DNA of 64,000 nt from Roseomonas gilardii subsp. gilardii. Its GTDB lineage: Bacteria > Pseudomonadota > Alphaproteobacteria > Acetobacterales > Acetobacteraceae. Positions within the stretch are counted from its first letter, which is position 1. Every line of letters begins with the position of its first letter. Shown here in pieces: positions 1 through 64,000 of this stretch. A program made the translations under genes and the position numbers. The DNA lies in assembly GCF_023078375.1 (NCBI RefSeq), contig NZ_CP095554.1, positions 1,972,501-2,036,500 of the forward strand, given 5' to 3'. The notes beneath the pieces were generated by a model. It worked only from the letters and a program-made list of their open reading frames with translations. It was not told where the DNA came from and did no database searches.

Positions 1-305
1 GACCGAAAGGATGCCGGGATTTGGAAATCCTTTCTCCGGCTGTCCCTCCGTTCCGCAAGGGGAAAGGAAACTTTGCTGCAATGATCGTCAGGCGCGATGA
101 CTTTCTTCTCTTTCTGCGCCGCAGCACGGCATTGAGGTCCTGCCACCAGTCCGGTCCCCGTGGGAATCGGTGCGCTGCCGGCAGGAAGGCCATGGGCGGT
201 TTCCCGGAATCGTGAGCCTGCATGGGACGGGACTCGTGGCGATCAGCCGCCGCAAACCCATCTCCGGCGGTTGCCCACCGCGGGACCGGCTGGCAAAACG
301 GCCTC
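1..305. other. no gene recognised upstream of rpe
   Basis: Short open frames here have no recognisable protein family and no consistent coding pattern. The stretch is less G+C-rich than the genes that follow, so it probably holds the rpe promoter and leader. I see no clear -35/-10 pair or terminator. Confidence 0.4.
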
Positions 306-1004
306 GTGTCCAGACCCGTCCGCATCGCCCCCTCCCTCCTGGCCGCCGACTTCGCCCGATTGGGCGAGGAGGTCAGCGCCATCGAAGCCGCCGGCGCCGA
401 CTGGCTGCATCTCGACATCATGGACGGCCATTTCGTGCCGAACATCTCCTTCGGCCCGGCCCTGGTGCGTGCCCTGCGCAAGCACTGCACGCTGCCCTTC
501 GACGTGCACCTGATGATCGCGCCGGCCGATCCCTATCTGGCCGCCTTCGCCGAGGCCGGGGCGCATGTCATCTCGCTGCATCCGGAGGCCGGGCCGCACC
601 TGCACCGCTCCCTGCAGACGATCCGCGGCCTGGGCTGCCAGGCCGGCGTCGTGCTCAATCCCGCCACGCCGGTCTCGGTGGTGGAGAATGTGCTGGACCT
701 GCTCGACCTCGTGCTGGTCATGACGGTCAATCCGGGCTTCGGCGGCCAGTCCTTCCTGACCTCGCAACTGCCGAAGATCGAGGCGCTGCGCCGCATGATC
801 GACGCCTCCGGCCGCGACATCGCACTGGAGATCGATGGCGGCGTCACTGACCAGACCGCGCCGCTCTGCCTCGCGGCGGGCGCCGACACGCTGGTGGCCG
901 GCACCGCCGTCTTCGGCAAGCCGGACTATGCCGCGGCCATCGCCGCGCTGCGCCCGAAGGGCACGGAGGGCGGGGGCGGCGAGACGTTGCGGAGACCGGA
1001 ATGA
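306..1004 (+). CDS. rpe: ribulose-phosphate 3-epimerase
   Basis: Interconverts D-ribulose 5-phosphate and D-xylulose 5-phosphate in the cytosolic pentose phosphate pathway. The 232-residue TIM barrel has the usual family length. Visible signatures are HLDIMDGHFVPNISFG with metal and catalytic residues, DVHLMI, the phosphate-loop segment MTVNPGFGGQ and the catalytic EIDGGV. I chose the GTG at 306 because the protein then begins SRPVRIAPSLLAADF, the usual N-terminus; a longer frame from 222 adds only low-complexity residues. The stop overlaps the next start by four bases (ATGA), so it is translationally coupled to the heparinase-like gene. Confidence 0.95.
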   Translation: MSRPVRIAPSLLAADFARLGEEVSAIEAAGADWLHLDIMDGHFVPNISFGPALVRALRKHCTLPFDVHLMIAPADPYLAAFAEAGAHVISLHPEAGPHLHRSLQTIRGLGCQAGVVLNPATPVSVVENVLDLLDLVLVMTVNPGFGGQSFLTSQLPKIEALRRMIDASGRDIALEIDGGVTDQTAPLCLAAGADTLVAGTAVFGKPDYAAAIAALRPKGTEGGGGETLRRPE

Positions 1005-2896
1005 GCGGCTGGCTGCGCGGCGCCAAGCGCACCCTGGCCGGGCTCAAGCCCCTGCGCGTGCCCGAGGCGCCGGCCCGTGCCTTCCGCGACCTCTGGCCGG
1101 GTGATGCGGCGCGCGGCCAGCGGCTGCTGAAGGGCGAGTTCGAGGTGCTCGGCACCACCGGGCTGCTGCTGCCTGCCGAGGCCGCCCGCGCCACGCCCGG
1201 CGCGCTGGAGGCGATGAGCGGCGGCAGCCCCTGCTGGCGCGCCGCGCTGCATGGCTTCGCCTGGCTGCGCGACCTGCGGGCGCTGGGCACGGACAATGCC
1301 CGGCTGCGGGCACGGGCGCTGACCCAGGACTGGCTGTCCCGCACCGGCAACGAGGCCCTGGCCGATGCGCCGGAGGTGGTGGGGGCGCGGCTCTCCGCCT
1401 GGCTGGGGCACTGGGACTTCCTGGCCGCCACGGCGGAGGACGGCTTCCGCAGGGCGCTGATGCAGCGGCTGGCGCAGGATGCGCGCGGGCTGGTCGCCGC
1501 CCTGCCGGCGCATTGCGAGCACCGAGGCGCGCTGGTGGCGCTGAAGGGCGCCATGGCGGCCGCCGTGGCGCTGGAGGAGGAGGGCTGGCTCACCCGCTGC
1601 CTGAAGCTCCTCCCCGCCGAGCTGGAGCGTCAGTTCCTGCCGGATGGCTGTCATGTGGAACGCTCCCCGGCGGTTCACCTGACCGCGCTGCAGGACCTGA
1701 TCGAGTTGCGCAACCTGCTGCACGGGGCCGAGCTGGAGGCGCCGCCGCACCTGTCCCTGGCGCTCGACCGCGCCGGGCCGGCGCTGCGCGTCTTCCGCCA
1801 CGGCGATGGCGGGCTGGCCTGCTTCAACGGCACGCGGGGGGAGGCGGCGCCGCTGCTGGACCTCGTCCTCACCCAGGCCCAGGCGCGCGGCCGGGCGCCG
1901 CTGATCCTGCCCGACAGCGGCTTCCAGCGCCTGCTCGCCGGGCGGACGCTGGTGATCGTGGATTGCGGCCCGCCGCCGCCGCATCTGGCCGGCCCCGGGC
2001 CGCTGCCGCGCGGCGCCGACCGCTGGCATCATGCGGGCACGCTCAGCTTCGAGATGTCGGTCGGGCGGGACCGGCTGATCGTGAACTGCGGCGCCTCGCC
2101 CCTGGCCGAGCCCGCCTGGCGCGACGCGCTGCGCTCCACCGCCGCGCATTCCACCCTGGTCCTGGCCGACACCAACAGCGCCGAACTGCGCGAGGACGGG
2201 CTGGGCCGCCGGCCCGAGGTGGTGGAGGCCGAGCGGCAGGAGGCCGAGGGCGCGCAATGGCTGGATGCGACGCATGACGGGTGGAAGAAGCTGCTCGGCG
2301 CCGTCCATCGCCGCCGCCTCTGGCTGTCCGAATCCGGCGACGACCTGCGTGGCGAGGATGCGGTGGAGGCCGAGAGCCCGCCCGGCGGCTTCGCGGTGCG
2401 CTTTCACCTGCATCCCACGGTGAGGGCCTCGGTGCTGGAGGATGGGCGTGGCGTGCTGCTCCGCCTGCCGTCCGGCACGAGCTGGCGGATGCGGGCCGAG
2501 GGCGCCGCCCTGGCGCTGGAGGAAAGCCTCTATGCCGCCGGCGAGCCGCAGCCGACGCGGCAGGTGGTGCTGCAGGCGGAACCGGGAACCCTGAGCGTGC
2601 AATGGGCGATCCGCCGCGTGCCGGCCGCCGAGCTGCGCGGCGATGCGGGGGGCAAGGCCGAGGGGACCGCCCCGGCGGGCCAGAAGGGCATCCCGGGCGC
2701 GCCGCCCCGGCCGCCCCAAGGGGCGACATCCCAGGGGGGACATCCCAAGGGGCGACATCCCAGGGGGCGACATCCCGGGAGGGGCAGGGACCGGCGCCGG
2801 CCCCCGGGGCGAGCGGCCCGCGAGAGGACTGACACGACCACCATGCACCATCCGTCCGGTCCGACCGGCTGCCGGGCAGGGGGCTGCCCGGCGTGA
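1001..2896 (+). CDS. heparinase II/III family protein
   Basis: A probable polysaccharide lyase-like protein; the substrate is unknown. The N-terminal two-thirds is alpha-helical, as in heparinase II/III proteins, followed by the beta-rich segment with the conserved RSTAAHSTLVLADTNSAEL stretch around residues 378-396. I see no signal peptide. It lies in an apparent operon rpe, this gene, GT4. The frame as read ends in a GTGA overlap with the GT4 start. However, the last 60 residues are translated from a 15-bp tandem repeat in which one unit is a base short. If that base is restored the protein ends at 2832 with a Gln-Gly-Ala-Thr-Ser repeat tail (610 residues). The core is secure; the C-terminus is uncertain. 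Confidence 0.85.
   Translation: MSGWLRGAKRTLAGLKPLRVPEAPARAFRDLWPGDAARGQRLLKGEFEVLGTTGLLLPAEAARATPGALEAMSGGSPCWRAALHGFAWLRDLRALGTDNARLRARALTQDWLSRTGNEALADAPEVVGARLSAWLGHWDFLAATAEDGFRRALMQRLAQDARGLVAALPAHCEHRGALVALKGAMAAAVALEEEGWLTRCLKLLPAELERQFLPDGCHVERSPAVHLTALQDLIELRNLLHGAELEAPPHLSLALDRAGPALRVFRHGDGGLACFNGTRGEAAPLLDLVLTQAQARGRAPLILPDSGFQRLLAGRTLVIVDCGPPPPHLAGPGPLPRGADRWHHAGTLSFEMSVGRDRLIVNCGASPLAEPAWRDALRSTAAHSTLVLADTNSAELREDGLGRRPEVVEAERQEAEGAQWLDATHDGWKKLLGAVHRRRLWLSESGDDLRGEDAVEAESPPGGFAVRFHLHPTVRASVLEDGRGVLLRLPSGTSWRMRAEGAALALEESLYAAGEPQPTRQVVLQAEPGTLSVQWAIRRVPAAELRGDAGGKAEGTAPAGQKGIPGAPPRPPQGATSQGGHPKGRHPRGRHPGRGRDRRRPPGRAARERTDTTTMHHPSGPTGCRAGGCPA
2717..2776 (+). repeat. 15-bp tandem repeat, four units
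   Basis: Four head-to-tail units close to AAGGGGCGACATCCC fill the 3' end of the heparinase-like gene. Units one, three and four are 15-16 bp; the second (AGGGGGGACATCCC) is 14 bp. Fifteen bases keep frame, so the short unit changes the reading frame of everything after it. It contains a six-G run, the kind of place where the other indels of this window occur. Confidence 0.8.
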
Positions 2897-4002
2897 AGGT
2901 CCTGTTCGTCGCCAATGTGGATTTCGCCCTGCGCCACTTCGTGCTGCCGCTGATGCGCGCGGCGCGGGAGCGGGGGCATGAAGTGGTAGGCGCCTGCGCC
3001 GAGGGGCCGCTCCTCGATATCCCCCGGGCCGAGGGCTTCCGCGTCATCGGCCTGCCCATGGCCCGCTCCCTGTCGCCGCGCGCCAACTGGCGGGCGCTGC
3101 GGGCGTTGCGGGCGCTGATCCGGGCGGAGAAGCCCGATCTGGTGCATGGGCATTTCCCGATCAGCGGCCTGCTGGCACGGCTGGCGGCGAAGATGGAGGG
3201 CGTGCCGCGCATCGCCTATACGGGGCACGGCTTCCTGTTCAACCAGCCGGGCCGCCCCTGGCGCCGGGCGCTGTCGCTGGGCATGGAATGGCTCGGCGGC
3301 CGCGTGACCGATGTCTTCATGACGGTCAGCACGGAGGAAGCGGGCGATGCCCGCCGCCTGGGGATTTCCCGCCATGCCGTGGCCTGCGGCAATGGGCGCG
3401 ACCCGGCACTGTTCCATCCCGATGCCGCCACCCGGGCCGAGGTCCGGGCCGAGCTGGGCGCCGGACCGGAGGATTGCGTGGTGGCGGTGGTTTCCCGCCT
3501 CGTGCGGCACAAGGGCCATCCGGAACTGCTGGAGGCCATGGAATCCGTTCCCGGCGCCACGCTCTGGGTGGTGGGGGAGAGGCTGGCCTCCGACCATGGC
3601 GAGGATCTGGGGCCGGCCTTCGCCCGGGCGGAGCGGGAGCTGGGGCCCCGGCTGAAGCGCCTCGGCTACCGCCACGACGTGGCGCGCCTGCTGCGCGGGG
3701 CGGATGTCTTCTGCCTGCCCAGCCATTTCGAGGGCCTGCCGATGTCGGTGATCGAGGCCATGCTCACCGGCCTGCCGGTGGTGGCGACCGATATCAGCGG
3801 CCCGCGCGAGATGGTGCTGGAAGGCGAGACCGGCTTCCTCGTCCCGCCCATGCAGGCGGCGCCCCTGGCCGTGGCGCTGCGCCGCCTGGCCGAGGACCCC
3901 GCCCTGCGCCGGCGCATGGGCGAGGCGGGGCGGGCGCGGGCACTGGACCTCTATGCCGAGGACAAGGTGGTGGCGCGGACCCTGGACCTGCTGGGCCTCT
4001 GA
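2893..4002 (+). CDS. glycosyltransferase family 4 protein
   Basis: Transfers a sugar from a nucleotide-sugar donor to a glycan acceptor on the inner face of the membrane; donor and acceptor cannot be told from sequence. It has the GT-B fold pattern: an N-terminal Rossmann start (VLFVANVDFALRHF), a linker, then the C-terminal nucleotide-binding half beginning VVAVVSRLVRHKGH. The retaining-enzyme E-x7-E motif is in PSHFEGLPMSVIEAMLTG near residue 290. The length of 369 residues is typical. The GTG start overlaps the heparinase-like stop. The neighbours suggest exopolysaccharide or lipopolysaccharide assembly. Confidence 0.9.
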   Translation: MKVLFVANVDFALRHFVLPLMRAARERGHEVVGACAEGPLLDIPRAEGFRVIGLPMARSLSPRANWRALRALRALIRAEKPDLVHGHFPISGLLARLAAKMEGVPRIAYTGHGFLFNQPGRPWRRALSLGMEWLGGRVTDVFMTVSTEEAGDARRLGISRHAVACGNGRDPALFHPDAATRAEVRAELGAGPEDCVVAVVSRLVRHKGHPELLEAMESVPGATLWVVGERLASDHGEDLGPAFARAERELGPRLKRLGYRHDVARLLRGADVFCLPSHFEGLPMSVIEAMLTGLPVVATDISGPREMVLEGETGFLVPPMQAAPLAVALRRLAEDPALRRRMGEAGRARALDLYAEDKVVARTLDLLGL

Positions 4003-4036
4003 GACGACCTCCGGGCCGTTCTCTTCGCGGCTGGCG

Positions 4037-4852
4037 CTATTCGCCGATGCTGACCAGCGCGCCACTGGCGCGGGCACGGCGGAACTGGTCGAGGAAGACC
4101 CAGCCCAGGACCAGGAGCCAGAGCGCGTCGAGTGCGAAGGCGGCGGCAAGGTGACCCCAGGCGATGTGCCCATCCAGCAGGGCGGCGCGCATCCCCTCGA
4201 AGACATGGGCGGCGGGCAGGGCCCAGGAGAGGGGCCGCACCCATTCCGGCAGCGCGGCCACCGGATAGAACACCGCCGCGAAGGGGGCGAGGCCGAAGAG
4301 CAGCGACCAGGCGAGGCTCTCCGCCCCGGCGCCGTGGCGCAGGATCATCGCCACCACGGCCAGCGAGATGGCCCAGCCCATCAGCATCAGCGCCGCGACG
4401 AACAGCACCAGCACCGGCCCCAGGGCGAGCACGTCGAAGCCGTAGAGCAGCCAAGCCAGCACCGAGGCGGGGACCAGGGCCACCAGCGTGCGCAGCAGCG
4501 ACATGGCCATCAGCGCCGCCAGCATCTCCCGTGGCCGCAGCGGCGAGACGAAGAGATGCCCCAGGTTGCGGGACCAGATCTCCTCCAGGAAGGTCAGCGA
4601 GAAACCCATCTGTGCCCGCAGCGCGACCTCCCACAGCAGCACGCCGCCGATCAGCGCCCCGGCGACGAGGGCGCCGGCACCGGCATCCGGCCCCAGCGCG
4701 CCGCGTTCCGCCAGCCAGCGGCTGGTGAAGCCCCAGAGCAGGATCTGCAGGACCGGCCAATAGGCCAGTTCCAGCACGCGCGGCCAGGAATGGCGGTAAA
4801 GGGCGAGGTGCCGGTACATCAGCCCCCAGACGCGGCGGGCGGCGGGGCGCAT
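4037..4852 (-). CDS. ABC-2 type transporter permease
   Basis: Membrane subunit of an exporter, 271 residues with about six predicted membrane segments. The N-terminal RVWGLMYRHLALYRHSWPRVLELAYWP is typical of ABC-2 permeases of the DrrB/NodJ kind. I chose the ATG at 4852, which gives TGATG with the stop of the ATPase gene; a GTG three bases earlier is the alternative. Substrate unknown; neighbouring glycosyltransferases make a lipid-linked saccharide or drug possible. It converges on the GT4 gene with a 34-bp gap. Confidence 0.88.
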   Translation of the reverse strand: MRPAARRVWGLMYRHLALYRHSWPRVLELAYWPVLQILLWGFTSRWLAERGALGPDAGAGALVAGALIGGVLLWEVALRAQMGFSLTFLEEIWSRNLGHLFVSPLRPREMLAALMAMSLLRTLVALVPASVLAWLLYGFDVLALGPVLVLFVAALMLMGWAISLAVVAMILRHGAGAESLAWSLLFGLAPFAAVFYPVAALPEWVRPLSWALPAAHVFEGMRAALLDGHIAWGHLAAAFALDALWLLVLGWVFLDQFRRARASGALVSIGE

Positions 4853-5592
4853 CACGCCGCCTCCCGCGCCGTGCCGCGCGCGATGTCCAGGAAGACCTGC
4901 TCCAGATCCTCCCGCCCGTAGCGCTGCAGCAACTCCTCCGGCGAGCCCTGGTCCACCAGCCGCCCGCGCCGGAGCATCAGCACATGGGCGCAGAGGCGCT
5001 CCACCTCCGCCATGTTGTGGGAGGCCAGCAGGATGGCGCAGCCGCTTTCCGCCCGGTAGCTCTCCAGCCGCGTCCGTACCCAGTCCGCCGTATCGGGGTC
5101 CAGGCTCGCCGTCGGCTCGTCGAGCAGGAGCAGCTCGGGGCGGTTGATCAGCGACTTGGCCAGGGCGGCACGGGTCTTCTGCCCGGCCGAGAGCTGCCCC
5201 GCTGGCCGGTCCAGGAACTCGCCCAGCGCCAGCTCCTCCGCCAGTTCCGCGATGCGCCGGCCGGCGCGCGGCACGTCGTAGAGATGGGCATAGACCTGCA
5301 GGTTCTCCCGCACCGTCAGCCGGTGCGGCAGGGCGACATAGGGGGAGGAGAAATTCATCCGCGCCAGGGCCGCAAAGCGGTCCCCGGCCATGTCGCGGCC
5401 CAGCACCCGGACCCGCCCGGCGCTGGGCAGCAGCAGGCCCAGCAGCATGGCGATGGTGGTGCTCTTCCCGGCGCCATTGCCGCCGAGCAGGCCCCAGGTG
5501 GCACCGCGCGGCATGGCGAAGCTCAGCGCATCCACCGCCAGGGCCTCCCCATAGCGCTTGGTGAGCTGGTCGGCGGCGATGGCGTGTTCCAT
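4852..5592 (-). CDS. ABC transporter ATP-binding protein
   Basis: ATPase partner of the downstream permease; 246 residues. Walker A is GGNGAGKST, the Q-loop lies around SSPYVALPHRLTVREN, the signature is LSAGQKTRAALAKSL, Walker B is LLLLDEPTASLDPD and the H-loop is in ASHNM. The ATG at 5592 begins MEHAIAADQLTKRYGEALAV, a standard start for this family; the open frame runs further upstream but only as low-complexity sequence. The stop overlaps the permease start, so the pair is one two-gene operon. Confidence 0.92.
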   Translation of the reverse strand: MEHAIAADQLTKRYGEALAVDALSFAMPRGATWGLLGGNGAGKSTTIAMLLGLLLPSAGRVRVLGRDMAGDRFAALARMNFSSPYVALPHRLTVRENLQVYAHLYDVPRAGRRIAELAEELALGEFLDRPAGQLSAGQKTRAALAKSLINRPELLLLDEPTASLDPDTADWVRTRLESYRAESGCAILLASHNMAEVERLCAHVLMLRRGRLVDQGSPEELLQRYGREDLEQVFLDIARGTAREAA

Positions 5593-5623
5593 GCCCCTGG
5601 ATATGCGCCTTCCGCCGCCGCCG

Positions 5624-6844
5624 TCAGCCCCGCCGGTGCTGGATGGCACGGCCCTGGAAGAGCCGGATGCCCATCTTCCAGCCCCAGGCGATGGCCGCGG
5701 CGCCGTCGCAGCCCGCCAGCACCAGTTCCGTCCGCCGGTCCTCCAGCACCGGCCGCAGCATCGAGGGGGCGGCGGGCAGTTCCGGCGAGAAGGGGATGCG
5801 CAGGGTGGCGATGCCGAGTCGCGCCGGGCGCAGGGCGGCGAGCAGGCCGGGCTCCGGCACCTCCAGCGCCAGGCGGTAGCCACGGGCCAGCAGGAAGCGG
5901 CGCAGCAGCGGCACCTCGCCCGGGGCGGCCAGCACCTCCAGCGCCGGGAGGCCGAGGGTCAGCAGGGGCTTCAGCGCCGGGGGGAGGGCCGCGTCCAGGC
6001 GCAGGAAGGCCGGGCCGGACAGGGTCGCGAGGGAAAGCGGCAGGTGCAGCGGCCGCGGACTGCCCTGCCAGTCGCGGCGCGACAACAGGGTCGCCAGCAG
6101 CCGGGCGGAAAGCAGGTCGTCCAGATGCGCCGCCAAGGCCGGGCTGGCCGAGGCGTCGCGGCCGCCCAGCAGGCGCTCGGAAACGCTGGCTGCGATCGGG
6201 CGCACATCCTCGCGCACCGGTTCCAGACGGCCTTCCTCCGGGATCAGGCGGCAGACGGATTGCCGGGCATGCAGCGGCCAGACATCCGCATGGCGCAGCG
6301 CCCGTTCCGCCTCCGCCAGCCCCGCCGGGTCCAGCGGCCGGGCCGCGGCGGGCGGGGCGTGGGGCTGGCGCAGGCCCAGGCTTTCCTCCAGCGCGGCGAG
6401 GACGCTCACCGCCTCCTGCGGCAGCCGCATGGTGCGCAGGACCTGCCCCAGCATCGCCTCGGGCAGGGCGCCTTCCAGCGCGGAACGGGTGGTCTCGGCG
6501 ATGCCGGGTCCGGGGCCAGGCGGCGCCACCACCGCGAGGTCGCCGTTCGGCAGGTGGAAGCGGCGGCCGCGCGGGCCCACCGGAGGCGTCGCGGCCTCCC
6601 GCAGCAGGCGGCGGTGATGCGGGCGGTCCAGCCCCGGCGGCAGGGTGGACAGGCGCAGCCAGACCACGTCCCGCGCGGAATCGCTGGCCGTACAGTGATG
6701 CACCAGCGCGGCGAGGTCGCGGGCGGTGCCGGCCTTGCCACCCTGCGGTACGCCCCGGAGGCCGATGGGTGGGGCGGTTCCGGCGAGGGCGGCCGCCGGT
6801 GGAGCGGGGGTGCGCGGTTCCGGCGTGGCGAGGGACAGGCTCAC
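5624..6844 (-). CDS. uncharacterised protein with degenerate EAL-like C-terminal half
   Basis: No firm family assignment. The last 180 residues (406 total) follow the strand-helix rhythm of an EAL phosphodiesterase domain: PLHLPLSLATLSGPAFL where EAL proteins have VNLSA, ALEVLAAPGE where they have LEITES, and the end MGIRLFQGRAI where they have GCDxxQGxLFGRP. The catalytic Glu-Ala-Leu and Asp-Asp-Phe-Gly are absent, so c-di-GMP hydrolysis is unlikely. The GTG at 6844 overlaps the upstream stop by four bases. It is a paralogue of the preceding gene. A role as ligand-binding or partner protein is inference. Confidence 0.55.
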   Translation of the reverse strand: MSLSLATPEPRTPAPPAAALAGTAPPIGLRGVPQGGKAGTARDLAALVHHCTASDSARDVVWLRLSTLPPGLDRPHHRRLLREAATPPVGPRGRRFHLPNGDLAVVAPPGPGPGIAETTRSALEGALPEAMLGQVLRTMRLPQEAVSVLAALEESLGLRQPHAPPAAARPLDPAGLAEAERALRHADVWPLHARQSVCRLIPEEGRLEPVREDVRPIAASVSERLLGGRDASASPALAAHLDDLLSARLLATLLSRRDWQGSPRPLHLPLSLATLSGPAFLRLDAALPPALKPLLTLGLPALEVLAAPGEVPLLRRFLLARGYRLALEVPEPGLLAALRPARLGIATLRIPFSPELPAAPSMLRPVLEDRRTELVLAGCDGAAAIAWGWKMGIRLFQGRAIQHRRG

Positions 6845-7902
6845 GGCGCTTCCTCCTGCGGGATCAGGCGTTGCGGGGCGGCGCAGCCGGAACGCGCGCG
6901 GGGCGACAGGCCGGCGGCACTGGCGGCGCAGGTGGCGGTGCTGCACTCCTGCCGGAAGGCACAGTCCCGGCGCCGCACCACGGCCAGGAGGCGGGCGGGC
7001 TGGGCCCCGGTGAAGCGGCCGATGCCGCGGGACAGGCCCCAGGCCAGGGCGGCCTCGTCCTCCACCTCGTCCAGCACCAGCCGTCCGGGATCGAGGGCCG
7101 CGATGCTGTCCGCCGGCAGCGCGGCCAGGCCCGGCGTCCAGCGCAGGTGCAGCGCCGCGCCCGGCAGGCTGCCCGCGTCGCAGAGCGCCAGGGAGGCGGC
7201 CTCCAGCCCCGAAAGGGCGAAGGGCAGGCCGGGCGGCGGAGCGGCCAGCACGGCCAGGGGCAGGACCGGCAGGAGCGGCAGATCCCCGGCCCAGCCCGGG
7301 AGGGCGCCGAGATCGGCGGGCCGCATGTCCAGGTGCAGCGGCACCGTCAGCGGGGCGCCGAGCAGGGCGGCCTGCTGCCCGGGCTCCGACAGGGCCTGGA
7401 AGCCGCGCCGCATCGCATCCTCCGCCATATGGGCCAGCAGATGCGGGGGGAGGCCCTGCCCGAGGCGCAGCAACCCGGGGCGGGAGGGCCTGAGGCGCAG
7501 CCCGGCGAGTCGCGGCATGCCACCCGGGGCGAGGCCGACGATGGGCAGGCGCTCCAGCACATCCTCCAGAGGGGGCTGCGGCATCTGTTCCGGGGCGGGC
7601 ATGGCCATGGTGGCGGCCAGCGGGACCGATCCGGGCGGGGCGACGGCCGGAGGCGGCTCGGGGAAGGAGGAGGGCGCCAGCGGGCGGGCCCCCGGCGGGC
7701 AGTCCGGCCGGCGGGACAGGCCTTCGGCGCCCAGCACGCGCCAGAGGCCGGGCATCAGCCGGTCGAGCGCGGCGGGCGCCGCGCCGAGGAGCAACTCGCC
7801 GCCGGGGAGCTCCCGCAACGATCCGCCTTCCGTGGCGGCCTCGGCCAGCAGCACCCGGCCCAGCCGCCGGTGCAGCGGAGTCCGGGGGTCAGGACAAGCC
7901 AT
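6841..7902 (-). CDS. uncharacterised EAL-like paralogue with four-cysteine tail
   Basis: 353 residues, first gene of a coupled pair. Its region [21 protein letters not shown] followed by RGIGRFTGA lines up with the end of the neighbouring protein and with the end of EAL domains, again without catalytic residues. After it comes a tail with four cysteines, C-x5-C-x4-C followed by a fourth about 14 residues on, which could hold a metal or iron-sulfur cluster. No signal peptide or membrane segment. Function unknown; the tandem arrangement suggests the two products act together. Confidence 0.5.
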
Positions 7903-8057
7903 TCCGGGGTGGCCGTCGCCCCGCCGGGGCGCATCGCGGAGGGGAGGGGAAAAGGCTGCATCGCCCCCGCAACTTGCGGCCGATGCGCTTAACGCAATCC
8001 TTACGCGGCGGGAGCAGCCTTGTGTCGGGCCGTAACCCTGCGCTACCGAGATGCCGC

Positions 8058-9531
8058 ATGAACGGCCACCTGCCGGAATCTCCGGTTCCCCACGACCTCG
8101 CGGAGGCCGTGCGTAGTCTCAAGCGCGCTTCGGTCCTCGTGGTGGGCGACGCGATGCTGGACCGCTTCGTCTATGGGCGCGTGGCCCGGGTCTCGCCCGA
8201 GGCCCCGATCCCCGTGCTCACCGTCGATCGCGAGGTCGCCATGCCCGGCGGCGCCGGGAATGTGGTGCGCAACCTCACCGCGCTCGGCACGCCCACCGCC
8301 TTCCTGTCCGTGGTCGGGGACGATCAGGCCGGTTCCGACCTGACCGCGCTGATCGGCGGGCAGAGCGGGGTGGAGCCCTGGCTGCTGGTGCAGGGGGCGC
8401 GCCACCACCACCAAGACCCGCTTCGTGGCACAGGGGCAGCAGCTCCTGCGCGCCGACCACGAGAATCCCGAGCCGATCCAGCCCCGGCTGGCCGAACGGC
8501 TGCTGCGGATCGCCCAGGACACCATCGCCGCGACGCGGGTGATGGTGCTCTCCGACTACCGGAAGGGGGTGCTGTCCGGGGATATCCCGCAGCGCCTGAT
8601 CGCCGCCTCCAAGGCCGCCGGCCGGAAGGTCGTGGTGGACCCCAAGGGGCTGGACTACGGCGTCTATGCCGGGGCGGACCTGGTGACGCCGAATCGCAAC
8701 GAGCTCCGCCTCGCCACCGGCCGCTCGATCGAGAGCGAGGGCGCGCTGGTGGATGCCGCCCGGTCCCTGCGCCTGCAGCACGGCTTCGGCGCCGTGCTGG
8801 TGACCCGGGCCGAGGACGGCATGACGTTGGTGCAGGCGGACGGGGTGCAGCATTTCCCCGCCGAGGCGCCGGAGGTCTACGATGTCTCGGGCGCCGGGGA
8901 CACGGTGGTGGCGGTGGTGGCCGCCGCCATGGCGGCGGGCCTGCCGCTGGAGGTCGGCGCCCGGCTGGCGAATGTCGCCGCCGGGATCGTGGTCGGCAAG
9001 GTCGGCACCGCCGTGGCGCGGGAGGATGACATCCTGGATGCGCTGAAGCCCGAGCGGGGCACGCTGCGCAAGGTGGTCTCGCGCGCCGCCGCGGCCGAGC
9101 AGGCGGAGCGCTGGCGCCAGAGGGGGTACCGGGTCGGCTTCACCAATGGCTGCTTCGACCTGCTGCACCCAGGCCATGTCCATCTGCTGGAACAGGCGCG
9201 GTCCTGGTGCGACCGGCTGGTGGTGGGGGTGAATTCCGACGCCTCGGTGAGCCGCCTCAAGGGGCCGACGCGCCCGATCCAGGGGGAGGCGGCGCGTGCC
9301 GCCGTGCTGGCCTCGCTGGCCACGGTGGACCTCGTCGCGGTCTTCGAGGAGGACACGCCCACCGAGCTGATCCGCCTGGTCCGCCCGGATGTGCTGGTGA
9401 AGGGCGCCGACTACACGGTCGATCAGGTGGTGGGCGGCGACCTGGTCCAGGAATGGGGCGGCGAGGTGAAGCTCGCGGAGCTGCTGCCCGGCAATTCCAC
9501 CACCGCCACGGTGGCGCGCATCAAGGGATGA
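8058..9531 (+). pseudogene. hldE: bifunctional heptose kinase/adenylyltransferase, frameshifted as read
   Basis: Makes ADP-heptose precursor for the lipopolysaccharide inner core: phosphorylation of D-glycero-beta-D-manno-heptose 7-phosphate, then adenylylation of the 1-phosphate. The N-terminal PfkB-type kinase domain runs from [14 protein letters not shown] to the SGAGDT motif with the catalytic Asp. The C-terminal nucleotidyltransferase starts at GFTNGCFDLLHPGHV. The frame shifts in the five-G run at 8393-8397: deleting one G joins LVQG to [20 protein letters not shown], the expected HldE sequence, and gives 490 residues, the normal length. As read the gene is broken; I think this is a base error. 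It converges on the GT8 gene. Confidence 0.9.
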
Positions 9532-9536
9532 TCCCG

Positions 9537-9566
9537 GGGCCGCGGAAGCCGGAGCTTTCGCGGCCC
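9537..9566. terminator. bidirectional terminator between hldE and GT8 gene
   Basis: A 13-bp stem (GGGCCGCGGAAGC against GCTTTCGCGGCCC, one G-U) with loop CGGA, six bases after the hldE stop and between two convergent genes. No T-run follows, which is common in such G+C-rich genomes. Confidence 0.65.
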
Positions 9567-9574
9567 GCCCCGCC

Positions 9575-10540
9575 TCAGCCGATCGCCGGGTCCACGTTCA
9601 CCCGGCTGCGCCGGCCCAGCATGGTGCGGGCCACGCGGCAGAGATGGGGGAAGTGCCAGTTGGCGCGTTCCTTGAGCTTCTTCATCCGCAGAGCCTTGCG
9701 GATGACGTTGCTGGGCGTGTGGTCCGCGGGGCGCCGCGCCCAGGGCGTGAGGCGCGCCGCCTCGTGGTACCAGCTCTTGTAATGGGGCTCCTGCATGTAG
9801 AACCAGGGCTTCGAGCTGCCGGTGTAATGGATGATCTTGGGGGCGCGGCGGAGCTCCCGGAACTCCTCCTCGGACAGCCCCATCTCATCCGCAGAGAAAT
9901 CCGCGAAGTTGGGCTGGAAGTTCCAGCAGGCCGGGACGGATTTGATCCGGTCGCGGAAGACGTTGTTGATCACGTCCTGGTCATGCGCGCTCAGCCGCTC
10001 GGCATTCTCCACGGTGAAGTTCAGCAGGGTGGGGAGAACATTGTCCTCTCGCCACTTCCGCACGTTCACCACCAGCACGCCGGAATTGTAGTAGGTGTCG
10101 TCCTTGTCGAAGCCGGGGTGATAGGCCTTGTAAGGCTCGGGCACGGCGGCGAGGTAGAAACCGTCCAGAGGGGTTTCCCAGAGCGCCCGGATGTCATCGC
10201 GGACGATGATGTCGCTGTCGAGGTAGACGACCTTCTCGATCGCAGGATCAAGGAATTCCGTGACGAAGAGGCGCAGATAGGCGGAGACGGTGATGTGCTT
10301 GCTGACCGGCAGGTTGGTCCTCACCTGCTGCAGGTCGAAGCACACGAATTCCACGGTCGCGTTCCGGTAGCCTTCCACGAAGCGCGCGATCTGCTGTTCG
10401 CTCGCCGCGTTGCGCTCCGTCGAGCAGACGATCAGGCGGAAGTCATTGTTCGGATTGCTGGACAGCAGCGAGGCCATGGTGGCAGCCATGTAGGGGAAGT
10501 ACCGCGCATCGGCACAGAACAGGACCGGGATCTTCTCCAA
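9575..10540 (-). CDS. glycosyltransferase family 8 protein
   Basis: A retaining sugar transferase of the LgtC/RfaJ type, likely acting on lipopolysaccharide or another surface glycan. The Mn-binding DxD is in VVYLDSDIIV, followed by NSGVLVVNVRKWR, HDQDVINNVF and the C-terminal HYTGSSKPW. I chose the TTG at 10540 (321 residues), preceded by AGGAG at 8-bp spacing and followed by EKIPVLFCADARYF, the usual N-terminus; the frame extends 60 codons further without family similarity. The gene is visibly less G+C-rich (62% in one line counted) than its neighbours, which hints at acquisition. Confidence 0.85.
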   Translation of the reverse strand: MEKIPVLFCADARYFPYMAATMASLLSSNPNNDFRLIVCSTERNAASEQQIARFVEGYRNATVEFVCFDLQQVRTNLPVSKHITVSAYLRLFVTEFLDPAIEKVVYLDSDIIVRDDIRALWETPLDGFYLAAVPEPYKAYHPGFDKDDTYYNSGVLVVNVRKWREDNVLPTLLNFTVENAERLSAHDQDVINNVFRDRIKSVPACWNFQPNFADFSADEMGLSEEEFRELRRAPKIIHYTGSSKPWFYMQEPHYKSWYHEAARLTPWARRPADHTPSNVIRKALRMKKLKERANWHFPHLCRVARTMLGRRSRVNVDPAIG

Positions 10541-10949
10541 GACATGCGCTCCTATGAGCCAAGGATTTCCAGAAAACTGAACACAATCGGCTTTGTTCTC
10601 GTGTTGAAGCACGCTTGGGTAGAGGTCAAGTTCGATGCTGATCCGGAATTTATGCGGAGCTGGTTGCCAGTACCGAGTCCAGGCCCCTTCTAATGTTTGC
10701 ACCGCACCAAAGCAAACCAAACCGGTGCGAATTCCATAATGATACCACAGCCGAATTCTATGAGGTTGTTAACGAAATTCTATGATCAACTGAGGGTTGT
10801 TTCCAGACCATTCGCGATGGGAACGCGCCGTTTCTTCCATCCTGGCCAGGATGCTGTGGCGGCTCGATTTTTCCGCCGATTCCGGCGCCGCCTCTGGCCA
10901 TCGGCCGGACCGCGCTGCTACTCCCGTCCAGGCGACAAGGAGGTGCCCC
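10541..10949. other. A+T-richer divergent intergenic region
   Basis: About 400 bp between the divergent GT8 and dGTPase genes. It is clearly richer in A+T than the rest of the window and holds three AATTC-type direct repeats. Open frames crossing it show no family similarity. It probably contains both promoters; the dGTPase ribosome-binding site AAGGAGG lies at its right edge (10937-10943). Confidence 0.5.
10730..10785 (+). repeat. three direct repeats AATTCYATRA
   Basis: AATTCCATAA starts at 10730, AATTCTATGA at 10754 and AATTCTATGA at 10776. The spacing of 24 and 22 bp is about two helical turns, so a protein could bind all three on one DNA face. They sit in the divergent GT8/dGTPase promoter region. 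Confidence 0.5.
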
Positions 10950-12308
10950 TTGCACTGGATCACGCTGCTGGACACGCGACGCCTGGGGCCCGGCAGCACA
11001 TCGCAGGAAGAACTTTTTCCCGGCGATGACGAGCCGGACGGCAATCCGTTCCAGACGGATGGCGACCGGATCGTCTTCTCCCGGCCCTTCCGGCGCCTCC
11101 AGCAGAAGACGCAGGCCCATCCGCTACCCTTCAACGCGCATGTGCGCAACCGCCTGGTCCATACGCTGGAGGTCGCCGCGGTCGGCCGCTCCCTGGGCTA
11201 TGCGGTCGGCGTCCGGCTGGGGGAACTGCGGGCCGCCGGGCGCTCGGCGGACGACCTGGGCTATCTCGTCCATGCCATCTGCCTAGCCCATGACATCGGC
11301 AACCCGCCCTTCGGCCATGCCGGCGAGGAAGTGATCGCCGCCTGGATGAGCCGCTGGCTGCGGGAGGTGGGAGAGGGCAGCGGGTTGGAGCTCGATCCGG
11401 ACCTTGCCTATTTCGACGGCAATGCCCAGGGCTTCCGGATCCTCACCCGCGCGGACGGGCATCGTGGCGGTGGCGGGCTGCGGCTGACCGTGGCGACGCT
11501 GGGCGGCTTCCTGAAATACCCTTGGGAGGCCGGGGACCACCGCGCCGCCCGCGACGGCGTGCCGGGGGTGAAGTTCAACGTCTTCGCCACGGAGCGCGGC
11601 ATCTTCGAGGAGGTGCGCAACGCCTGCCACCTCTCCGGTCCGCTGCCGCGCCACCCCGCGGTCTGGCTGATGGAGGCGGCGGACGACATCGTCTATACCC
11701 TGGCGGACCTGGAGGACGCGCTGGAGCTCGGCATCCTGCGTTTCGCCGACTATGCCGCCATCGTCGCGCCGCTGGCCGAGATCTCCATGTCCCGGCTGGA
11801 GCGGGAGGCGGATGAGGGCGGCCGCGTGACCCTGCTGCGCACCCTGGCCACCCGGCGCCTGCTGCGCGCGGTGGCGGAGGTCTTCATGGCGCACCGGCAG
11901 ACCATCCTGGCCGGGGCGCTGCGGCCCGGGGAGAGCCTGACCCGGCTGATGGGGCCGGTGGCGCCGTCGCTCTTCGACGCGCTGGGCGTCGCCGCGCAGC
12001 GGACCGAGGAGGTCATTTACTTCAACGCCCGCAAGGTGGAGTTCGAGATCGGCGCCCATGACGTGCTCGGCAAGGCGCTGAGCGTCTTCCTGCCCGCCTG
12101 CCTCGCCTTCGCCCGGGCCAATGGCGACGCGGCGAAGCTGAACCTGCGCGAACGCCAGGCCCTTTCGCTGCTGCTCGACTACCACCCCCGCCCGGGGATG
12201 AGCGCCAGCGAGGTGATGCGCTGCGCCGTCGATTTCGTGGCGGGCATGACCGACAGCTACGCCTCCTGGCTGGCGGCCAAGCTGCGGGGGCTCGACACGC
12301 GGGTCTGA
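10950..12308 (+). CDS. dgt: dGTPase-like HD-domain triphosphohydrolase
   Basis: Hydrolyses dGTP (or other dNTPs) to the nucleoside and triphosphate, controlling nucleotide pools. HD-superfamily metal residues are visible in RNRLVHTLEVAAVGRSLG and CLAHDIGNPPFGHAGE, with later motifs LMEAADDIVYTLADLEDA and YFNARKVEFE. I chose the TTG at 10950 because AAGGAGG lies 6 bp upstream and the protein begins LDTRRLGPGSTSQEELFPGD; 452 residues is usual. The open frame starts 51 codons earlier but that part resembles nothing. Whether the substrate is strictly dGTP cannot be told. Confidence 0.88.
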   Translation: MHWITLLDTRRLGPGSTSQEELFPGDDEPDGNPFQTDGDRIVFSRPFRRLQQKTQAHPLPFNAHVRNRLVHTLEVAAVGRSLGYAVGVRLGELRAAGRSADDLGYLVHAICLAHDIGNPPFGHAGEEVIAAWMSRWLREVGEGSGLELDPDLAYFDGNAQGFRILTRADGHRGGGGLRLTVATLGGFLKYPWEAGDHRAARDGVPGVKFNVFATERGIFEEVRNACHLSGPLPRHPAVWLMEAADDIVYTLADLEDALELGILRFADYAAIVAPLAEISMSRLEREADEGGRVTLLRTLATRRLLRAVAEVFMAHRQTILAGALRPGESLTRLMGPVAPSLFDALGVAAQRTEEVIYFNARKVEFEIGAHDVLGKALSVFLPACLAFARANGDAAKLNLRERQALSLLLDYHPRPGMSASEVMRCAVDFVAGMTDSYASWLAAKLRGLDTRV

Positions 12309-12421
12309 CGTGACGGATCGCGGGTGTGGCTGGGCGGCGACAGCGCCGCTCGTCCCGCCTGCGAAAACGTCGAAAGCCCGGCTGGCCTGCGCTAGGCTGC
12401 GCCGCAGGGGGACTTTTGGAG

Positions 12422-13552
12422 ATGGATGGACAGACTGGCCGGCGTGGCTTCCTGCGCTTCGGCCTTTCCATGCTGGCGATGGGGCTCGGGGGGGCCACCA
12501 TCGCCGGACCGGCGCTGGCGGAGGCCGTGGCCCTGCGCGCGGACGGAAACGGAGCACGGCTCACCCTGCCGCTGGGGCCCACCGAGCGATGGCGCCTGAC
12601 CGCCACTGCGCGGCCGGCCCGGTTGCGCCTCTATCTGCCCGGTGGGTGGAAGGGCCCCAGCCGGATCGCCGGCGCCGGCCCGGTGCGGGGAGGGCGCTGG
12701 GACGCCCGCTCCGGCTCCCTGCTGCTGGACCTGGAGGGGCCGGTGGCGGCACCGGGGGTGGACCGGCGGGGCGGCAGCCTGGCGCTGACGATCCGCCCTG
12801 GCAGCAGCGCCGCCTTCGCCCGTCTGGCGCGGAGCCGCACGGTGGCGGAGGGCGGCCCGGCGGCCCCGCGGCGCAGCCTGCCGGTGGTGGTGCTGGACCC
12901 GGGCCATGGCGGCAAGGACCCGGGCACGATCGGCGTGTCCGGCACCTATGAGAAGCGGGTGGTGCTGGCGGCGGCGCATGAGCTGCGCAAGCGGCTGGAG
13001 GCGAAGGGGCTGTGCCGGGTGGTGATGACCCGCTCGAACGACACCTTCATCCCCCTGGCCGGGCGGGTGGACTTCGCCCGCAAGCGCAATGCCGTGCTTT
13101 TCATGTCCCTGCACGCGGACAGCGCGCCGGGGGCGAGGGGTGCCAGTGTCTACACCCTGTCGGACCGGGCCTCGGACGCGCTCTCGGCGGGGCTGGCGAA
13201 GCGGGAGAACGCGGCGGACGCGGCCGCCGGCCTGCACCTGCCGCCGGTCTCGCCGGAGGTGGCCCGCATCCTGATGAGCCTCGTTCGGCAGGAGACGCGG
13301 CAGGGTTCGGACCAGATGGCGCAGTTCGTGGTCGGCTCGCTGCGCGGCGACGTCCCGCTGCTGCCCAACACCCACCGGCAGGCAGCCTTCGCCGTGCTGA
13401 AGGCACCGGACGTGCCTTCGGTGCTGGTGGAGATGGGCTTCCTCAGCAATGCCGCCGACGAGGCGGCGCTGAACCGGCCGGCGCACCGCGCCAAGCTGGC
13501 CAGCGCCTTGTCCGACGCCGTGCACCGCTTCATCGCGGACCGGACGGCCTGA
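12422..13552 (+). CDS. amiC: Tat-exported N-acetylmuramoyl-L-alanine amidase
   Basis: Periplasmic zinc amidase cutting the bond between MurNAc and L-Ala of peptidoglycan, in cell separation. The N-terminus carries a twin-arginine signal (RRGFLRF, then a hydrophobic stretch ending PALA). An AMIN-type beta domain follows (about residues 35-140), then the amidase_3 domain with zinc ligands in LDPGHGGKDPG (His), a glutamate after TYEKRVVL, FMSLHADSA (His) and the catalytic Glu in VEMGFLSN. 376 residues. The ATG at 12422 puts the Tat motif about eight residues in. Immediately upstream of PBP1A, so a wall-remodelling neighbourhood. Confidence 0.92.
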   Translation: MDGQTGRRGFLRFGLSMLAMGLGGATIAGPALAEAVALRADGNGARLTLPLGPTERWRLTATARPARLRLYLPGGWKGPSRIAGAGPVRGGRWDARSGSLLLDLEGPVAAPGVDRRGGSLALTIRPGSSAAFARLARSRTVAEGGPAAPRRSLPVVVLDPGHGGKDPGTIGVSGTYEKRVVLAAAHELRKRLEAKGLCRVVMTRSNDTFIPLAGRVDFARKRNAVLFMSLHADSAPGARGASVYTLSDRASDALSAGLAKRENAADAAAGLHLPPVSPEVARILMSLVRQETRQGSDQMAQFVVGSLRGDVPLLPNTHRQAAFAVLKAPDVPSVLVEMGFLSNAADEAALNRPAHRAKLASALSDAVHRFIADRTA

Positions 13553-14009
13553 GAGATCTCCCCGTCTCGAGAATGGCCCCGGAGCGTATGGGAGGGACCG
13601 AGAACTCATAGCTGTGGGAATTATTATCCAACCCAAAGTCGATTTTTGAGATGTTGGTTACCCTTCTGGCACTGGTATCCACTGGCGGCGGGCTTTCCCC
13701 GCACCTATCTGCGGATCACTGCTGTGAGAGGTCTGGACATCCGACACCCTGTGGAGGGGATCGGTGCTGTGGCGGAACGTGGGTTCCGGTGCCGACCTTG
13801 CCTCGCTTATCAAACGCCCGCATGCGGGATGGGGGCATGAGAGGCCCAAGGAGGTGGCTTCCGGCGAGCCCTGCCCCAGGGGGATGTTTCCGGAAGGCTG
13901 TTCCGAGTGGCCGTCCTGCGGGGTGCGCCGCACAGCAATGCGTGATCGGGGGTGTCCCCGGCACAGGATGCGCAACACCGGCGGGGCGTGAGCATGTATT
14001 GGGGCGACG
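13553..14009. other. intergenic region upstream of PBP1A
   Basis: 457 bp without a convincing gene. The first 150 bp are relatively A+T-rich (around GGGAATTATTATCC) and are the best place for a promoter of the PBP1A gene. No known RNA family or long hairpin is obvious. Confidence 0.4.
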
Positions 14010-16562
14010 ATGAGTGATGAGAGCCACCGGGAGCGCGCTCCCCTGAGCAGCGACGCTCCGCAGCAGGACAGCGGGGGCGGGCGCCCCCGATCCGGTCAGG
14101 ATAGGCGTGCGCGCCGCGACGCGCGGCAGGCCCGGCCCCGCCACCGCTGGCTGCGCCGTATCCTGGGCGGCATCGTGGCGCTGGCCCTGGTCTGCGTCGT
14201 GGTGGGCGGCATCGCCGCCTTCGCGCTCTGGGAGACGGCCACCAAGGACTTGCCGGACTACAAGTGGCTGGCGGACTACCAGCCGCCGCAGATGAGCCGG
14301 ATCTATGCCTCGGACAGCCAGTTGATGGCCGAGCTGGCGCTGGAGCGCCGGGTCTTCGTCCCGATCGAGGCGATCCCGCCGCTGTTGCAGCAGGCCTTCA
14401 TCTCGGCCGAGGACCAGAATTTCCGCAGCCATGGCGGCGTCGATCTGCTCGCCATCGCCCGGGCCGCCGTCACCAACCTGGAGCAGATCGGCAGTGGCCG
14501 GCGGGCCGTGGGCGCCTCGACCATCACCCAGCAGGTCGCCAAGAACATGCTGGTCGGCAACGACCGCACCATGATGCGCAAGGTCCGCGAGGCCATTCTG
14601 GCCAACCGGATCGAATCCGCCATGTCCAAGGACCGCGTCCTGGAGATCTACCTGAACGAGATCTTCCTCGGGCAGCAGTCCTATGGCGTGGCCTCCGCCG
14701 CTTGGAACTATTTCAACAAGGGCCTGAGCGACCTCAGCATCGCTGAGATGGCCTTCCTGGGCGCGTTGCCCAAGGCGCCGAACAACTACAACCCGGTGCG
14801 CTATCCGGAGGCCGCCAAGGCCCGGCGTGACTGGGTGATCGACCGCATGGCCGAGGACGGCGCCATCACCCAGGCCCAGGCCGAGCAGGCCAAGCGGGAG
14901 CCGATCCGCCCGCCGAGCCGTGGCCGCCCCGAGGTCCTGGCCGTGGGCCGCTACTTCACCGAGGAGGTGCGGCGGGAGCTGCTGGCCCGCTTCGGCGAGG
15001 AGCAGACCACCATGGGCGGGCTCGTGGTCCGCACCTCGCTGGAGCCGAAGCTGCAGCAGGCGACCGAGGATGCGCTGCGCCGGGGACTGCTGGAGTATGA
15101 CCGGCGCCGGGGCGGGTGGCGCGGCCCGGTCACCCAGATCTCCGCCGCGGCCTCGGAATGGATGCCGGCGCTGGAGGCGCTGCCCCGCCCCGCCGGGCTG
15201 CTGCCGGAATGGCGGCAGGCCGTGGTGCTGGACGTGAAGGACCGTGAGGCCCGGATCGCCTGGCTGGAGCGGCCGCCGGGCAGCCAGGCGGCGCAGCCGC
15301 GCCAGGCCACGCTGAACTTCTCCGATGTCAGCGGCTGGGCGAGGCCGGTGAACGCCCAGGGGCGCCTCGGCGGTGCGCCGCGCCGCATGGCGGATGTGGT
15401 GAAGGCGGGCGACGTGGTGATGGTCGAGCCCTCCGGGAATGGCCGGGCGCAGTTGCGGCAGGTGCCGCAGGTGGAAGGTGCGGCCGTGGCCCTCGACCCG
15501 GCGACGGGGCGTGTCCTGGCCATGACCGGCGGCTTCTCCTTCGACAAGTCGGTGTTCAACCGCGCCACCCAGGCGATGCGGCAGCCCGGCTCCTCCTTCA
15601 AGCCCTTCGTCTATCTGCCGGCGCTGGAGATGGGCATTCCGCCGAACCAGCAGCTGCTGGACGCGCCGCTGGAGATCATGACGCCGCAGGGCCCCTGGAG
15701 GCCGGGCAACTACACCGGCCGGGCCTCGGGCGGCTATGTCACGATGCGGGCGGCGCTGGAGAAATCGCTGAACCTGCCGACCGTGCGCATGGCGCAGGAG
15801 ATCGGCATGGACAAGGTGGCCGATTCCGCCGCGCGCTTCGGGGTGATCCAGAACATGCCGCGCGTGCTGGCCATGTCGCTGGGTGCCGGCGAGACCACGG
15901 TGCTGCGCATGGCCGGCGGCTATGCCTCCTTCGTCAATGGCGGGCGGCAGGTGACGCCGACCCTGATCGACAGCGTGCAGGACCGGCTGGGCCGGGCGGT
16001 CTGGCGCAACAACATCCGCTCCTGCGCGGGCTGCGACGCCGACATCTCCGCCGGCCCGCCGGTGCTGAAGGACGAGCGCAAACAGATCACCGACCCGATC
16101 GCCGCCTATCAGATGGTGAACATCCTGACCGGTGTGGTCGAGCGCGGCACCGGCGTGGCCGCCGGCAAGGGGCTGGACCGGCCGGTGGGCGGCAAGTCGG
16201 GCACCACCAACGACTTCCGCGACAACTGGTTCGTGGGCTTCACCCCGGATATCGTCGTGGCGGTGTGGATGGGCTTCGACGACAGCCGCTCCCTGGGCAA
16301 TGGCGAGGCCGGTGGCGGCAATGCCGCGCCGATCGTGCATGACATCCTGGCCGCGGCGCTGAAGGACAGCCCGCCGGTGCCCTTCCGCGCCCCCCCGGGC
16401 GTGGCGCTGGTGCGGATGACGGATTTCAACGGCGCGCCGATCACCGAGGCCTTCCGCCCCGGCACCGAGAACAGCGCCCGGGCGCCGCTGGGCGGCGGGG
16501 GCGGCGATGGCGACCCGCCCACCGCTTCCGCCGTGGACAGCAGCCTGGGCGGGCTCTACTAG
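14010..16562 (+). CDS. mrcA: penicillin-binding protein 1A
   Basis: Bifunctional class A enzyme that polymerises glycan strands and cross-links peptides in the periplasm, anchored by one helix at about residues 48-72 after an Arg-rich cytoplasmic tail. The GT51 domain has EDQNFRSHGGVD, GASTITQQVAKN and EIYLNEIFLGQQSYG. The transpeptidase domain has the active Ser of SSFKPF (about residue 528), the SLN motif in KSLNLPTVR and KSGTTND. An OB-like insert lies between them. 850 residues, normal length. ATG at 14010. Follows the amidase; prfB is downstream after a hairpin. Confidence 0.96.
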   Translation: MSDESHRERAPLSSDAPQQDSGGGRPRSGQDRRARRDARQARPRHRWLRRILGGIVALALVCVVVGGIAAFALWETATKDLPDYKWLADYQPPQMSRIYASDSQLMAELALERRVFVPIEAIPPLLQQAFISAEDQNFRSHGGVDLLAIARAAVTNLEQIGSGRRAVGASTITQQVAKNMLVGNDRTMMRKVREAILANRIESAMSKDRVLEIYLNEIFLGQQSYGVASAAWNYFNKGLSDLSIAEMAFLGALPKAPNNYNPVRYPEAAKARRDWVIDRMAEDGAITQAQAEQAKREPIRPPSRGRPEVLAVGRYFTEEVRRELLARFGEEQTTMGGLVVRTSLEPKLQQATEDALRRGLLEYDRRRGGWRGPVTQISAAASEWMPALEALPRPAGLLPEWRQAVVLDVKDREARIAWLERPPGSQAAQPRQATLNFSDVSGWARPVNAQGRLGGAPRRMADVVKAGDVVMVEPSGNGRAQLRQVPQVEGAAVALDPATGRVLAMTGGFSFDKSVFNRATQAMRQPGSSFKPFVYLPALEMGIPPNQQLLDAPLEIMTPQGPWRPGNYTGRASGGYVTMRAALEKSLNLPTVRMAQEIGMDKVADSAARFGVIQNMPRVLAMSLGAGETTVLRMAGGYASFVNGGRQVTPTLIDSVQDRLGRAVWRNNIRSCAGCDADISAGPPVLKDERKQITDPIAAYQMVNILTGVVERGTGVAAGKGLDRPVGGKSGTTNDFRDNWFVGFTPDIVVAVWMGFDDSRSLGNGEAGGGNAAPIVHDILAAALKDSPPVPFRAPPGVALVRMTDFNGAPITEAFRPGTENSARAPLGGGGGDGDPPTASAVDSSLGGLY

Positions 16563-16571
16563 ACCCGCTTC

Positions 16572-16601
16572 CGCCCCGTTCCCTTTTCAGGGGGCGGGGC
16601 G
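16572..16601 (+). terminator. terminator-like hairpin after PBP1A gene
   Basis: Thirteen paired bases (CGCCCCGTTCCCT against AGGGGGCGGGGCG, two G-U pairs) closing a TTTC loop, ten bases after the stop. No T-tract follows, so Rho or the hairpin alone may act. Confidence 0.6.
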
Positions 16602-16678
16602 TGCCTGGATGACCATTTCGTATGAGACGCGGCCCGGACCCCCTTGGGGGAGGAGGGCCGCGCCAGTCGGGGCCCCCC

Positions 16679-17809
16679 ATGCGTGCCGATGCCGAAGCCC
16701 TGAAGGGCCAGATCGAAGAATCCGTTTCCCTGCTGCGCCGCCATCTCGACTGGGACGCGGCCAATGCCCGTCTGGCCGAGCTGAACGCCCGCGCCGAGGA
16801 CCCGACTCTCTGGAACGATGCCGACGAGGCCGGCCGCGTGATGCGCGAGCGCGGGCGGCTGGCCGACCAGATCGAGGGTGTGGCGCGGTTGCAGCAGGAT
16901 GTCCGTGACGCGCTGGACCTGATCGAGCTGGCCGAGGCCGAGGGCGATGCCGCCACGGCGGATGCGGCGGTGGCCGATCTCAAGGCGCTGGCCGCCGAGG
17001 CCAAGCGGCGGGAGATCGAGAGCCTGCTGTCCGGCGAGGCCGATGCCAACGACGCCTTCCTGGAGGTGAATGCGGGCGCGGGCGGCACGGAGGCGCAGGA
17101 CTGGGCCGAGATGCTGCGGCGCATGTACACGCGCTGGGCGGAGAAGCGCGGCTACAAGGTGACCATCACCGAGGAGAGCGAGGGCGAGCAGGCGGGCATC
17201 AAGTCCGCCACGCTGCAGATCTCCGGCCCCAATGCCTATGGCTGGCTGAAGACGGAGAGCGGGGTGCACCGGCTGGTGCGCATCAGCCCCTTCGACGCGG
17301 CGGCGCGGCGGCAGACCTCCTTCGCCTCCGTCTATGTGTATCCGGTGATCGACGACCGGATCGAGATCGAGATCAACCCGGCCGACCTGAAGACGGACAC
17401 ATTCCGTGCCTCCGGCGCCGGCGGGCAGCACGTGAACAAGACGGAATCCGGCGTGCGCTTCACCCATATCCCCACCGGGATCGTGGTGGCCTCGACCCAG
17501 GACCGTTCGCAGCACCGCAACCGCGCCATCGCCATGGATATGCTGCGCGCCCGGCTCTACGAACTGGAGCTGAGCAAGCGCGAGGCGATCGCGGCGGGCG
17601 TCGAGGCGGGCAAGACCGATATCGGCTGGGGCCACCAGATCCGGTCCTACGTCCTCCAGCCCTATCAGATGGTGAAGGACCTGCGGACCAGCGTGGAGAA
17701 GGGCAACCCGGCCGCCGTGCTGGATGGCGACCTGGACGAGTTCATGGCCGCCGCCCTGGCCCAGCGCGTCGGCGGCACCCGTTCCGAGGCCAGCGCCTCC
17801 GCCATCTGA
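16679..17809 (+). CDS. prfB: peptide chain release factor 2
   Basis: Terminates translation at UGA and UAA. The GGQ motif (GAGGQHVNK) at residues 248-250 triggers peptidyl-tRNA hydrolysis, and the SPF tripeptide for stop-codon recognition is in [11 protein letters not shown]. 376 residues from the ATG at 16679; the upstream in-frame extension is low-complexity. The frame is continuous: the UGA-containing autoregulatory frameshift site found in many bacterial prfB genes is absent, so feedback control by that route is missing here. Confidence 0.95.
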
Positions 17810-17815
17810 GGCTTA

Positions 17816-17833
17816 CCCCTCCACGGGGAGGGG
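17816..17833. terminator. bidirectional terminator between prfB and nitroreductase gene
   Basis: A 7-bp G+C stem, CCCCTCC against GGAGGGG with loop ACGG, fills the 29-bp gap between two convergent genes. Confidence 0.6.
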
Positions 17834-17838
17834 AGGCT

Positions 17839-18438
17839 TCAGCCGGTCCAGTCCGTCACATGCGCCGCCAGATCGGGGCGGCGGGGCGGGCGGGCCTCGC
17901 CATCCGGCGTGCCCACGAAGACATAGCCCAGCAGCCGCTCGCCCTCGTTGAGGCCCAGGCGGCGGGCCAGGGCGGGGTCGTAGCCGTTGGCGCCGGTCAG
18001 CCAGATCGCGCCGAAGCCCTCGGCATGGAAGGCGTTCAGCAGGTTCATCACCCCGGCCCCGACCGTGAGGATCTGCTCCACCTCCGGGATCTTGCCCTCC
18101 CGGAGGCGGGCGGCCACCGCGATGGTGAGCGGTGCGTTCAGGATGCGGCCGCACTGCTTGTCGATCATCGGCTGCGTCACGGAAGGGTCGCGGGCGCGCA
18201 TCGCCTCCTCGACGGCCGCGGCCCAGCGGGCGCGTGCCTCACCCCGGATCAGCACGAAATGCCAGGGATGCAGCCCGCCATGGTCCGGCGCGCGCAGGGC
18301 GGTCTCCAGAATGCGGTGCAGCAGCTCTCCCTCCGGCCCCGGGGCGCGCAGCATCTGCGCCGGCACGGAGTGGCGGGACAACAGGGCCTCCAGCACCGGC
18401 GAGGCGGTTCCGGAGGAAAGCGGGGCAAGATCGTTCAT
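17839..18438 (-). CDS. nitroreductase family protein (YdjA-like)
   Basis: Flavin-dependent NAD(P)H oxidoreductase, 199 residues. Recognisable parts are LLSRHSVP near the N-terminus, ALRAPDHGGLHPWHFVLIRG for FMN binding, the segment VGAGVMNLLNAFHAEGFGAIWLTG, and LLGYVFVGTP near the end, the pattern of the small YdjA/RutE-like enzymes. The ATG at 18438 fits that family's start; the frame is open far upstream but is antisense to the FUSC gene. Physiological substrate unknown. Divergent from the FUSC gene. Confidence 0.85.
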   Translation of the reverse strand: MNDLAPLSSGTASPVLEALLSRHSVPAQMLRAPGPEGELLHRILETALRAPDHGGLHPWHFVLIRGEARARWAAAVEEAMRARDPSVTQPMIDKQCGRILNAPLTIAVAARLREGKIPEVEQILTVGAGVMNLLNAFHAEGFGAIWLTGANGYDPALARRLGLNEGERLLGYVFVGTPDGEARPPRRPDLAAHVTDWTG

Positions 18439-18609
18439 CGCGAGGTTCCGGGACGGTGTCGGCGGGCAGGACCGGCCGGGAGTGTTCCGGACCTGTGCGG
18501 TCCCCTTTCTCGCGCCTTTCGCGCGGCAACGCAAACGCCGCCTGCAACGAAGCGGACCGGCGGGGCTTTTGCCCCGGGGATATGCCAGAGGGACCGCCAT
18601 CCGGGGACC

Positions 18610-19704
18610 ATGCCGGGATTTTTCCGCCAGCGCCGCCTGCCGGATTTCCAGCCGCCGGGCACGATCTTCCATCTGGACTGGAAAGCCCGGCAGATCCGGA
18701 TCGCCTGGCTCTGCCTGCCGGCGGTGGCGCTGACCCTCCTGGCCGGGCTGCTGGGCGGGCACCCGGCGGGTGGGCTGGTGGCGGCCAGCGGCGCCATGTC
18801 GGTTGGCTTCGGCGCGCTGCAACGCTTCTCGCGCGGCTGGGCGATGCCGATGCTGGTGGCGATGCTGGGCATGGCGGCCTCGGCGGCGGCCGGTTCCCTG
18901 GCGGGGCACTGGCTGCCGCTGCTGCTCCTGCTCAGCGGCCTCTGGGCGGCGGGCTGTGGCCTGCTGACGGCGGTGGGAACCGGGGCCTGGTGGTTGGGGC
19001 TGCAATGGAACATCGCCCTGGCCGTGGCCAGCGCCTTTCCGTCCAGCCTGGAGCATGCGCTGGGCCGGGGTGGGCTGATCCTGGTGGGCGGCGCGCTGCA
19101 ATGGGTGATCCTGGTGGCCTGCCGGCGTGCCCTGCCCGCGCCCCAGGGCTGGCCCTCCGACCTGCAGATCCCGGAACTCCTGGAATCCCTGCGCCTCCTC
19201 GTCAGCCGCCGGAACCCGGACCGGGCCTATGCGCTGCGGCTGGCCTGCGCCGCCATGGGGGCCGTGCTGGCCAGCCGGCTGCTGGACCTGCCGAACGGCT
19301 ACTGGGCGCCGATGACGGCGGTGATGGTGCTGAAGCCGAGGCTGGACGAGACCTATTCCCGGGGCCTGCAAAGGGTGGCCGGCACCCTGCTGGGGGCGGG
19401 CGGCGCGACCCTGCTGGCGGCGATGCTCCGTCCCGGCCCCTGGGCCCTGGCCCTGCTGGTCCTGTCCATGGCCTGGGCGAGCTACGCCCTGCAACGGGTG
19501 AACTACGCCGCCCTGTCCACGGCCATCAGCGCCTATGTGGTCTTCCTGCTCGCCCTGGTGGCCATGCCGGAGCCCGAGGCCGCGAGCCACCGCATCCTGG
19601 CGACGCTGGCCGGCAGCGGCCTGGCCTTCGCGGTGGACCTGCTGGGATGGCTTTGGGCAGGCCGGGAAGGGGGCGGAGGCGAGGCGGGAGGGCCGCATCC
19701 TTGA
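18610..19704 (+). CDS. FUSC family inner-membrane protein
   Basis: 364 residues with two blocks of hydrophobic segments (about 30-150 and 210-345) separated by a cytoplasmic stretch, the architecture of fusaric-acid-resistance/YccS proteins, here in a short form. The second block carries the conserved GYWAPMTAVMVLKP segment after the soluble part. Members are aromatic-acid efflux components or have unknown roles; no membrane-fusion partner gene is adjacent, so an efflux role is only possible. ATG at 18610. A terminator follows. Confidence 0.75.
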   Translation: MPGFFRQRRLPDFQPPGTIFHLDWKARQIRIAWLCLPAVALTLLAGLLGGHPAGGLVAASGAMSVGFGALQRFSRGWAMPMLVAMLGMAASAAAGSLAGHWLPLLLLLSGLWAAGCGLLTAVGTGAWWLGLQWNIALAVASAFPSSLEHALGRGGLILVGGALQWVILVACRRALPAPQGWPSDLQIPELLESLRLLVSRRNPDRAYALRLACAAMGAVLASRLLDLPNGYWAPMTAVMVLKPRLDETYSRGLQRVAGTLLGAGGATLLAAMLRPGPWALALLVLSMAWASYALQRVNYAALSTAISAYVVFLLALVAMPEPEAASHRILATLAGSGLAFAVDLLGWLWAGREGGGGEAGGPHP

Positions 19705-19777
19705 CCTTGCAGGTCCGGAATGTGTCGCGTTTCTGAAACAGGTCCGGCAGGCGATCGCGGGCCGCGCCGTTTTGGGG

Positions 19778-19795
19778 AAGGGCTCCGGCCCTTTT
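19778..19795 (+). terminator. intrinsic terminator after FUSC gene
   Basis: Stem AAGGGC/GCCCTT with loop TCCG followed by TT and C, about 75 bp after the stop. It separates the FUSC gene from yjcH-actP. Confidence 0.6.
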
Positions 19796-19940
19796 CGCGA
19801 TTGACCCTGTCGCCATGCCGAACGAACATGGCAGGGTCCGAACCGGAGCGCCTTCGCCCACAAGGCTGGCGACGGCGGCCGACCGCTCCGGCAACCGCCA
19901 TAGAAATACGGGCTGCAGACCCGAGAATCGAGGAAACAGA

Positions 19941-20303
19941 ATGGCGATCCCGCTGGGAACCACACTGCCCGTCACCGACGCCGCCATGGCCGATGCGGGG
20001 GCGGGCGAGGTCAACCGAATCCTGCGCAACCCGACCTTCCAGGAACTGGTCAAGGCCCGTTCCGGCTTCGCCTGGACGCTCTCCATCGTGATGCTGGCGA
20101 TCTATCTGGGCTTTATCCTGCTCGTGGCCTTCGCCCATGGGCTGATGGCCGCCCCGGTCGCCGGAGGCACGACCTCCATGGGCATCGTCCTGGGCCTTGT
20201 GGTCATCGTCTCGGCCTTCGTGCTGACCGGCATCTATGTCGCGCGCGCCAACACGCGCTTCGACGAGATGACGCAGCGCCTGCGCCAGGAGCTGAGCCGC
20301 TGA
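19941..20303 (+). CDS. yjcH: DUF485 inner-membrane protein (YjcH)
   Basis: A 120-residue protein with two transmembrane helices (about residues 50-75 and 85-110) and the [13 protein letters not shown] segment typical of DUF485. It is almost always encoded just before the acetate symporter, as here, and is thought to assist it; mechanism unknown. The ATG at 19941 has GAGG 10 bp upstream; the frame extends upstream without similarity. The stop overlaps the actP start as TGATG. Confidence 0.9.
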
Positions 20304-21997
20304 TGCGCCTCCTCAAGCTCCTCACCGTCACCGCCGGGACGCTCGCCCTCGGCCTCGGCGGCATGGCCTATGCGGCGGATGCGATCTCCGGGCCGGTGCA
20401 GCGCCAGGCGCTGAACTGGGCGGCGATCATCATGTTTGTTGCCTTCGTGGCGATGACGCTGATCATCACCTACCGTGTCGCTTCGCAGAACCGTTCGGCC
20501 TCCGACTTCTACGCGGCGGGCGGCGGCATCACCGGTTTCCAGAACGGGCTGGCCATCGCCGGCGACTACATGTCGGCGGCCTCCTTCCTCGGCATCTCCG
20601 GCCTGGTCTTCGCCAGCGGTTTCGACGGGCTGATCTACTCGATCGGCTTCCTGGTCGGCTGGCCCATCGTGCTCTTCCTGATCGCGGAGCGGCTGAGGAA
20701 CCTCGGCAAGTTCACCTTCGCCGATGTCGCCTCCTTCCGCCTCGACCAGACGGCGATCCGCATCCTCTCGGCCAGCGGCACGCTGGTGGTGGTGGCCTTC
20801 TACCTGATCGCGCAGATGGTGGGGGCAGGGAAGCTGATCCAGCTTCTCTTCGGGCTGCAATACCTCTACGCGGTGGTGATCGTCGGCCTGCTGATGATCG
20901 TCTATGTCGCTTTCGGCGGCATGAAGGCCACGACCTGGGTGCAGATCATCAAGGCCTGCCTGCTGCTGGTCGGCGCCACCTTCATGGCGCTCGCCGTGCT
21001 CTGGCATTTCGGCTTCAACCCGGAGCGCATGTTCGCCACCGCCGTGCAGGTGCACCCGGCGGGCGCCAGCATCATGGCGCCGGGCAACATGGTGGCGGAC
21101 CCCGTCTCGGCGATCTCGCTGGGCCTCGCGCTGATGTTCGGCACGGCCGGCCTGCCACATATCCTGATGCGGTTCTTCACGGTGTCGAACGCCCAGGCGG
21201 CGCGCAAGTCGGTCTTCTACGCCACCGGGCTGATCGCCTATTTCTACATCCTCACCTTCATCATCGGCTTCGGCGCCATCACCTTCCTGATGAACGACCC
21301 GGCCTACTACACCAACGGCGCCTCGGGCGTTTACAACAAGATCAGCGGCCTTCTGGGCGGCACCAACATGGCGGCGGTGCACCTTGCCAATGCGGTGGGC
21401 GGCTCGCTCTTCCTGGGCTTCATCTCCGCCGTGGCCTTCGCCACCATCCTGGCCGTGGTCGCGGGCCTGACGCTCTCGGGCGCCTCGGCGGTCAGCCACG
21501 ACCTCTATGCCAGCGTGATCGCCCGTGGCCGCGCCACGGAGAAGAAGGAGGTGCGGCTGTCGAAGATCTCCGCCGTGGTGATCGGCCTCGTCGCCATCTA
21601 TCTCGGCTATATCTTCGAGAACCAGAACGTCGCCTTCATGGTGGGCCTCGCCTTCGCCGTGGCGGCGAGCTGCAACTTCCCCGTGCTGCTGATGTCCACC
21701 ATGTGGCGCGGGACGACCACCACGGGTGCGCTCTGCGGCGGGCTGCTGGGCCTTGTCGCGGCGGTGGTCATGGTGGTGCTGAGCAAGGCGGTCTGGGTGG
21801 ACACCTTCCACCATGCCGCGGCGCTCTTCCCCTATGACAATCCGGCGATCTTCTCGATGCCGCTGGCCTTCGTGGGGATCTGGGCTTTCTCGAAGATGGA
21901 CAACAGCCTGCGGGCGCGGCGCGAGATCGCCTCCTTCGACGCGCAGTATGTGCGCTCGGAGACCGGGATCGGCGCCTCCGGGGCCCACGTCCACTGA
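20303..21997 (+). CDS. actP: cation/acetate symporter ActP
   Basis: Sodium:solute symporter family permease taking up acetate and other short carboxylates. 564 residues with an N-terminal signal-like segment ending AYA and about 13 membrane helices. Family signatures include [35 protein letters not shown] and [16 protein letters not shown]. It is co-transcribed and translationally coupled with yjcH. Followed by a strong hairpin and a convergent fpr gene. Confidence 0.95.
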
Positions 21998-22065
21998 GGC
22001 CCACCTCCCACTGAGGCGCGTGCCGGGGAGGGCGTCCTCTCCGGCCTTGTTTCCCGGGGTGCGAA

Positions 22066-22104
22066 CGGAAAAGGGGGGATGGCCGCAAGGCCATCCCCCT
22101 TCCG
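22066..22104. terminator. bidirectional terminator between actP and fpr
   Basis: Long inverted repeat: CGGAAAAGGGGGGATGGCC, loop GCAA, then GGCCATCCCCCTTCCG, with one or two unpaired bases, between convergent genes. Confidence 0.8.
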
Positions 22105-22124
22105 CTTTCCCGGGTGGCCGGAGG

Positions 22125-22916
22125 CTATTTCTCGACGAAGGCCTTCTCGATCACGAACTCGCCGGGCTCGTGCTGGCTGCCCTCGTGGAAGCCGCGCTCC
22201 TCCAGGATCTTGCGGCAATCGGCCAGCATCTCCGGGCTGCCGCAGAGCATGACGCGGTCATGCTCGGGCGAGATCGGCGGCAGGCCGAGATCCCCGGTGA
22301 GCTTGTCGGAGGCGATCAGGTCGGTCACGCGGCCCTGGTTGCGGAAGGCCTCACGCGTCACGGTCGGATAGTAGAGCAGCTTGTCGCCGATGATCTCGCC
22401 GAGGAATTCGTGCTGCTTCAGCTCCTCCTCAATCAGCGCGCGATGGGCCAGCTCGTCCACCTGGCGCACGCCATGGACCACCACGACCCGCTCGTACTGG
22501 TCATAGGCCTCGGGCTCGCGGATCAGGCTCAGGAAGGGGGCGAGGCCGGTGCCGGTGGAGAGCAGCCAGAGCGTCTTGCCCGGGCGCAGGTTGCTGAGGA
22601 TGAGCGTGCCGACCGGCTTGCGCCCGACCAGGATCTTGTCGCCCGGCTGGAGGTGCTGGAGCCGGGAGGTGAGGGGGCCGTCCGGCACCTTGATCGAGAG
22701 GAAGTCCAGCTCCTCGTCCCAGGGGGCGGAGGCGATGGAATAGGCGCGCAGCAGCGGCCGCCCCTCCACCATCAGGCCGATCATCACGAACTGCCCGGCC
22801 TGGAAGCGCAGGCCCTGGTCGCGCGTCGTGCGGAAGGAGAAGAGCCGGTCGGTCCAGTGATGCACGGACAGGACCGTCTCATGGAAGAAGGCGGCGTTGG
22901 GTGCGGGGGCGTTCAT
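22125..22916 (-). CDS. fpr: ferredoxin--NADP+ reductase
   Basis: FAD enzyme passing electrons between NADPH and ferredoxin or flavodoxin, often in oxidative stress and iron-sulfur repair. 263 residues from the ATG at 22916. FAD binding is shown by RAYSIASAPW, and the NADP domain by STGTGLAPFLSLIREPE and MLCGSPEML; the protein ends in an aromatic-poor EKAFVEK, as in bacterial subclass FPRs. A 16-bp perfect palindrome lies 68 bp upstream and may be an operator. Confidence 0.93.
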   Translation of the reverse strand: MNAPAPNAAFFHETVLSVHHWTDRLFSFRTTRDQGLRFQAGQFVMIGLMVEGRPLLRAYSIASAPWDEELDFLSIKVPDGPLTSRLQHLQPGDKILVGRKPVGTLILSNLRPGKTLWLLSTGTGLAPFLSLIREPEAYDQYERVVVVHGVRQVDELAHRALIEEELKQHEFLGEIIGDKLLYYPTVTREAFRNQGRVTDLIASDKLTGDLGLPPISPEHDRVMLCGSPEMLADCRKILEERGFHEGSQHEPGEFVIEKAFVEK

Positions 22917-22983
22917 GACGGCGGAAGCTATGGGGTGCCGCGCCGCGGAAGGCAACGTGGAATGAACGTTCCTGCCCTGTGGT

Positions 22984-22999
22984 TTGCGAATATTCGCAA
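22984..22999. promoter_or_regulatory. 16-bp perfect palindrome upstream of fpr
   Basis: TTGCGAATATTCGCAA is fully self-complementary and A+T-rich for this DNA. It lies 68 bp before the fpr start codon and about 160 bp before the small plus-strand gene. The position suits a dimeric repressor or activator; I cannot name the regulator. Confidence 0.5.
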
Positions 23000-23156
23000 T
23001 GCCGGCGCGGAGGGCCGGTGGCGGAGATGATGCCGGGCCCAAGGGGCAAGCCAGGGGATCTTAACGCTTTCTCAAGCCCGGCATGCTTGTTTGCACCATG
23101 CCGCCGCGCCGGCCAGGGTGGTTTCGGTTCCGGAGCGGGCTCGGGAGACCTTGGCC

Positions 23157-23534
23157 ATGACCAGTATCACCTCCGCCACCGGCACGCAGGGCTACGCGCC
23201 ATCCTCCGCGAGCAGCACGAGGAGCGGCAGCGCCCAGGCGGCCTCCCCGATAGCTTCCCCGATAGCTTCCCCGGCCGCTTCGTCCTCGGGGAGTGCAGGA
23301 GCCAGCCAGGGCGGCAGTGGCAGCACCGATACCTCGGAGCTCAAAGCCGCTCTGGAGGATGCGCAGGCGGAGGAGGTGAGGGCGCGGCAGCAATTGGCCG
23401 CCGACCAGCAGGCCCATGCGGATGCGAGCCGGATCGCCGAGGACCAGGCCACGCTGGCCCAGGCGCAGCAGGCCGTGATCCAGGCGCAGACCAAGCTCAC
23501 CGCCGCTGCCTCGCAGGTCGATATCCTGGTCTGA
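23157..23534 (+). CDS. small Ser/Ala-rich protein with coiled-coil C-terminus
   Basis: Not recognised. 125 residues: residues 1-55 are Ser/Ala/Gly-rich and include a short repeat (SPIASPIASPAAS, from a 12-bp DNA repeat); residues 60-120 are a charged, Ala/Gln-rich heptad-like helix; it ends in VDILV. No signal peptide or cysteine. Start chosen at the ATG at 23157 after GGCC; the frame extends 22 codons upstream. It stands alone between fpr (divergent) and a GNAT gene. Confidence 0.5.
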   Translation: MTSITSATGTQGYAPSSASSTRSGSAQAASPIASPIASPAASSSGSAGASQGGSGSTDTSELKAALEDAQAEEVRARQQLAADQQAHADASRIAEDQATLAQAQQAVIQAQTKLTAAASQVDILV

Positions 23535-23641
23535 CGCTCGCCTGTCTGCCCCATCGGGCGCCGCGCCGCCCCACTCCAGGGGGCCGGACGGTATCGCGGC
23601 GCATTGCCGAAGTTCCGCTTCGGCGCCAGGATCGCGCCCCG

Positions 23642-24358
23642 ATGATCACGCCATCCACCGTTTCACGTCAGGGGCCTCCGCTGGGGCCTGTCGTGGACGA
23701 CACCCCACGCCCCCTGCCCGCCAGGATTCCGCATCACGGACAGAATGTGGACCTGGAGCCACTGCACCCCCGCCACGCCCCGGACCTGTTCCGGGCCGCG
23801 ACGAATGCCGAGGATTCCTGGGCCTATCTGGGCTATGGCCCGTTCCGGGACGAGGAGGCGATGCGCCGCCATGTGGCCGGCCTCGCCAGCCAGCACGACC
23901 CCATGGCCTGGGCCATCCGGCAGCACCGCACCGGCACGGCGGATGGCTGGCTGACCCTGATGGAGATCTTTCCGGCTGATGCGCATATCGAGCTGGGCAA
24001 CATCTGGTTCGGCCCCCGGCTGCAGCGGACCCGCGCGGCCACCGAGGCGATGTTCCTGCTGATGCGCCATGCCATGGATGATCTCGGCTATCGCCGGCTG
24101 ACCTGGAAGTGCCATGCGCTGAACGCCCCCTCCCGCCGGGCGGCGGAGCGTCTGGGCTTCACCTATGAGGGCACGCTGCGCAGCGTGAAGATCGTGAAGG
24201 GCCGCTCGCGCGACACCGCCTGGTTCTCGATCCTGGAGGATGAGTGGCCGGCGCGGCGCGAGGTGATCGCCGCCTGGCTGGACGATGCCAACTGGGACCA
24301 TGCGGGGCGCCCGCGCCAGTCGATGGGGGAGATCGCGGGCACGAATCCCGCGCCCTGA
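23642..24358 (+). CDS. GNAT family N-acetyltransferase (RimJ/RimL-like)
   Basis: Transfers acetyl from acetyl-CoA to an amine, perhaps a protein N-terminus or small molecule. 238 residues. The RimJ/RimL-type pattern is visible: VDLEPLHPRHAPDLFRA at the start, WLTLMEIFPADAHIELGNIWFGPRLQRTRAATEA for the acetyl-CoA region, and LNAPSRRAAERLGFTYEGTLR at the end. ATG at 23642. Substrate unknown. A PhoB-like box begins 24 bp after its stop but belongs to the next gene. Confidence 0.85.
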   Translation: MITPSTVSRQGPPLGPVVDDTPRPLPARIPHHGQNVDLEPLHPRHAPDLFRAATNAEDSWAYLGYGPFRDEEAMRRHVAGLASQHDPMAWAIRQHRTGTADGWLTLMEIFPADAHIELGNIWFGPRLQRTRAATEAMFLLMRHAMDDLGYRRLTWKCHALNAPSRRAAERLGFTYEGTLRSVKIVKGRSRDTAWFSILEDEWPARREVIAAWLDDANWDHAGRPRQSMGEIAGTNPAP

Positions 24359-24381
24359 TCCGGGCGTGCTTTTCGCCGCGG

Positions 24382-24420
24382 GATGACGCCTGCGTCATCC
24401 CTGTGTCATGAAGCCGTCAT
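24382..24420 (+). promoter_or_regulatory. PhoB-like box: GTCAT repeats at 11-bp steps
   Basis: GTCAT starts at 24394, 24405 and 24416, exactly 11 bp apart, the spacing of PhoB half-sites in Pho boxes; the last two read TGTCAT-GAAGC-CGTCAT. A fourth, inverted copy makes the perfect palindrome GATGACGC-CT-GCGTCATC at 24382-24399. The array ends 34 bp before the start of the phytase-like gene. Confidence 0.65.
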
Positions 24421-24454
24421 CGGGTTGCAGCCTGCGGAGGCTAAGCGCCGCTCC

Positions 24455-25900
24455 ATGAGAACAGGGGCGATTCGCTTGCCGAACTTCCTTCGCGGGACCG
24501 TCCGCGCCTCCTTCCGTGCCTTGCTGCTGGGCGGGCTCGTGACCGCTGCCTCGACTGCCACCCTGGCCCTGCCGGGCCGGGCGCAGGCGGCGGAGCAGGG
24601 CTTCGAGGCCGTGCTGGCCGGCCATGCCGTCCTTCCGGCCAATACCCTGGCCCAGCCTCCCGGGGATGCACCCGTCGAGACGCGGGTGTCCGGGCGCTTC
24701 ACCGGCCCGGGCAATCTGCGGACCGATCAGGTCGGCGGCATCCCCGGCACCACCGGCCCGGCGCCCGATGGCCGGCCCACCGGCCTGTCGCTGCCTTTCC
24801 AGGGGCAGCCGGTGCAGGGCTTCTCCGGCATCAAGCCGGTGGCCGGGGAGCCCGGCGCCTATTGGGTGCTGACCGACAACGGCTTCGGCACCAAGCGCAA
24901 CAGCTCCGACGCGCTGCTGGCCTTCCGCAAGATCCGGCCGGATTTCGCGACCGGCGCGGTGCAGGTGGAGCAGACGGTCTTCCTGTCCGATCCCGAGCGG
25001 AAGGTACCCTTCCGCATCACCCACGAGGCGACGGAACGCCGTTACCTAACCGGGGCGGATTTCGACCCGGAGAGCATCCAGCCGGTCGCTGACGGCTTCT
25101 GGATCGGCGAGGAGTTCGGCCCCTTCCTGATCCATGTGGATCGCGAAGGCCGCGTGCGCCGCGTGGTGGAAACGAAGCTGGACGGGCAGGTGCTGATGTC
25201 GCCCGACCATCCCGCGCTGAGCACCGCCGCCACGCCCAACGCCGTGCTGCCCTTCCGCGCGCGCCGCTCGGGCGGCTTCGAAGGCATGGCTTTGACGCCG
25301 GATGGCAAGACGCTCTGGGCAATGCTGGAGAAGCCGCTGTTCAAGCCGGGCAGCGACCAAGCGGAGGGGAACTTCCTGCGGGTGTTCGAATTCTCACTCG
25401 AGAAGGGTGATTGGACCGGCCGCGTAAAGCGCTTCCGGCTAGCGGAGGGCGCCGTGTCGATCGGCGACTTCAACTTCATCGACGACCGCCGGGCGCTGGT
25501 GATCGAGCGTGACGATGGCGAGGGCGATCCCTCCCGCGCCTGCGCCAGTGGGGCGAAGCCGCCGGCCTGCTTCGCTACTCCGGCGCGGGTGAAGCGGGTC
25601 ACGCTGATCGACATGGAGGCGGAGGAGGGCGAGGGCGAGATCCGGCGGATCGGCGGCATCGACCTGATGGCGATCCGCGACCCGAAGGGGCTGGCGCGGC
25701 AGCGCGGCGACACGGGGCTGGAGGCCGGGCGCTTCTCCTTCCCCTTCGTCACGATCGAGAACGTGGCGCGAGTGGACGACACGCACATCATCGTGGCCAA
25801 CGACAACAACCTGCCTTTCAGTGCTGGCCGGTTCCTGACCCGGGCCGACGACAACGAGTTCATGCTCCTGTCGGTGCCGGAACTGCTCCAGGCACGCTGA
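24455..25900 (+). CDS. exported phytase-like (esterase-like activity) protein
   Basis: 481 residues with a signal peptide (Arg-rich start, hydrophobic stretch, cleavage near GRAQAAE at about residue 45), then a beta-propeller-like domain of the phytase-like family (PF13449 type). Recognisable parts are FSGIKPV, WVLTDNGFGTKRNSSDALL, GADFDPESIQPVADGFWIGEEFGPFLIHVD and GFEGMALTPDGKTLWAMLEKPL, plus the end IIVANDNNLPFSAGR. Probably a periplasmic or secreted phosphoesterase; activity unproven. The upstream GTCAT array suggests induction by phosphate starvation. The start could also be a TTG at 24476. Confidence 0.85.
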   Translation: MRTGAIRLPNFLRGTVRASFRALLLGGLVTAASTATLALPGRAQAAEQGFEAVLAGHAVLPANTLAQPPGDAPVETRVSGRFTGPGNLRTDQVGGIPGTTGPAPDGRPTGLSLPFQGQPVQGFSGIKPVAGEPGAYWVLTDNGFGTKRNSSDALLAFRKIRPDFATGAVQVEQTVFLSDPERKVPFRITHEATERRYLTGADFDPESIQPVADGFWIGEEFGPFLIHVDREGRVRRVVETKLDGQVLMSPDHPALSTAATPNAVLPFRARRSGGFEGMALTPDGKTLWAMLEKPLFKPGSDQAEGNFLRVFEFSLEKGDWTGRVKRFRLAEGAVSIGDFNFIDDRRALVIERDDGEGDPSRACASGAKPPACFATPARVKRVTLIDMEAEEGEGEIRRIGGIDLMAIRDPKGLARQRGDTGLEAGRFSFPFVTIENVARVDDTHIIVANDNNLPFSAGRFLTRADDNEFMLLSVPELLQAR

Positions 25901-25957
25901 CCCGGACAGCGCGGCACCCAGGGCGGGGGGGACGCATCGTCCCGGGGCGCCGCGCCT

Positions 25958-25991
25958 CCCCCCGCCCGGTCCGGAAGGGCCGGGCGGGGGG
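25958..25991 (+). terminator. hairpin after phytase-like gene
   Basis: CCCCCCGCCCGG pairs with CCGGGCGGGGGG around a 10-base loop, 58 bp after the stop. Very strong stem, no T-run. Confidence 0.6.
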
Positions 25992-26095
25992 GACTCTTCC
26001 GCGACTGTCCCGAAAGAAAGACACGGCCACGCGGCTGGTATGACTTGTTTCCCGCGCCGCACGCCGACAAGTTCGCCGCGAATATGGAGATCTTG

Positions 26096-26623
26096 ATGCC
26101 TATTCGCGACGCGCGACCGACCGACCTGCCGGCGATCACTGCCATCTATGCCCATCACGTGGCCCATGGCACCGGGACCTTCGAGGAGGAGGCGCCGGAC
26201 GAGATGGAGATGGGGCAACGCCTGGAGCACGTGCAGAAGGCGGGCTGGGCCTGGCTCGTGGCGGAGAACGAAGTGGGCGAGGTCGTCGGCTATGCCTATT
26301 ACGCGCAGTTCCGCGACCGTTCCGCCTATCGTTTCGCGGCGGAGGATTCGATCTATATCCGTGACGACGTGCGTGGCCAGGGCGTCGGCAAGGCGCTGGT
26401 GGCGGAACTGCTGAGCCGCGCCGAGGCGGCGGGCTTCCGGCAGATCTTCGCGGTGATCGGCGATGCCGAGAATGTCGGCTCCATCGGCCTGCACCTGTCG
26501 CTGGGCTTCCGCCAGACCGGGGTGCTGCGGGCCGCCGGGCTCAAGTTCGGCCGCTGGCTGGATGTGGTGTTCATGCAGCGCCCACTCGGCGACGGCGACC
26601 GCAGCCTGCCAAGCGGGGTCTGA
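26096..26623 (+). CDS. GNAT acetyltransferase, phosphinothricin acetyltransferase-like
   Basis: 175 residues of the Pat/Bar/MddA type: RDARPTDLPAITAIYAHHV, TFEEEAPD, the acetyl-CoA motif VRGQGVGKALVAELL and AVIGDAENVGSIGLHLSLGF. Members acetylate phosphinothricin, methionine sulfone or sulfoximine. The ATG at 26096 has GGAG 6 bp upstream; an in-frame ATG at 26084 is the alternative. Stands alone, followed by palindromic repeats. Confidence 0.88.
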   Translation: MPIRDARPTDLPAITAIYAHHVAHGTGTFEEEAPDEMEMGQRLEHVQKAGWAWLVAENEVGEVVGYAYYAQFRDRSAYRFAAEDSIYIRDDVRGQGVGKALVAELLSRAEAAGFRQIFAVIGDAENVGSIGLHLSLGFRQTGVLRAAGLKFGRWLDVVFMQRPLGDGDRSLPSGV

Positions 26624-26644
26624 ACGGCGGGCGCTCCTCTGTCC

Positions 26645-26677
26645 TCCGGGGGACAAGGCTCCGCCTTTTCCCCCGGA
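26645..26677. repeat. REP-like palindrome, copy 1
   Basis: TCCGGGGGACAAGGC, loop TCC, then GCCTTTTCCCCCGGA: a long imperfect inverted repeat 21 bp after the acetyltransferase stop. It shares the CCGGGGG-n-AAGGC/GCCTT-n-CCCCCGG layout with the palindrome at 26946, so the two look like copies of one repeat family. It may also terminate transcription. Confidence 0.55.
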
Positions 26678-26747
26678 ACCCTCTTATCCGCCAGGACCCT
26701 GCGGGCCCTGGACCCCATTCGTTGGCTCTCGCTGTCAGCCGGATCGC

Positions 26748-26770
26748 GCCGGAGAGCGATGCTCTCCGGC
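26748..26770. repeat. perfect 10-bp inverted repeat
   Basis: GCCGGAGAGC and GCTCTCCGGC separated by GAT, midway between the two REP-like palindromes. Likely a hairpin in RNA from either strand. Confidence 0.5.
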
Positions 26771-26945
26771 GACTGCGGCCGCCATCTGCGCGGACGCGGT
26801 GTTTGTTTTTCTTCGGGAGCCCCGCTGATCCACTCGCGCCCGGGGATCAGCCCATAGGCTGGCGCCCACCACCGGCGCCCACGAAAGCCCTGGGTCCGGG
26901 GACCGGCTTCGGTCCGCCATCATGGCCATGGGCGGAGTGGGGGCT

Positions 26946-26974
26946 CCGGGGGCGAGGCAGAGCCTTGCCCCCGG
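26946..26974. repeat. REP-like palindrome, copy 2
   Basis: CCGGGGGCGAGGC, loop AGA, GCCTTGCCCCCGG: 13 pairs with one G-U. It lies 29 bp from the 3' end of the convergent MFS gene and resembles copy 1. The 379-bp interval 26624-27002 holds only these palindromes and no gene I can support. Confidence 0.55.
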
Positions 26975-27002
26975 GGGTGGCCAGCCACGAAGCGCGGCGC
27001 TT

Positions 27003-28505
27003 CTAGCTTTCCTGCGGCCGGGCGCCGTCGCCCAGGCGGGGCTGGGCGGCCGGATGCGGGATGCGCAGGGCCAGCAGGAAGCTCAGCACCGCCAGGGCGA
27101 AGACGGTCCAGAAGGCCCAGTGCAGCCCGTGCAGGAGGGCGCTCCGCAACGCCGGTTCGATGGGACCGGCCATGCCGCCCTCGCCCAGGATGTTGCGGAT
27201 CTTCCCGGCGGAATCGGCGTCACCGGCGGCCCGCAGGGCACTCTGCGCCCCCAGGTTCAGGATGCCGCCCAGCAGTGCCACGCCGAGCGTGCTGCCCAGC
27301 AGGCGGGAGAAGACGTTGGAGGCGGTGGCCGCCCCCCGGCGCGACCAGCCGGTGCTGTTCTGGACCAGCAGCACGCAGGTGGTGGTGAACAGGCCCATGC
27401 CAAGCCCGACCAGGAAGGAGGCAAGGGCCGCCAGCAGCAGCGACGACCCCGCATCCAGGAAGAGCAGCGGCACGGTGCCCAGCACGAAGAGGCCGGTGCC
27501 CAGCCGCGTGGTGTTGCGCATGCCGAGATGCCGGTTGATCCGCCCGGTCTGGCTGGCGGCCAGGGGCCAGCCGAGCGACATGGCGGTGAGGGTGAAGCCG
27601 GAGGCGAGCGGTGAGGCGCCGACCACCCCCTGCACATAGACGGGCAGCAGGGCGGACAGCCCGATCAGCCCCATCCCGGCCAGGAGCGTGGCGCCGTTGG
27701 CGGACTGGATGATGCGCTCGCGCCAGAGGTCCAGGGCGATCATCGGGGCCGCCACGCGGGATTCCTGCCACAACAGCAGCGGCACGCCCGCCAGAAGCAC
27801 CATCCCGGCCAGGAGCATGCCGGGGCCGCGCCAGGAGGCATCGCCCCCGGCCAGGGTCAGCAGCATCAGCAGAGCCCCGACGCAGCCGGCGAAGATCAGC
27901 GCGCCCGGATAGTCCACGCTGGCGGTGCGGCGCTCCACCGTCTCACGCAAGGCATAGGTGAGGCCGGCGATGGTCAGGAAGCCGATGGGAAGGTTGATCC
28001 AGAAGACCCAGGACCAGGAGACCCGTTCCACCAGCACCGCCCCGGCCATGGGGCCGATCACCGCCGAGACCGCCCAGACGCTGGCCAGCAGCCCCTGCAC
28101 CCGGGCACGTTCCTCGGGCGGGTAGAGGTCGCCGACCACGGTGGTGCCCACCGGCAGGATGGCGCCGGCGCCCAGGCCCTGGAGCAGCCGGAAGAAGATC
28201 AGCGAGGGCATCGACCAGGCGAGGCCGCAGAGCAGGGAGCCGGCCAGGAAGACCGCGATCCCGGCGAAGAGCACCGGGCGGCGGCCATGGATGTCGGCGA
28301 GGCGGCCATAGATGACCGTGGTGGCCGACTGCGCCATCAGGAAGGCGGAGAAGACCCAGGAATAGAGGGAGAAATCCCCGAGCTGCCGCACGATCCGCGG
28401 CATGGCGGTGGCGATGATGGTGGATTCGATCGCCACCATGAACATCGACACCATGATGCAGGCCATCACGAGCCGGCGCCGGGCGGGTATGGGCGGGGTG
28501 GTCAT
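27003..28505 (-). CDS. MFS multidrug transporter, DHA2 (14-helix) family
   Basis: Proton-driven exporter of 500 residues with about 14 membrane helices. Motif A is GRLADIHGRRPVLFAG between helices 2 and 3; motif C-like GPMAGAVLVERVSWSWVFWINLPIG lies in and after helix 5, the DHA2 hallmark. Substrate unknown, drugs or toxic metabolites likely. The ATG at 28505 begins MTTPPIPARRRLVMACIM. No adjacent regulator or membrane-fusion gene is visible. Confidence 0.9.
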   Translation of the reverse strand: MTTPPIPARRRLVMACIMVSMFMVAIESTIIATAMPRIVRQLGDFSLYSWVFSAFLMAQSATTVIYGRLADIHGRRPVLFAGIAVFLAGSLLCGLAWSMPSLIFFRLLQGLGAGAILPVGTTVVGDLYPPEERARVQGLLASVWAVSAVIGPMAGAVLVERVSWSWVFWINLPIGFLTIAGLTYALRETVERRTASVDYPGALIFAGCVGALLMLLTLAGGDASWRGPGMLLAGMVLLAGVPLLLWQESRVAAPMIALDLWRERIIQSANGATLLAGMGLIGLSALLPVYVQGVVGASPLASGFTLTAMSLGWPLAASQTGRINRHLGMRNTTRLGTGLFVLGTVPLLFLDAGSSLLLAALASFLVGLGMGLFTTTCVLLVQNSTGWSRRGAATASNVFSRLLGSTLGVALLGGILNLGAQSALRAAGDADSAGKIRNILGEGGMAGPIEPALRSALLHGLHWAFWTVFALAVLSFLLALRIPHPAAQPRLGDGARPQES

Positions 28506-28666
28506 GGTGTTTCCTCGGCGTCCCTGGCGGGCCCGCGCTCATGCGTCGCGTGGGCTGTCGCCGGGGCAGATCTGGGCGGGTTTTCGCGAAAGGATAGTGC
28601 GTGGGGCCAATCCGGCATGGTCCATCGCCGTCCGGTCAGCCATGCCAGGAGGGCTTGGCCGGCGGT

Positions 28667-29044
28667 TCAGCCGCCATCGCGGTCCGCGCGGAAGCGGGCC
28701 GCGACCACGGCGTCCTGGCGCAGAGCCCCCTCCAGCATGGCGGCAACCTCCGGCGTATCCGCCAGGGCGAGGACCCGGTCGAACCAGGGGCAGACACCGC
28801 GCACCCGGTCCAGGAAAAGGCGATCCAGCGCCTGGGCCAGCGGGGAACGGCCGCCGCAGCAGGCACAGGCCACGGCATGGGTGGCGAAGGGCTGGAAGCG
28901 GGCCGTGGCCACCGGCCCGTCGAGGTCCGGGGCGGCCTCCGGCAGCAGCAGTGCGGCGGGCGGCCCCGCGCGCAGCGCCTGCCGCAGCCCGGCGGTGTCC
29001 GGCAGCGGCAACAGGGGGATGCGGGCGTCGAGGGTCCAGGCCAT
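28667..29044 (-). CDS. CobW-like protein fragment lacking the P-loop
   Basis: 125 residues. The middle, HAVACACCGGRSPLAQALDR then LFLDRVRG and FDRVLALADTPEV, matches CobW/ZNG-type GTPases around their CxCC metal motif (there CLCCTVRGDL...FLRRxRGExPxFDRV...LADPAP) and ends VVAARFRAD as they do (DPVVAARYRLDG). The N-terminus, where CobW proteins have GxxGxGKT, reads IPLLPLPDTAGL and has no Walker A, so it cannot be a normal GTPase. It could be a small metal-binding relative or a decayed CobW. Divergent from the ArsR-methyltransferase gene across a 22-bp palindrome. Confidence 0.55.
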   Translation of the reverse strand: MAWTLDARIPLLPLPDTAGLRQALRAGPPAALLLPEAAPDLDGPVATARFQPFATHAVACACCGGRSPLAQALDRLFLDRVRGVCPWFDRVLALADTPEVAAMLEGALRQDAVVAARFRADRDGG

Positions 29045-29050
29045 CTGCTG

Positions 29051-29072
29051 GACATAAGGATATCTTTATGTC
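29051..29072. promoter_or_regulatory. 22-bp operator-like palindrome, methionine block
   Basis: Halves GACATAAGGAT and ATCTTTATGTC are complementary except for one pair. It sits 6 bp from one start codon and 11 bp from the other in a divergent promoter, and is strikingly A+T-rich. ArsR-family repressors bind such sites, and the adjacent gene is an ArsR-methyltransferase coupled to metH. Confidence 0.75.
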
Positions 29073-29083
29073 ATTGTCCAGCC

Positions 29084-30063
29084 GTGGATGAACTTCTCGC
29101 CCAACTCCGTGCCGCTGCCGAGCCGACGCGCCTGCGCCTCCTGGCGCTCTGCGCCCGGGGTGCCTGGTGCGTGTCCGATCTCTGCGCCCTGCTCGGGCAG
29201 TCCCAGCCCCGCCTGTCGCGCCATCTGCGCCTGCTGACCGAGGCCGGGCTGCTGGACCGGATGCCCGAGGGGGCGAATGTCTATTTCCAGGTGCCCGCCG
29301 AGGCTGGCCTCGCCCATATGATCGTGGCCCGCCTGCCGGAAGAGGATGCGCAGCTTGCCGCCGACCGGCGCGCCGCCGCGCGGCTGGCGGCGGAGCGGGC
29401 GCGCGAGGCCTCCGAGACCTTCCAACGCCAGGGTTCGGACTGGGATGAGATGCGCGCCCTCGGCCTACCAGCTGCGGCCATCGAGGCGGCGCTGCTGGAT
29501 GCCCTGCCGGAGCATCCCGGGCGCCTGCTGGATATCGGCACCGGCACTGGCCGCCTGCTGGAACTGACCGCCGGCCGGGCCGGGACCGCCCCCGAGATCG
29601 CGCTGGGCGTCGATGCCTCCCGCGCCATGCTGGCCCTGGCCCGCGCCCGTCTGTCTGAGCGCGGCCTGGCGCAGCGCTGCGCGGTGCGGCAGGCGGACAT
29701 GTACCGGCTGCCGATCGCCGATGCCTCCTTCGACACCGTGACGTTGCAGATGGTGCTGCATTATGCCGAGGACCCGGCCGCCGTGCTGGCCGAGGCGGCA
29801 CGGGTGCTGGCGCCCGGCGGGCGGCTGCTGATCGCCGACCTCGCCCCGCATGAGCGGGGAGCTGATGGCGCGGCAGGCGCATCGTTGGCCCGGCTTCGAC
29901 GATGCCCAGGTCGCCGGCTGGCTCGGCGCTGCCGGCTGCGCCCCGCTTCCCGCCCGGACCGCGGCCAGGGGGGGAAGGGGCACTGGAAGTGCGCCTCTGG
30001 CCCGCCACCCGCCTGCCCGCCGACCATTCCCTTTCCGTGCCCGCCGCAACCGAGGCTCCGTGA
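29084..30063 (+). pseudogene. ArsR-type regulator fused to SAM-dependent methyltransferase, frameshifted as read
   Basis: N-terminal ArsR winged helix (residues about 1-90; recognition helix in LGQSQPRLSRHLRLLTEAGLL), then a class I methyltransferase domain with LLDIGTGTGRLLEL, a DASRAML stretch and LQMVLHYAEDPAAVLAEA. No ArsR metal-box CxC is present, so SAM/SAH sensing is likelier than metal sensing (inference from SahR-like regulators). The GTG at 29084 follows the palindrome closely. Two one-G insertions, in the four-G run at 29856-29859 and the seven-G run at 29968-29974, break the frame; removing both gives 325 residues ending in a TGATG overlap with metH. Confidence 0.85.
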
Positions 30064-33000
30064 TGTCCCGTCCCCACCTGCTCGAGGCCCTGCGCGACCG
30101 CGTTCTGCTCTGTGATGGCGGCATGGGCTCGCGCGTGCAGGCGCTCACCCTGGATGTCGAGAAGGACTACTGGGGCAAGGAGAACTGCACCGAGGTGCTG
30201 AACCTTTCCCGCCCCGATCTCGTGCGCGAGATCCATCGCGGCTACTACGAGGCCGGGTCGGACATGGTGCTGACCAACAGCTTCGGCGGATCGCCCATCA
30301 CGCTGGAGGAGTTCGAGCTGGGCGCGCGGGCCTTCGAGATCAACAAGCTCTCGGTGGAACTGGCGCGCGAGGCGGCGGAGAGCTTCGCCGACGGGCGGCA
30401 CCGCTGGGTGATCGGCGATATCGGCCCCGGCACCAAGCTGCCGAGCCTCGGCCATATCGACTACGACACGCTGGAGGCCGCGCTGCTGGAGCAGTGCCGC
30501 GGGCTGATCGCCGGCGGTGCAGACGCGCTGCTGACCGAGACCAACCAGGACACGCTGTTCATCAAGGCGGCCGTCAACGCCGCCAAGGCGGCGAAGCGCG
30601 AGGCGGGGAGCGACATCCCCATCTTCGTGCAGGTGACGGTGGAGACCACCGGCACGCTGCTGGTCGGCCCCGACATCGCCGCCGCCGCCACGGTGGTCGA
30701 CGCGCTGGACGTGCCGCTGATCGGCCTCAACTGCGCCACCGGGCCGCAGGAGATGGCGGAGCATGTGCGCTATCTCGCCGGGTCCTGGCGCGGACTGATC
30801 TCGGTGCAGCCCAATGCCGGCCTGCCGGAGCTGGTGGACGGCAAGACGCATTACCCGCTGGGTGCGGCGGAGATGGCGAGCTGGATGGAGCGCTTCGTCA
30901 CCGAGGACGGGGTGAACCTGATCGGCGGCTGCTGCGGCACCTCCACCCCGCATATCCAGGCGCTGGACGCGATGCTGCGCAAGCATGGCGGCGCCGCGCA
31001 CCGGCCCGCGCCGGTGCCCCGCAGGCCCGTCTGGGTGCCCTCCGTCGCCAGCCTCTACGGCGCCACGGCGCTGCGGCAGGAGAACGCCTATTTCTCCATC
31101 GGCGAGCGCTGCAACGCCAATGGCTCCAAGGCCTGGCGCGAGCGGCAGGCGGCGCATGACTGGGACGGCTGCGTCGCCATGGGGCGGGAGCAGGTGGGGG
31201 AGGGCTCGAACTCCCTCGACATCTGCACCGCCTTCGTCGGCCGGGATGAGATGGCCGAGATGAACGAGGTCGTCCGCCGCTTCACCGGCAGCGTGAACGC
31301 GCCGCTGGTGATCGATTCCACCGAGACGCCGGTGATCGAGGCGGCGCTGAAGCTGCATGGCGGCAAGCCGATCATCAACTCGATCAACTTCGAGGATGGC
31401 GAGGGGCATGCGACGGACCGCATGATCCTGGCGAAGAGGTTCGGCACCGCCGTGATCGCGCTGACCATCGACGAGGTCGGCATGGCGAAGACGGCGGAGG
31501 ACAAGCTCCGCATCGCCGAGCGGCTGGTGGATTTCGCCTGCAACCGGCACGGCTTGCCGCAGTCGGACCTGATGATCGATCCGCTGACCTTCACCATCGC
31601 CACGGGCAACGAGGACGACCGCAAGCTCGGCCTCTGGACGCTGGAAGGCATCCGCATGATCCGGGAGAAGTTCCCGGACATCCAGATCATCCTGGGCCTG
31701 AGCAACATCTCCTTCGGCCTGAACCCGGCGGCGCGGCATGTGCTGAACTCGGTCTTCCTGGACCATGCGGTGAAGGCGGGGATGACCGGCGCCATCGTGC
31801 ATGTCAGCAAGATCAAGCCGCTGCACCTGATCCCGCCGGAGGAGGTGAAGGTCGCCGAGGACCTGATCTACGACCGGCGCGCCGAGGGCTACGACCCGCT
31901 GCAGAAGCTGCTGGAGATGTTCCAGGGCCGCAAGGCTGCGGAGGTGGGCGCGCGCAAGAAGGCCGAGACGGTCGAGGGGCGGCTGAAGGAGCGGATCGTC
32001 GATGGCGACCGCAAGGGGCTGGAGGAGGACCTCGCCGCCGCCATGGCCGCCGGGCACACGCCGCTCGCCATCATCAACGAGCTGCTGCTGGACGGCATGA
32101 AGACGGTGGGCGAGCTGTTCGGCGCCGGCAAGATGCAGCTCCCCTTCGTGCTGCAATCCGCCGAGACGATGAAATCCGCGGTCGCCTGGCTGGAGCCGCA
32201 TATGGAGCGGACCGAGGGCCAGGAGAAAGGCACCATCGTCCTCGCGACCGTGAAGGGCGACGTGCATGACATCGGCAAGAACCTCGTCGACATCATCCTG
32301 ACCAACAACGGCTACAAAGTCGTCAATCTCGGCATCAAGGTGCCGTTGCAGCAGATGGTGGAGGCGGTGCGGCAGCACCGCGCCAACGCCATCGGCATGT
32401 CCGGCCTGCTGGTGAAGTCCACCGTGGTGATGCGCGAGAACCTGGAGGAGATGGCGCGCCAGGGGCTGGAGGTCCCGGTGCTGCTCGGCGGGGCGGCGCT
32501 GACGCGGAACTATGTCGAGGATGATTGCGTCCGCGCCTATGCGAAGGACGGGACGACGGGCCGCGTCGCCTATGCCCGGGATGCCTTCGACGGGCTGCAC
32601 CTGATGGACCGGGTGATGGGCAACGACTTCGACGGCTATCTCGCCGCCTTGCAGGCGCGCCGGGTGGGCAAGTCGAAGAACGAGAAGCGCACGCTCGGCG
32701 TCGCGGACCCGCGCGGCTTCGCGCCCGTGGACGTCAACGAGGCCCAGGCGCGCCGGAAGCGGGTGACGGAGGGCGAGGCGGTGCCGGTCCCGCCCTTCTG
32801 GGGCGCGCGGGTGGTGGAGGCCCCGCCCAAGGCGATCATCCCCTTCATCAACGAGCGCTCGCTCTACCAGTTCCAGTGGGGCTTCCGGAAGCAGGGCCGC
32901 TCGCTGGAGGATTTCCTCGGCTGGGCCAAGCAGGAGCTGCGCCCGGTGCTCAAGCGCATGCTGGCGCTGACGGAGCAGGAGAACATCCTCCATCCGCAGG

Positions 33001-33575
33001 CCATCTACGGCTACTGGAAATGCGCGGGGCAGGGGAACGACCTGATCCTGTTCGAGGAGGACGGCGTGACCGAGGCCTGGCGCGTCACCCTGCCGCGCCA
33101 GCCGAAGCAGGATGGCGAGTGCATCGCGGATTTCGTGCGCGACGTGGAGGAAGGGCCGGAGCACCGCGACGTCATCGGCCTGCAGGTCGTGACGGTGGGG
33201 CAGAGGGCCTCCGACGTGGCGCGGGAATGGTTCGAGGGCAACCGCTACCAGGACTATCTCTATCTGCACGGGTTGTCCGTGGAGATGGCCGAGGCGATGG
33301 CAGAGTATGTCCACAAGCGCATCCGCGCCGAATGGGGCTATGCCGGGGAGGATGACCGCGACATGGACCGGATGCTGCAACAGGGCTACCGGGGCGGCCG
33401 CTATTCCTTCGGCTATCCGGCCTGCCCGCGGCTGGAGGACCAGGAAGGGCTGCTGAAGCTGCTGGGCGCCGAACGGATCGGGGTGAGCCTGTCGGACGAG
33501 CATCAGCTTCATCCGGAGCAGTCAACCTCCGCGATCGTGTTGCACCACCCCCGCGCGAAATACTTCTCAGTTTGA
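30063..33575 (+). CDS. metH: cobalamin-dependent methionine synthase
   Basis: Transfers methyl from 5-methyl-tetrahydrofolate to homocysteine through methylcobalamin. 1170 residues, all four modules in order: homocysteine domain (1-310; LLCDGGMGS, zinc site GGCCGTSTPHI), pterin domain (about 345-620; FSIGERCNANGSKAWRE), B12 domain (about 640-860; axial His in DVHDIGKN near residue 735) and the SAM-dependent reactivation domain (about 900-1170; GRYSFGYPACP). The ATG at 30063 overlaps the stop of the ArsR-methyltransferase gene. The same block holds a cob(I)alamin adenosyltransferase. No metF is in the window. Confidence 0.97.
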   Translation: MSRPHLLEALRDRVLLCDGGMGSRVQALTLDVEKDYWGKENCTEVLNLSRPDLVREIHRGYYEAGSDMVLTNSFGGSPITLEEFELGARAFEINKLSVELAREAAESFADGRHRWVIGDIGPGTKLPSLGHIDYDTLEAALLEQCRGLIAGGADALLTETNQDTLFIKAAVNAAKAAKREAGSDIPIFVQVTVETTGTLLVGPDIAAAATVVDALDVPLIGLNCATGPQEMAEHVRYLAGSWRGLISVQPNAGLPELVDGKTHYPLGAAEMASWMERFVTEDGVNLIGGCCGTSTPHIQALDAMLRKHGGAAHRPAPVPRRPVWVPSVASLYGATALRQENAYFSIGERCNANGSKAWRERQAAHDWDGCVAMGREQVGEGSNSLDICTAFVGRDEMAEMNEVVRRFTGSVNAPLVIDSTETPVIEAALKLHGGKPIINSINFEDGEGHATDRMILAKRFGTAVIALTIDEVGMAKTAEDKLRIAERLVDFACNRHGLPQSDLMIDPLTFTIATGNEDDRKLGLWTLEGIRMIREKFPDIQIILGLSNISFGLNPAARHVLNSVFLDHAVKAGMTGAIVHVSKIKPLHLIPPEEVKVAEDLIYDRRAEGYDPLQKLLEMFQGRKAAEVGARKKAETVEGRLKERIVDGDRKGLEEDLAAAMAAGHTPLAIINELLLDGMKTVGELFGAGKMQLPFVLQSAETMKSAVAWLEPHMERTEGQEKGTIVLATVKGDVHDIGKNLVDIILTNNGYKVVNLGIKVPLQQMVEAVRQHRANAIGMSGLLVKSTVVMRENLEEMARQGLEVPVLLGGAALTRNYVEDDCVRAYAKDGTTGRVAYARDAFDGLHLMDRVMGNDFDGYLAALQARRVGKSKNEKRTLGVADPRGFAPVDVNEAQARRKRVTEGEAVPVPPFWGARVVEAPPKAIIPFINERSLYQFQWGFRKQGRSLEDFLGWAKQELRPVLKRMLALTEQENILHPQAIYGYWKCAGQGNDLILFEEDGVTEAWRVTLPRQPKQDGECIADFVRDVEEGPEHRDVIGLQVVTVGQRASDVAREWFEGNRYQDYLYLHGLSVEMAEAMAEYVHKRIRAEWGYAGEDDRDMDRMLQQGYRGGRYSFGYPACPRLEDQEGLLKLLGAERIGVSLSDEHQLHPEQSTSAIVLHHPRAKYFSV

Positions 33576-33599
33576 CCGGGGACGGGCTATGCCCGCCTC

Positions 33600-34495
33600 A
33601 TGTCGATCTCGCTGACCGAACGCACCGCCTGGACCAGCCTGGCTGTGGGCCTCTTCGCGTGCTGTCCCTGAAGGGGACGGCCTGGTGGCTCACGGGCAGC
33701 ACCGCCTTCTTCGCGGAGATGCTGGAGACGGTGGTGAACGTGGCCGCCGCCTCGGCGGCGCTGCTGGCCGTGCGCTATTCGGCCATGCCGGCGGATGACA
33801 ACCACCCCTACGGCCATGCCAAGGTGGAATACTTCTCCGCCGTGCTGGAGGGGGCGCTGATCGTGGTCGCCGCGACCCTGATCCTGCAGGAGGTCTGGGC
33901 CGCCTGGCAGAATCCGCGCGCCCCGGACCAGCCGGTGATCGGCCTCGCCCTTTCCACCGCCGCGGCGGTGGTGAACGTGATCTGGGCGACGATCCTGCGC
34001 CGGCGGGGCAAGCAACTGAGCTCACCCGCCCTGGTGGCTGATTCGCACTACCTGATGGCAGATGTCGTCACCTCGGTCGGCGTGGTGATCGGCGTGGCGC
34101 TGGTGACGGTGACGGGGCTGCTCTGGCTCGATCCGCTGATGGCGGGGGTGACGGCGGTGATGATCCTCTTTTCCGGCCTGCGCCTGCTGCGGGAAAGCGT
34201 GGGCGGCCTGATGGACGAGGCGGCGCCGCCGGAACTGGTGGCGCAGATCCGCGAGCATGTCTCCACCAACGCGACCGGGGCACTGGAGGCGCATGACCTG
34301 CGCACCCGCCGGGCCGGGCGCTTCACCTTCATCGACTTCCACCTCGTGGTGCCCGGCGGCATGTCGGTGGACGAGGCGCATGGCATCTGCGACCGGATCG
34401 AGGGCACGCTGAAGCAGGAACTCGGCAATGTGGTGATCTCGATCCATGTCGAGCCGGATGGGAAGGCCAAGCACAGCGGCGTCGTGGTGCTGTGA
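33600..34495 (+). pseudogene. cation diffusion facilitator, frameshifted near N-terminus
   Basis: Divalent metal (Zn/Fe/Co) proton antiporter of the inner membrane, about 298 residues when repaired. The N-terminal MSISLTERTAWTSLAVGLFA is in one frame; the remainder from VLSLKGTAWWLTGSTAFFAEMLETVVN is in another, so one base is missing between about 33640 and 33660. Helix 2 and 5 metal sites are degenerate or shifted relative to ZitB (HPYGHAKVEYFSA and ADSHYLMADVVTSVGVV are visible). The C-terminal cytoplasmic domain carries HDLRTRRAGRFTFIDFHLVV. An in-frame reading without the first 20 residues starts upstream at 33572 by chance. Confidence 0.82.
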
Positions 34496-34528
34496 GCCGG
34501 GTGTGCTGAGAGGCGCCGGTTCCGCGTT

Positions 34529-35484
34529 ATGAGGGCGCTGCGCCCCCTGCCGGGACGGACCGCCTGGGCGTTGCGTCCGGGGGGACGGCCTCCACGCCGG
34601 GCTGCCGGCCGTTCCCCGGCCTGCCTCCCCGCGGACGTCCCCATTTGGGCGCCGCCGCTTTCGCTGCTGCTGCATGGCATCGCGCTGGCGGCGCTGCTGG
34701 GGCTGCTGACGCCGGAGGCGGTGCATGAGCCGGTGCGGATGACCGGCATCCCCCTGGTCTGGGTCGGGGAGGGGGAGGGCAGCAGCGCCCCGCGCCTCGC
34801 CGAACTGCCACCCCCGGTGGCGGCGGCCCCGCCCGAGGCGCCGGAGACCCCGCCCGTGCCGCCAACCCCAGACGCCGCGCCCGTGCCGCCCCTGGCCCAG
34901 GCCGCCCCGGCGCCCGGCATGGAGGCCCCGCCTGCCATGGAGACGGGGAACCTCCCCCTGCCGCCTCCTGATGCGCCGGTGCCCGTGACCTCGCCGGTCC
35001 CGGCGGTGGGGACCTCACCGAAGCCCCTGGACGACCTGCCCCTGCCGCCACCGCCGCCCAGCCCGCCGCAGCGCCGTCCCGCGCCGCCGCAACCGCCCGC
35101 CCAGGCCGCGCCGTCGCCCGATCCGGGGCAGGCGAAGCTGGCGCTCGATGCCTCTGTGGGCGGCCTGCGGCTCGGCGCCGGCAGCGGGGGCATTCCGGGG
35201 AAAGCCGTGGCCCGGCCATGCCCGCTGCGGGCTGCGCCGAAGCCATCGGCCTGCCGCCGGGCGGGGCCGGGCACCACAATGCGGGTTTCGTCGGGCTGCG
35301 GCTGCGCCTGTCCGACGATGGCCGGGTGGTGGAGGCCAGGGTAGCAGTGAGCAGCGGCTTCCCCGCGCTGGACGACTGGGCCCGGACGCGGATCAAGCGC
35401 TGCCGCTTCACCCCCGCCCTGCGCGATGGCCGCCCGGTCTGGTCGAGCTACAACACCTCCGTCTATTTCGATGAAGCCCACTGA
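34529..35484 (+). pseudogene. tonB: TonB family protein, frameshifted before the C-terminal domain
   Basis: Links the proton-motive force to TonB-dependent outer-membrane receptors. Order: Arg-rich N-terminus, one membrane helix (about residues 39-61, PPLSLLLHGIALAALLGLL), a long Pro-rich periplasmic linker, then the TonB C-terminal fold (GLRLRLSDDGRVVEARVAVSS ... RCRFTPALRDGRPVWSSYNTSVYF). The last 90 residues are in another frame; one base is missing between about 35186 and 35218, with G runs at 35186-35190 and 35197-35200. Repaired length 318 residues. No exbBD genes nearby. Confidence 0.8.
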
Positions 35485-35515
35485 TTCTGGGCCCACTGAC
35501 CCTGGAGAAGCCCTC

Positions 35516-36076
35516 ATGGTGAAGCTCGACGTCATCACCACGCGCGGCGGCGATGGCGGGGAAACCTCGCTGGGCGATGGCACGCGGCTCCGCAAGGATG
35601 CGCTGCGGATCGCCGTGATCGGCACGGTGGATGAGCTGAATGCCTGCCTGGGCCTGGTCCGGCTGCACACGGGCAGGCTGCGGGAGGCGGATGCCATGCT
35701 GGCCCGCCTGCAGAACGACCTCTTCGATCTGGGCGCCGATCTTGCCGTGCCCGGCGCCGATCCCGGCCGGCTGCGGATCAGCGACCGGCAATGCGCCCGG
35801 CTGGAGGCGGAGGTGGCGGCCATGAACGCCGCGATCCCGCCGCTACGCTCCTTCATCCTGCCCGGCGGCACGCCGGGGGCGGCGCAGGCCCATCTGGCGC
35901 GCACCGTGGCACGGCGGGCGGAGCGCGAATTCGTGCAGCTCGCCAGCCAGGAGGTTCTGAATCCGGCGGCGCTGCGCTATCTGAACCGGATGTCTGATCA
36001 CCTCTTCGTTATGGCGCGCCACCTGAATGAGGACGGGGCACGCGATGTCCTGTGGATTCCAGGGCAGAATCATTAA
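35516..36076 (+). CDS. cob(I)yrinic acid a,c-diamide/cob(I)alamin adenosyltransferase, PduO type
   Basis: Moves the adenosyl group of ATP to cob(I)alamin, giving adenosylcobalamin. 186 residues, five-helix PduO/MMAB family: ATP-binding TTRGGDGGETSLGDGTRLRKD, TVDELNACLGLVRLH, FILPGG, and the RTVARRAERE helix with catalytic Arg, ending LNRMSDHLFVMAR. The ATG at 35516 follows the TonB gene by 31 bp, so the two may be co-transcribed. It fits the B12-dependent MetH upstream, although MetH itself uses methylcobalamin. Confidence 0.93.
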   Translation: MVKLDVITTRGGDGGETSLGDGTRLRKDALRIAVIGTVDELNACLGLVRLHTGRLREADAMLARLQNDLFDLGADLAVPGADPGRLRISDRQCARLEAEVAAMNAAIPPLRSFILPGGTPGAAQAHLARTVARRAEREFVQLASQEVLNPAALRYLNRMSDHLFVMARHLNEDGARDVLWIPGQNH

Positions 36077-36089
36077 CGGACAACGCTCT

Positions 36090-36107
36090 TTCGTGATGTG
36101 TCACGAA
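36090..36107. promoter_or_regulatory. inverted repeat TTCGTGA-N4-TCACGAA
   Basis: A perfect 7+4+7 palindrome (spacer TGTG) 13 bp after the adenosyltransferase stop and about 170 bp before opgG. Its A+T content and lack of a T-run favour an operator over a terminator, but either is possible. Confidence 0.4.
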
Positions 36108-36279
36108 TTCGCCCAACCCTTGCCAAAACCCCGCGATCTAAGCCGTTAGCAACCCATCCCGCCCCGCCTGTGCCGGGCGGGCCATCTGCCACCATTCGTT
36201 GCGGATGGTGGGCCGGGCCATCCCTCCCCTGCGAAGGGCGGGACCCGGCTGACGCGTTCCTGTTTTTTCGGAGGTGCCG

Positions 36280-37821
36280 GTGCTCCGCCGCGACCTGCTC
36301 GCCACGATTCCCGCCGCGTTCGCCCTTGCCGGGGCGGCGCATGACGCCTCGGCCCAGACCTCTTCCGGCGGGGGCCAGCCATCCGATGCCCCGGCGCCCT
36401 TCGACGGCAATTCCGTGCGGAGCATGGCGCGGGACCTCGCCGCCAAGCCCTTCCGCGCGCCGGACAGCGACCTGCCGCGCGAACTGGCCGCCCTGACCTA
36501 CGACAAGTACCGCGACATCCGTTTCAACCCGCAGCGTGCCTGGTGGCGCGATGGCGGGCTGCCTTTCCAGATGCAGCTCTTCCACCGCGGCTTCCTCTAC
36601 AAGCAGCGGGTGGAGATGTACGAGGTCGCGGAGGGCAGGGCGCAGCGCATCCTCTACAGCCCGGACCTGTTCAGCTTCCAGAACCTGGAGCCGCCCAGGC
36701 CCGCCGATCTCGGCTTCGCCGGCTTCCGCCTGCATGCGCCGATCAACCGGCCGGACTATTTCGACGAGGTCTGCGCCTTCCTCGGCGCCTCCTATTTCCG
36801 CGCCGTGGCCAAGGACCTGATCTACGGCCTTTCGGCGCGCGGCCTCGCCCTCAAGACGGCGGAGCCCTCGGGCGAGGAATTCCCCTTCTTCCGGGCCTTC
36901 TGGGTGGAACGGCCCCGGCCGGGGGTGAACTCGGTCACCGTCTGGGCCCTGCTCGACAGCCAGAGCGCCGCGGCCTCCTACCGCTTCACCATCCGCCCGG
37001 GCGCGGACACGGTCTTCGACACGGAGGCCACGATCTTCCCGCGCGTGGACATCGCCGCCGCCGGCATCGCGCCGCTGACCAGCATGTTCTGGTTCGCCGC
37101 CAATGACCGGGGCGGCGTCGATGACTACCGCCCCGCCGTGCATGATTCCGACGGGCTGATGATGCTGTCCGGCCGGGGCGAGCAGATCTGGCGGCCGCTG
37201 CACAATCCGCGTGACCTGCAGGTGAGCTATTTCGGCGATGTGAACCCGCGCGGCTTCGGGCTGATGCAGCGCAAGCGCGCCTTCACCAATTTCGACGACC
37301 TGGAGGCGCGCTACGAGCGCCGCCCGAGCGCCTGGGTGGAGCCGATCGGCGACTGGGGCGAGGGCGCGGTGCAGCTCGTCGAGATCCCGACCAGTTCCGA
37401 GATCCACGACAACATCGTCATGGCCTGGCGGCCGAAGGAGCCGCTGAAGGCCAAGGGGGAATACGGCTTCGTCTATCGCCTGCACTGGCTGCCGCAATGG
37501 ACGGGCCGGCCGGAGCTGGGGCGGGTGACGGACACCCGCGTCGGCGCCGGGATCAACAACCGGAACGCGCGGCTCTTCGTCATCGGCATGGCGGGCGGCA
37601 AGCTGGATTCACTGCCCGCCGAGGCGAAGCCGGCGCTGGAGGTCACCTCCGACAAGGGGCAGATCCGCAACCCCGTGGCGCAGCCCAATGGCGAGACCGG
37701 GGGCTGGCGTGTCTCCTTCGAGCTGGAGCCGGGCGGCGAGACGCAGGTGGAACTGCGCGCCGTGCTGCGCCTGGGCGACGAGCCGCTGGCGGAAAGCTGG
37801 GTGTACCGATGGACGGCGTGA
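36280..37821 (+). CDS. opgG: periplasmic glucan biosynthesis protein, OpgG/OpgD family
   Basis: Periplasmic protein acting on the beta-glucan backbone of osmoregulated periplasmic glucans. 513 residues: signal peptide with LRRDLLATIPAAFALAGAA and cleavage near ASAQ (a twin-Arg pair makes Tat export possible, as in OpgD), then the beta-sandwich catalytic-like domain with YDKYRDIRFNPQRAWW, DLFSFQNLEPP and GDVNPRGFGLMQRKRAFTNFDDLEARYERRPSAW. The GTG at 36280 has CGGAGG 5 bp upstream; a GTG two codons earlier is less well placed. Overlaps opgH by 13 bp. Confidence 0.92.
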   Translation: MLRRDLLATIPAAFALAGAAHDASAQTSSGGGQPSDAPAPFDGNSVRSMARDLAAKPFRAPDSDLPRELAALTYDKYRDIRFNPQRAWWRDGGLPFQMQLFHRGFLYKQRVEMYEVAEGRAQRILYSPDLFSFQNLEPPRPADLGFAGFRLHAPINRPDYFDEVCAFLGASYFRAVAKDLIYGLSARGLALKTAEPSGEEFPFFRAFWVERPRPGVNSVTVWALLDSQSAAASYRFTIRPGADTVFDTEATIFPRVDIAAAGIAPLTSMFWFAANDRGGVDDYRPAVHDSDGLMMLSGRGEQIWRPLHNPRDLQVSYFGDVNPRGFGLMQRKRAFTNFDDLEARYERRPSAWVEPIGDWGEGAVQLVEIPTSSEIHDNIVMAWRPKEPLKAKGEYGFVYRLHWLPQWTGRPELGRVTDTRVGAGINNRNARLFVIGMAGGKLDSLPAEAKPALEVTSDKGQIRNPVAQPNGETGGWRVSFELEPGGETQVELRAVLRLGDEPLAESWVYRWTA

Positions 37822-39979
37822 CGGCGGACACGCCGCGCCAGCCCCATCCCGCCGACCCCGGCTGGCATGCCCTGCCGTCCGAGGCGCCGCTCGCCATGCC
37901 GGTGCAGGACCTGCGCGGCCCCGCGCCGCCGGGCGGGCCGTCCGGTCGTCCCTCCGCCCCCCGCCTCATGGCGCTGCGCCGGCTGCTGGTGATCGGGGGC
38001 GCCGTCGCGCTGACGGCGCTCGGTGGGCGGGAGATGTATCTCGTGCTCGACCTCAGCCGGCCGACCACGTTGCAGATCGTGCTTTTCCTGCTCTTCCTCG
38101 TGCTCTTCGCCTGGGTGGCGCTCAGCTTCACCTCCGCCCTGGCGGGATTCTTCCGCATGCTGGCCGGTCCGGACCGGCGGCTCGGCATCTCCGCGCGCGA
38201 CCCGCTGCCGGAGCTGCGCGGCCGTACGGCGCTGCTGATGCCCGTCTATAACGAGGCGCCGGACCGGGTGATGGCGGCCTTGCAGGCGATGCACGAATCC
38301 CTGGCGGCGCTGGGGGCGGGCGGGCATTTCGACATCTTCATCCTGAGCGACACCACCGACGCCGATGCCTGGGTGGCGGAGGAAGCGGCCTTCCTGGCAC
38401 TGCGCGACCGCACCGGGGACCACGAGCGCATCTTCTACCGCCGCCGCCCGAAGAACACCGAGCGCAAGTCGGGAAACATCGCCGAATGGGTAACGCGTTT
38501 CGGCGGCGCCTATCCCCAGATGCTGATCCTCGATGCCGACAGCGTCATGGAGGGGGAGACGCTGGTGCGTCTCGCCGCCGCGATGGAGCGGCACGAGGAT
38601 GTCGGGCTGATCCAGACCCTGCCTGTGATCGTCAACGGCCGCTCGCTCTTCGCGCGGATGCAGCAGTTCGCGGGGCGGGTCTACGGGCCGCTGATCGCCG
38701 AGGGCATCGCCTGGTGGCATGGCACCGAGGGTAACTACTGGGGCCACAACGCCATGATCCGCACCCGCGCCTTCGCGGAACAGGCGGGCCTGCCGCAGCT
38801 GCGGGGGCGCAAGCCCTTCGGCGGCCATATCCTGAGCCATGACTTCGTCGAGGCGGCGCTGATGCGGCGCGGCGGCTGGGCGATCCACATGGTGCCCTCG
38901 CTCCGCGGGTCCTATGAGGAAAGCCCGCCCTCGCTGACCGACCTCGCCATCCGCGACCGGCGCTGGGCGCAGGGGAACCTGCAGCACATGGCGGTGCTGC
39001 CGGCGCGGGGCCTGCACTGGGTCAGCCGGCTGCACCTGCTGACGGGCATCGGCTCCTACATCACCGCGCCGCTCTGGTTCCTCTTCCTGGTGGTGGGCAT
39101 CCTGACCTCACTCCAGGCGCGCTTCATCCGGCCGGAGTATTTCCCCTCCGGTCCCAGCCTTTTTCCCGACTGGCCGGTGGTGGACCCGGTGCGCGCCATG
39201 TGGGTCTTCATCGGCACGATGGGACTGCTGCTGGTGCCCAAGCTGCTCGCCTGGATCGCGCTGCTCTTCCGTCCGGCGGAACGGCGCGGCTGCGGCGGGG
39301 CCATCCGCGCCTTTGTCAGCATGCTGGTGGAAACAGTGATCGCAGGGCTGCTGGCGCCGGTCACCATGCTCACCCAGTCGGTGGACGTGGCCTCCATCCT
39401 GCTCGGCCGGGACAGCGGCTGGAACGCGCAGCAGCGCGAGGATGGCAGCCTGCCCTATCGCGAGGTGCTGCGGCTCTACTGGCGGCATACCGTGTTCGGC
39501 CTGCTCTTCGGCGCGGCCGCCTGGCTGGTCTCGCCCTATCTGGCGCTCTGGATGCTGCCGGTGGTCCTCGGCCTCGCCCTGGCGGTGCCGCTGGCGGGCT
39601 GGACGGCGCGGCGTGGGGCGGGGAGGCGCTGCGCCGCCTGGGGCTGCTGCTGATCCCCGAGGAGCGGCAGGCCCCCGCCGTGCTGGAGCGTGCCAACGCG
39701 CTGTTCCGCGAATGGCGGGACCGGCCCGCCGCGCCCGCCGAGGCTGTCCACCGCCTGGCCGGCGATCCGGTCCTGGCCGAGGCGCATCGCCGGATGCTGC
39801 CGCCGCCGCGCCGCCCGCGGCTCGATCCGCTCGATCCCGCGCTGCTGATGGGCATGGCGCGGGTGGAGGAGGCAGAAGGGCTGGAGGATGTGTTGCCGGC
39901 CCTGTCCCGGGCGGAGAAGGCTGCCGTGCTCGGCCATGCACGGGGCCTGGACCTGCTGCTGGCCATGGCGGGGCGGTGA
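37809..39979 (+). CDS. opgH: glucan biosynthesis glucosyltransferase OpgH (C-terminus frameshifted)
   Basis: Inner-membrane GT2 enzyme polymerising the beta-1,2-glucan backbone. N-terminal membrane helices (about residues 60-115), then the cytosolic GT domain with LLMPVYNEAPDRV, ILDADSVMEG (DxD) and RDRRWAQGNLQH (Q/RxxRW), then further helices from about 415. The frame as read stops at 39653 after 614 residues; the expected tail GEALRRLGLLLIPEERQAP continues in another frame to 39979. One base is missing at about 39601-39612; repaired length 723 residues. The truncated form lacks only the cytoplasmic tail. Confidence 0.92.
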
Positions 39980-39988
39980 CGGCCCCGG

Positions 39989-42451
39989 TCAGCTTGCCGC
40001 CAGGACGGGCATCCAGCGCGCGAGCTGGGTCGGATCGCTGGGCTTGCCCAGCAGGAAGCCCTGGCCCTGGGTGCAGCCGGCCTCGCGGAGCTGCTGCAAC
40101 TGGTCCGGGCGTTCGATCCCCTCCGCCGTGGTGGTCATGCCCAGCGTATGCGCCAGGGCGGCGATTGAGTTGACGATCGCCAGGGAGTCCGGCCGCACCG
40201 ACATCTCCCGCACGAAGGACTGGTCGATCTTGATCTTGTCGAAGGCGAAGCTGCGCAGGTAGCTGAGCGAGGAATAGCCCGTCCCGAAATCGTCCAGCGC
40301 CGTGCTGATGCCGAGGTCGCGGAACTGGCGCAGGATCGCCGTGACGCGCTCGTTGTCCTGCAAAAGCGCGGATTCCGTGATCTCCAGCTCCAGCCGGCGC
40401 GGCGGCAGGCTGGAGGTTTCCAGCGCCGTGCGGACGGCCTGCACGATGTCCCCGCGCTGAAACTGGAGGGCCGACAGGTTCACCGCCACCCGGATCGGGT
40501 CCGGCCAGCGCATCGCCTCGGCACAGGCGCGGCGCAGCACCCATTCGCCGATGGGCACGATGAGGCCCATCTCCTCCGCCAGGGGGATGAACTGCGCCGG
40601 CGAGATCGGGCCGCGCTGCGGGTGGCGCCAGCGCAGCAGGGTTTCGAAGCCATTGAGCTGGCCACTCTCCAGGTCGAAGATCGGCTGGTAGAAGAGGGTC
40701 AGCTGCTCCTGCGCCAGGGCCGTGCGCAGGTCGGCCTCCAGCAGGGCGCGCTCATGGATCTCGGCCTCCATCGCATCCTCGAAGATGCGGTAGGTGCCGC
40801 GGCCGGATTCCTTGGCGCGATAGAGGGCGAGGTCGGCCTTGCTGAGAAGCTGGTCAGGCGTGATCTGGTTGTTCTGCGCCGCGGCGATGCCGATGCTCAC
40901 GCCCACCACCACGACCCGCCCGGAAAGGCTATAGGGTGCGCCGATCACCTCGATGACGCGCTGGGCGAGGAGTTCCGCCTGATGCGGCTGGTCGGGCGAG
41001 CGGTGCAGCACGGCGAATTCGTCGCCGCTCAGCCGCGCCACGACCTCCGTGGAGCGCAGGCAGCCCTGCAGGCGCTGGCCCACCAGTTCCAGCAGGGCAT
41101 CGCCGGCCGGATGGCCCAGCGTGTCGTTCACCAGCTTGAACTGGTCGAGGTCGAGGCAGAGCACGGCGATCTCGTCACGTCCGGGCCGCAGGTCCTGGAG
41201 CGCCTCCTTCACTTGGCTGCGGAAAAGGTGCCGGTTGGGCAGGCGCGTGAGCATGTCGTGATGCGCCATGAAGCGGATGCTGGCCTCGGTGCGCCGGCGC
41301 TCGGTGATGTCGTCATAGGTGGCGATCCAGCCGCCATCCGGCATCGGCTCCTGTGTCACCTCCAGGGCACGGCCCCCTGGAACCTCCACCACCAGCTCGG
41401 CGCGCTGCTGCTCTTTCGAGAGGCGGCGGTGCTCGTCCAGGCTGAGCTGTGCCAGATCACGCCCCGAACGCTGATGGCCGGCGAGGCGGAACAGCTCCTC
41501 CGCCCCCATGCCTTGCTGCACCGAGGCGGGTGGGATGTCGAAGAGATCAAGGAAGCGGACATTGCAGACGATCAGCCGCTGCGCCGAATCCACCATGCAG
41601 AGGCCCTGCGACATGTTGTTCAGCGCGGCATCGAAGCGCGTGTTCTGCATGTGGAGGTCGCGGTCGCGCTGCTGCAGGACCTCGTTCTGCGCCTGCGCCT
41701 CCAGCATTGCCTCCTGCACGTTCTCCTTGGCCTCGATCAGCTCCTGCTGGTTGTGGCTGAGGTCGGACACCAGCGCCTGCATCCGCGCATGGGTCTGCCG
41801 CAGCAGCCGGTTGTTGCCGAGCAGGAAGCCGACGAGGCCCAGGGAGCACAGGATCAGGCCGAGGAGGACACCCGAGAAGGTCCAGTGCAGCACCGTCAGG
41901 TCGCGCAGGTCCTGAGCGTTGCGCTCGGAACTGTCCCCATAGGCCGCCGCCGAGATCTGCAGCAGATCCTGGTTGAGCGGCCCCAGCAGGCGGAGCACCT
42001 CCTGCGGGATGCCGGCCTCGCCCAGCCGGGGCAGCAGGCCCTGGACCCGGGCGGTGACGTCATGCGCCTTCGCGATGTTCGCCGCCAGATCGGGGCGCCG
42101 GTCGAAGAACTCCCGCGCCTCGCCATTGCCGAAGAGCTGCAGCCGGTTCTTGAAGATGTCGAGCCAGAGCTGGACCTGTTCCTCGTCCCGGTCCCCGTCG
42201 GGCAGGGCGTAGAGGGCCACCATGGTCTGCAGCCGGTTCAGCTCCGGCACGGACTGGGTCACCAGCCAGGTGAGGTTGTAGCGCGACACGTTCTCCAGCG
42301 CCTGCTGGCGCTGGACGATCAGGATGGACAGGTAGAAGGCCGCGCCGATCAGCAGGATCGTGGCCGCCAGCAGCACGGATCGCGTACGGGAGGCCCAGGC
42401 CGGCAGGGTGATCGATGCCGGGAGCGCGGGAGGGTCGGCGGCAGGCGCCAT
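39989..42451 (-). CDS. membrane-anchored PAS-GGDEF-EAL protein
   Basis: Putative c-di-GMP enzyme of 820 residues. A first helix (about 25-45), a periplasmic helical domain, a second helix (about 195-220), a coiled coil, a PAS-like domain (about 285-400), GGDEF (about 410-570) and EAL (about 580-815). The cyclase signature reads SGDEF; Ser at the first position is tolerated in some active cyclases. The EAL signature reads ETL in NGFETLLRW, while DDFGTGYSSLSYL and EITESALL are intact, so phosphodiesterase activity is possible but not assured. Second gene after the sulfite-oxidase-fold gene, 7-bp gap. Confidence 0.9.
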   Translation of the reverse strand: MAPAADPPALPASITLPAWASRTRSVLLAATILLIGAAFYLSILIVQRQQALENVSRYNLTWLVTQSVPELNRLQTMVALYALPDGDRDEEQVQLWLDIFKNRLQLFGNGEAREFFDRRPDLAANIAKAHDVTARVQGLLPRLGEAGIPQEVLRLLGPLNQDLLQISAAAYGDSSERNAQDLRDLTVLHWTFSGVLLGLILCSLGLVGFLLGNNRLLRQTHARMQALVSDLSHNQQELIEAKENVQEAMLEAQAQNEVLQQRDRDLHMQNTRFDAALNNMSQGLCMVDSAQRLIVCNVRFLDLFDIPPASVQQGMGAEELFRLAGHQRSGRDLAQLSLDEHRRLSKEQQRAELVVEVPGGRALEVTQEPMPDGGWIATYDDITERRRTEASIRFMAHHDMLTRLPNRHLFRSQVKEALQDLRPGRDEIAVLCLDLDQFKLVNDTLGHPAGDALLELVGQRLQGCLRSTEVVARLSGDEFAVLHRSPDQPHQAELLAQRVIEVIGAPYSLSGRVVVVGVSIGIAAAQNNQITPDQLLSKADLALYRAKESGRGTYRIFEDAMEAEIHERALLEADLRTALAQEQLTLFYQPIFDLESGQLNGFETLLRWRHPQRGPISPAQFIPLAEEMGLIVPIGEWVLRRACAEAMRWPDPIRVAVNLSALQFQRGDIVQAVRTALETSSLPPRRLELEITESALLQDNERVTAILRQFRDLGISTALDDFGTGYSSLSYLRSFAFDKIKIDQSFVREMSVRPDSLAIVNSIAALAHTLGMTTTAEGIERPDQLQQLREAGCTQGQGFLLGKPSDPTQLARWMPVLAAS

Positions 42452-42458
42452 CGGGAGG

Positions 42459-42977
42459 TTACTTGACGATCAGTCGCGTCACCTGCCAGGCGGAGCGCCC
42501 GTAGTAGCGCTGTGCACGGAGATCGGGATTGCTGTCATAGGGATAGACGATGAAGAAGGGGCCCTTGTCGCTGACCGGCATGTAGTTGCCGTCCCGCTTG
42601 AAGGCGAGCAGCGTGCCGAAGCGCGAGAAATCCTCCATCGGCAGCTCGGTCGTATACTCGTTGAGGGCCATGGCCTGCACCGCGGTGCCGAAGGCGCCCA
42701 GCTCCTCCATCAGCCGGGCCATCGGCACGCCCTCGAAGCGCACCGGCTGCTCGTACCAGGGGGTCTGGGTCACGATGCTGGCCATGCCCATGGCCTCCAG
42801 CATCGGGCGGTCGAGCCGGGCCAGATCGCCGTCGTTGAAGACCTTGATCTTGCCCGAGACCGTCAGCACAGGCTTGGAGGACGGCGACCCGAGCGGACCG
42901 GCGGCGCCGGTCAGCACGCCGCCCGTCAGGCCCGCCAGGAGCCTTGTCATGGACCGTCGCGTCAGCCGATCGTCCAT
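42459..42977 (-). CDS. exported molybdopterin-oxidoreductase-fold protein
   Basis: 172 residues: signal peptide (RRSMTRLLAGLTGGVLTGAAG), then one small sulfite-oxidase-like domain with MLEAMGMASIVTQTPW, FEGVPMARLMEELGA, YTTELPMEDFSRFGTLLAFKRD and GPFFIVYPYDSNP. The molybdopterin cysteine is not visible, so it is probably a binding rather than redox protein. Such proteins are often found directly before GGDEF-EAL genes, as here, suggesting a periplasmic partner for that receptor. ATG at 42977 with GAGAGGA upstream. Confidence 0.75.
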   Translation of the reverse strand: MDDRLTRRSMTRLLAGLTGGVLTGAAGPLGSPSSKPVLTVSGKIKVFNDGDLARLDRPMLEAMGMASIVTQTPWYEQPVRFEGVPMARLMEELGAFGTAVQAMALNEYTTELPMEDFSRFGTLLAFKRDGNYMPVSDKGPFFIVYPYDSNPDLRAQRYYGRSAWQVTRLIVK

Positions 42978-43052
42978 CGTTGTCCTCTCCACAAGCGGGC
43001 GCCCAAGGCCATTTTAGCAAGCATACGTGATTTGGGTGGAATGATCACTCTC

Positions 43053-43441
43053 TCAGGTTGTATATTCCGCCCGATTTCCTCCCTCGATGCCGGGCCGGCC
43101 GGAATAGGTGCAGCCTTCCGCCAGGCCGTCGGGACCCCGCCGCACCGTGACGCGGTCCAGCCCCTCCAGATCGCTGGCGAGCTGGTTCCAGATCCAGCGC
43201 GCCACATTCTCCAGGCTGGGATGTTCCAGCCCCTCGATATCGTTCAGGTAGGTGTGGTCGACCTTCAGCCGCACCTTCTCCACCACCTGCTCCACCTCGT
43301 AGAGGTTATGCGACCAGCCATAGACCGGGTCCGGCTCACCCCGCAGGAAGACCTGTACCAGGAAGGAATGCCCATGCAGCCCCGAGAAGGGGGGAGCTGG
43401 TGCGCGGCCTCGAAGGTGAATTCCTTCAGGGTTTCAATCAT
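43053..43441 (-). pseudogene. 6-carboxytetrahydropterin synthase paralogue, frameshifted and lacking the catalytic Cys
   Basis: PTPS/QueD fold, 129 residues when repaired. The N-terminal MIETLKEFTFEAAHQLPP is in one frame; FSGLHGHSFLVQVFLRGEPDP onward is in another. One C is missing in the six-C run (plus-strand G run 43389-43394). Zinc ligands are present (AAH, HGH), as are KVDHTYLNDI and the end EGCTYSG. The stretch that holds the catalytic Cys in QueD (GHKCGRLHGH in E. coli) is absent: LPP runs straight into FSGLHGH. So even repaired it may not be a canonical QueD. ATG at 43441. Confidence 0.8.
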
Positions 43442-43826
43442 GATCGTTCCCAAGCCGCAGGATGCGGCAAGCCTGAGAATTGTATCACAATGGAAACTTC
43501 AACCCCAGGATCTGAATGATTTATAAAATCAACCTTGGGTTGGAGTGTGGCATGCTTCCCGCTGTCCGGCGCCGATCGCTCCCGGGCCGCTTTGGAGGCG
43601 CCGGGCGGCGGTTGTCATCGGGCGCAGCTTGGCAGGTGGCTGGGATGATACCGAATAAAACGCGGAATGAAAGAAATTCTCATTCTCGTCTTTCGGTCTT
43701 GTTCTTGTGAAGGAAGCGACTGTTCTTCGGGATTGTTATTCCTTCATTGCGAGGAACAGGATGAGCCTGTCCTGGAACGCGTGGCGTGGGCCACGCCGCA
43801 TCAATCGCAACCTGGAGGGCCTAAGG
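43442..43826. other. divergent intergenic region, A+T-rich
   Basis: 385 bp between the QueD-like gene (minus) and a small Cys-rich gene (plus). It contains the hairpin GCCGCA-GGA-TGCGGC at 43455-43469, the inverted repeat ATTGT-ATC-ACAAT at about 43479-43491 and the A+T-rich palindrome TGATTTATAAAATCA at 43517-43531. These probably belong to promoters and operators. No preQ1 riboswitch is recognisable. Confidence 0.4.
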
Positions 43827-44042
43827 ATGTCAGCAGCCTCGATGAACCACGCCGCTTGCGAGAAGTGCAGCTTCTTCGATCTGTACATGCCGCATCAGAG
43901 TGCGCCGAAGGAAGGCGAGAAACTGGGTCTCTGCCGCTACAACCCGCCGGTGACGCAGCCCAGCGCCGAAGCCCATGGACTCTGGCCCAAGGTTTCCAAC
44001 GACGACTGGTGCGGGCACTACGAGCCCGAAACCAAGCACTGA
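43827..44042 (+). CDS. small four-cysteine protein, conserved-looking, function unknown
   Basis: 71 residues with C-x2-C (ACEKCSFFD), then GLCRYNPPVTQP and GLWPKVSNDDWCGHYE. The two single cysteines with the CxxC pair make a four-Cys set that could bind zinc or an iron-sulfur cluster; the Trp- and Asp-rich end is distinctive. I have no firm family name. ATG at 43827 with AAGG just upstream; ATG at 43842 is possible. The frame is open to 43707 without similarity. Confidence 0.6.
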   Translation: MSAASMNHAACEKCSFFDLYMPHQSAPKEGEKLGLCRYNPPVTQPSAEAHGLWPKVSNDDWCGHYEPETKH

Positions 44043-44062
44043 GCTTTCTGGCTGGCATGGTC

Positions 44063-44099
44063 AGCCCCGCCCTCGCCCCATTCCGGGTGAGGGCGGGCT
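44063..44099. terminator. bidirectional terminator between Cys-rich gene and queE
   Basis: AGCCCCGCCCTCGCCC pairs with GGGTGAGGGCGGGCT around CATTCC, with one bulged C and a G-U pair; T residues follow on the plus strand. Lies between convergent genes. Confidence 0.7.
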
Positions 44100-44145
44100 T
44101 CCGTCAGGCCAGAGGGATGCGGCGCCCAGGAATCAGGGCCAGGGA

Positions 44146-44778
44146 TCAGGGAATGCCGATCAGCTTGTGGGTCTGCAGGGACAGCCGCCATTGTGGGTGT
44201 TCCAGGCAGTAGCGCACGGCCGCCTCGGTATGGGCCAGCCGGTCGGGGCCATCCATCGGCTGCAGGTAGAAGTACCGGAATTCCAGCGGCGGCAGGGAAT
44301 CGGGCATCAGCGAGGGCTGCGGAAAGACGAGCTTCAGCTCGGAGCCGCGCCGGACCTTGAGTGGCGCGCCGGCCTTGGGGCTGATGCAGAGCCAGTCGAT
44401 CCCCTCTGGAGGCTCCACCGTCCCATTGCTTTCCACCGCGATCTCGAAACCCCGCGCATGCATCGCCGCGATCAGAGGAGTGTCGAGTTGCAGCAGGGGC
44501 TCGCCCCCCGTGAAGACCACGTAGCGATGCGCGGCGCCGCCGGGCCAGGCGGCCTCGATCGCGGCGGCCAGGGCCTCGGCATCCGCGAAGCGCCCGCCGC
44601 CCTCGCCATCCATGCCGATGAAATCCGTGTCGCAGAACTGGCAGACCGCCGTGGCACGGTCCTCCTCCCGCCCGCTCCAGAGGTTGCAGCCGGCGAAGCG
44701 GCAGAAGACCGAGGGCCGGCCGGCCTGCGCGCCTTCGCCCTGGAGGGTCGCGAAGATCTCCTTGACGGTGTAGCTCAT
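44146..44778 (-). CDS. queE: 7-carboxy-7-deazaguanine synthase
   Basis: Radical-SAM enzyme converting 6-carboxytetrahydropterin to 7-carboxy-7-deazaguanine on the queuosine path. 210 residues. The cluster-binding cysteines follow C-x14-C-x2-C (GCNLW ... VCQFCDTDF), the variant known from some QueE proteins rather than C-x3-C-x2-C. EIFATLQGEGAQAGRPSVFCRFAG and VVFTGGEPLLQ are diagnostic. It overlaps the upstream QueD gene by four bases (ATGA). queC and queF are not in the window. Confidence 0.93.
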   Translation of the reverse strand: MSYTVKEIFATLQGEGAQAGRPSVFCRFAGCNLWSGREEDRATAVCQFCDTDFIGMDGEGGGRFADAEALAAAIEAAWPGGAAHRYVVFTGGEPLLQLDTPLIAAMHARGFEIAVESNGTVEPPEGIDWLCISPKAGAPLKVRRGSELKLVFPQPSLMPDSLPPLEFRYFYLQPMDGPDRLAHTEAAVRYCLEHPQWRLSLQTHKLIGIP

Positions 44779-45335
44779 GCGCCCGCCACGGCCCGCAGGG
44801 GCATGGTGAGGTCGTTGATGCTGTCATCCGCCCGCTGCCACCAGCGCGGCGCTCCACCCAGGGCGGTGGCGGGCAGGAAGGCCAGCGGGTCGCCGTCGAA
44901 GGTGACGGTGTTGGTGGGCGTTTCCTCGATCCGGATGCCGGCGCAGCGCAGCCGGCCGCCATCCTCCGCCAGGAAGGCGTTCAGCTTGCTCAGGAAGAGG
45001 CAGGCCAGGATCTCGGTGGTCGGGTCGCCCGGCGTGACCAGGAGCCGGCCCAGGCGCTGGGGCTCGTTCTGACGGAACCAGGCCAGCAGCGGATCGCCCT
45101 CGGCGATCTGGAAGGCATGGTCCACCATCCCGTCGATCCAGCGGTGCCAGCGGGATTTCGCGCGCTCGAAGGGCTCGACCATGTTGGCATGGCCGTCCAG
45201 CGGCGCCGGGCGGGCTGCCTCCAGCCGCACCGTCACCGTCTCGTTGTGCCCGTGCGGCACGGCGCATTTCTCCGACCCGCCCGACAGCAGGCGGTGCCCC
45301 ATGGCATAGCGGCGTGAGAAGACGAGACCGAACAT
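44775..45335 (-). CDS. queD: 6-carboxytetrahydropterin synthase
   Basis: Makes 6-carboxytetrahydropterin from dihydroneopterin triphosphate, the QueE substrate. 186 residues, longer than the usual 120-140 because of insertions after the first domain strand. Zinc and catalytic residues are in place: RRYAMGHRL, then EKCAVPHGHNETV with the catalytic Cys and two His, DHAF, PTTEILA and RIEETPTNTV. The ATG at 45335 begins MFGLVFSRRYAMGH; the frame runs 10 codons further upstream. Coupled to queE. Together with the Cys-less paralogue at 43 kb the window has two PTPS-fold genes. Confidence 0.88.
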   Translation of the reverse strand: MFGLVFSRRYAMGHRLLSGGSEKCAVPHGHNETVTVRLEAARPAPLDGHANMVEPFERAKSRWHRWIDGMVDHAFQIAEGDPLLAWFRQNEPQRLGRLLVTPGDPTTEILACLFLSKLNAFLAEDGGRLRCAGIRIEETPTNTVTFDGDPLAFLPATALGGAPRWWQRADDSINDLTMPLRAVAGA

Positions 45336-45441
45336 GCGCGGTCCTCTAGACCAAGGCGTCCCCATGGAGAAGCGGGATGCGCCCGGCCCGGCTCCGCGTG
45401 CGCGGCAGGGCGGAGCGGGGTGGGGGCAGGCGGCCCGCCGC

Positions 45442-46138
45442 CTAGAATATCCAGGACAGGCCCTGGAAGCCGAGCCAGCAGATGGTGACGAGCACCGCCG
45501 CCGCGAAGAGGCAGCCCGCCGCGGTCAGAGCCACACCCCAGCCGACCAGCCGGTTGTCCCGCTCCACCACACCCAGGGCCATGACGATGTTGCCGAAGGC
45601 CGGGGGGCCGTTGGTGCCGGGGCCGGGCAGGATCAGCATCACGGCGCAGAGCACGGTGAGCCAGCCGACGAGCCGGTCGCCGGCGGGGAGGTGAACCAGC
45701 CGTCATGCGGATGCAGCCGGGCCTCGAAGCGCTTCAGCCAGCGGGAGGAGCCGCCGGACAGGCGGAAAAGGTCGGCCCGCCGGATCGAGCGCCGGGCCAG
45801 GAAGCCGGGCAGGGCCGGCACCTGGCGGCCCAGGCCCATCTGGAGGCCGAGCAGCAGCATGGGCAGGCCGAAGACGCTGGCCATGCCGGGCAGCAGCGCC
45901 GGCAGGCAGAGCAGCAGGATCAGCAGGCCGAAGGCGCGGTCGCCGAAGGCTTCCGCCATCTCGCCCAGGGTGATCCGCTCGCCCGGGCAGGCGGCTGCGA
46001 CCTCCGCGATGATGCGGGAGATGGGGGCGCCTTCATGGGGATCGCCGCCGTGGGAGGCACCACCTGCGGGCGTGGAGGGGCCGGGCGTGGAAGGGGGCGC
46101 TGCGGCCGCAGGGCCGCCTCGTCGGAAACACCATCCAT
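45442..46138 (-). pseudogene. exoD: ExoD-type exopolysaccharide synthesis protein, two frameshifts as read
   Basis: Inner-membrane protein of the ExoD family, needed for exopolysaccharide production in rhizobia; biochemical role unknown. Repaired length 232 residues. Three segments in three frames: MDGVSDEAALRPQRP, then ISRIIAEVAAACPGERITLG...LLILLLCLPALLPGMASVFG...RRADLFRLSGGSSRW, then VGWLTVLCAVMLILPGPGTNGPPA to the end. One C (minus strand) is missing in each of two runs, at 46093-46097 and 45685-45688 (plus-strand G runs). Same strand as queD-queE, 106 bp upstream of them. Confidence 0.8.
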
Positions 46139-46316
46139 GCGGGAAAGCCTGCTCCTCCTCCCGGGGTCCTCGGGGCGGCCTTCACCGGCCCCCGGCCCGC
46201 AAGCTGGGGGTTAGGCGGCGGGAAAGCGAGGCCAAAAGTGGATTTTTCTCCATCCTATTACAATCGGTCACCTGTCGGCCCTCCCCGGGGGAGGCCGCCA
46301 TGCTCCAAGAGGCACC

Positions 46317-46937
46317 ATGCGGGATGTGGATCTGGCGCTCTGCCTGGCGGTCGATGTGTCCGCCTCGGTGGATTTCGACGAGTTCGGGCTGATGATGGGC
46401 GGCTTGGCCGCAGCCTGGCGGCAGGAGGCGCTGGTTGCCGCCGCGACCTCCGGGCCGCGTGGTGCGGTGGCGGTGACGCTGCTGCAATGGTCCGGCCCCG
46501 GGGCCCAGGCCCTGGCCGTGCCCTGGATGCCCGTGACCGATGCGGCCTCCGCCACCGCCCTGGCCGACGCGATCGACAACTCTCCCCGTTTGCCGCCGCC
46601 GGGGGCCACCGCGCTCGGCGAGGGCATGGCGGCCGGGCTGGTGCGGCTGGCGGGTTTCCCGGCCAAGGCGGAACGGCTGGTGCTCGATGTTTCGGGCGAC
46701 GGGGCCGGCAATGCCGGGCGCCCTTCCGGCCCGGTGCGGGATCTCGCGGTCGAGGCGGGCGTGGTGGTGAACGGGCTGGCGGTGCTCAACGAGGAGCCGG
46801 ACCTGCTGGCGCATTACGAGGCACAGGTGATCGGCGGCCCGGGCTGCTTCGCCATGACCTGCGCCGACTATGCCGATTTCGCCGGGGCCATGGCCCGCAA
46901 GCTGTTCCGCGAGATCCGCGGCAGCCTCTCCGTCTGA
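46317..46937 (+). CDS. DUF1194 / VWA-like domain protein
   Basis: 206 residues that look like one von Willebrand A domain: strand plus MIDAS-like [11 protein letters not shown] at residues 13-23, [17 protein letters not shown] with the second metal-binding Thr, then [15 protein letters not shown]. Members of DUF1194 are usually exported, but no signal peptide is seen with the ATG at 46317 (AAGAGG upstream). Ligand and role unknown. Stands in front of a nitronate monooxygenase gene with a 112-bp gap. Confidence 0.75.
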
Positions 46938-47049
46938 TCTCCGGCCCCGCTCGGGACAGCCCCGCCGGGACAGCCCCATCCGGGACGTCATCTGGGACGT
47001 CCGCTCCGGAAGGTCTATCAGCGGAAGGCTGACCGGAGGGAAGAAAGCC

Positions 47050-48096
47050 ATGGACAACCCGCTTCTGGCCCGGCTCCGGGTCCGGTATCCGATCATCCAG
47101 GCGCCGATGGCGGGCGTCTCCACCCCCGCTTTGGCGGCCGCCGTCTCGGAGGCGGGAGGACTGGGCTCCATCGGGGTCGGCGCCGTGGCGGCGCCGGCGG
47201 CGCGGGCGATGATCCGGGAGATCCGGGCCCGCACGGCGGCGCCCTTCAACGTCAACCTCTTCTGCCACCGCCCGACGCGGCGCGATCCGGAGCGGGAGGC
47301 CGCCTGGCTGGCGCGCCTGCGCCCCGCCTTCGCGGCCTTCGGCGCGGAACCTCCTGCGGCGCTGCGGGAGATCTATGCCAGCTTCCTCGCCGACGGGGCG
47401 ATGCTGGCCATGCTGCTGGAGGAGAAGCCGCCGGTGGTGAGCTTCCATTTCGGCTTGCCCGATGCCGCCCGGCTGGCCGCGCTGCGCGAGGCCGGCATCA
47501 CGCTCCTCGCCACCGCCACCAGCCCGCGCGAGGCCGCCCGGGCCGAGGAGGCGGGGGTGCATGCGGTGGTCGCCCAGGGCATCGAGGCCGGCGGGCATCG
47601 TGGGGTCTTCGATGGCCTGCCGGACGAGCGGATCGGCACCTTCGCCCTGGTGCGGCTGCTGTTGCGGCAAGGCCGGCTGCCGGTGGTCGCGGCCGGGGGG
47701 ATCATGGACGGGGCCGGGATCGCGGCGGCGCTGCGGCTGGGCGCCTCGGCGGCGCAACTCGGCACCGCCTTCGTCGCCTGCCCGGAATCCTCGGCCAGCC
47801 CCGGCCACCGCGCGGCGCTGGTGGACGGGCGCGGCACGGTTGTCACCGCCGCCATTTCCGGGCGCCCGGCGCGCGGGCTGGAGAACCGCTTCACCGCGGA
47901 ATTCGGCGCGGGCGAGGACGCGCCCGGCTACCCCTGGACCTATGACGCGGGCAAGGCGCTGCATCAGGCGGCCCAGGCGCGGGGCGAGGAAGGCTATGCC
48001 GCCTGGTGGGCCGGGCAGGGGGCGCCCCTGGCGCGCGCGATGCCGGCGGCGGCGCTGGTCGCCACCCTGGTGCGGGAGGCCGGGCTGGAGGGCTGA
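47050..48096 (+). CDS. nitronate monooxygenase family flavoprotein
   Basis: FMN-dependent TIM barrel oxidising alkyl nitronates or related nitroacids with oxygen. 348 residues: [41 protein letters not shown] (conserved FMN/substrate His), [10 protein letters not shown] and [17 protein letters not shown], in the usual order. ATG at 47050 preceded by GGAGGG. Physiological substrate not deducible; propionate-3-nitronate detoxification is one known role of the family. Confidence 0.9.
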
Positions 48097-48210
48097 TCCC
48101 GGTCATCGAGGGAAGCCGGAGGGAAAAGCCCGGCGCCGAGGCTTCCCTCGGCGTCGGGGCTGGCGCAGCCTGCCGCCTGTCCTGGCCATCCCGATCCAGA
48201 GGTGCTCCCC

Positions 48211-49326
48211 ATGCTGCTGCTCACCCCCGGCCCCGTGCAGACCGACCCGCGGGTGCGCGCCGCCATGGCGGTGGACATCGCGCCCTGGGACCTCGACTTC
48301 CGCGCCGAATATGCCGAACTCCGCGAGAAGGTCGTGGAGGTGGCGGGCGGCACGCCCGGGCACCATGTCACCCTGCCGCTGCAGGGCTCCGGCCATTTCA
48401 TCGTGGAGGCCGCGATCCGCACCTTCGTGCCGGTGGGCGGGGCCTTCCTGGTGCCGATGAACGGGCAGTATGCGGAGCGGATCTGGCGGCTGGCCAGCGA
48501 GGCGGGGCGCAGGCCCATCGCCATCCCCGTGCCCGACACCCGCCCGGTGACGGCGCGGGAGATCGCCGCCGGCTTCGCCGCGCATCCGGAGGCGAGCCAT
48601 CTGATCGCCGTGGTCAGCGAGACCGGCAGCGGCATCGTCAACGACCCCGCCGTGATGGGGGAGGCGGTGCGCAGGGCCGGGCGGCGCATGATCCTGGACA
48701 TGGTCAGCGCCTTCGGCGCCTGGCCCTTCCGCCTCGCCGAGCATGAGGAGATCGACGCCGTCACCTTCACCTCCAACAAGTGCCTGGAGGGCATGCCGGG
48801 GCTGGGCTTCGCCGTCTGCCCGGCCGACCGCACGCGTGAGCGCGCCGGCATGGCCGGGAGCTGGAGCCTCGACCTCGGCGACGTCATGGTCACCGCCGAG
48901 CGCGCGGGCTGGGGCTCCTTCCGCTTCACGCCGCCCGTGCAGGCGCTGCGTGCCTTCGGCGTGGCGCTGGAGCTCTACGAGGCCGAGGGCGGGCAGAGGG
49001 TCCGCCTCGCCCGCTACCGCGAGAACATGCGGGTGCTGATGGACGGGATGACGGCGCTGGGGCTGCGCCCCTATCTGTCGCCGGAACACCAGGGCCCGAT
49101 CATCGCCACCTTCCAACAGCCGCCCGGGCCGGAGGCGGGCGGGCGCTTCGTGCTGCAGGATTTCGTCGATGCCCTGAAGCAGCGCGGCGTGCTGATCTCC
49201 AACTTCCACACGACCCAGGCCCCGACGCTGCGCATCGGCTGCATCGGCGCGATCACCCCGGACGACATGCGCCACGCCGTGGCGGTCATGGGCGAGGTGC
49301 TGGAGGAGATGGGCGTCCTCGCCTGA
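48211..49326 (+). CDS. phnW: 2-aminoethylphosphonate--pyruvate transaminase-like aminotransferase
   Basis: PLP class V aminotransferase, 371 residues. The start [43 protein letters not shown] and the PLP lysine in [15 protein letters not shown] (about residue 190) match PhnW, which moves the amino group of 2-aminoethylphosphonate to pyruvate to give phosphonoacetaldehyde. No phnX, phnY/phnA or phosphonate transporter is in the window, so the specificity could differ. ATG at 48211 with AGAGG upstream; a GTG three codons earlier is the alternative. Confidence 0.85.
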
Positions 49327-49340
49327 GACGGCGGCGGGTG

Positions 49341-49517
49341 CTACCGCCGGCCGGCCTCCCGCAGGGCGCGCATCCGGTCCTTCAGGCGGCGCAGGATACC
49401 GGGCCGGGTTTCCGGGCGGCGCTTCCAGTCGCGGCAATCGGCCCGGGAACGGCCGCAGCCCTTGCACCACCCGGTTCCGGAGTCGAAGCGGCACAGTCCG
49501 GTGCAGGGGCTTTTCAC
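49341..49517 (-). CDS. DUF1289 small four-cysteine protein
   Basis: 58 residues from a GTG at 49517 (AGGAG 8 bp upstream), too short and without ATG for routine ORF lists. Sequence begins [20 protein letters not shown] and continues [11 protein letters not shown]: the SPCxxxCxxD...CxGCxRxxxD pattern of DUF1289, thought to bind an iron-sulfur cluster or zinc. Convergent with phnW, whose stop is 14 bp away, and divergent from fhs. Confidence 0.75.
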
Positions 49518-49742
49518 AGGGCGGGCTCCTCGGCTGGGCGGTCGATACTGATCGAATCCTGGTCAGGAGATGGGGGCCGTGGCGGCGGATTCATCGGCGC
49601 CCCGGCCGGGACCTGCCATTCGCCGCCCACGGGCCTCTCCGGCGTCTTGCCCCGCCTGGCGGCGCGTCGTAACCGCGAGGCGCCGCGAACGGGCTGGTTC
49701 GCCCGGATATGCCGGAACCGCCGGAGGGAGAACGCGCCCCGC

Positions 49743-51407
49743 ATGACCACCGACCTCGCCATCGCCAGGGCTGCGACGCTGCGCCCCATCGCGGAGATCG
49801 CCGCCCGTGCCGGCATCCCGGAGGAGGCCGTCGAGCCTCATGGCCGCTTCAAGGCCAAGCTGGACCCGGCGCGCATCCCGGATTCCGGCCGGACCGGCGC
49901 GCTGGTGCTGGTGACGGGCATCAACCCGACCGCGGCGGGGGAGGGCAAGACCACCACCACCATCGGGCTGGGCGACGCGCTGAACGCGCTGGGCACGCGT
50001 GCCATGATCTGCCTGCGCGAGCCCTCGCTCGGCCCCTGCTTCGGGGTGAAGGGGGGCGCCACCGGCGGCGGGCGGGCGCAGGTGGCGCCGATGGAGGAGA
50101 TCAACCTCCACTTCACCGGCGATTTCCACGCCATCACCAGCGCCAACAACCTGCTCTCCGCGATGGTGGACAACCACATCCACTGGGGCAACGCGCTGGG
50201 CCTGGACCAGCGGCGCATCACCTGGCGCCGGGCGATCGACATGAACGACCGCGCGCTGCGCGACGTGCTGGTCGGGCTGGGCGGCATGCCGAACGGGCTG
50301 CCGCGCGAGGACGGGTTCGACATCACCGTGGCGAGCGAGGTGATGGCGATCCTCTGCCTCGCCCGCGACCTGACGGACCTGCAGGATCGGCTGGGGCGGA
50401 TCATCGTCGGCCAGCGCCGCGACGGTTCCAGCGTCACCGCCGCCGATCTCAAGGCGCATGGCGCCATGGCGGCGCTGCTGCGCGAGGCGATGTTCCCCAA
50501 CCTGGTGCAGACGCTGGAAGGCAGCCCGGCCCTGGTGCATGGCGGGCCCTTCGCCAACATCGCCCATGGCTGCAACTCCGTGGCCGCGACCCGGCTCGCG
50601 ATGCGGCTCGCCGATGTGGTGGTGACGGAGGCCGGCTTCGGCGCCGATCTCGGCGGTGAGAAGTTCTGCGACATCAAGTGCCGCCTCGCGGATCTCGCGC
50701 CTTCCGCCTGCGTGGTGGTGGCGACGGTGCGGGCGCTGAAGATGAACGGCGGCGTGGCGCGCGCCAACCTGGACCACGAGGATGTCGCGGCGGTGCGGCG
50801 CGGGGTGGTGAACCTGCATCGCCATGTCGAGAACATGCGCCTCTTCGGCCTGCCGGTGGTGGTGGCGCTGAACCGGTTCACCTCCGACACCGAGGCGGAG
50901 TTCGCCGCGGTGCGAGAGGCCATGGCGCCGTTAGGCGCCGAGGTCGTGCTCTGCAACCACTGGGCCGATGGCGCGGCGGGGGCGACGGAACTCGCCCGGG
51001 CGGTGACACGGTTGATCGAGGGCGGCACGGCGCGCTTCGCGCCGATCTATCCCGACGCCATGCCTCTGGAGGACAAGGTCCGCAGCGTGGCGCGCAAGAT
51101 CTACCGCGCCAGCGAGGTTTCCTTCCAGCCCGCCGTGCATGCGCGGCTGAAGCGCTTCGAGGAGGCGGGCTATGGGCATTTCCCCGTCTGCATCGCCAAG
51201 ACGCAATATTCCTTCTCCGCCGACCCCGCGCTGCTCGGCGCGCCCACGGGCCATGTCCTGCCGGTGCGGGAGGTGCGGCTTTCCGCCGGGGCCGGCTTCA
51301 TCGTCGTGATCTGCGGGGAGGTGATGACCATGCCCGGCCTGCCGCGCTCCCCCGCCGCCGAGCGCATCCACTTGGATGCGGAAGGGCGGATCGAGGGGCT
51401 GTTCTGA
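49743..51407 (+). CDS. fhs: formate--tetrahydrofolate ligase
   Basis: ATP-dependent activation of formate to 10-formyl-tetrahydrofolate in one-carbon metabolism. 554 residues, normal length. The P-loop is [13 protein letters not shown] at about residue 65; other hallmarks are [33 protein letters not shown] and [14 protein letters not shown], and the end [24 protein letters not shown] at 49743 begins [16 protein letters not shown]; the open frame extends to 49338 without similarity. Overlaps the next gene by 32 bp. Confidence 0.97.
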
Positions 51408-52638
51408 AGCCGCCGCGCGACCCCGGGCGGCCTCGCAGGCTGCGCTGGCCGAGGCGCAGGCCCTGCTGCGCGAGGGCATGGCGCGGCACGGGGCCGGCGA
51501 GCTCGACCGGGCGGCGCGTTTCTATGCCCGTGCGCTCCGGCTCATGCCGGAGGAGCCGAATGCGCTGAACCTGTCCGGCGTGCTGGCGCGGCAGCAGGGG
51601 GATGCCCCGCGCGCCGCGGCGCTGACCGGGCGCGCCCTGGCGCTGCGGCCGGATTCGCCCGTCTTCCTGGCCTCGCACGGCGCCTCGCTGGCGGAGCTGG
51701 GCCGGGCGGAGGAGGCGGTGCCGCTGCTGCGCCGCGCCCTGGCCGCGCGGCCCGGCGATGCCGTGTCCCAGCGCAACCTGGGGCAGGCGCTGCTGGCGCT
51801 GGGGCATGTGGCGGAGGCGCTGCCGCCGTTGCGCGAGGCGCTGCGCCTCGCCCCGGATGCGGAGGCGCATCTGGCCCTGGCGCATGCGCTGCATCAGGCG
51901 GGCGACCGGGACGGGGCGGGGCGGGAGGCGAGGGCGGCCATCGCGGGGGCACCGCCGGAACTGGCGGAGCAGGCGCGTTTCCTCCTGGCCGCGCTGGGCG
52001 AGGACCCGGCCCCGGAGCGGGCGCCCGCCGCCTATGTGCGCGAGCTCTTCGACCGCTACGCGCCGCGCTTCGACGCGCATCTCGTGGAGGGGCTGGAATA
52101 TCGCACGCCCGACGCGCTGGCGGCGCTGCTGCGAGAGGCCGGGGTGGTGGCGGATGGGCGCCATGCGGTGCTGGATCTGGGCTGCGGCACCGGCCTGTCC
52201 GGCCGCGCGCTGAAGCCCTTCGCGCGGCGCCTGGAGGGGGTGGACCTGTCGCCGCGCATGCTGGAGCAGGCCCGGCGGACCGGCCTCTATGACGTCCTGC
52301 ACGAGGCCGACCTGCTGGGCTTCCTGCCTGGGCGGCCCGGGGCATTCGGCCTCGTGGCGGCGGCGGATGTGCTGAACTACCTGGGCGACCTCCGCCCCGC
52401 TTTGTCGGGGATCGCCGGGGCGCTGTCGGATGGCGGTGCCGCCGGTTTCAGCCTGGAAGCAGGGGCGGTGTCCCCCTATGCGCTGGGCGAGGGCATGCGC
52501 TACCGCCACCATCCGGAGCATGCGCTCGCCCTGCTCACCGGGGCCGGGCTGCGTCTCCTGGCGCGCCAGGAGACGGTGCTGCGGCGGGAAAAGGGGGAGC
52601 CGGTGGCCGGCCTCCTGCTGGTGGCCGGCCGCGCCTGA
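51376..52638 (+). CDS. TPR-repeat methyltransferase
   Basis: 420 residues: TPR repeats at about 22-200 ([43 protein letters not shown]), then a class I SAM methyltransferase domain with [33 protein letters not shown] (motif I) and [11 protein letters not shown]. This TPR plus DREV/UbiE-like layout is common in Acetobacteraceae and Rhodospirillales. Substrate unknown. The only usable start before the first TPR is the ATG at 51376 inside fhs, so the two genes overlap. Converges on flhF, six bases apart, next to the flagellar genes; a flagellar role is only a guess. Confidence 0.8.
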
Positions 52639-52644
52639 GGGCGA

Positions 52645-53553
52645 TCAGGCGGCTTCGTGCTCCCGTTGCAGGGCGTTGACGTTCAGCCGGGTGGCGAGCC
52701 AGTCCGGCGTGATCGGCACCAGGTCGTTGGCGACGTTCGGGCCGATCCCGGCCTCGCTCAGGGCCAGCGGGCCCGCCTCCGCCGCCGCGAGCACCGAGCC
52801 CAGGCGGCGTGCCTGGTCCAGCCGCGTGGCGATCATGCAGCGGGCGCCCAGCGCGGCATAGGCCCGCGCGATCTCCGTGGCCTCCGCCACGTCCAGCCCG
52901 GCCGGCAACACCAGCACCGGATGCGCGTCGGCGGCGCGCAGCACCGCGAGAAGGTGCTCGGCCTGCGCCCGTTCGAAGGGATCGCAGCCGGCGGTGTCGA
53001 GCAGCACGGGCTGGCCGGCGGTGCGGCGGGCCACGGCGCGGGAGATCTGCCCCGGCGTGACGGCGGCGGAAAGGGTGAGGTCGAGGACGCGGGTGAAGGC
53101 GGCGAGCTGCTCGGTGGCGCCGGCGCGGGCGGCATCGGCTGTGATGACGGTGGGCGCCTGGCCGGACATCACCAGCCGCGTGGCGAGCTTGGCGCAGGTG
53201 AGCGTCTTGCCCGCGCCGGGCGGGCCGACCAGCGCCAGGGTGCGGGTGGCCGGGTCCGGCAGGCCGGCGAAGGGAAGGGCTTCCTCCAGCGCCCTGGCCA
53301 TCGGGCCGCGCAGCCGCGCCGCGAGATCCGGTGGCAGGTTGTGCCGCAGCAGCTCGGGCGGGATGACATGCCGCGGCTTCAGCGCGGAATCGGGCGGGAT
53401 CAGCAGCGGTTCGTCGCTGTCCAGCACCGCGGTGACTTCGACGCCGCCCTCCGTGTGGCGGGAGGAGAGGATCACGGCGTCATCGCCCATTTCGAGGCGC
53501 AGCACGCGCATCGCCTCGGTCATGCAGGAGCCGTTGAATACGCGGATCTTCAT
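52645..53553 (-). CDS. flhF: flagellar SRP-like GTPase FlhF
   Basis: SRP-family GTPase that helps place polar flagella. 302 residues: N-terminal basic region (MKIRVFNGSCMTEAMRVLR), middle helical N domain, then the G domain with LVGPPGAGKTLTCAKLA, VITADAARAGATEQL, VLLDTAGCDPF and a TRLDQA segment in the TKxD position. The C-terminal part is short. ATG at 53553 begins at the family start; the frame extends 16 codons further. Last gene of the minus-strand flagellar run, 63 bp after flhA. Confidence 0.9.
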   Translation of the reverse strand: MKIRVFNGSCMTEAMRVLRLEMGDDAVILSSRHTEGGVEVTAVLDSDEPLLIPPDSALKPRHVIPPELLRHNLPPDLAARLRGPMARALEEALPFAGLPDPATRTLALVGPPGAGKTLTCAKLATRLVMSGQAPTVITADAARAGATEQLAAFTRVLDLTLSAAVTPGQISRAVARRTAGQPVLLDTAGCDPFERAQAEHLLAVLRAADAHPVLVLPAGLDVAEATEIARAYAALGARCMIATRLDQARRLGSVLAAAEAGPLALSEAGIGPNVANDLVPITPDWLATRLNVNALQREHEAA

Positions 53554-53616
53554 GGGTTCAACCTTGCAACGAATTCTGTTGATGAGAGGTGAAGGCGGCA
53601 CGAAAATTCCTGCGCA

Positions 53617-55680
53617 TCAGATGGCGCCCACCGTGCGGATGCGCGCGCGCGGATGGATCTCGGCCTGCGACAGAACCACGGTGGCGGGCCGGAAACGTTC
53701 GACGATGGCGCGCACATGCGCGCGCACGGCGCCGCTGCAGACCAGCACGGGCGTTTCGCCCGCCGCGCCGGCCTTGTCGAAACTGTCGCGCACGCGCTGC
53801 ATGAAATCCTGCAGGCGCGAGGGCGGCATGGCGAGCTGGCGGTCCTCGCCGGGGCCGATCAGGGATTCGGCGAAGGCCTGTTCCCATTCGGCGGAGAGCG
53901 CGATCATCGGCACATAGCCGTTGGGGCCGCGCGCCGCCTCGCTGATCTGCCGCGCCAGCCGGGCGCGCACCACCGAGACCATGCCGGGGACGGAGCGCAG
54001 CCCGCTGGATACCGCCTCGCCGATGCCTTCCAGGATGGTGGGCAGGTCGCGGATCGAGACACGTTCCGCCAGCAGCGCCTGCAGCACGCGCTGCACCGTG
54101 CCGGTGGAGATCTGCGAGGGGATCAGGTCCGAGACCAGCCGGGCCTGCTCGCGCGGCAGCTCGTCCAGCAGCTTCTGCGTCTCCGCATGGCTCAGCAGCT
54201 CGGGCACGTGTTCGCGCACCACCTCCGTCAGATGCGTGGCGAGCACGCCGGCCGGATCGACCACGGTGCAGCCCAGGGCCAGCGCCATGTCGCGGTGCTG
54301 CTCCTCGATCCAGCGGGCGGGCAGGCCGAAGCTCGGCTCCTGGCAGGGCTCGCCGGGCAGGTCCGGCGCCTGCCCCGAGGGGTCGATCGCGAGATGCATG
54401 GGCAGGCGCAACTGGCCGCGCCCGGCCTCGATCTCCTTGACCCGGATGACATAGGTGTCGGCCGGCAGTTCCAGATTGTCCTGCAGCCGCACGGCGGGCA
54501 GCACGAAGCCCATCTCGGTCGCGACGCCACGGCGCAGGTTGCGGATCTGCTCCGTCAGGCGCGGCCCGTCCCCCGCCGCCAGCGGCAGCAGGCCATAGCC
54601 CAGCTCGACGCGGATCAGATCCATCCGCAGCGATTCGGAAACCGGTGCCTCCGGGGCGGGGCCGGCGGCGGGCAGGACATTCTCGGCCTCCGCCTGCGCC
54701 GCCGCGGCCTTGCGGCGCGACCAGGCCAGCGCGCCCGTGCCGCCGGCCAGCGCCAGGAAGGGCAGCATCGGCATGCCCGGCAGCAGCGCGAAGGCGACCG
54801 CCGCGCCGGAGACCAGCGCCAGCGGCTTGGTGCCCGAGGCGAGCTGCCCGATCAGCGCTTGGTCCGCCGTGCCCTCCGTATTGCCCTTGGTGACCACGAT
54901 GCCGGCAGCGACCGAGACCAGCAGCGCCGGCACCTGCGACACCAGCCCATCGCCCACCGTGAGCACAGAGAAGGTGGTCACCGCCTCGCCGAAGGGCAGG
55001 CCCTGGCGCACCACGCCGATGGCGATGCCGCCCAGCAGGTTGATCGCAGTGATGATCAGCCCCGCGATGGCGTCGCCGCGCACGAATTTCGCGGCGCCGT
55101 CCATGGCGCCGTAGAAGCCACTCTCGGCCTCCAGGTCGCGGCGGCGGCGCTTGGCCTCGGCCTCGTCGATGATGCCGGCGGAAAGATCCGCGTCGATCGC
55201 CATCTGCTTGCCCGGCATGGCGTCGAGCGAGAAGCGCGCCGCGACCTCGGCGATGCGGCCGGAACCCTTGGTCACCACCATGAAGTTCACGACCAGCAGG
55301 ATCGCGAAGACGATCAGCCCCACCAGCACGTCGCCGCCCATCAGGAAGGAGCCGAAGGCGGAAACCACCGCGCCCGCCGCGCCATGCCCCTCATGCCCAT
55401 GGGTCAGGATGATGCGCGTGGTCGCGACGTTGAGCGCGAGGCGCAGCAGCGTGGTGAGCAGCAGGAGCGTGGGGAAAGAGGTGAAGTCCAGCGGCCGCTG
55501 CAGGAACAGCGCCGTCATCAGCACCAGCACGCTGAGGGTCAGCGACACCGCCAGCGCCGCGTCGAGCAGCAGCGGCGGCAGCGGCACCACCAGCACCGCG
55601 ATCAGCGCCGCCACGCCCAGGGCGAGGCCCGTGTCGCTGCCTGGGCTGAAGGTCTTCAGGCGTTGCGCGAGGGCCTGCAT
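53617..55680 (-). CDS. flhA: flagellar export gate protein FlhA
   Basis: Core of the flagellar type III export apparatus. 687 residues: eight membrane helices in the first 320 (LALGVAALIAVLVVPLPPLLL ..., the FHIPEP-type conserved block TRIILTHG through GRIAEVAARFSLDAMPGKQMAIDADLSAG), then the cytoplasmic ring domain ending ARIRTVGAI. ATG at 55680, four bases after the flbD stop. Intact, unlike fliH in the same operon. Confidence 0.96.
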   Translation of the reverse strand: MQALAQRLKTFSPGSDTGLALGVAALIAVLVVPLPPLLLDAALAVSLTLSVLVLMTALFLQRPLDFTSFPTLLLLTTLLRLALNVATTRIILTHGHEGHGAAGAVVSAFGSFLMGGDVLVGLIVFAILLVVNFMVVTKGSGRIAEVAARFSLDAMPGKQMAIDADLSAGIIDEAEAKRRRRDLEAESGFYGAMDGAAKFVRGDAIAGLIITAINLLGGIAIGVVRQGLPFGEAVTTFSVLTVGDGLVSQVPALLVSVAAGIVVTKGNTEGTADQALIGQLASGTKPLALVSGAAVAFALLPGMPMLPFLALAGGTGALAWSRRKAAAAQAEAENVLPAAGPAPEAPVSESLRMDLIRVELGYGLLPLAAGDGPRLTEQIRNLRRGVATEMGFVLPAVRLQDNLELPADTYVIRVKEIEAGRGQLRLPMHLAIDPSGQAPDLPGEPCQEPSFGLPARWIEEQHRDMALALGCTVVDPAGVLATHLTEVVREHVPELLSHAETQKLLDELPREQARLVSDLIPSQISTGTVQRVLQALLAERVSIRDLPTILEGIGEAVSSGLRSVPGMVSVVRARLARQISEAARGPNGYVPMIALSAEWEQAFAESLIGPGEDRQLAMPPSRLQDFMQRVRDSFDKAGAAGETPVLVCSGAVRAHVRAIVERFRPATVVLSQAEIHPRARIRTVGAI

Positions 55681-55684
55681 CGGC

Positions 55685-57115
55685 TCAGCCCGGCTCCGGC
55701 CCGGCCCCGATGGGCATGGCGGCGGACATGATGGCGGGCAGGGCCGGCAGCGGCACCTGCCCCGGCGCGGCGGGGACGCTGGCGCCGGCGGCGCGGTATT
55801 CGTGCAGCTTGTTGCGCAGGGTGCGGATGGAGATGCCGAGGATCTCGGCGGCGCGCGTGCGGTTGCCGAGGCAATGGCCCAGCGTTTCCAGGATGAGGTC
55901 GCGCTCCACATCCTCCACCCGCCGCCCGACCAGGGCGACGATTCCGGGGGCCACGATCCCGGCGGGCGTGGGCGCGCGCGGCACCTGGGCCGCCTCTGCC
56001 TCCGGCGCGGATGGCAACGGCAGGTCCAGCTCGATCGCCGCGGGGCCGATCTCGTCGCCCTCCGCCAGCAGCACCGCGCGGTGCACGGCGTTCTCAAGCT
56101 CCCGCACATTGCCGGGCCAGGGATGGGACAGCAGCATCGCCCGTGCCTGAGGCGCGAAGGGGCGGTGCGGCAGCCCGTTGGCCTCGGCATAGCGGGCGGC
56201 GTAGTGCTCGGCGATCGGCAGGATGTCGCCGGGACGGTCGCGCAGGGCGGGCAGGCGCAGGCTCACCACCCGCAGGCGGAAGAGCAGGTCCTCGCGGAAG
56301 CGCCCAGCCCGCACCTCGGCGCCGAGATCGCGGTTGGTGGCGGCGAGGATGCGGACATCGACCTTCACCGGCGCCGTGCCGCCCAGCCGGTCCACCTCCC
56401 GTTCCTGCAGCACGCGCAGGATCTTGGCCTGCAGGCGGACGTCCATCTCGCCGATCTCGTCCAGCAGCAGCGTGCCGCCATCGGCCTGCTCGAACTTGCC
56501 GCGGCGCGCGGCGACGGCGCCGGAGAAGGCGCCCTTCTCATGGCCGAAGAGCTCGGATTCCAGCAGCGTCTCGGGCAGCGCGGCGCAGTTCAGCGCGACG
56601 AAGGGGCCGTTGGCACGGCGGGAATGGCGATGGATGTGGCGTGCCAGGACCTCCTTGCCCGTGCCGCTCTCCCCGGTGATCAGCACGCTGGCCTCGGCCC
56701 GCGCCACGGTCTCGGCGCGGGACAGCACGGCGGCCATGGCGGGGTCGCGATGCACCGGCGCGTGCTCCTCCCCGGCGGCGGCCCGCAGCATGGCGGCGAT
56801 CAGGTCGGGCTCGGCCGGCAGCGGCAGGAACTCCCGCGCCCCGGCGCGGATCGCCCGCACCGCCGCGGCGGCGTCCGAGGAGCGGCCGCAGGCCACCACG
56901 GGGCAGGCGATGCGCTCGGCCTCCAGCGCCTGCACCAGCCAGGCGACGTCGTGCAGCACGTCGCAGAGCACGAGGTCGCAGCCCTCCGCCCGGGCATGGG
57001 CGATGGCGGTGGAGACGCCGTCGGCCTGGGCCAGCCGCGCTCCGCCGGCCCGGGCGATACGCGCCGCCTGGCCGAGCTCGCCCTCCAGGCTGCCGACGAT
57101 GAGGAGGCGTGTCAT
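55685..57115 (-). CDS. flbD: sigma-54-dependent flagellar regulator FlbD
   Basis: Activates (or represses) late flagellar promoters through RNA polymerase with sigma-54. 476 residues: a degenerate receiver domain (1-115; acidic pocket and usual Lys missing, LLIVGSLEGEL and EFLPLP), AAA+ domain (about 130-360) with GESGTGKEVLARHIH, GAFSGA (Ser for the common Thr of GAFTGA), LLLDEIGEMDVRLQAKILRVLQ and WPGNVRELENAV, then a Fis-type helix-turn-helix (NRTRAAEILGISIRTLRNKLHEY). The position between fliN and flhA matches Caulobacter flbD. Confidence 0.93.
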   Translation of the reverse strand: MTRLLIVGSLEGELGQAARIARAGGARLAQADGVSTAIAHARAEGCDLVLCDVLHDVAWLVQALEAERIACPVVACGRSSDAAAAVRAIRAGAREFLPLPAEPDLIAAMLRAAAGEEHAPVHRDPAMAAVLSRAETVARAEASVLITGESGTGKEVLARHIHRHSRRANGPFVALNCAALPETLLESELFGHEKGAFSGAVAARRGKFEQADGGTLLLDEIGEMDVRLQAKILRVLQEREVDRLGGTAPVKVDVRILAATNRDLGAEVRAGRFREDLLFRLRVVSLRLPALRDRPGDILPIAEHYAARYAEANGLPHRPFAPQARAMLLSHPWPGNVRELENAVHRAVLLAEGDEIGPAAIELDLPLPSAPEAEAAQVPRAPTPAGIVAPGIVALVGRRVEDVERDLILETLGHCLGNRTRAAEILGISIRTLRNKLHEYRAAGASVPAAPGQVPLPALPAIMSAAMPIGAGPEPG

Positions 57116-57117
57116 CC

Positions 57118-57456
57118 TCAGCTCCGGTCCGTCTTGACGATCTCGGTCATGGTGACGCCGAGGCGGTTGTCGTCCACCATCACCACCTCGCCCCGCGCGA
57201 CGAGGCGGTTGTTGACATAGATGTCCACCGCTTCGCCGAGCTTGCGGTCGAGTTCCACCACGGCGCCGCGCCCGAGCTTGAGGAGCTGGCTCACCTGCAT
57301 CGTGGCATGGCCCAGCACGGCGCTGACCTGGACCGGGATGTCATAGACCGCACCCAGGCCCGGTGTGCCCGGACCAGGGGCCGCTGCACTGCGCTCCTGC
57401 GCCAGCGTGCCGGAAGGGGCACCCTGTGGGGCGAGGGGCTCGAACTGTCCGCTCAT
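57118..57456 (-). CDS. fliN: flagellar motor switch protein FliN
   Basis: C-ring protein controlling rotation direction and export. 112 residues: a Pro/Ala-rich N-terminal tail followed by the SpoA domain (YDIPVQVSAVLGHATMQVSQLLKLGRG, then VVELDRKLGEAVDIYVNNRLVARGEVVMVDDNRLGV). ATG at 57456 overlaps the fliH stop by four bases; flbD follows two bases after its stop. Confidence 0.95.
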   Translation of the reverse strand: MSGQFEPLAPQGAPSGTLAQERSAAAPGPGTPGLGAVYDIPVQVSAVLGHATMQVSQLLKLGRGAVVELDRKLGEAVDIYVNNRLVARGEVVMVDDNRLGVTMTEIVKTDRS

Positions 57457-58161
57457 GACGGGATTTCCTCATCGGTGAAGCCGAGCGAGGCCATCGCCTC
57501 GCGAATGGCGGCGCGACGCTCCGCCAGAACCAAAGCGAGGCCGCCGCCGCGCCAGGCGATCCGCGCATCGCCGGGCGGCAGGGCAGGATCGGCCTCGACC
57601 GGCAGGCCGGTGCCGTCCAGCCGCGCCTGGGCCTGTTCCAGCAGGCCCGGAGGCACCCGCAGCACCGCGCCGGCCGGCGCCTCGGCGACCGGACCCAGGA
57701 GTTGCAGCAGGCGCTCCAGCATGGCGGGTGCCTCCCGCGCCGCGGCCAGGGGCAGGGCGAGGTCGAGGCTCCGCAGCAGCAGCAGGGCGAAGGCTTCCGC
57801 CTGTTCCGTCGCCTCGTCCCGCATCCGCGCCAGAGCCTTGTCGATCCGTGACAGGGTGGCGGCCAGCAGCCCGTCCAGACCGGCCTCGCGCCGTGCCGCC
57901 TCCGCTTCCCGCCCGCGCCGCTCGCCTTCCGCCAGGCCCTCGGCGAAGCCCGCCTCGCGAGCGATCTCGATCAGCGCGGCGGTTTCCGCCTCGCGGTCCG
58001 GCACGGGATCGGGCGCCGGCACGGGGGCGCCGGAGAAGGAGGAGGTTCGGGCGGCGCATCCAGGTCGGGGAAGGACAGCGCCGGCTGGCCGGGGGCGTGG
58101 GCCGCGCCGGGCCGGGCGCGTGGCGGCCGAGCAGGAGGGGGAGGAACGTGTCGTCCCGCAT
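57453..58161 (-). pseudogene. fliH: flagellar assembly protein FliH, two frameshifts as read
   Basis: Regulator of the export ATPase FliI; the orthologue is called FlbE in Caulobacter. Repaired length 236 residues. [20 protein letters not shown] starts at the ATG at 58161, which forms TGATG with the fliG stop. Next comes GQPALSFPDLDAPPEPPPSPAPP in a second frame, then VPAPDPVPDREAETAALIEIAR and the rest in a third. One C (minus strand) is missing in each of two five-base runs (plus-strand G runs 58091-58095 and 58023-58027). The C-terminal two-thirds has the FliH/HrpE helix-rich pattern with LVLAERRAAIREAMASLG. Stop overlaps fliN. Confidence 0.82.
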
Positions 58162-59150
58162 CAGGCCACCATCGCGTCCTGGGTCTTGTTGATCTGGATC
58201 TGCCCTTGCGCGGCCAGATCCTTGGCGAGCGCGACCATCAGGGCCTGGGCCTCGTCCACATCGCGCAGCCGCACGGGGCCGAGTGCCGCCAGATCGTCCT
58301 TCAACATCTTGCCGGCGCGTTCGGACAGGTTGCTGAAGAAGAGGTTCTTCATCTCCTCGCTCGCCCCCTTGAGCGCGAGCGCGAGCTTGTCCTTCTCCAC
58401 CGTGCGCAGCAGCACCTGCACCGCCGGGCCGTCCAGGCGTTGCAGATCCTCGAAGGTGAACATCAGCGTGCGGATGCGCTCGGCACTCTCGCGGTTGCGC
58501 TCCTCCAGCGCCGCCATGATCCGCCCCTCCGCGGAACGGTCGAGGTTGTTGAAGATCTCCGCCATCGATTCATGCGCGTCGCGATGCGTGGAACGGGCGA
58601 GGTTGCTCATGAACTCCGCCTTCAGCGTCCGCTCCACGCCTTCCAGCGCTTCCTTCTGGATGGTCTCCATGCGCAGCATCCGCATGACGACCTCCATGGC
58701 GAAGCCTTCCGGCAGCAGCGACAGGACCCGTGCCGCGTGGTCGGGGCGGATCTTGCTCAGCACCACCGCCACGGTCTGCGGGTATTCGTTCTTGAGGAAG
58801 TTCGCGAGCAGGGCCTCGTTCACATTGCCCAGCTTCTCCCACATCGTGCGCCCCGCCGGGCCGCGGATCTCCTCCATGATCTGGGAGACGCGGTCGGGCG
58901 GCAGGGTGCGCAGCAGCATGCGCTCCGTCGCCTCGTAGCTGCCGGTCAGCGTGCCGGTGGAGCCCATGCTCTCGGCGAATTCGCGGCAGACCTCCTCGAC
59001 GGACTCGGCCTTCACCGTGCCGAGCCGCGCCATGGCCAGGGAAAGATCCCGGATCTCGTCCTTGTCGAGCCGGGCGAGCAACATGCCCGCCTTCTCCTCG
59101 CCCATCGCCAGCATCAGCGTGGCCGCCTTCTGCGGACCTGTCATGCTCAT
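58161..59150 (-). CDS. fliG: flagellar motor switch protein FliG
   Basis: Rotor protein that receives torque from the stator. 329 residues: [28 protein letters not shown] at the start, the middle domain with the EHPQ-like segment (here [14 protein letters not shown]), and the C-terminal torque helix region [36 protein letters not shown] at 59150, nine bases after the fliF stop, and an overlap with fliH downstream. Confidence 0.96.
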
Positions 59151-59159
59151 CGGTCCTGC

Positions 59160-60815
59160 TCAGCCTTCCGCCTCGGCGGGCGCCAGCCAGCGCCGCACCA
59201 GGGCCATCGTTTCATCCGGATAGGCGTCCACCAGCTCCCCCAGTCGGCTGATGCTGGAGGCCCGGATCTGCCCATCCACCTGCGTCATGCTGATCATCGC
59301 CTCGCCATCCCCGCCCGCCGCGCCGGGCAAGGCGGGCCTGCCCTCCGGCGCATCCAGCGCCGCCGCCGCGGCACCCGTGGCGGACGCGGGGAGCGCGCCC
59401 CCGGCCGGGGGCAGGACGGTGATGCGGCGGACCAGGGGGCGTGCCACCAGCAGCAGCGCCAGCAGCACGATCAGGGCATAGACGCCGCTCTCGATCAGGC
59501 GCGCGGTGAGGGCCGGGGACAGGCTCAGGAAGCCGCTGCTGGTCTGCGCCATCTCGGCCTCTGGGGCGGCGAAGCGCATGGAGACCAGTTCCACCCGGTC
59601 GCCACGCCGCTCGTCAGCGCCGACCGCGCCGCGCACCAGGGCTGTCAGGCGCTGCAACTCCTCCGCCGTACGCTCGCGGAACTTCGGCGCCCCTTCGGGC
59701 TGCGGCTCGTACACGCCGTCCACCAGCACGGCGACGGACAGGCGCTTCAGCACGGGGCCTTCGCGCAGCGCGGAGCGGACCGTCTTGCCGATCTCGTAGT
59801 TGGTGGTCTCCTCGGAGCGGCTTTCCTGCGAGCGGTCGCCATTGCCGGCCGCGGCATCGGCGCCGGGGAGCTGGTTGGCGACGGAGACGCTGTTGTTCCC
59901 GCCCTCGCTGTTGCGGGACTGTTCCTGCGTGCTCTGGGTGGAGCGCGCCACCTGGTTGTCGGGGTCGTAGCGTTCCTCGGTGGTCTGCACGCGCTCGGAG
60001 TCGAGCTCCACCGTGGCCTCGGCGCGGACCTTGCCGGCGCCCAGCGTGCGCTCCAGCAGTTCCTCGACGCCCCGGGCGATGCGCAGCTCCTGCGCATGCC
60101 GCATCTCCTCCTGCGTGCTGGCGGCGCTGGGGCCGGTCAGGGCCTCCCCGCCCCGGGCCAGCAGTTCGCCACGGCTGTCGATGATGGAGATGGCGGAAAG
60201 CTTCAGCCCCGGCACGGCGGTGGCCACGAGGTGCAGCACCGCCTGCACCCCTTCCTTGTCCAGGCGCTGGGAGCCCAGCATGCTCAGCACCACGCTGGCC
60301 TGGGCCTCGTTGGTGCGGCGGGAGAAGGCCTCGCGCTGCGGCAGGACAAGGTGGACGCGGGCGTTGCGCACGCCGGACAGGCCGCGGATGGTCCGCGCCA
60401 GCTCGCCTTCCAGCGCGCGGACCCGGTTCATGTCCTGCTGGAAGGGGGTGGTGGTCAGGCTCTCGCCACGGTCGAAGATTTCCCAACCCACATTGCCGCC
60501 GACGGGCAGCCCTTCCCGCGCCAGGGCGAGGCGCAGCTTCGGCACCATCTCCTCCGGCACCATCACGCTGCTGCCCCCGGTGCCGAGCTGGTAGGGGATG
60601 CGCTGCTTGTCCAGCGACTGCACCACCGCCCCGGCATCGCGTGGGTCGAGATCAGCATAGAGCAGCGCCATCGGCGGGCTGCCGGCGCGCAGGGCCAGGA
60701 AGGCGATGCTTCCCAGCAGCAGCAGCGCGACACCTGCCAGGGCAGCCAGCCGCCGGGGGCCGAGGGCGCGGAACTGCGCCAGAGCCTGGCTCAGCACCCC
60801 GGCCTGTCCTTCCAT
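59160..60815 (-). CDS. fliF: flagellar MS-ring protein FliF
   Basis: Forms the membrane ring on which the basal body is built. 551 residues: first helix at about 22-44, ring-building motifs with LYADLDPRDAGAVVQSLDKQRIPYQ and NRVRALEGELARTIRGLSGVRNARVHLVLPQREAFSR, a low-complexity periplasmic loop, second helix at about 435-457 and a C-terminal FliG-binding tail ending RRWLAPAEAEG. ATG at 60815. First gene of the basal-body run; the 139-bp gap before it probably holds its promoter. Confidence 0.96.
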   Translation of the reverse strand: MEGQAGVLSQALAQFRALGPRRLAALAGVALLLLGSIAFLALRAGSPPMALLYADLDPRDAGAVVQSLDKQRIPYQLGTGGSSVMVPEEMVPKLRLALAREGLPVGGNVGWEIFDRGESLTTTPFQQDMNRVRALEGELARTIRGLSGVRNARVHLVLPQREAFSRRTNEAQASVVLSMLGSQRLDKEGVQAVLHLVATAVPGLKLSAISIIDSRGELLARGGEALTGPSAASTQEEMRHAQELRIARGVEELLERTLGAGKVRAEATVELDSERVQTTEERYDPDNQVARSTQSTQEQSRNSEGGNNSVSVANQLPGADAAAGNGDRSQESRSEETTNYEIGKTVRSALREGPVLKRLSVAVLVDGVYEPQPEGAPKFRERTAEELQRLTALVRGAVGADERRGDRVELVSMRFAAPEAEMAQTSSGFLSLSPALTARLIESGVYALIVLLALLLVARPLVRRITVLPPAGGALPASATGAAAAALDAPEGRPALPGAAGGDGEAMISMTQVDGQIRASSISRLGELVDAYPDETMALVRRWLAPAEAEG

Positions 60816-60954
60816 CCGTCCCGCAACCCGTGCATCGCCTGTCTCCGCTCCAGCCCTGGGCCAGCGGGGGCAAGTTTTGCCGGGCGCAGGTTAATGGGCG
60901 GTTTCCTGTGCGGCGCTGCGGGAGGAAATCGTGGCCACCGCCCGTGGCGGCGCG

Positions 60955-61605
60955 CTAGTTGGCGATGGAGCGGATGTCGTTGAAGTCGTAGGAGGCCTTT
61001 CCGGCCAGCAGGGTCATCGAGGTGCCGTCGCGCTCGACCGAGGTCGCGCGGGCGAGGACCGTGAAGCCGAGATCACTGGCGTTCCCGGCGGAGTCGGTGC
61101 CGGTGACCTTCAGCGTATAGGCACCGTCGGCGAGCTGGGCGCCGCCGCTGGTCTTGCCATTCCAGCTCCAGACCGTGCTGCCGCTGCCGAGCTTCACATC
61201 CTCCGCGTAGAGGGTGACGCCGCTGCTGTTCTGCACCGCCACATGCGCCGTCGTCACGGAACCCGCGGCGGGCAGCTTCGCCTGCGCCGTGCCGTCCTGC
61301 AACGCGATCTGGCTGCTTGCCACCTCGATCGTGCGGCCCAGCACCTGGGTCGCCGCGAGCTGCGAGGTCTGCTGCAGCGAGATCAGCGTCTCCAGGTTCT
61401 TGTTCATGGCGATCTGCTGCTCGACCGAGGAGAACTGCACGAGCTGCGAGGTCATCTCGTTGGTGTCCATCGGGTCGTCGGGCGACTGGTTCTTCAGCTG
61501 CGTCGTGAGCAGGGTGAGGAAGTTGGTGTAGTTCTCCGACAGCGCGGTGCTGGCGGAGGAGGAGACCGAACTGCTGGCCGAGCTGGTGCCGCTGACCGTC
61601 GTCAT
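60955..61605 (-). CDS. flgD: flagellar hook capping protein FlgD
   Basis: Scaffold cap for hook polymerisation. 216 residues: Ser-rich start, then NFLTLLTTQLKNQSPDDPMDTNEMTSQLVQFSSVEQQ, the FlgD signature, and a C-terminal Ig/FnIII-like domain (VWSWNGKTSGGAQLADGAYTLKVTG). ATG at 61605, 14 bp after fliK. Its pairing with fliK and the divergent flgE makes a hook module. Confidence 0.95.
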   Translation of the reverse strand: MTTVSGTSSASSSVSSSASTALSENYTNFLTLLTTQLKNQSPDDPMDTNEMTSQLVQFSSVEQQIAMNKNLETLISLQQTSQLAATQVLGRTIEVASSQIALQDGTAQAKLPAAGSVTTAHVAVQNSSGVTLYAEDVKLGSGSTVWSWNGKTSGGAQLADGAYTLKVTGTDSAGNASDLGFTVLARATSVERDGTSMTLLAGKASYDFNDIRSIAN

Positions 61606-61619
61606 GGGGCTGTTCCTTA

Positions 61620-63104
61620 TCAGATGGCGATGTCGAGGAGGCCATGGGCGGCGAGCCGTGCCGTGGCCGGCGTGTCGGTGCCGGTGGGTGTGGAGGCGAA
61701 GGCAGGCGCGGGCGGGCCGTCGCGGCGCGCGCTGCCGGAATCACCGCCGGACAGCGAGAAGCTCATGCTCAGACCCCCTTCCGGGGCGAGGCCCGCCTGC
61801 GACAGGGCGCGGTTCAGCTCCGCGCCGTCGCGTTGCAGGAGGGCCAGGGTTTCCGGCCGTTCCGCCTGCACATGGAGGCTGGCCTTCGCGCCGTCGCGTT
61901 CGAGGCGGATCTCCACGCGGCCGAGTTCCGCCGGCTCCAGCACCACCTCCACCCACCCCTGTGCCTCCGTGCCCAGGCCGAGGCCGACCACGACCGGCGC
62001 GACCTGGGCGGCGGGAGGCGGCGGGAGGCGGGGGGCGATGGCCTGGCTGGCAGGCTGCGGTGCCGATGAAGGTGGGGGAGTGGGCAGGGAAGAGATACCG
62101 GCCGTTTCCGGGCTGGGCGCTCCGCCGGGTATGGGCGATCCCGCATCCGTGCCGGTCTGAGGGATGGACAGGACCGTCGCGGCGGTCCGCACCGGGGGGC
62201 CGGAAAGGGATGGGGCCTTCTCGGTGCCGGGCGCGACGGGGTCGTCCCCTGGCTTTCCCCTGCCTTCCGGAACGGCTTCATCCCCGTTCGCGATACCCTC
62301 CACTTCCGCCCTGTCCCGACCTGCAAGGGCGGCCTCGCCCACCTGTGCCGGGCGCGCGGGGCTGGTGGCGGCGCACGATGCCGTGCCGGGACTCGTCCTG
62401 GCCGACCGGGATGGCACGGCCTCCGGTCCCGTCCCCGTGGCCCCCGTCCTGGCGGACATGGCGGAAGGGCCGATCCCGGCTGGGGCTGGCGAGATTCCGG
62501 CGGCGGATGGGGCGGTGGCAATGGGCGCCGCATCCTGGGCTTCGGCCCGGGGGCTCCCATCATGGGATGGGGCGGGTTTCTCCCCGGCCTCGGTGCTGGT
62601 GAGTGCGGCCTCCCGTCCGGGCCGGAAGATGGAAGGGAAATCGCCGGATGGCGGCGCGGATGCCTGTTCGGAAGCGGGCGCGAGAGCGTCATTCCCGTCC
62701 ATCGGCATCGCATGGCGGTCACGGCCTCCGGCAGGGCCGGTCCTGGCGCTGGTCGTGGCATTGCCGGGGGAGCCGCCGGCCGGCCCGGACGGGATGATGG
62801 CAGGTGTTGCTTCCGGCCGATCCGTGGTGGGCAAAAGGGCTTGGGACCCCTGTTCCGTCACGGGAGCAGCGATGTCCGGGCGGCCGACCGGCCCTGTGGC
62901 GGCGCCGGAAAGGGCTTGCGCCGCCTGGTCCGGAAGTGTCGGCGCCGGGAAGGCCGGCACCGGAGTGTCGCCCAGGATCGCGACCGGCGCCGTGACCGGA
63001 GCCGCCGGCGCCGTTGCCGCGCTGGCGGGTGTCCAGTCTCCCACGGGCACGTCGCCTGTTTCCTGGCCCGCGAGCCGGTCCAGGAGTGCCGCGAAGCCCG
63101 TCAT
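61620..63104 (-). CDS. fliK: flagellar hook-length control protein FliK
   Basis: Secreted ruler that stops hook growth and switches export specificity. 494 residues: long Pro/Ala/Gly-rich, low-complexity N-terminal part, then the conserved C-terminal Flg_hook domain with EVVLEPAELGRVEIRLERDG and LHVQAERPETLALLQRDGAEL. ATG at 63104 (MTGFAALLDRLAGQ); the open frame runs another 116 codons upstream through the divergent promoter region. A -24/-12-like element faces it at 63226-63240. Confidence 0.85.
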   Translation of the reverse strand: MTGFAALLDRLAGQETGDVPVGDWTPASAATAPAAPVTAPVAILGDTPVPAFPAPTLPDQAAQALSGAATGPVGRPDIAAPVTEQGSQALLPTTDRPEATPAIIPSGPAGGSPGNATTSARTGPAGGRDRHAMPMDGNDALAPASEQASAPPSGDFPSIFRPGREAALTSTEAGEKPAPSHDGSPRAEAQDAAPIATAPSAAGISPAPAGIGPSAMSARTGATGTGPEAVPSRSARTSPGTASCAATSPARPAQVGEAALAGRDRAEVEGIANGDEAVPEGRGKPGDDPVAPGTEKAPSLSGPPVRTAATVLSIPQTGTDAGSPIPGGAPSPETAGISSLPTPPPSSAPQPASQAIAPRLPPPPAAQVAPVVVGLGLGTEAQGWVEVVLEPAELGRVEIRLERDGAKASLHVQAERPETLALLQRDGAELNRALSQAGLAPEGGLSMSFSLSGGDSGSARRDGPPAPAFASTPTGTDTPATARLAAHGLLDIAI

Positions 63105-63225
63105 GTCCGTCGTACCGGCCTGGGCACGGGCCTCGCCACGATCGCCGGCGGCGGGATCTCTGGTCGTGACGGCAGGCAGGGCGCTGAGCACGGCGATACG
63201 GTCCTTCGGGTCCCGGCCACCTGAG

Positions 63226-63240
63226 GCAAGCGGCTTGCCA
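63226..63240 (-). promoter_or_regulatory. possible sigma-54 promoter for fliK-flgD
   Basis: On the minus strand TGGCAA-N5-TTGC, one mismatch from TGGCAC-N5-TTGC, with the key GG and GC ten bases apart. It overlaps the perfect palindrome GGCAAGC-G-GCTTGCC at 63225-63239, so it might instead be a regulator site for flgE. About 120 bp upstream of the fliK ATG. Confidence 0.45.
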
Positions 63241-63346
63241 GGTCTCCGGCGCGTGGAGGCGGCAGGAGATGCCGCGTGGCGGCCAGGAGCCCGGCAGGCT
63301 TTGCCGGGCAGGGGCAGGGATCGCCACGATCCGGGGCGGCCGCGCC

Positions 63347-63361
63347 TGGCACGCCCGTTGC
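63347..63361 (+). promoter_or_regulatory. sigma-54 promoter of flgE
   Basis: TGGCAC-GCCCG-TTGC is an exact -24/-12 consensus, ending 40 bp before the flgE ATG. Upstream inverted repeats at 63290-63308 (CCCGGCA-N5-TGCCGGG) and 63225-63239 are candidate FlbD-binding enhancers. Confidence 0.85.
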
Positions 63362-63401
63362 GGTGGGCGGCACGCAGTTCACCGCCAGGGGAAAGCGCCC
63401 G

Positions 63402-64000
63402 ATGTCGCTCTACGGATCCATGTTCACCGCCATCAGCGGGCTGAGCGCGCAATCCAGCGCGCTGAGCAACGTCGCCAACAACATCGCGAACAGCCAGACC
63501 ACCGGCTACAAGCGGGTGGATACGAGCTTCTCGGACTATGTGACGGCGACGAACGCATCGACCTCGTCGGGCGTGCCGATCACCTCCAGCACCGTGATCG
63601 CGAGCGGCAGCGCCACCAACGCCGTGCAGGGCTCGATCCAGCAGACGGGCAATGCGCTGGACCTCGCCGTCTCGGGGCAGGGCTTCTTCTCGGTCTCCTC
63701 CCCGGTCGGCGACAGCGCGGTCGGCAACATGAGCTTCGATCCGCGTTCCTTCTACACGCGGGCGGGCGATTTCAGCCTGAACCAGCAGGGCTATCTGGTG
63801 AACAGCCAGGGCTATTACCTGAATGGCTGGAGCGTGGACGACAGCGGTGCGGTGAACCGCACCGAGATCGCGCCGATCCGCGTGGATCAGGGCATCTTCG
63901 ACCCGGTGGCGACCAGCGGCATCTCCCTCTCCGCGAACCTGCCCAACGATGCCGCGACAGGCACGGCGGTGAGCTCCCAGCTCCCGGTCTATGACAAGCT
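63402..64000 (+). CDS. flgE: flagellar hook protein FlgE (partial, runs off the window)
   Basis: Subunit of the hook joining basal body and filament. The first 199 residues are present: MSLYGSMFTAISGLSAQSSA then LSNVANNIANSQTTGYKR, the axial-protein N-terminus, then AVSGQGFFSV and FYTRAGDFSLNQQGYLVNSQGYYLNGW, which separate hook protein from rod proteins. ATG at 63402 with AGGGGAAAG upstream. Driven by the sigma-54 promoter; divergent from fliK. Confidence 0.93.
   Translation, partial: MSLYGSMFTAISGLSAQSSALSNVANNIANSQTTGYKRVDTSFSDYVTATNASTSSGVPITSSTVIASGSATNAVQGSIQQTGNALDLAVSGQGFFSVSSPVGDSAVGNMSFDPRSFYTRAGDFSLNQQGYLVNSQGYYLNGWSVDDSGAVNRTEIAPIRVDQGIFDPVATSGISLSANLPNDAATGTAVSSQLPVYDK

Follow-up and report, generated by a model that had tools for sequence, protein, structure and literature searches.

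The palindrome between sahR and its divergently oriented neighbor is, as judged from its conservation and its recurrence, a predicted SahR-type operator, and it is situated in what is very probably an autoregulatory locus of SahR that controls metH, ahcY and metE. The regulatory part of this finding is ordinary and largely known already, SahR having been described in Proteobacteria, and it adds one more lineage in which such a repressor presumably responds to SAH and tunes the SAM cycle. The new part is the gene on the other side of the operator, whose product belongs to an undescribed, MetH-linked family of small proteins that has neither a Pfam nor an NCBIfam name and is worth following. All positions refer to the window, the whole stretch of 64,000 nucleotides of Roseomonas gilardii subsp. 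gilardii DNA that was analysed.

SahR, which combines an ArsR-type DNA-binding domain with a methyltransferase-like sensor domain, would bind the palindrome and block both divergent promoters. A high level of SAH would free the protein from this site, and sahR-metH, the divergent gene, ahcY and metE would be induced. Note that the response to SAH and the repression are taken from the literature on the family, while operator, conservation, recurrence and gene order constitute the sequence evidence.

The operator and its genomic copies

The palindrome (29051-29072) is an inverted repeat of 22 bp, composed of two arms of 11 bp with a spacer of 0, that is 91% complementary and contains one mismatched pair, just as an earlier note on this DNA had described it between the divergent genes. 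It is housed in the intergenic gap of 39 bp between the two start codons, 6 bp from the ATG of the minus-strand gene (29042-29044) and 11 bp from the GTG of sahR (29084). With up to three mismatches, the 4.62-Mb genome contains the full 22 bp only once, and a control search with the reversed pattern yielded 0 matches. A core of 16 positions, ATAAAGATATCTTTAT, is present upstream of sahR in every one of the best 80 of 204 loci encoding a SahR relative, with 14-16 of the 16 positions matching. Three columns outside the dyad pairing are also conserved in these 80 of 204 loci, with T at -5 relative to the core in 79 loci, A at +19 in 74 and T at +20 in 62, and from them we infer a sahR promoter on the plus strand at 29049-29077, in which a TRGACA-like hexamer (29049-29054) is separated by 17 bp from a weak -10 hexamer (29072-29077). 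The sahR mRNA would be leaderless, with transcription starting from or near the start codon and the operator lying within the promoter, and the geometry fits a mode of action in which this SahR would bind to 29051-29072 and repress in both directions.

In the genome of origin the core is found at three places when up to three mismatches are allowed, namely at the sahR locus, immediately ahead of ahcY, and in the region that separates a dihydroorotase gene from metE, and the reversed core is absent at the same threshold. The search near ahcY, metK and metF that the earlier note had proposed thus led to a divided outcome: a site exists at ahcY, and in addition at metE, but none was found at metK or metF of this genome, and at the loci of the latter two genes (L085, L086) no weaker site appeared even when as many as 6 mismatches were tolerated and 6 or more of the 8 pairs required. 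In the part of Leyn et al. 2014 (PMC4239095) that defines it, the core SahR regulon comprises genes regulated in more than 70% of the genomes with SahR, so that single absences, here those of metK and metF, do occur.

Across 15 genomes of the genus, searched with up to two mismatches, the core has 42 sites and the reversed pattern 0. Further copies near methionine-cycle genes, on which the earlier note had made its proposal depend, do exist, and 40 of the 42 sites precede sahR, ahcY, metE or metH. SahR-like control of metH is well supported by the operator's presence in all of the best 80 of 204 loci and by its recurrence before ahcY and metE. Fifteen of the genus sites, one per genome, have sahR and the divergent gene as neighbors, and ahcY has a site in 14 of the 15 genomes (it is absent in G013). 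Nine sites belong to metE, which tblastn identified in six cases; in the other three the gene was recognized by an open frame facing that of dihydroorotase. Two precede a free-standing metH (L108, L122), and in the genomes concerned (G005, G013) the sahR site is situated elsewhere, so that metH has kept or gained an operator after the separation; the last two sites (L111, L114) have no adjacent methionine gene. The names of ahcY, metE and metH were checked with NCBIfam at L002, L004, L103 and L108, including one of the three open-frame cases of metE.

At metE the operator stands directly ahead of a cobalamin riboswitch (RF00174), or slightly overlaps it, in nine of nine loci (L004, at 1501-1739, in the genome of origin, and L091, L095, L099, L103, L104, L117, L120 and L124 in others). 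The gene thus apparently answers to both SAH and B12.

The sahR reading frame and its junction with metH

The product of sahR (29084-30063, plus strand) contains an ArsR-type helix-turn-helix (Pfam HTH_5, E 6e-12) and a methyltransferase-like sensor domain (Methyltransf_11, E 1.2e-24) that is matched up to a first change of reading frame. In relatives this C-terminal domain is present at full length, and the class I methyltransferase domain of the sahR product itself carries the motif DIGTGTG. Both Pfam matches confirm the ArsR-methyltransferase recognized in the earlier note. The fusion, which that note presents as special, is probably how SahR is usually built: the original experimental paper on SahR reportedly describes the sensor domain as methylase-like, and if this is right the fusion seen here is the normal form.

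Between 29084 and 30063 the gene is not open in a single frame. The closest named relative is that of Roseomonas mucosa (L005, 95% identity over SahR residues 1-255), and its residues 1-259, 254-300 and 297-327 match three different frames, with changes at about 29.85 and 29.97 kb that are some 120 bp apart and lie inside 29840-29990, and the open frame that holds the start codon continues to 30115, beyond the start of metH. In 78 of the best 80 of 204 loci sahR is intact, with one frame of 305-327 amino acids, and in the other two it is cut by contig ends. The frame changes may be genuine or may stem from the assembly; provided that they are genuine, the SahR switch may fail in this strain. 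That the gene is a true pseudogene or an altered allele, with constitutive metH, ahcY and metE in this strain, nevertheless appears rather unlikely. In its favor, the two changes fall about 120 bp apart, and relative to L005 no frame-breaking gap occurs in the MFS gene, in metH or in the portion of the divergent gene that could be aligned. Against it, the portion of sahR ahead of the breaks is strongly constrained (dN/dS 0.07 against L005), the tail of the gene and the overlap of its stop with metH are preserved despite the changes, and both changes adjoin runs of G, a setting in which assemblies often go wrong.

The gene for the B12-dependent methionine synthase, metH (30063-33575, plus strand; TIGR02082, 1195.8 bits), has a start that overlaps the stop of sahR by one base at 30063. 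To this extent the coupling of the two genes given in the earlier note stands, but the sahR that ends at this stop is not one open frame. In 75 of the best 80 of 204 loci the start of metH is located between 4 bp inside and 74 bp past the sahR stop; in one locus (L046) it follows at 1,158 bp, and four of these 80 have no metH within the DNA examined. Downstream of metH, at 35426-36076, an open frame resembles, as judged from its translation, an ATP:cob(I)alamin adenosyltransferase, another B12 gene. In the comparison with L005, small gaps that are not a multiple of three also occur at 25.9-26.1, 26.6-26.7, 33.66, 35.2 and 35.49 kb.

A CobW-derived family beside metH

The divergent gene (28667-29044, minus strand) encodes a protein of 125 amino acids, derived from CobW/COG0523, that has no P-loop and keeps the CxCC motif with an invariant histidine four residues before it. 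It is found in 72 of the best 80 of 204 sahR loci, with 29-77 bp between its start codon and that of sahR in 71 of them and 818 bp in one (L050), and two of the eight loci without a match (L006, L015) are close to a contig end. Eleven positions are invariant in 73 sequences of the family (D6, R8, P10, H56, C60, C62, C63, A72, R80, F88 and D111), including all three cysteines of CxCC, and dN/dS values of 0.22-0.38 (eight comparisons, some repeating the same genome) indicate that the gene encodes a protein under selection.

None of the 73 members has a match over the cut-off in Pfam or NCBIfam; below it, cobW came up for one member (E 0.33) and the GTPase PRK11537 for another (E 0.0015). A search of solved structures with the family returned nothing up to E 10. 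Among 289 genomes of the class, 70 match the family profile at E <= 1e-6, and outside the genome of origin all of these matches are located in open frames of 269-788 amino acids (best E 1.8e-15, L241); the nine that were fetched (L241-L249) all carry GFLGSGKTT and CLCC. Within the order, L162 and L165 have Pfam matches to cobW and CobW_C. As evidenced by hhalign, the family profile aligns with seven CobW proteins over 74 columns (probability 96.2, E 2.6e-9). Against 18 CobW proteins it reaches 56 bits, with at most 6.0 for ten column-shuffled profiles and -1.3 for the reversed profile. The genome of origin also has four CobW proteins that are less closely related, and they score 9.6, 6.7, 2.2 and -0.5, at or near noise, which points to a kinship of the divergent gene with one branch of CobW.

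The family is colinear with COG0523/CobW proteins of the G3E family over a stretch that begins with the strand preceding the P-loop and stops just short of the VTTVDA strand, where the divergent protein ends, and it retains their CxCC. It differs from them in that the P-loop segment is deleted, ETTG is gone, NKxD and CobW_C are absent since the protein ends ahead of the NKxD region, the length is only about 125 residues and the gene lies mostly beside metH. Given the missing P-loop, NKxD and CobW_C, sequence comparison places the divergent protein as an offshoot of CobW/COG0523 rather than as a member of these GTPases. Another COG0523-like protein that lacks the GTPase motifs, Rv0106, is covered in a section of PMC2770081 and sets a precedent.

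In a sample of 150 genomes of the order the family profile matches 113, four of which (G033, G070, G103, G126) were set aside as full-length CobW proteins, with open frames of 339-643 amino acids away from metH, leaving 109. The gene metH is present in 129 of the 150 genomes, 127 of them with a match above the cut-off and 2 with a broken copy; SahR is encoded in 80 (E <= 1e-25). Divergent orientation to metH within 2.5 kb is found for 102 of the 109 copies, 41 with sahR in between and 61 without; in the latter 69-1,235 bp separate the matches, and in eight of them at least 785 bp, where an intervening element is possible. Of the remaining copies five are 8-21 kb from metH, one is far off and one lies on another contig. 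All 109 genomes with the divergent gene have metH, and none of the 21 without metH has the divergent gene (Fisher p 1.2e-14, kinship not corrected for), although 20 of the 129 metH genomes are devoid of it. When 45 loci of the divergent gene were checked for the operator, the 32 with sahR had a site with up to two mismatches, and in the 13 without sahR it was absent beside the divergent gene (in one of these, L175, a match with 4 mismatches lies about 1.4 kb away; L180 is one of the full-length CobW matches). The divergent gene thus follows metH, and the operator follows sahR. No riboswitch exceeded the Rfam gathering score between the divergent gene and metH in 15 loci where sahR is not in between, and the sole match in a run on 20 sources was the cobalamin riboswitch at metE (L004).

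The tight linkage to metH suggests a role of the divergent protein as a helper of MetH, in the handling of a metal or cofactor. MetH requires zinc as well as cobalamin, and with metH as the constant partner, loading or guarding this enzyme is the most economical guess. Having CxCC and a nearby invariant histidine but no P-loop, the protein could hold a metal without a nucleotide switch. In CobW, according to the passages of PMC7895991 that treat the metal site, GTP and Mg build a tight site, probably at CxCC, and the relevant portion of PMC2770081 places CxCC in switch I and presents MeaB, another G3E GTPase, as serving a B12 enzyme. By analogy only, the divergent protein resembles MeaB in being a protein of G3E type linked with a B12-dependent enzyme, in the case of MeaB methylmalonyl-CoA mutase, but MeaB is a working GTPase and the divergent protein has no nucleotide-binding loop. 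We tentatively consider it possible that the gene encodes a dedicated, GTP-independent partner of MetH whose CobW-type metal site loads or guards zinc or handles cobalamin, and that it is under the control of SAH and SahR in Roseomonas and its relatives and of other means elsewhere in the order. Among the papers listed by literature searches, in one of which the term 'MetH' also matched longer words, none ties a COG0523 protein to MetH.

It is unlikely that the gene is a decaying remnant of CobW without function, carried along by the neighboring promoter. Decay would agree with the loss of the P-loop and of the G domain's second half, with the lack of a name in family databases and with the 20 metH genomes that do without the gene, but not with the dN/dS range, with the eleven invariant positions that include the histidine and CxCC, or with the fact that 102 of 109 genomes keep the gene next to metH, in 61 cases without sahR in between. 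As a putative partner of MetH, the family offers a handle on how bacteria supply or protect this enzyme with its zinc and cobalamin, and it bears on whether a metallochaperone can work once its GTPase has been lost. The gene is small, conserved and easy to delete, which makes the question testable.

Relation to known SahR and SamR regulators

For SahR, the sections of PMC4239095 devoted to it describe a 20-bp palindrome and list sahR, ahcY, metH, metH2, metF and metK as targets. Among SahR genomes at large ahcY, metH, metF and metK are core targets, and metE has a site in some. A portion of PMC8877191 refers to work on Desulfovibrio in which operator binding depended on SAH, and gives signs that sahR is autoregulated. 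The present locus corresponds to SahR in the ArsR helix-turn-helix with its methyltransferase-like domain, in the geometry of autoregulation, in its targets ahcY, metH and metE, and in an operator ahead of sahR that forms a palindrome of about 20 bp, a likeness judged on length and position against the SahR sections of PMC4239095. It departs from SahR elsewhere in that the genome has no site at metK or metF, the CobW-derived divergent gene shares the operator, and sahR is frame-broken in this assembly. SamR of Xanthomonadales is likewise a SahR-like regulator co-localised with metH genes, but in the SamR passages of PMC4239095 its motif has 24 bp and its regulon is wider, including metK, with no ahcY target named there, whereas ahcY is a main target here.

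The earlier note's statement that metal-box cysteines are missing has to be corrected. Cys29 of SahR aligns with the cysteine of LCVGDL in the solved SmtB structure 1r1t and is a cysteine in 74 of 80 relatives, and residue 34, at or near the metal-box position of ArsR/SmtB, is one in 60 of 80 (the best 80 of 204 in both cases); we read the two residues as a relic or, possibly, as a second input. Very improbable is a regulator of the same target genes that senses SAM in the manner of SamR, or a metal or thiol state via Cys29 and Cys34: the sensor domain could bind either SAM or SAH, both cysteines are common and Cys29 is aligned with that of the SmtB metal box, and the SamR passages of Leyn et al. 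(PMC4239095) leave the effector of SamR open, but ahcY, the gene for SAH hydrolase, is a main target in 14 of the 15 genus genomes and fits SAH better than SAM, metK of this genome has no site while the SAM reading of SamR in those passages rests on metK, and neither cysteine is universal among the relatives. A metal-sensing ArsR is not favored because the targets are genes of the SAM cycle and the cysteines are not universal. In about 30 genomes of the order there is a SahR-like protein of more remote kinship (E about 1e-91 to 1e-76; for example G141:C6, G085:C1 and G030:C23), which lies away from metH wherever coordinates are given.
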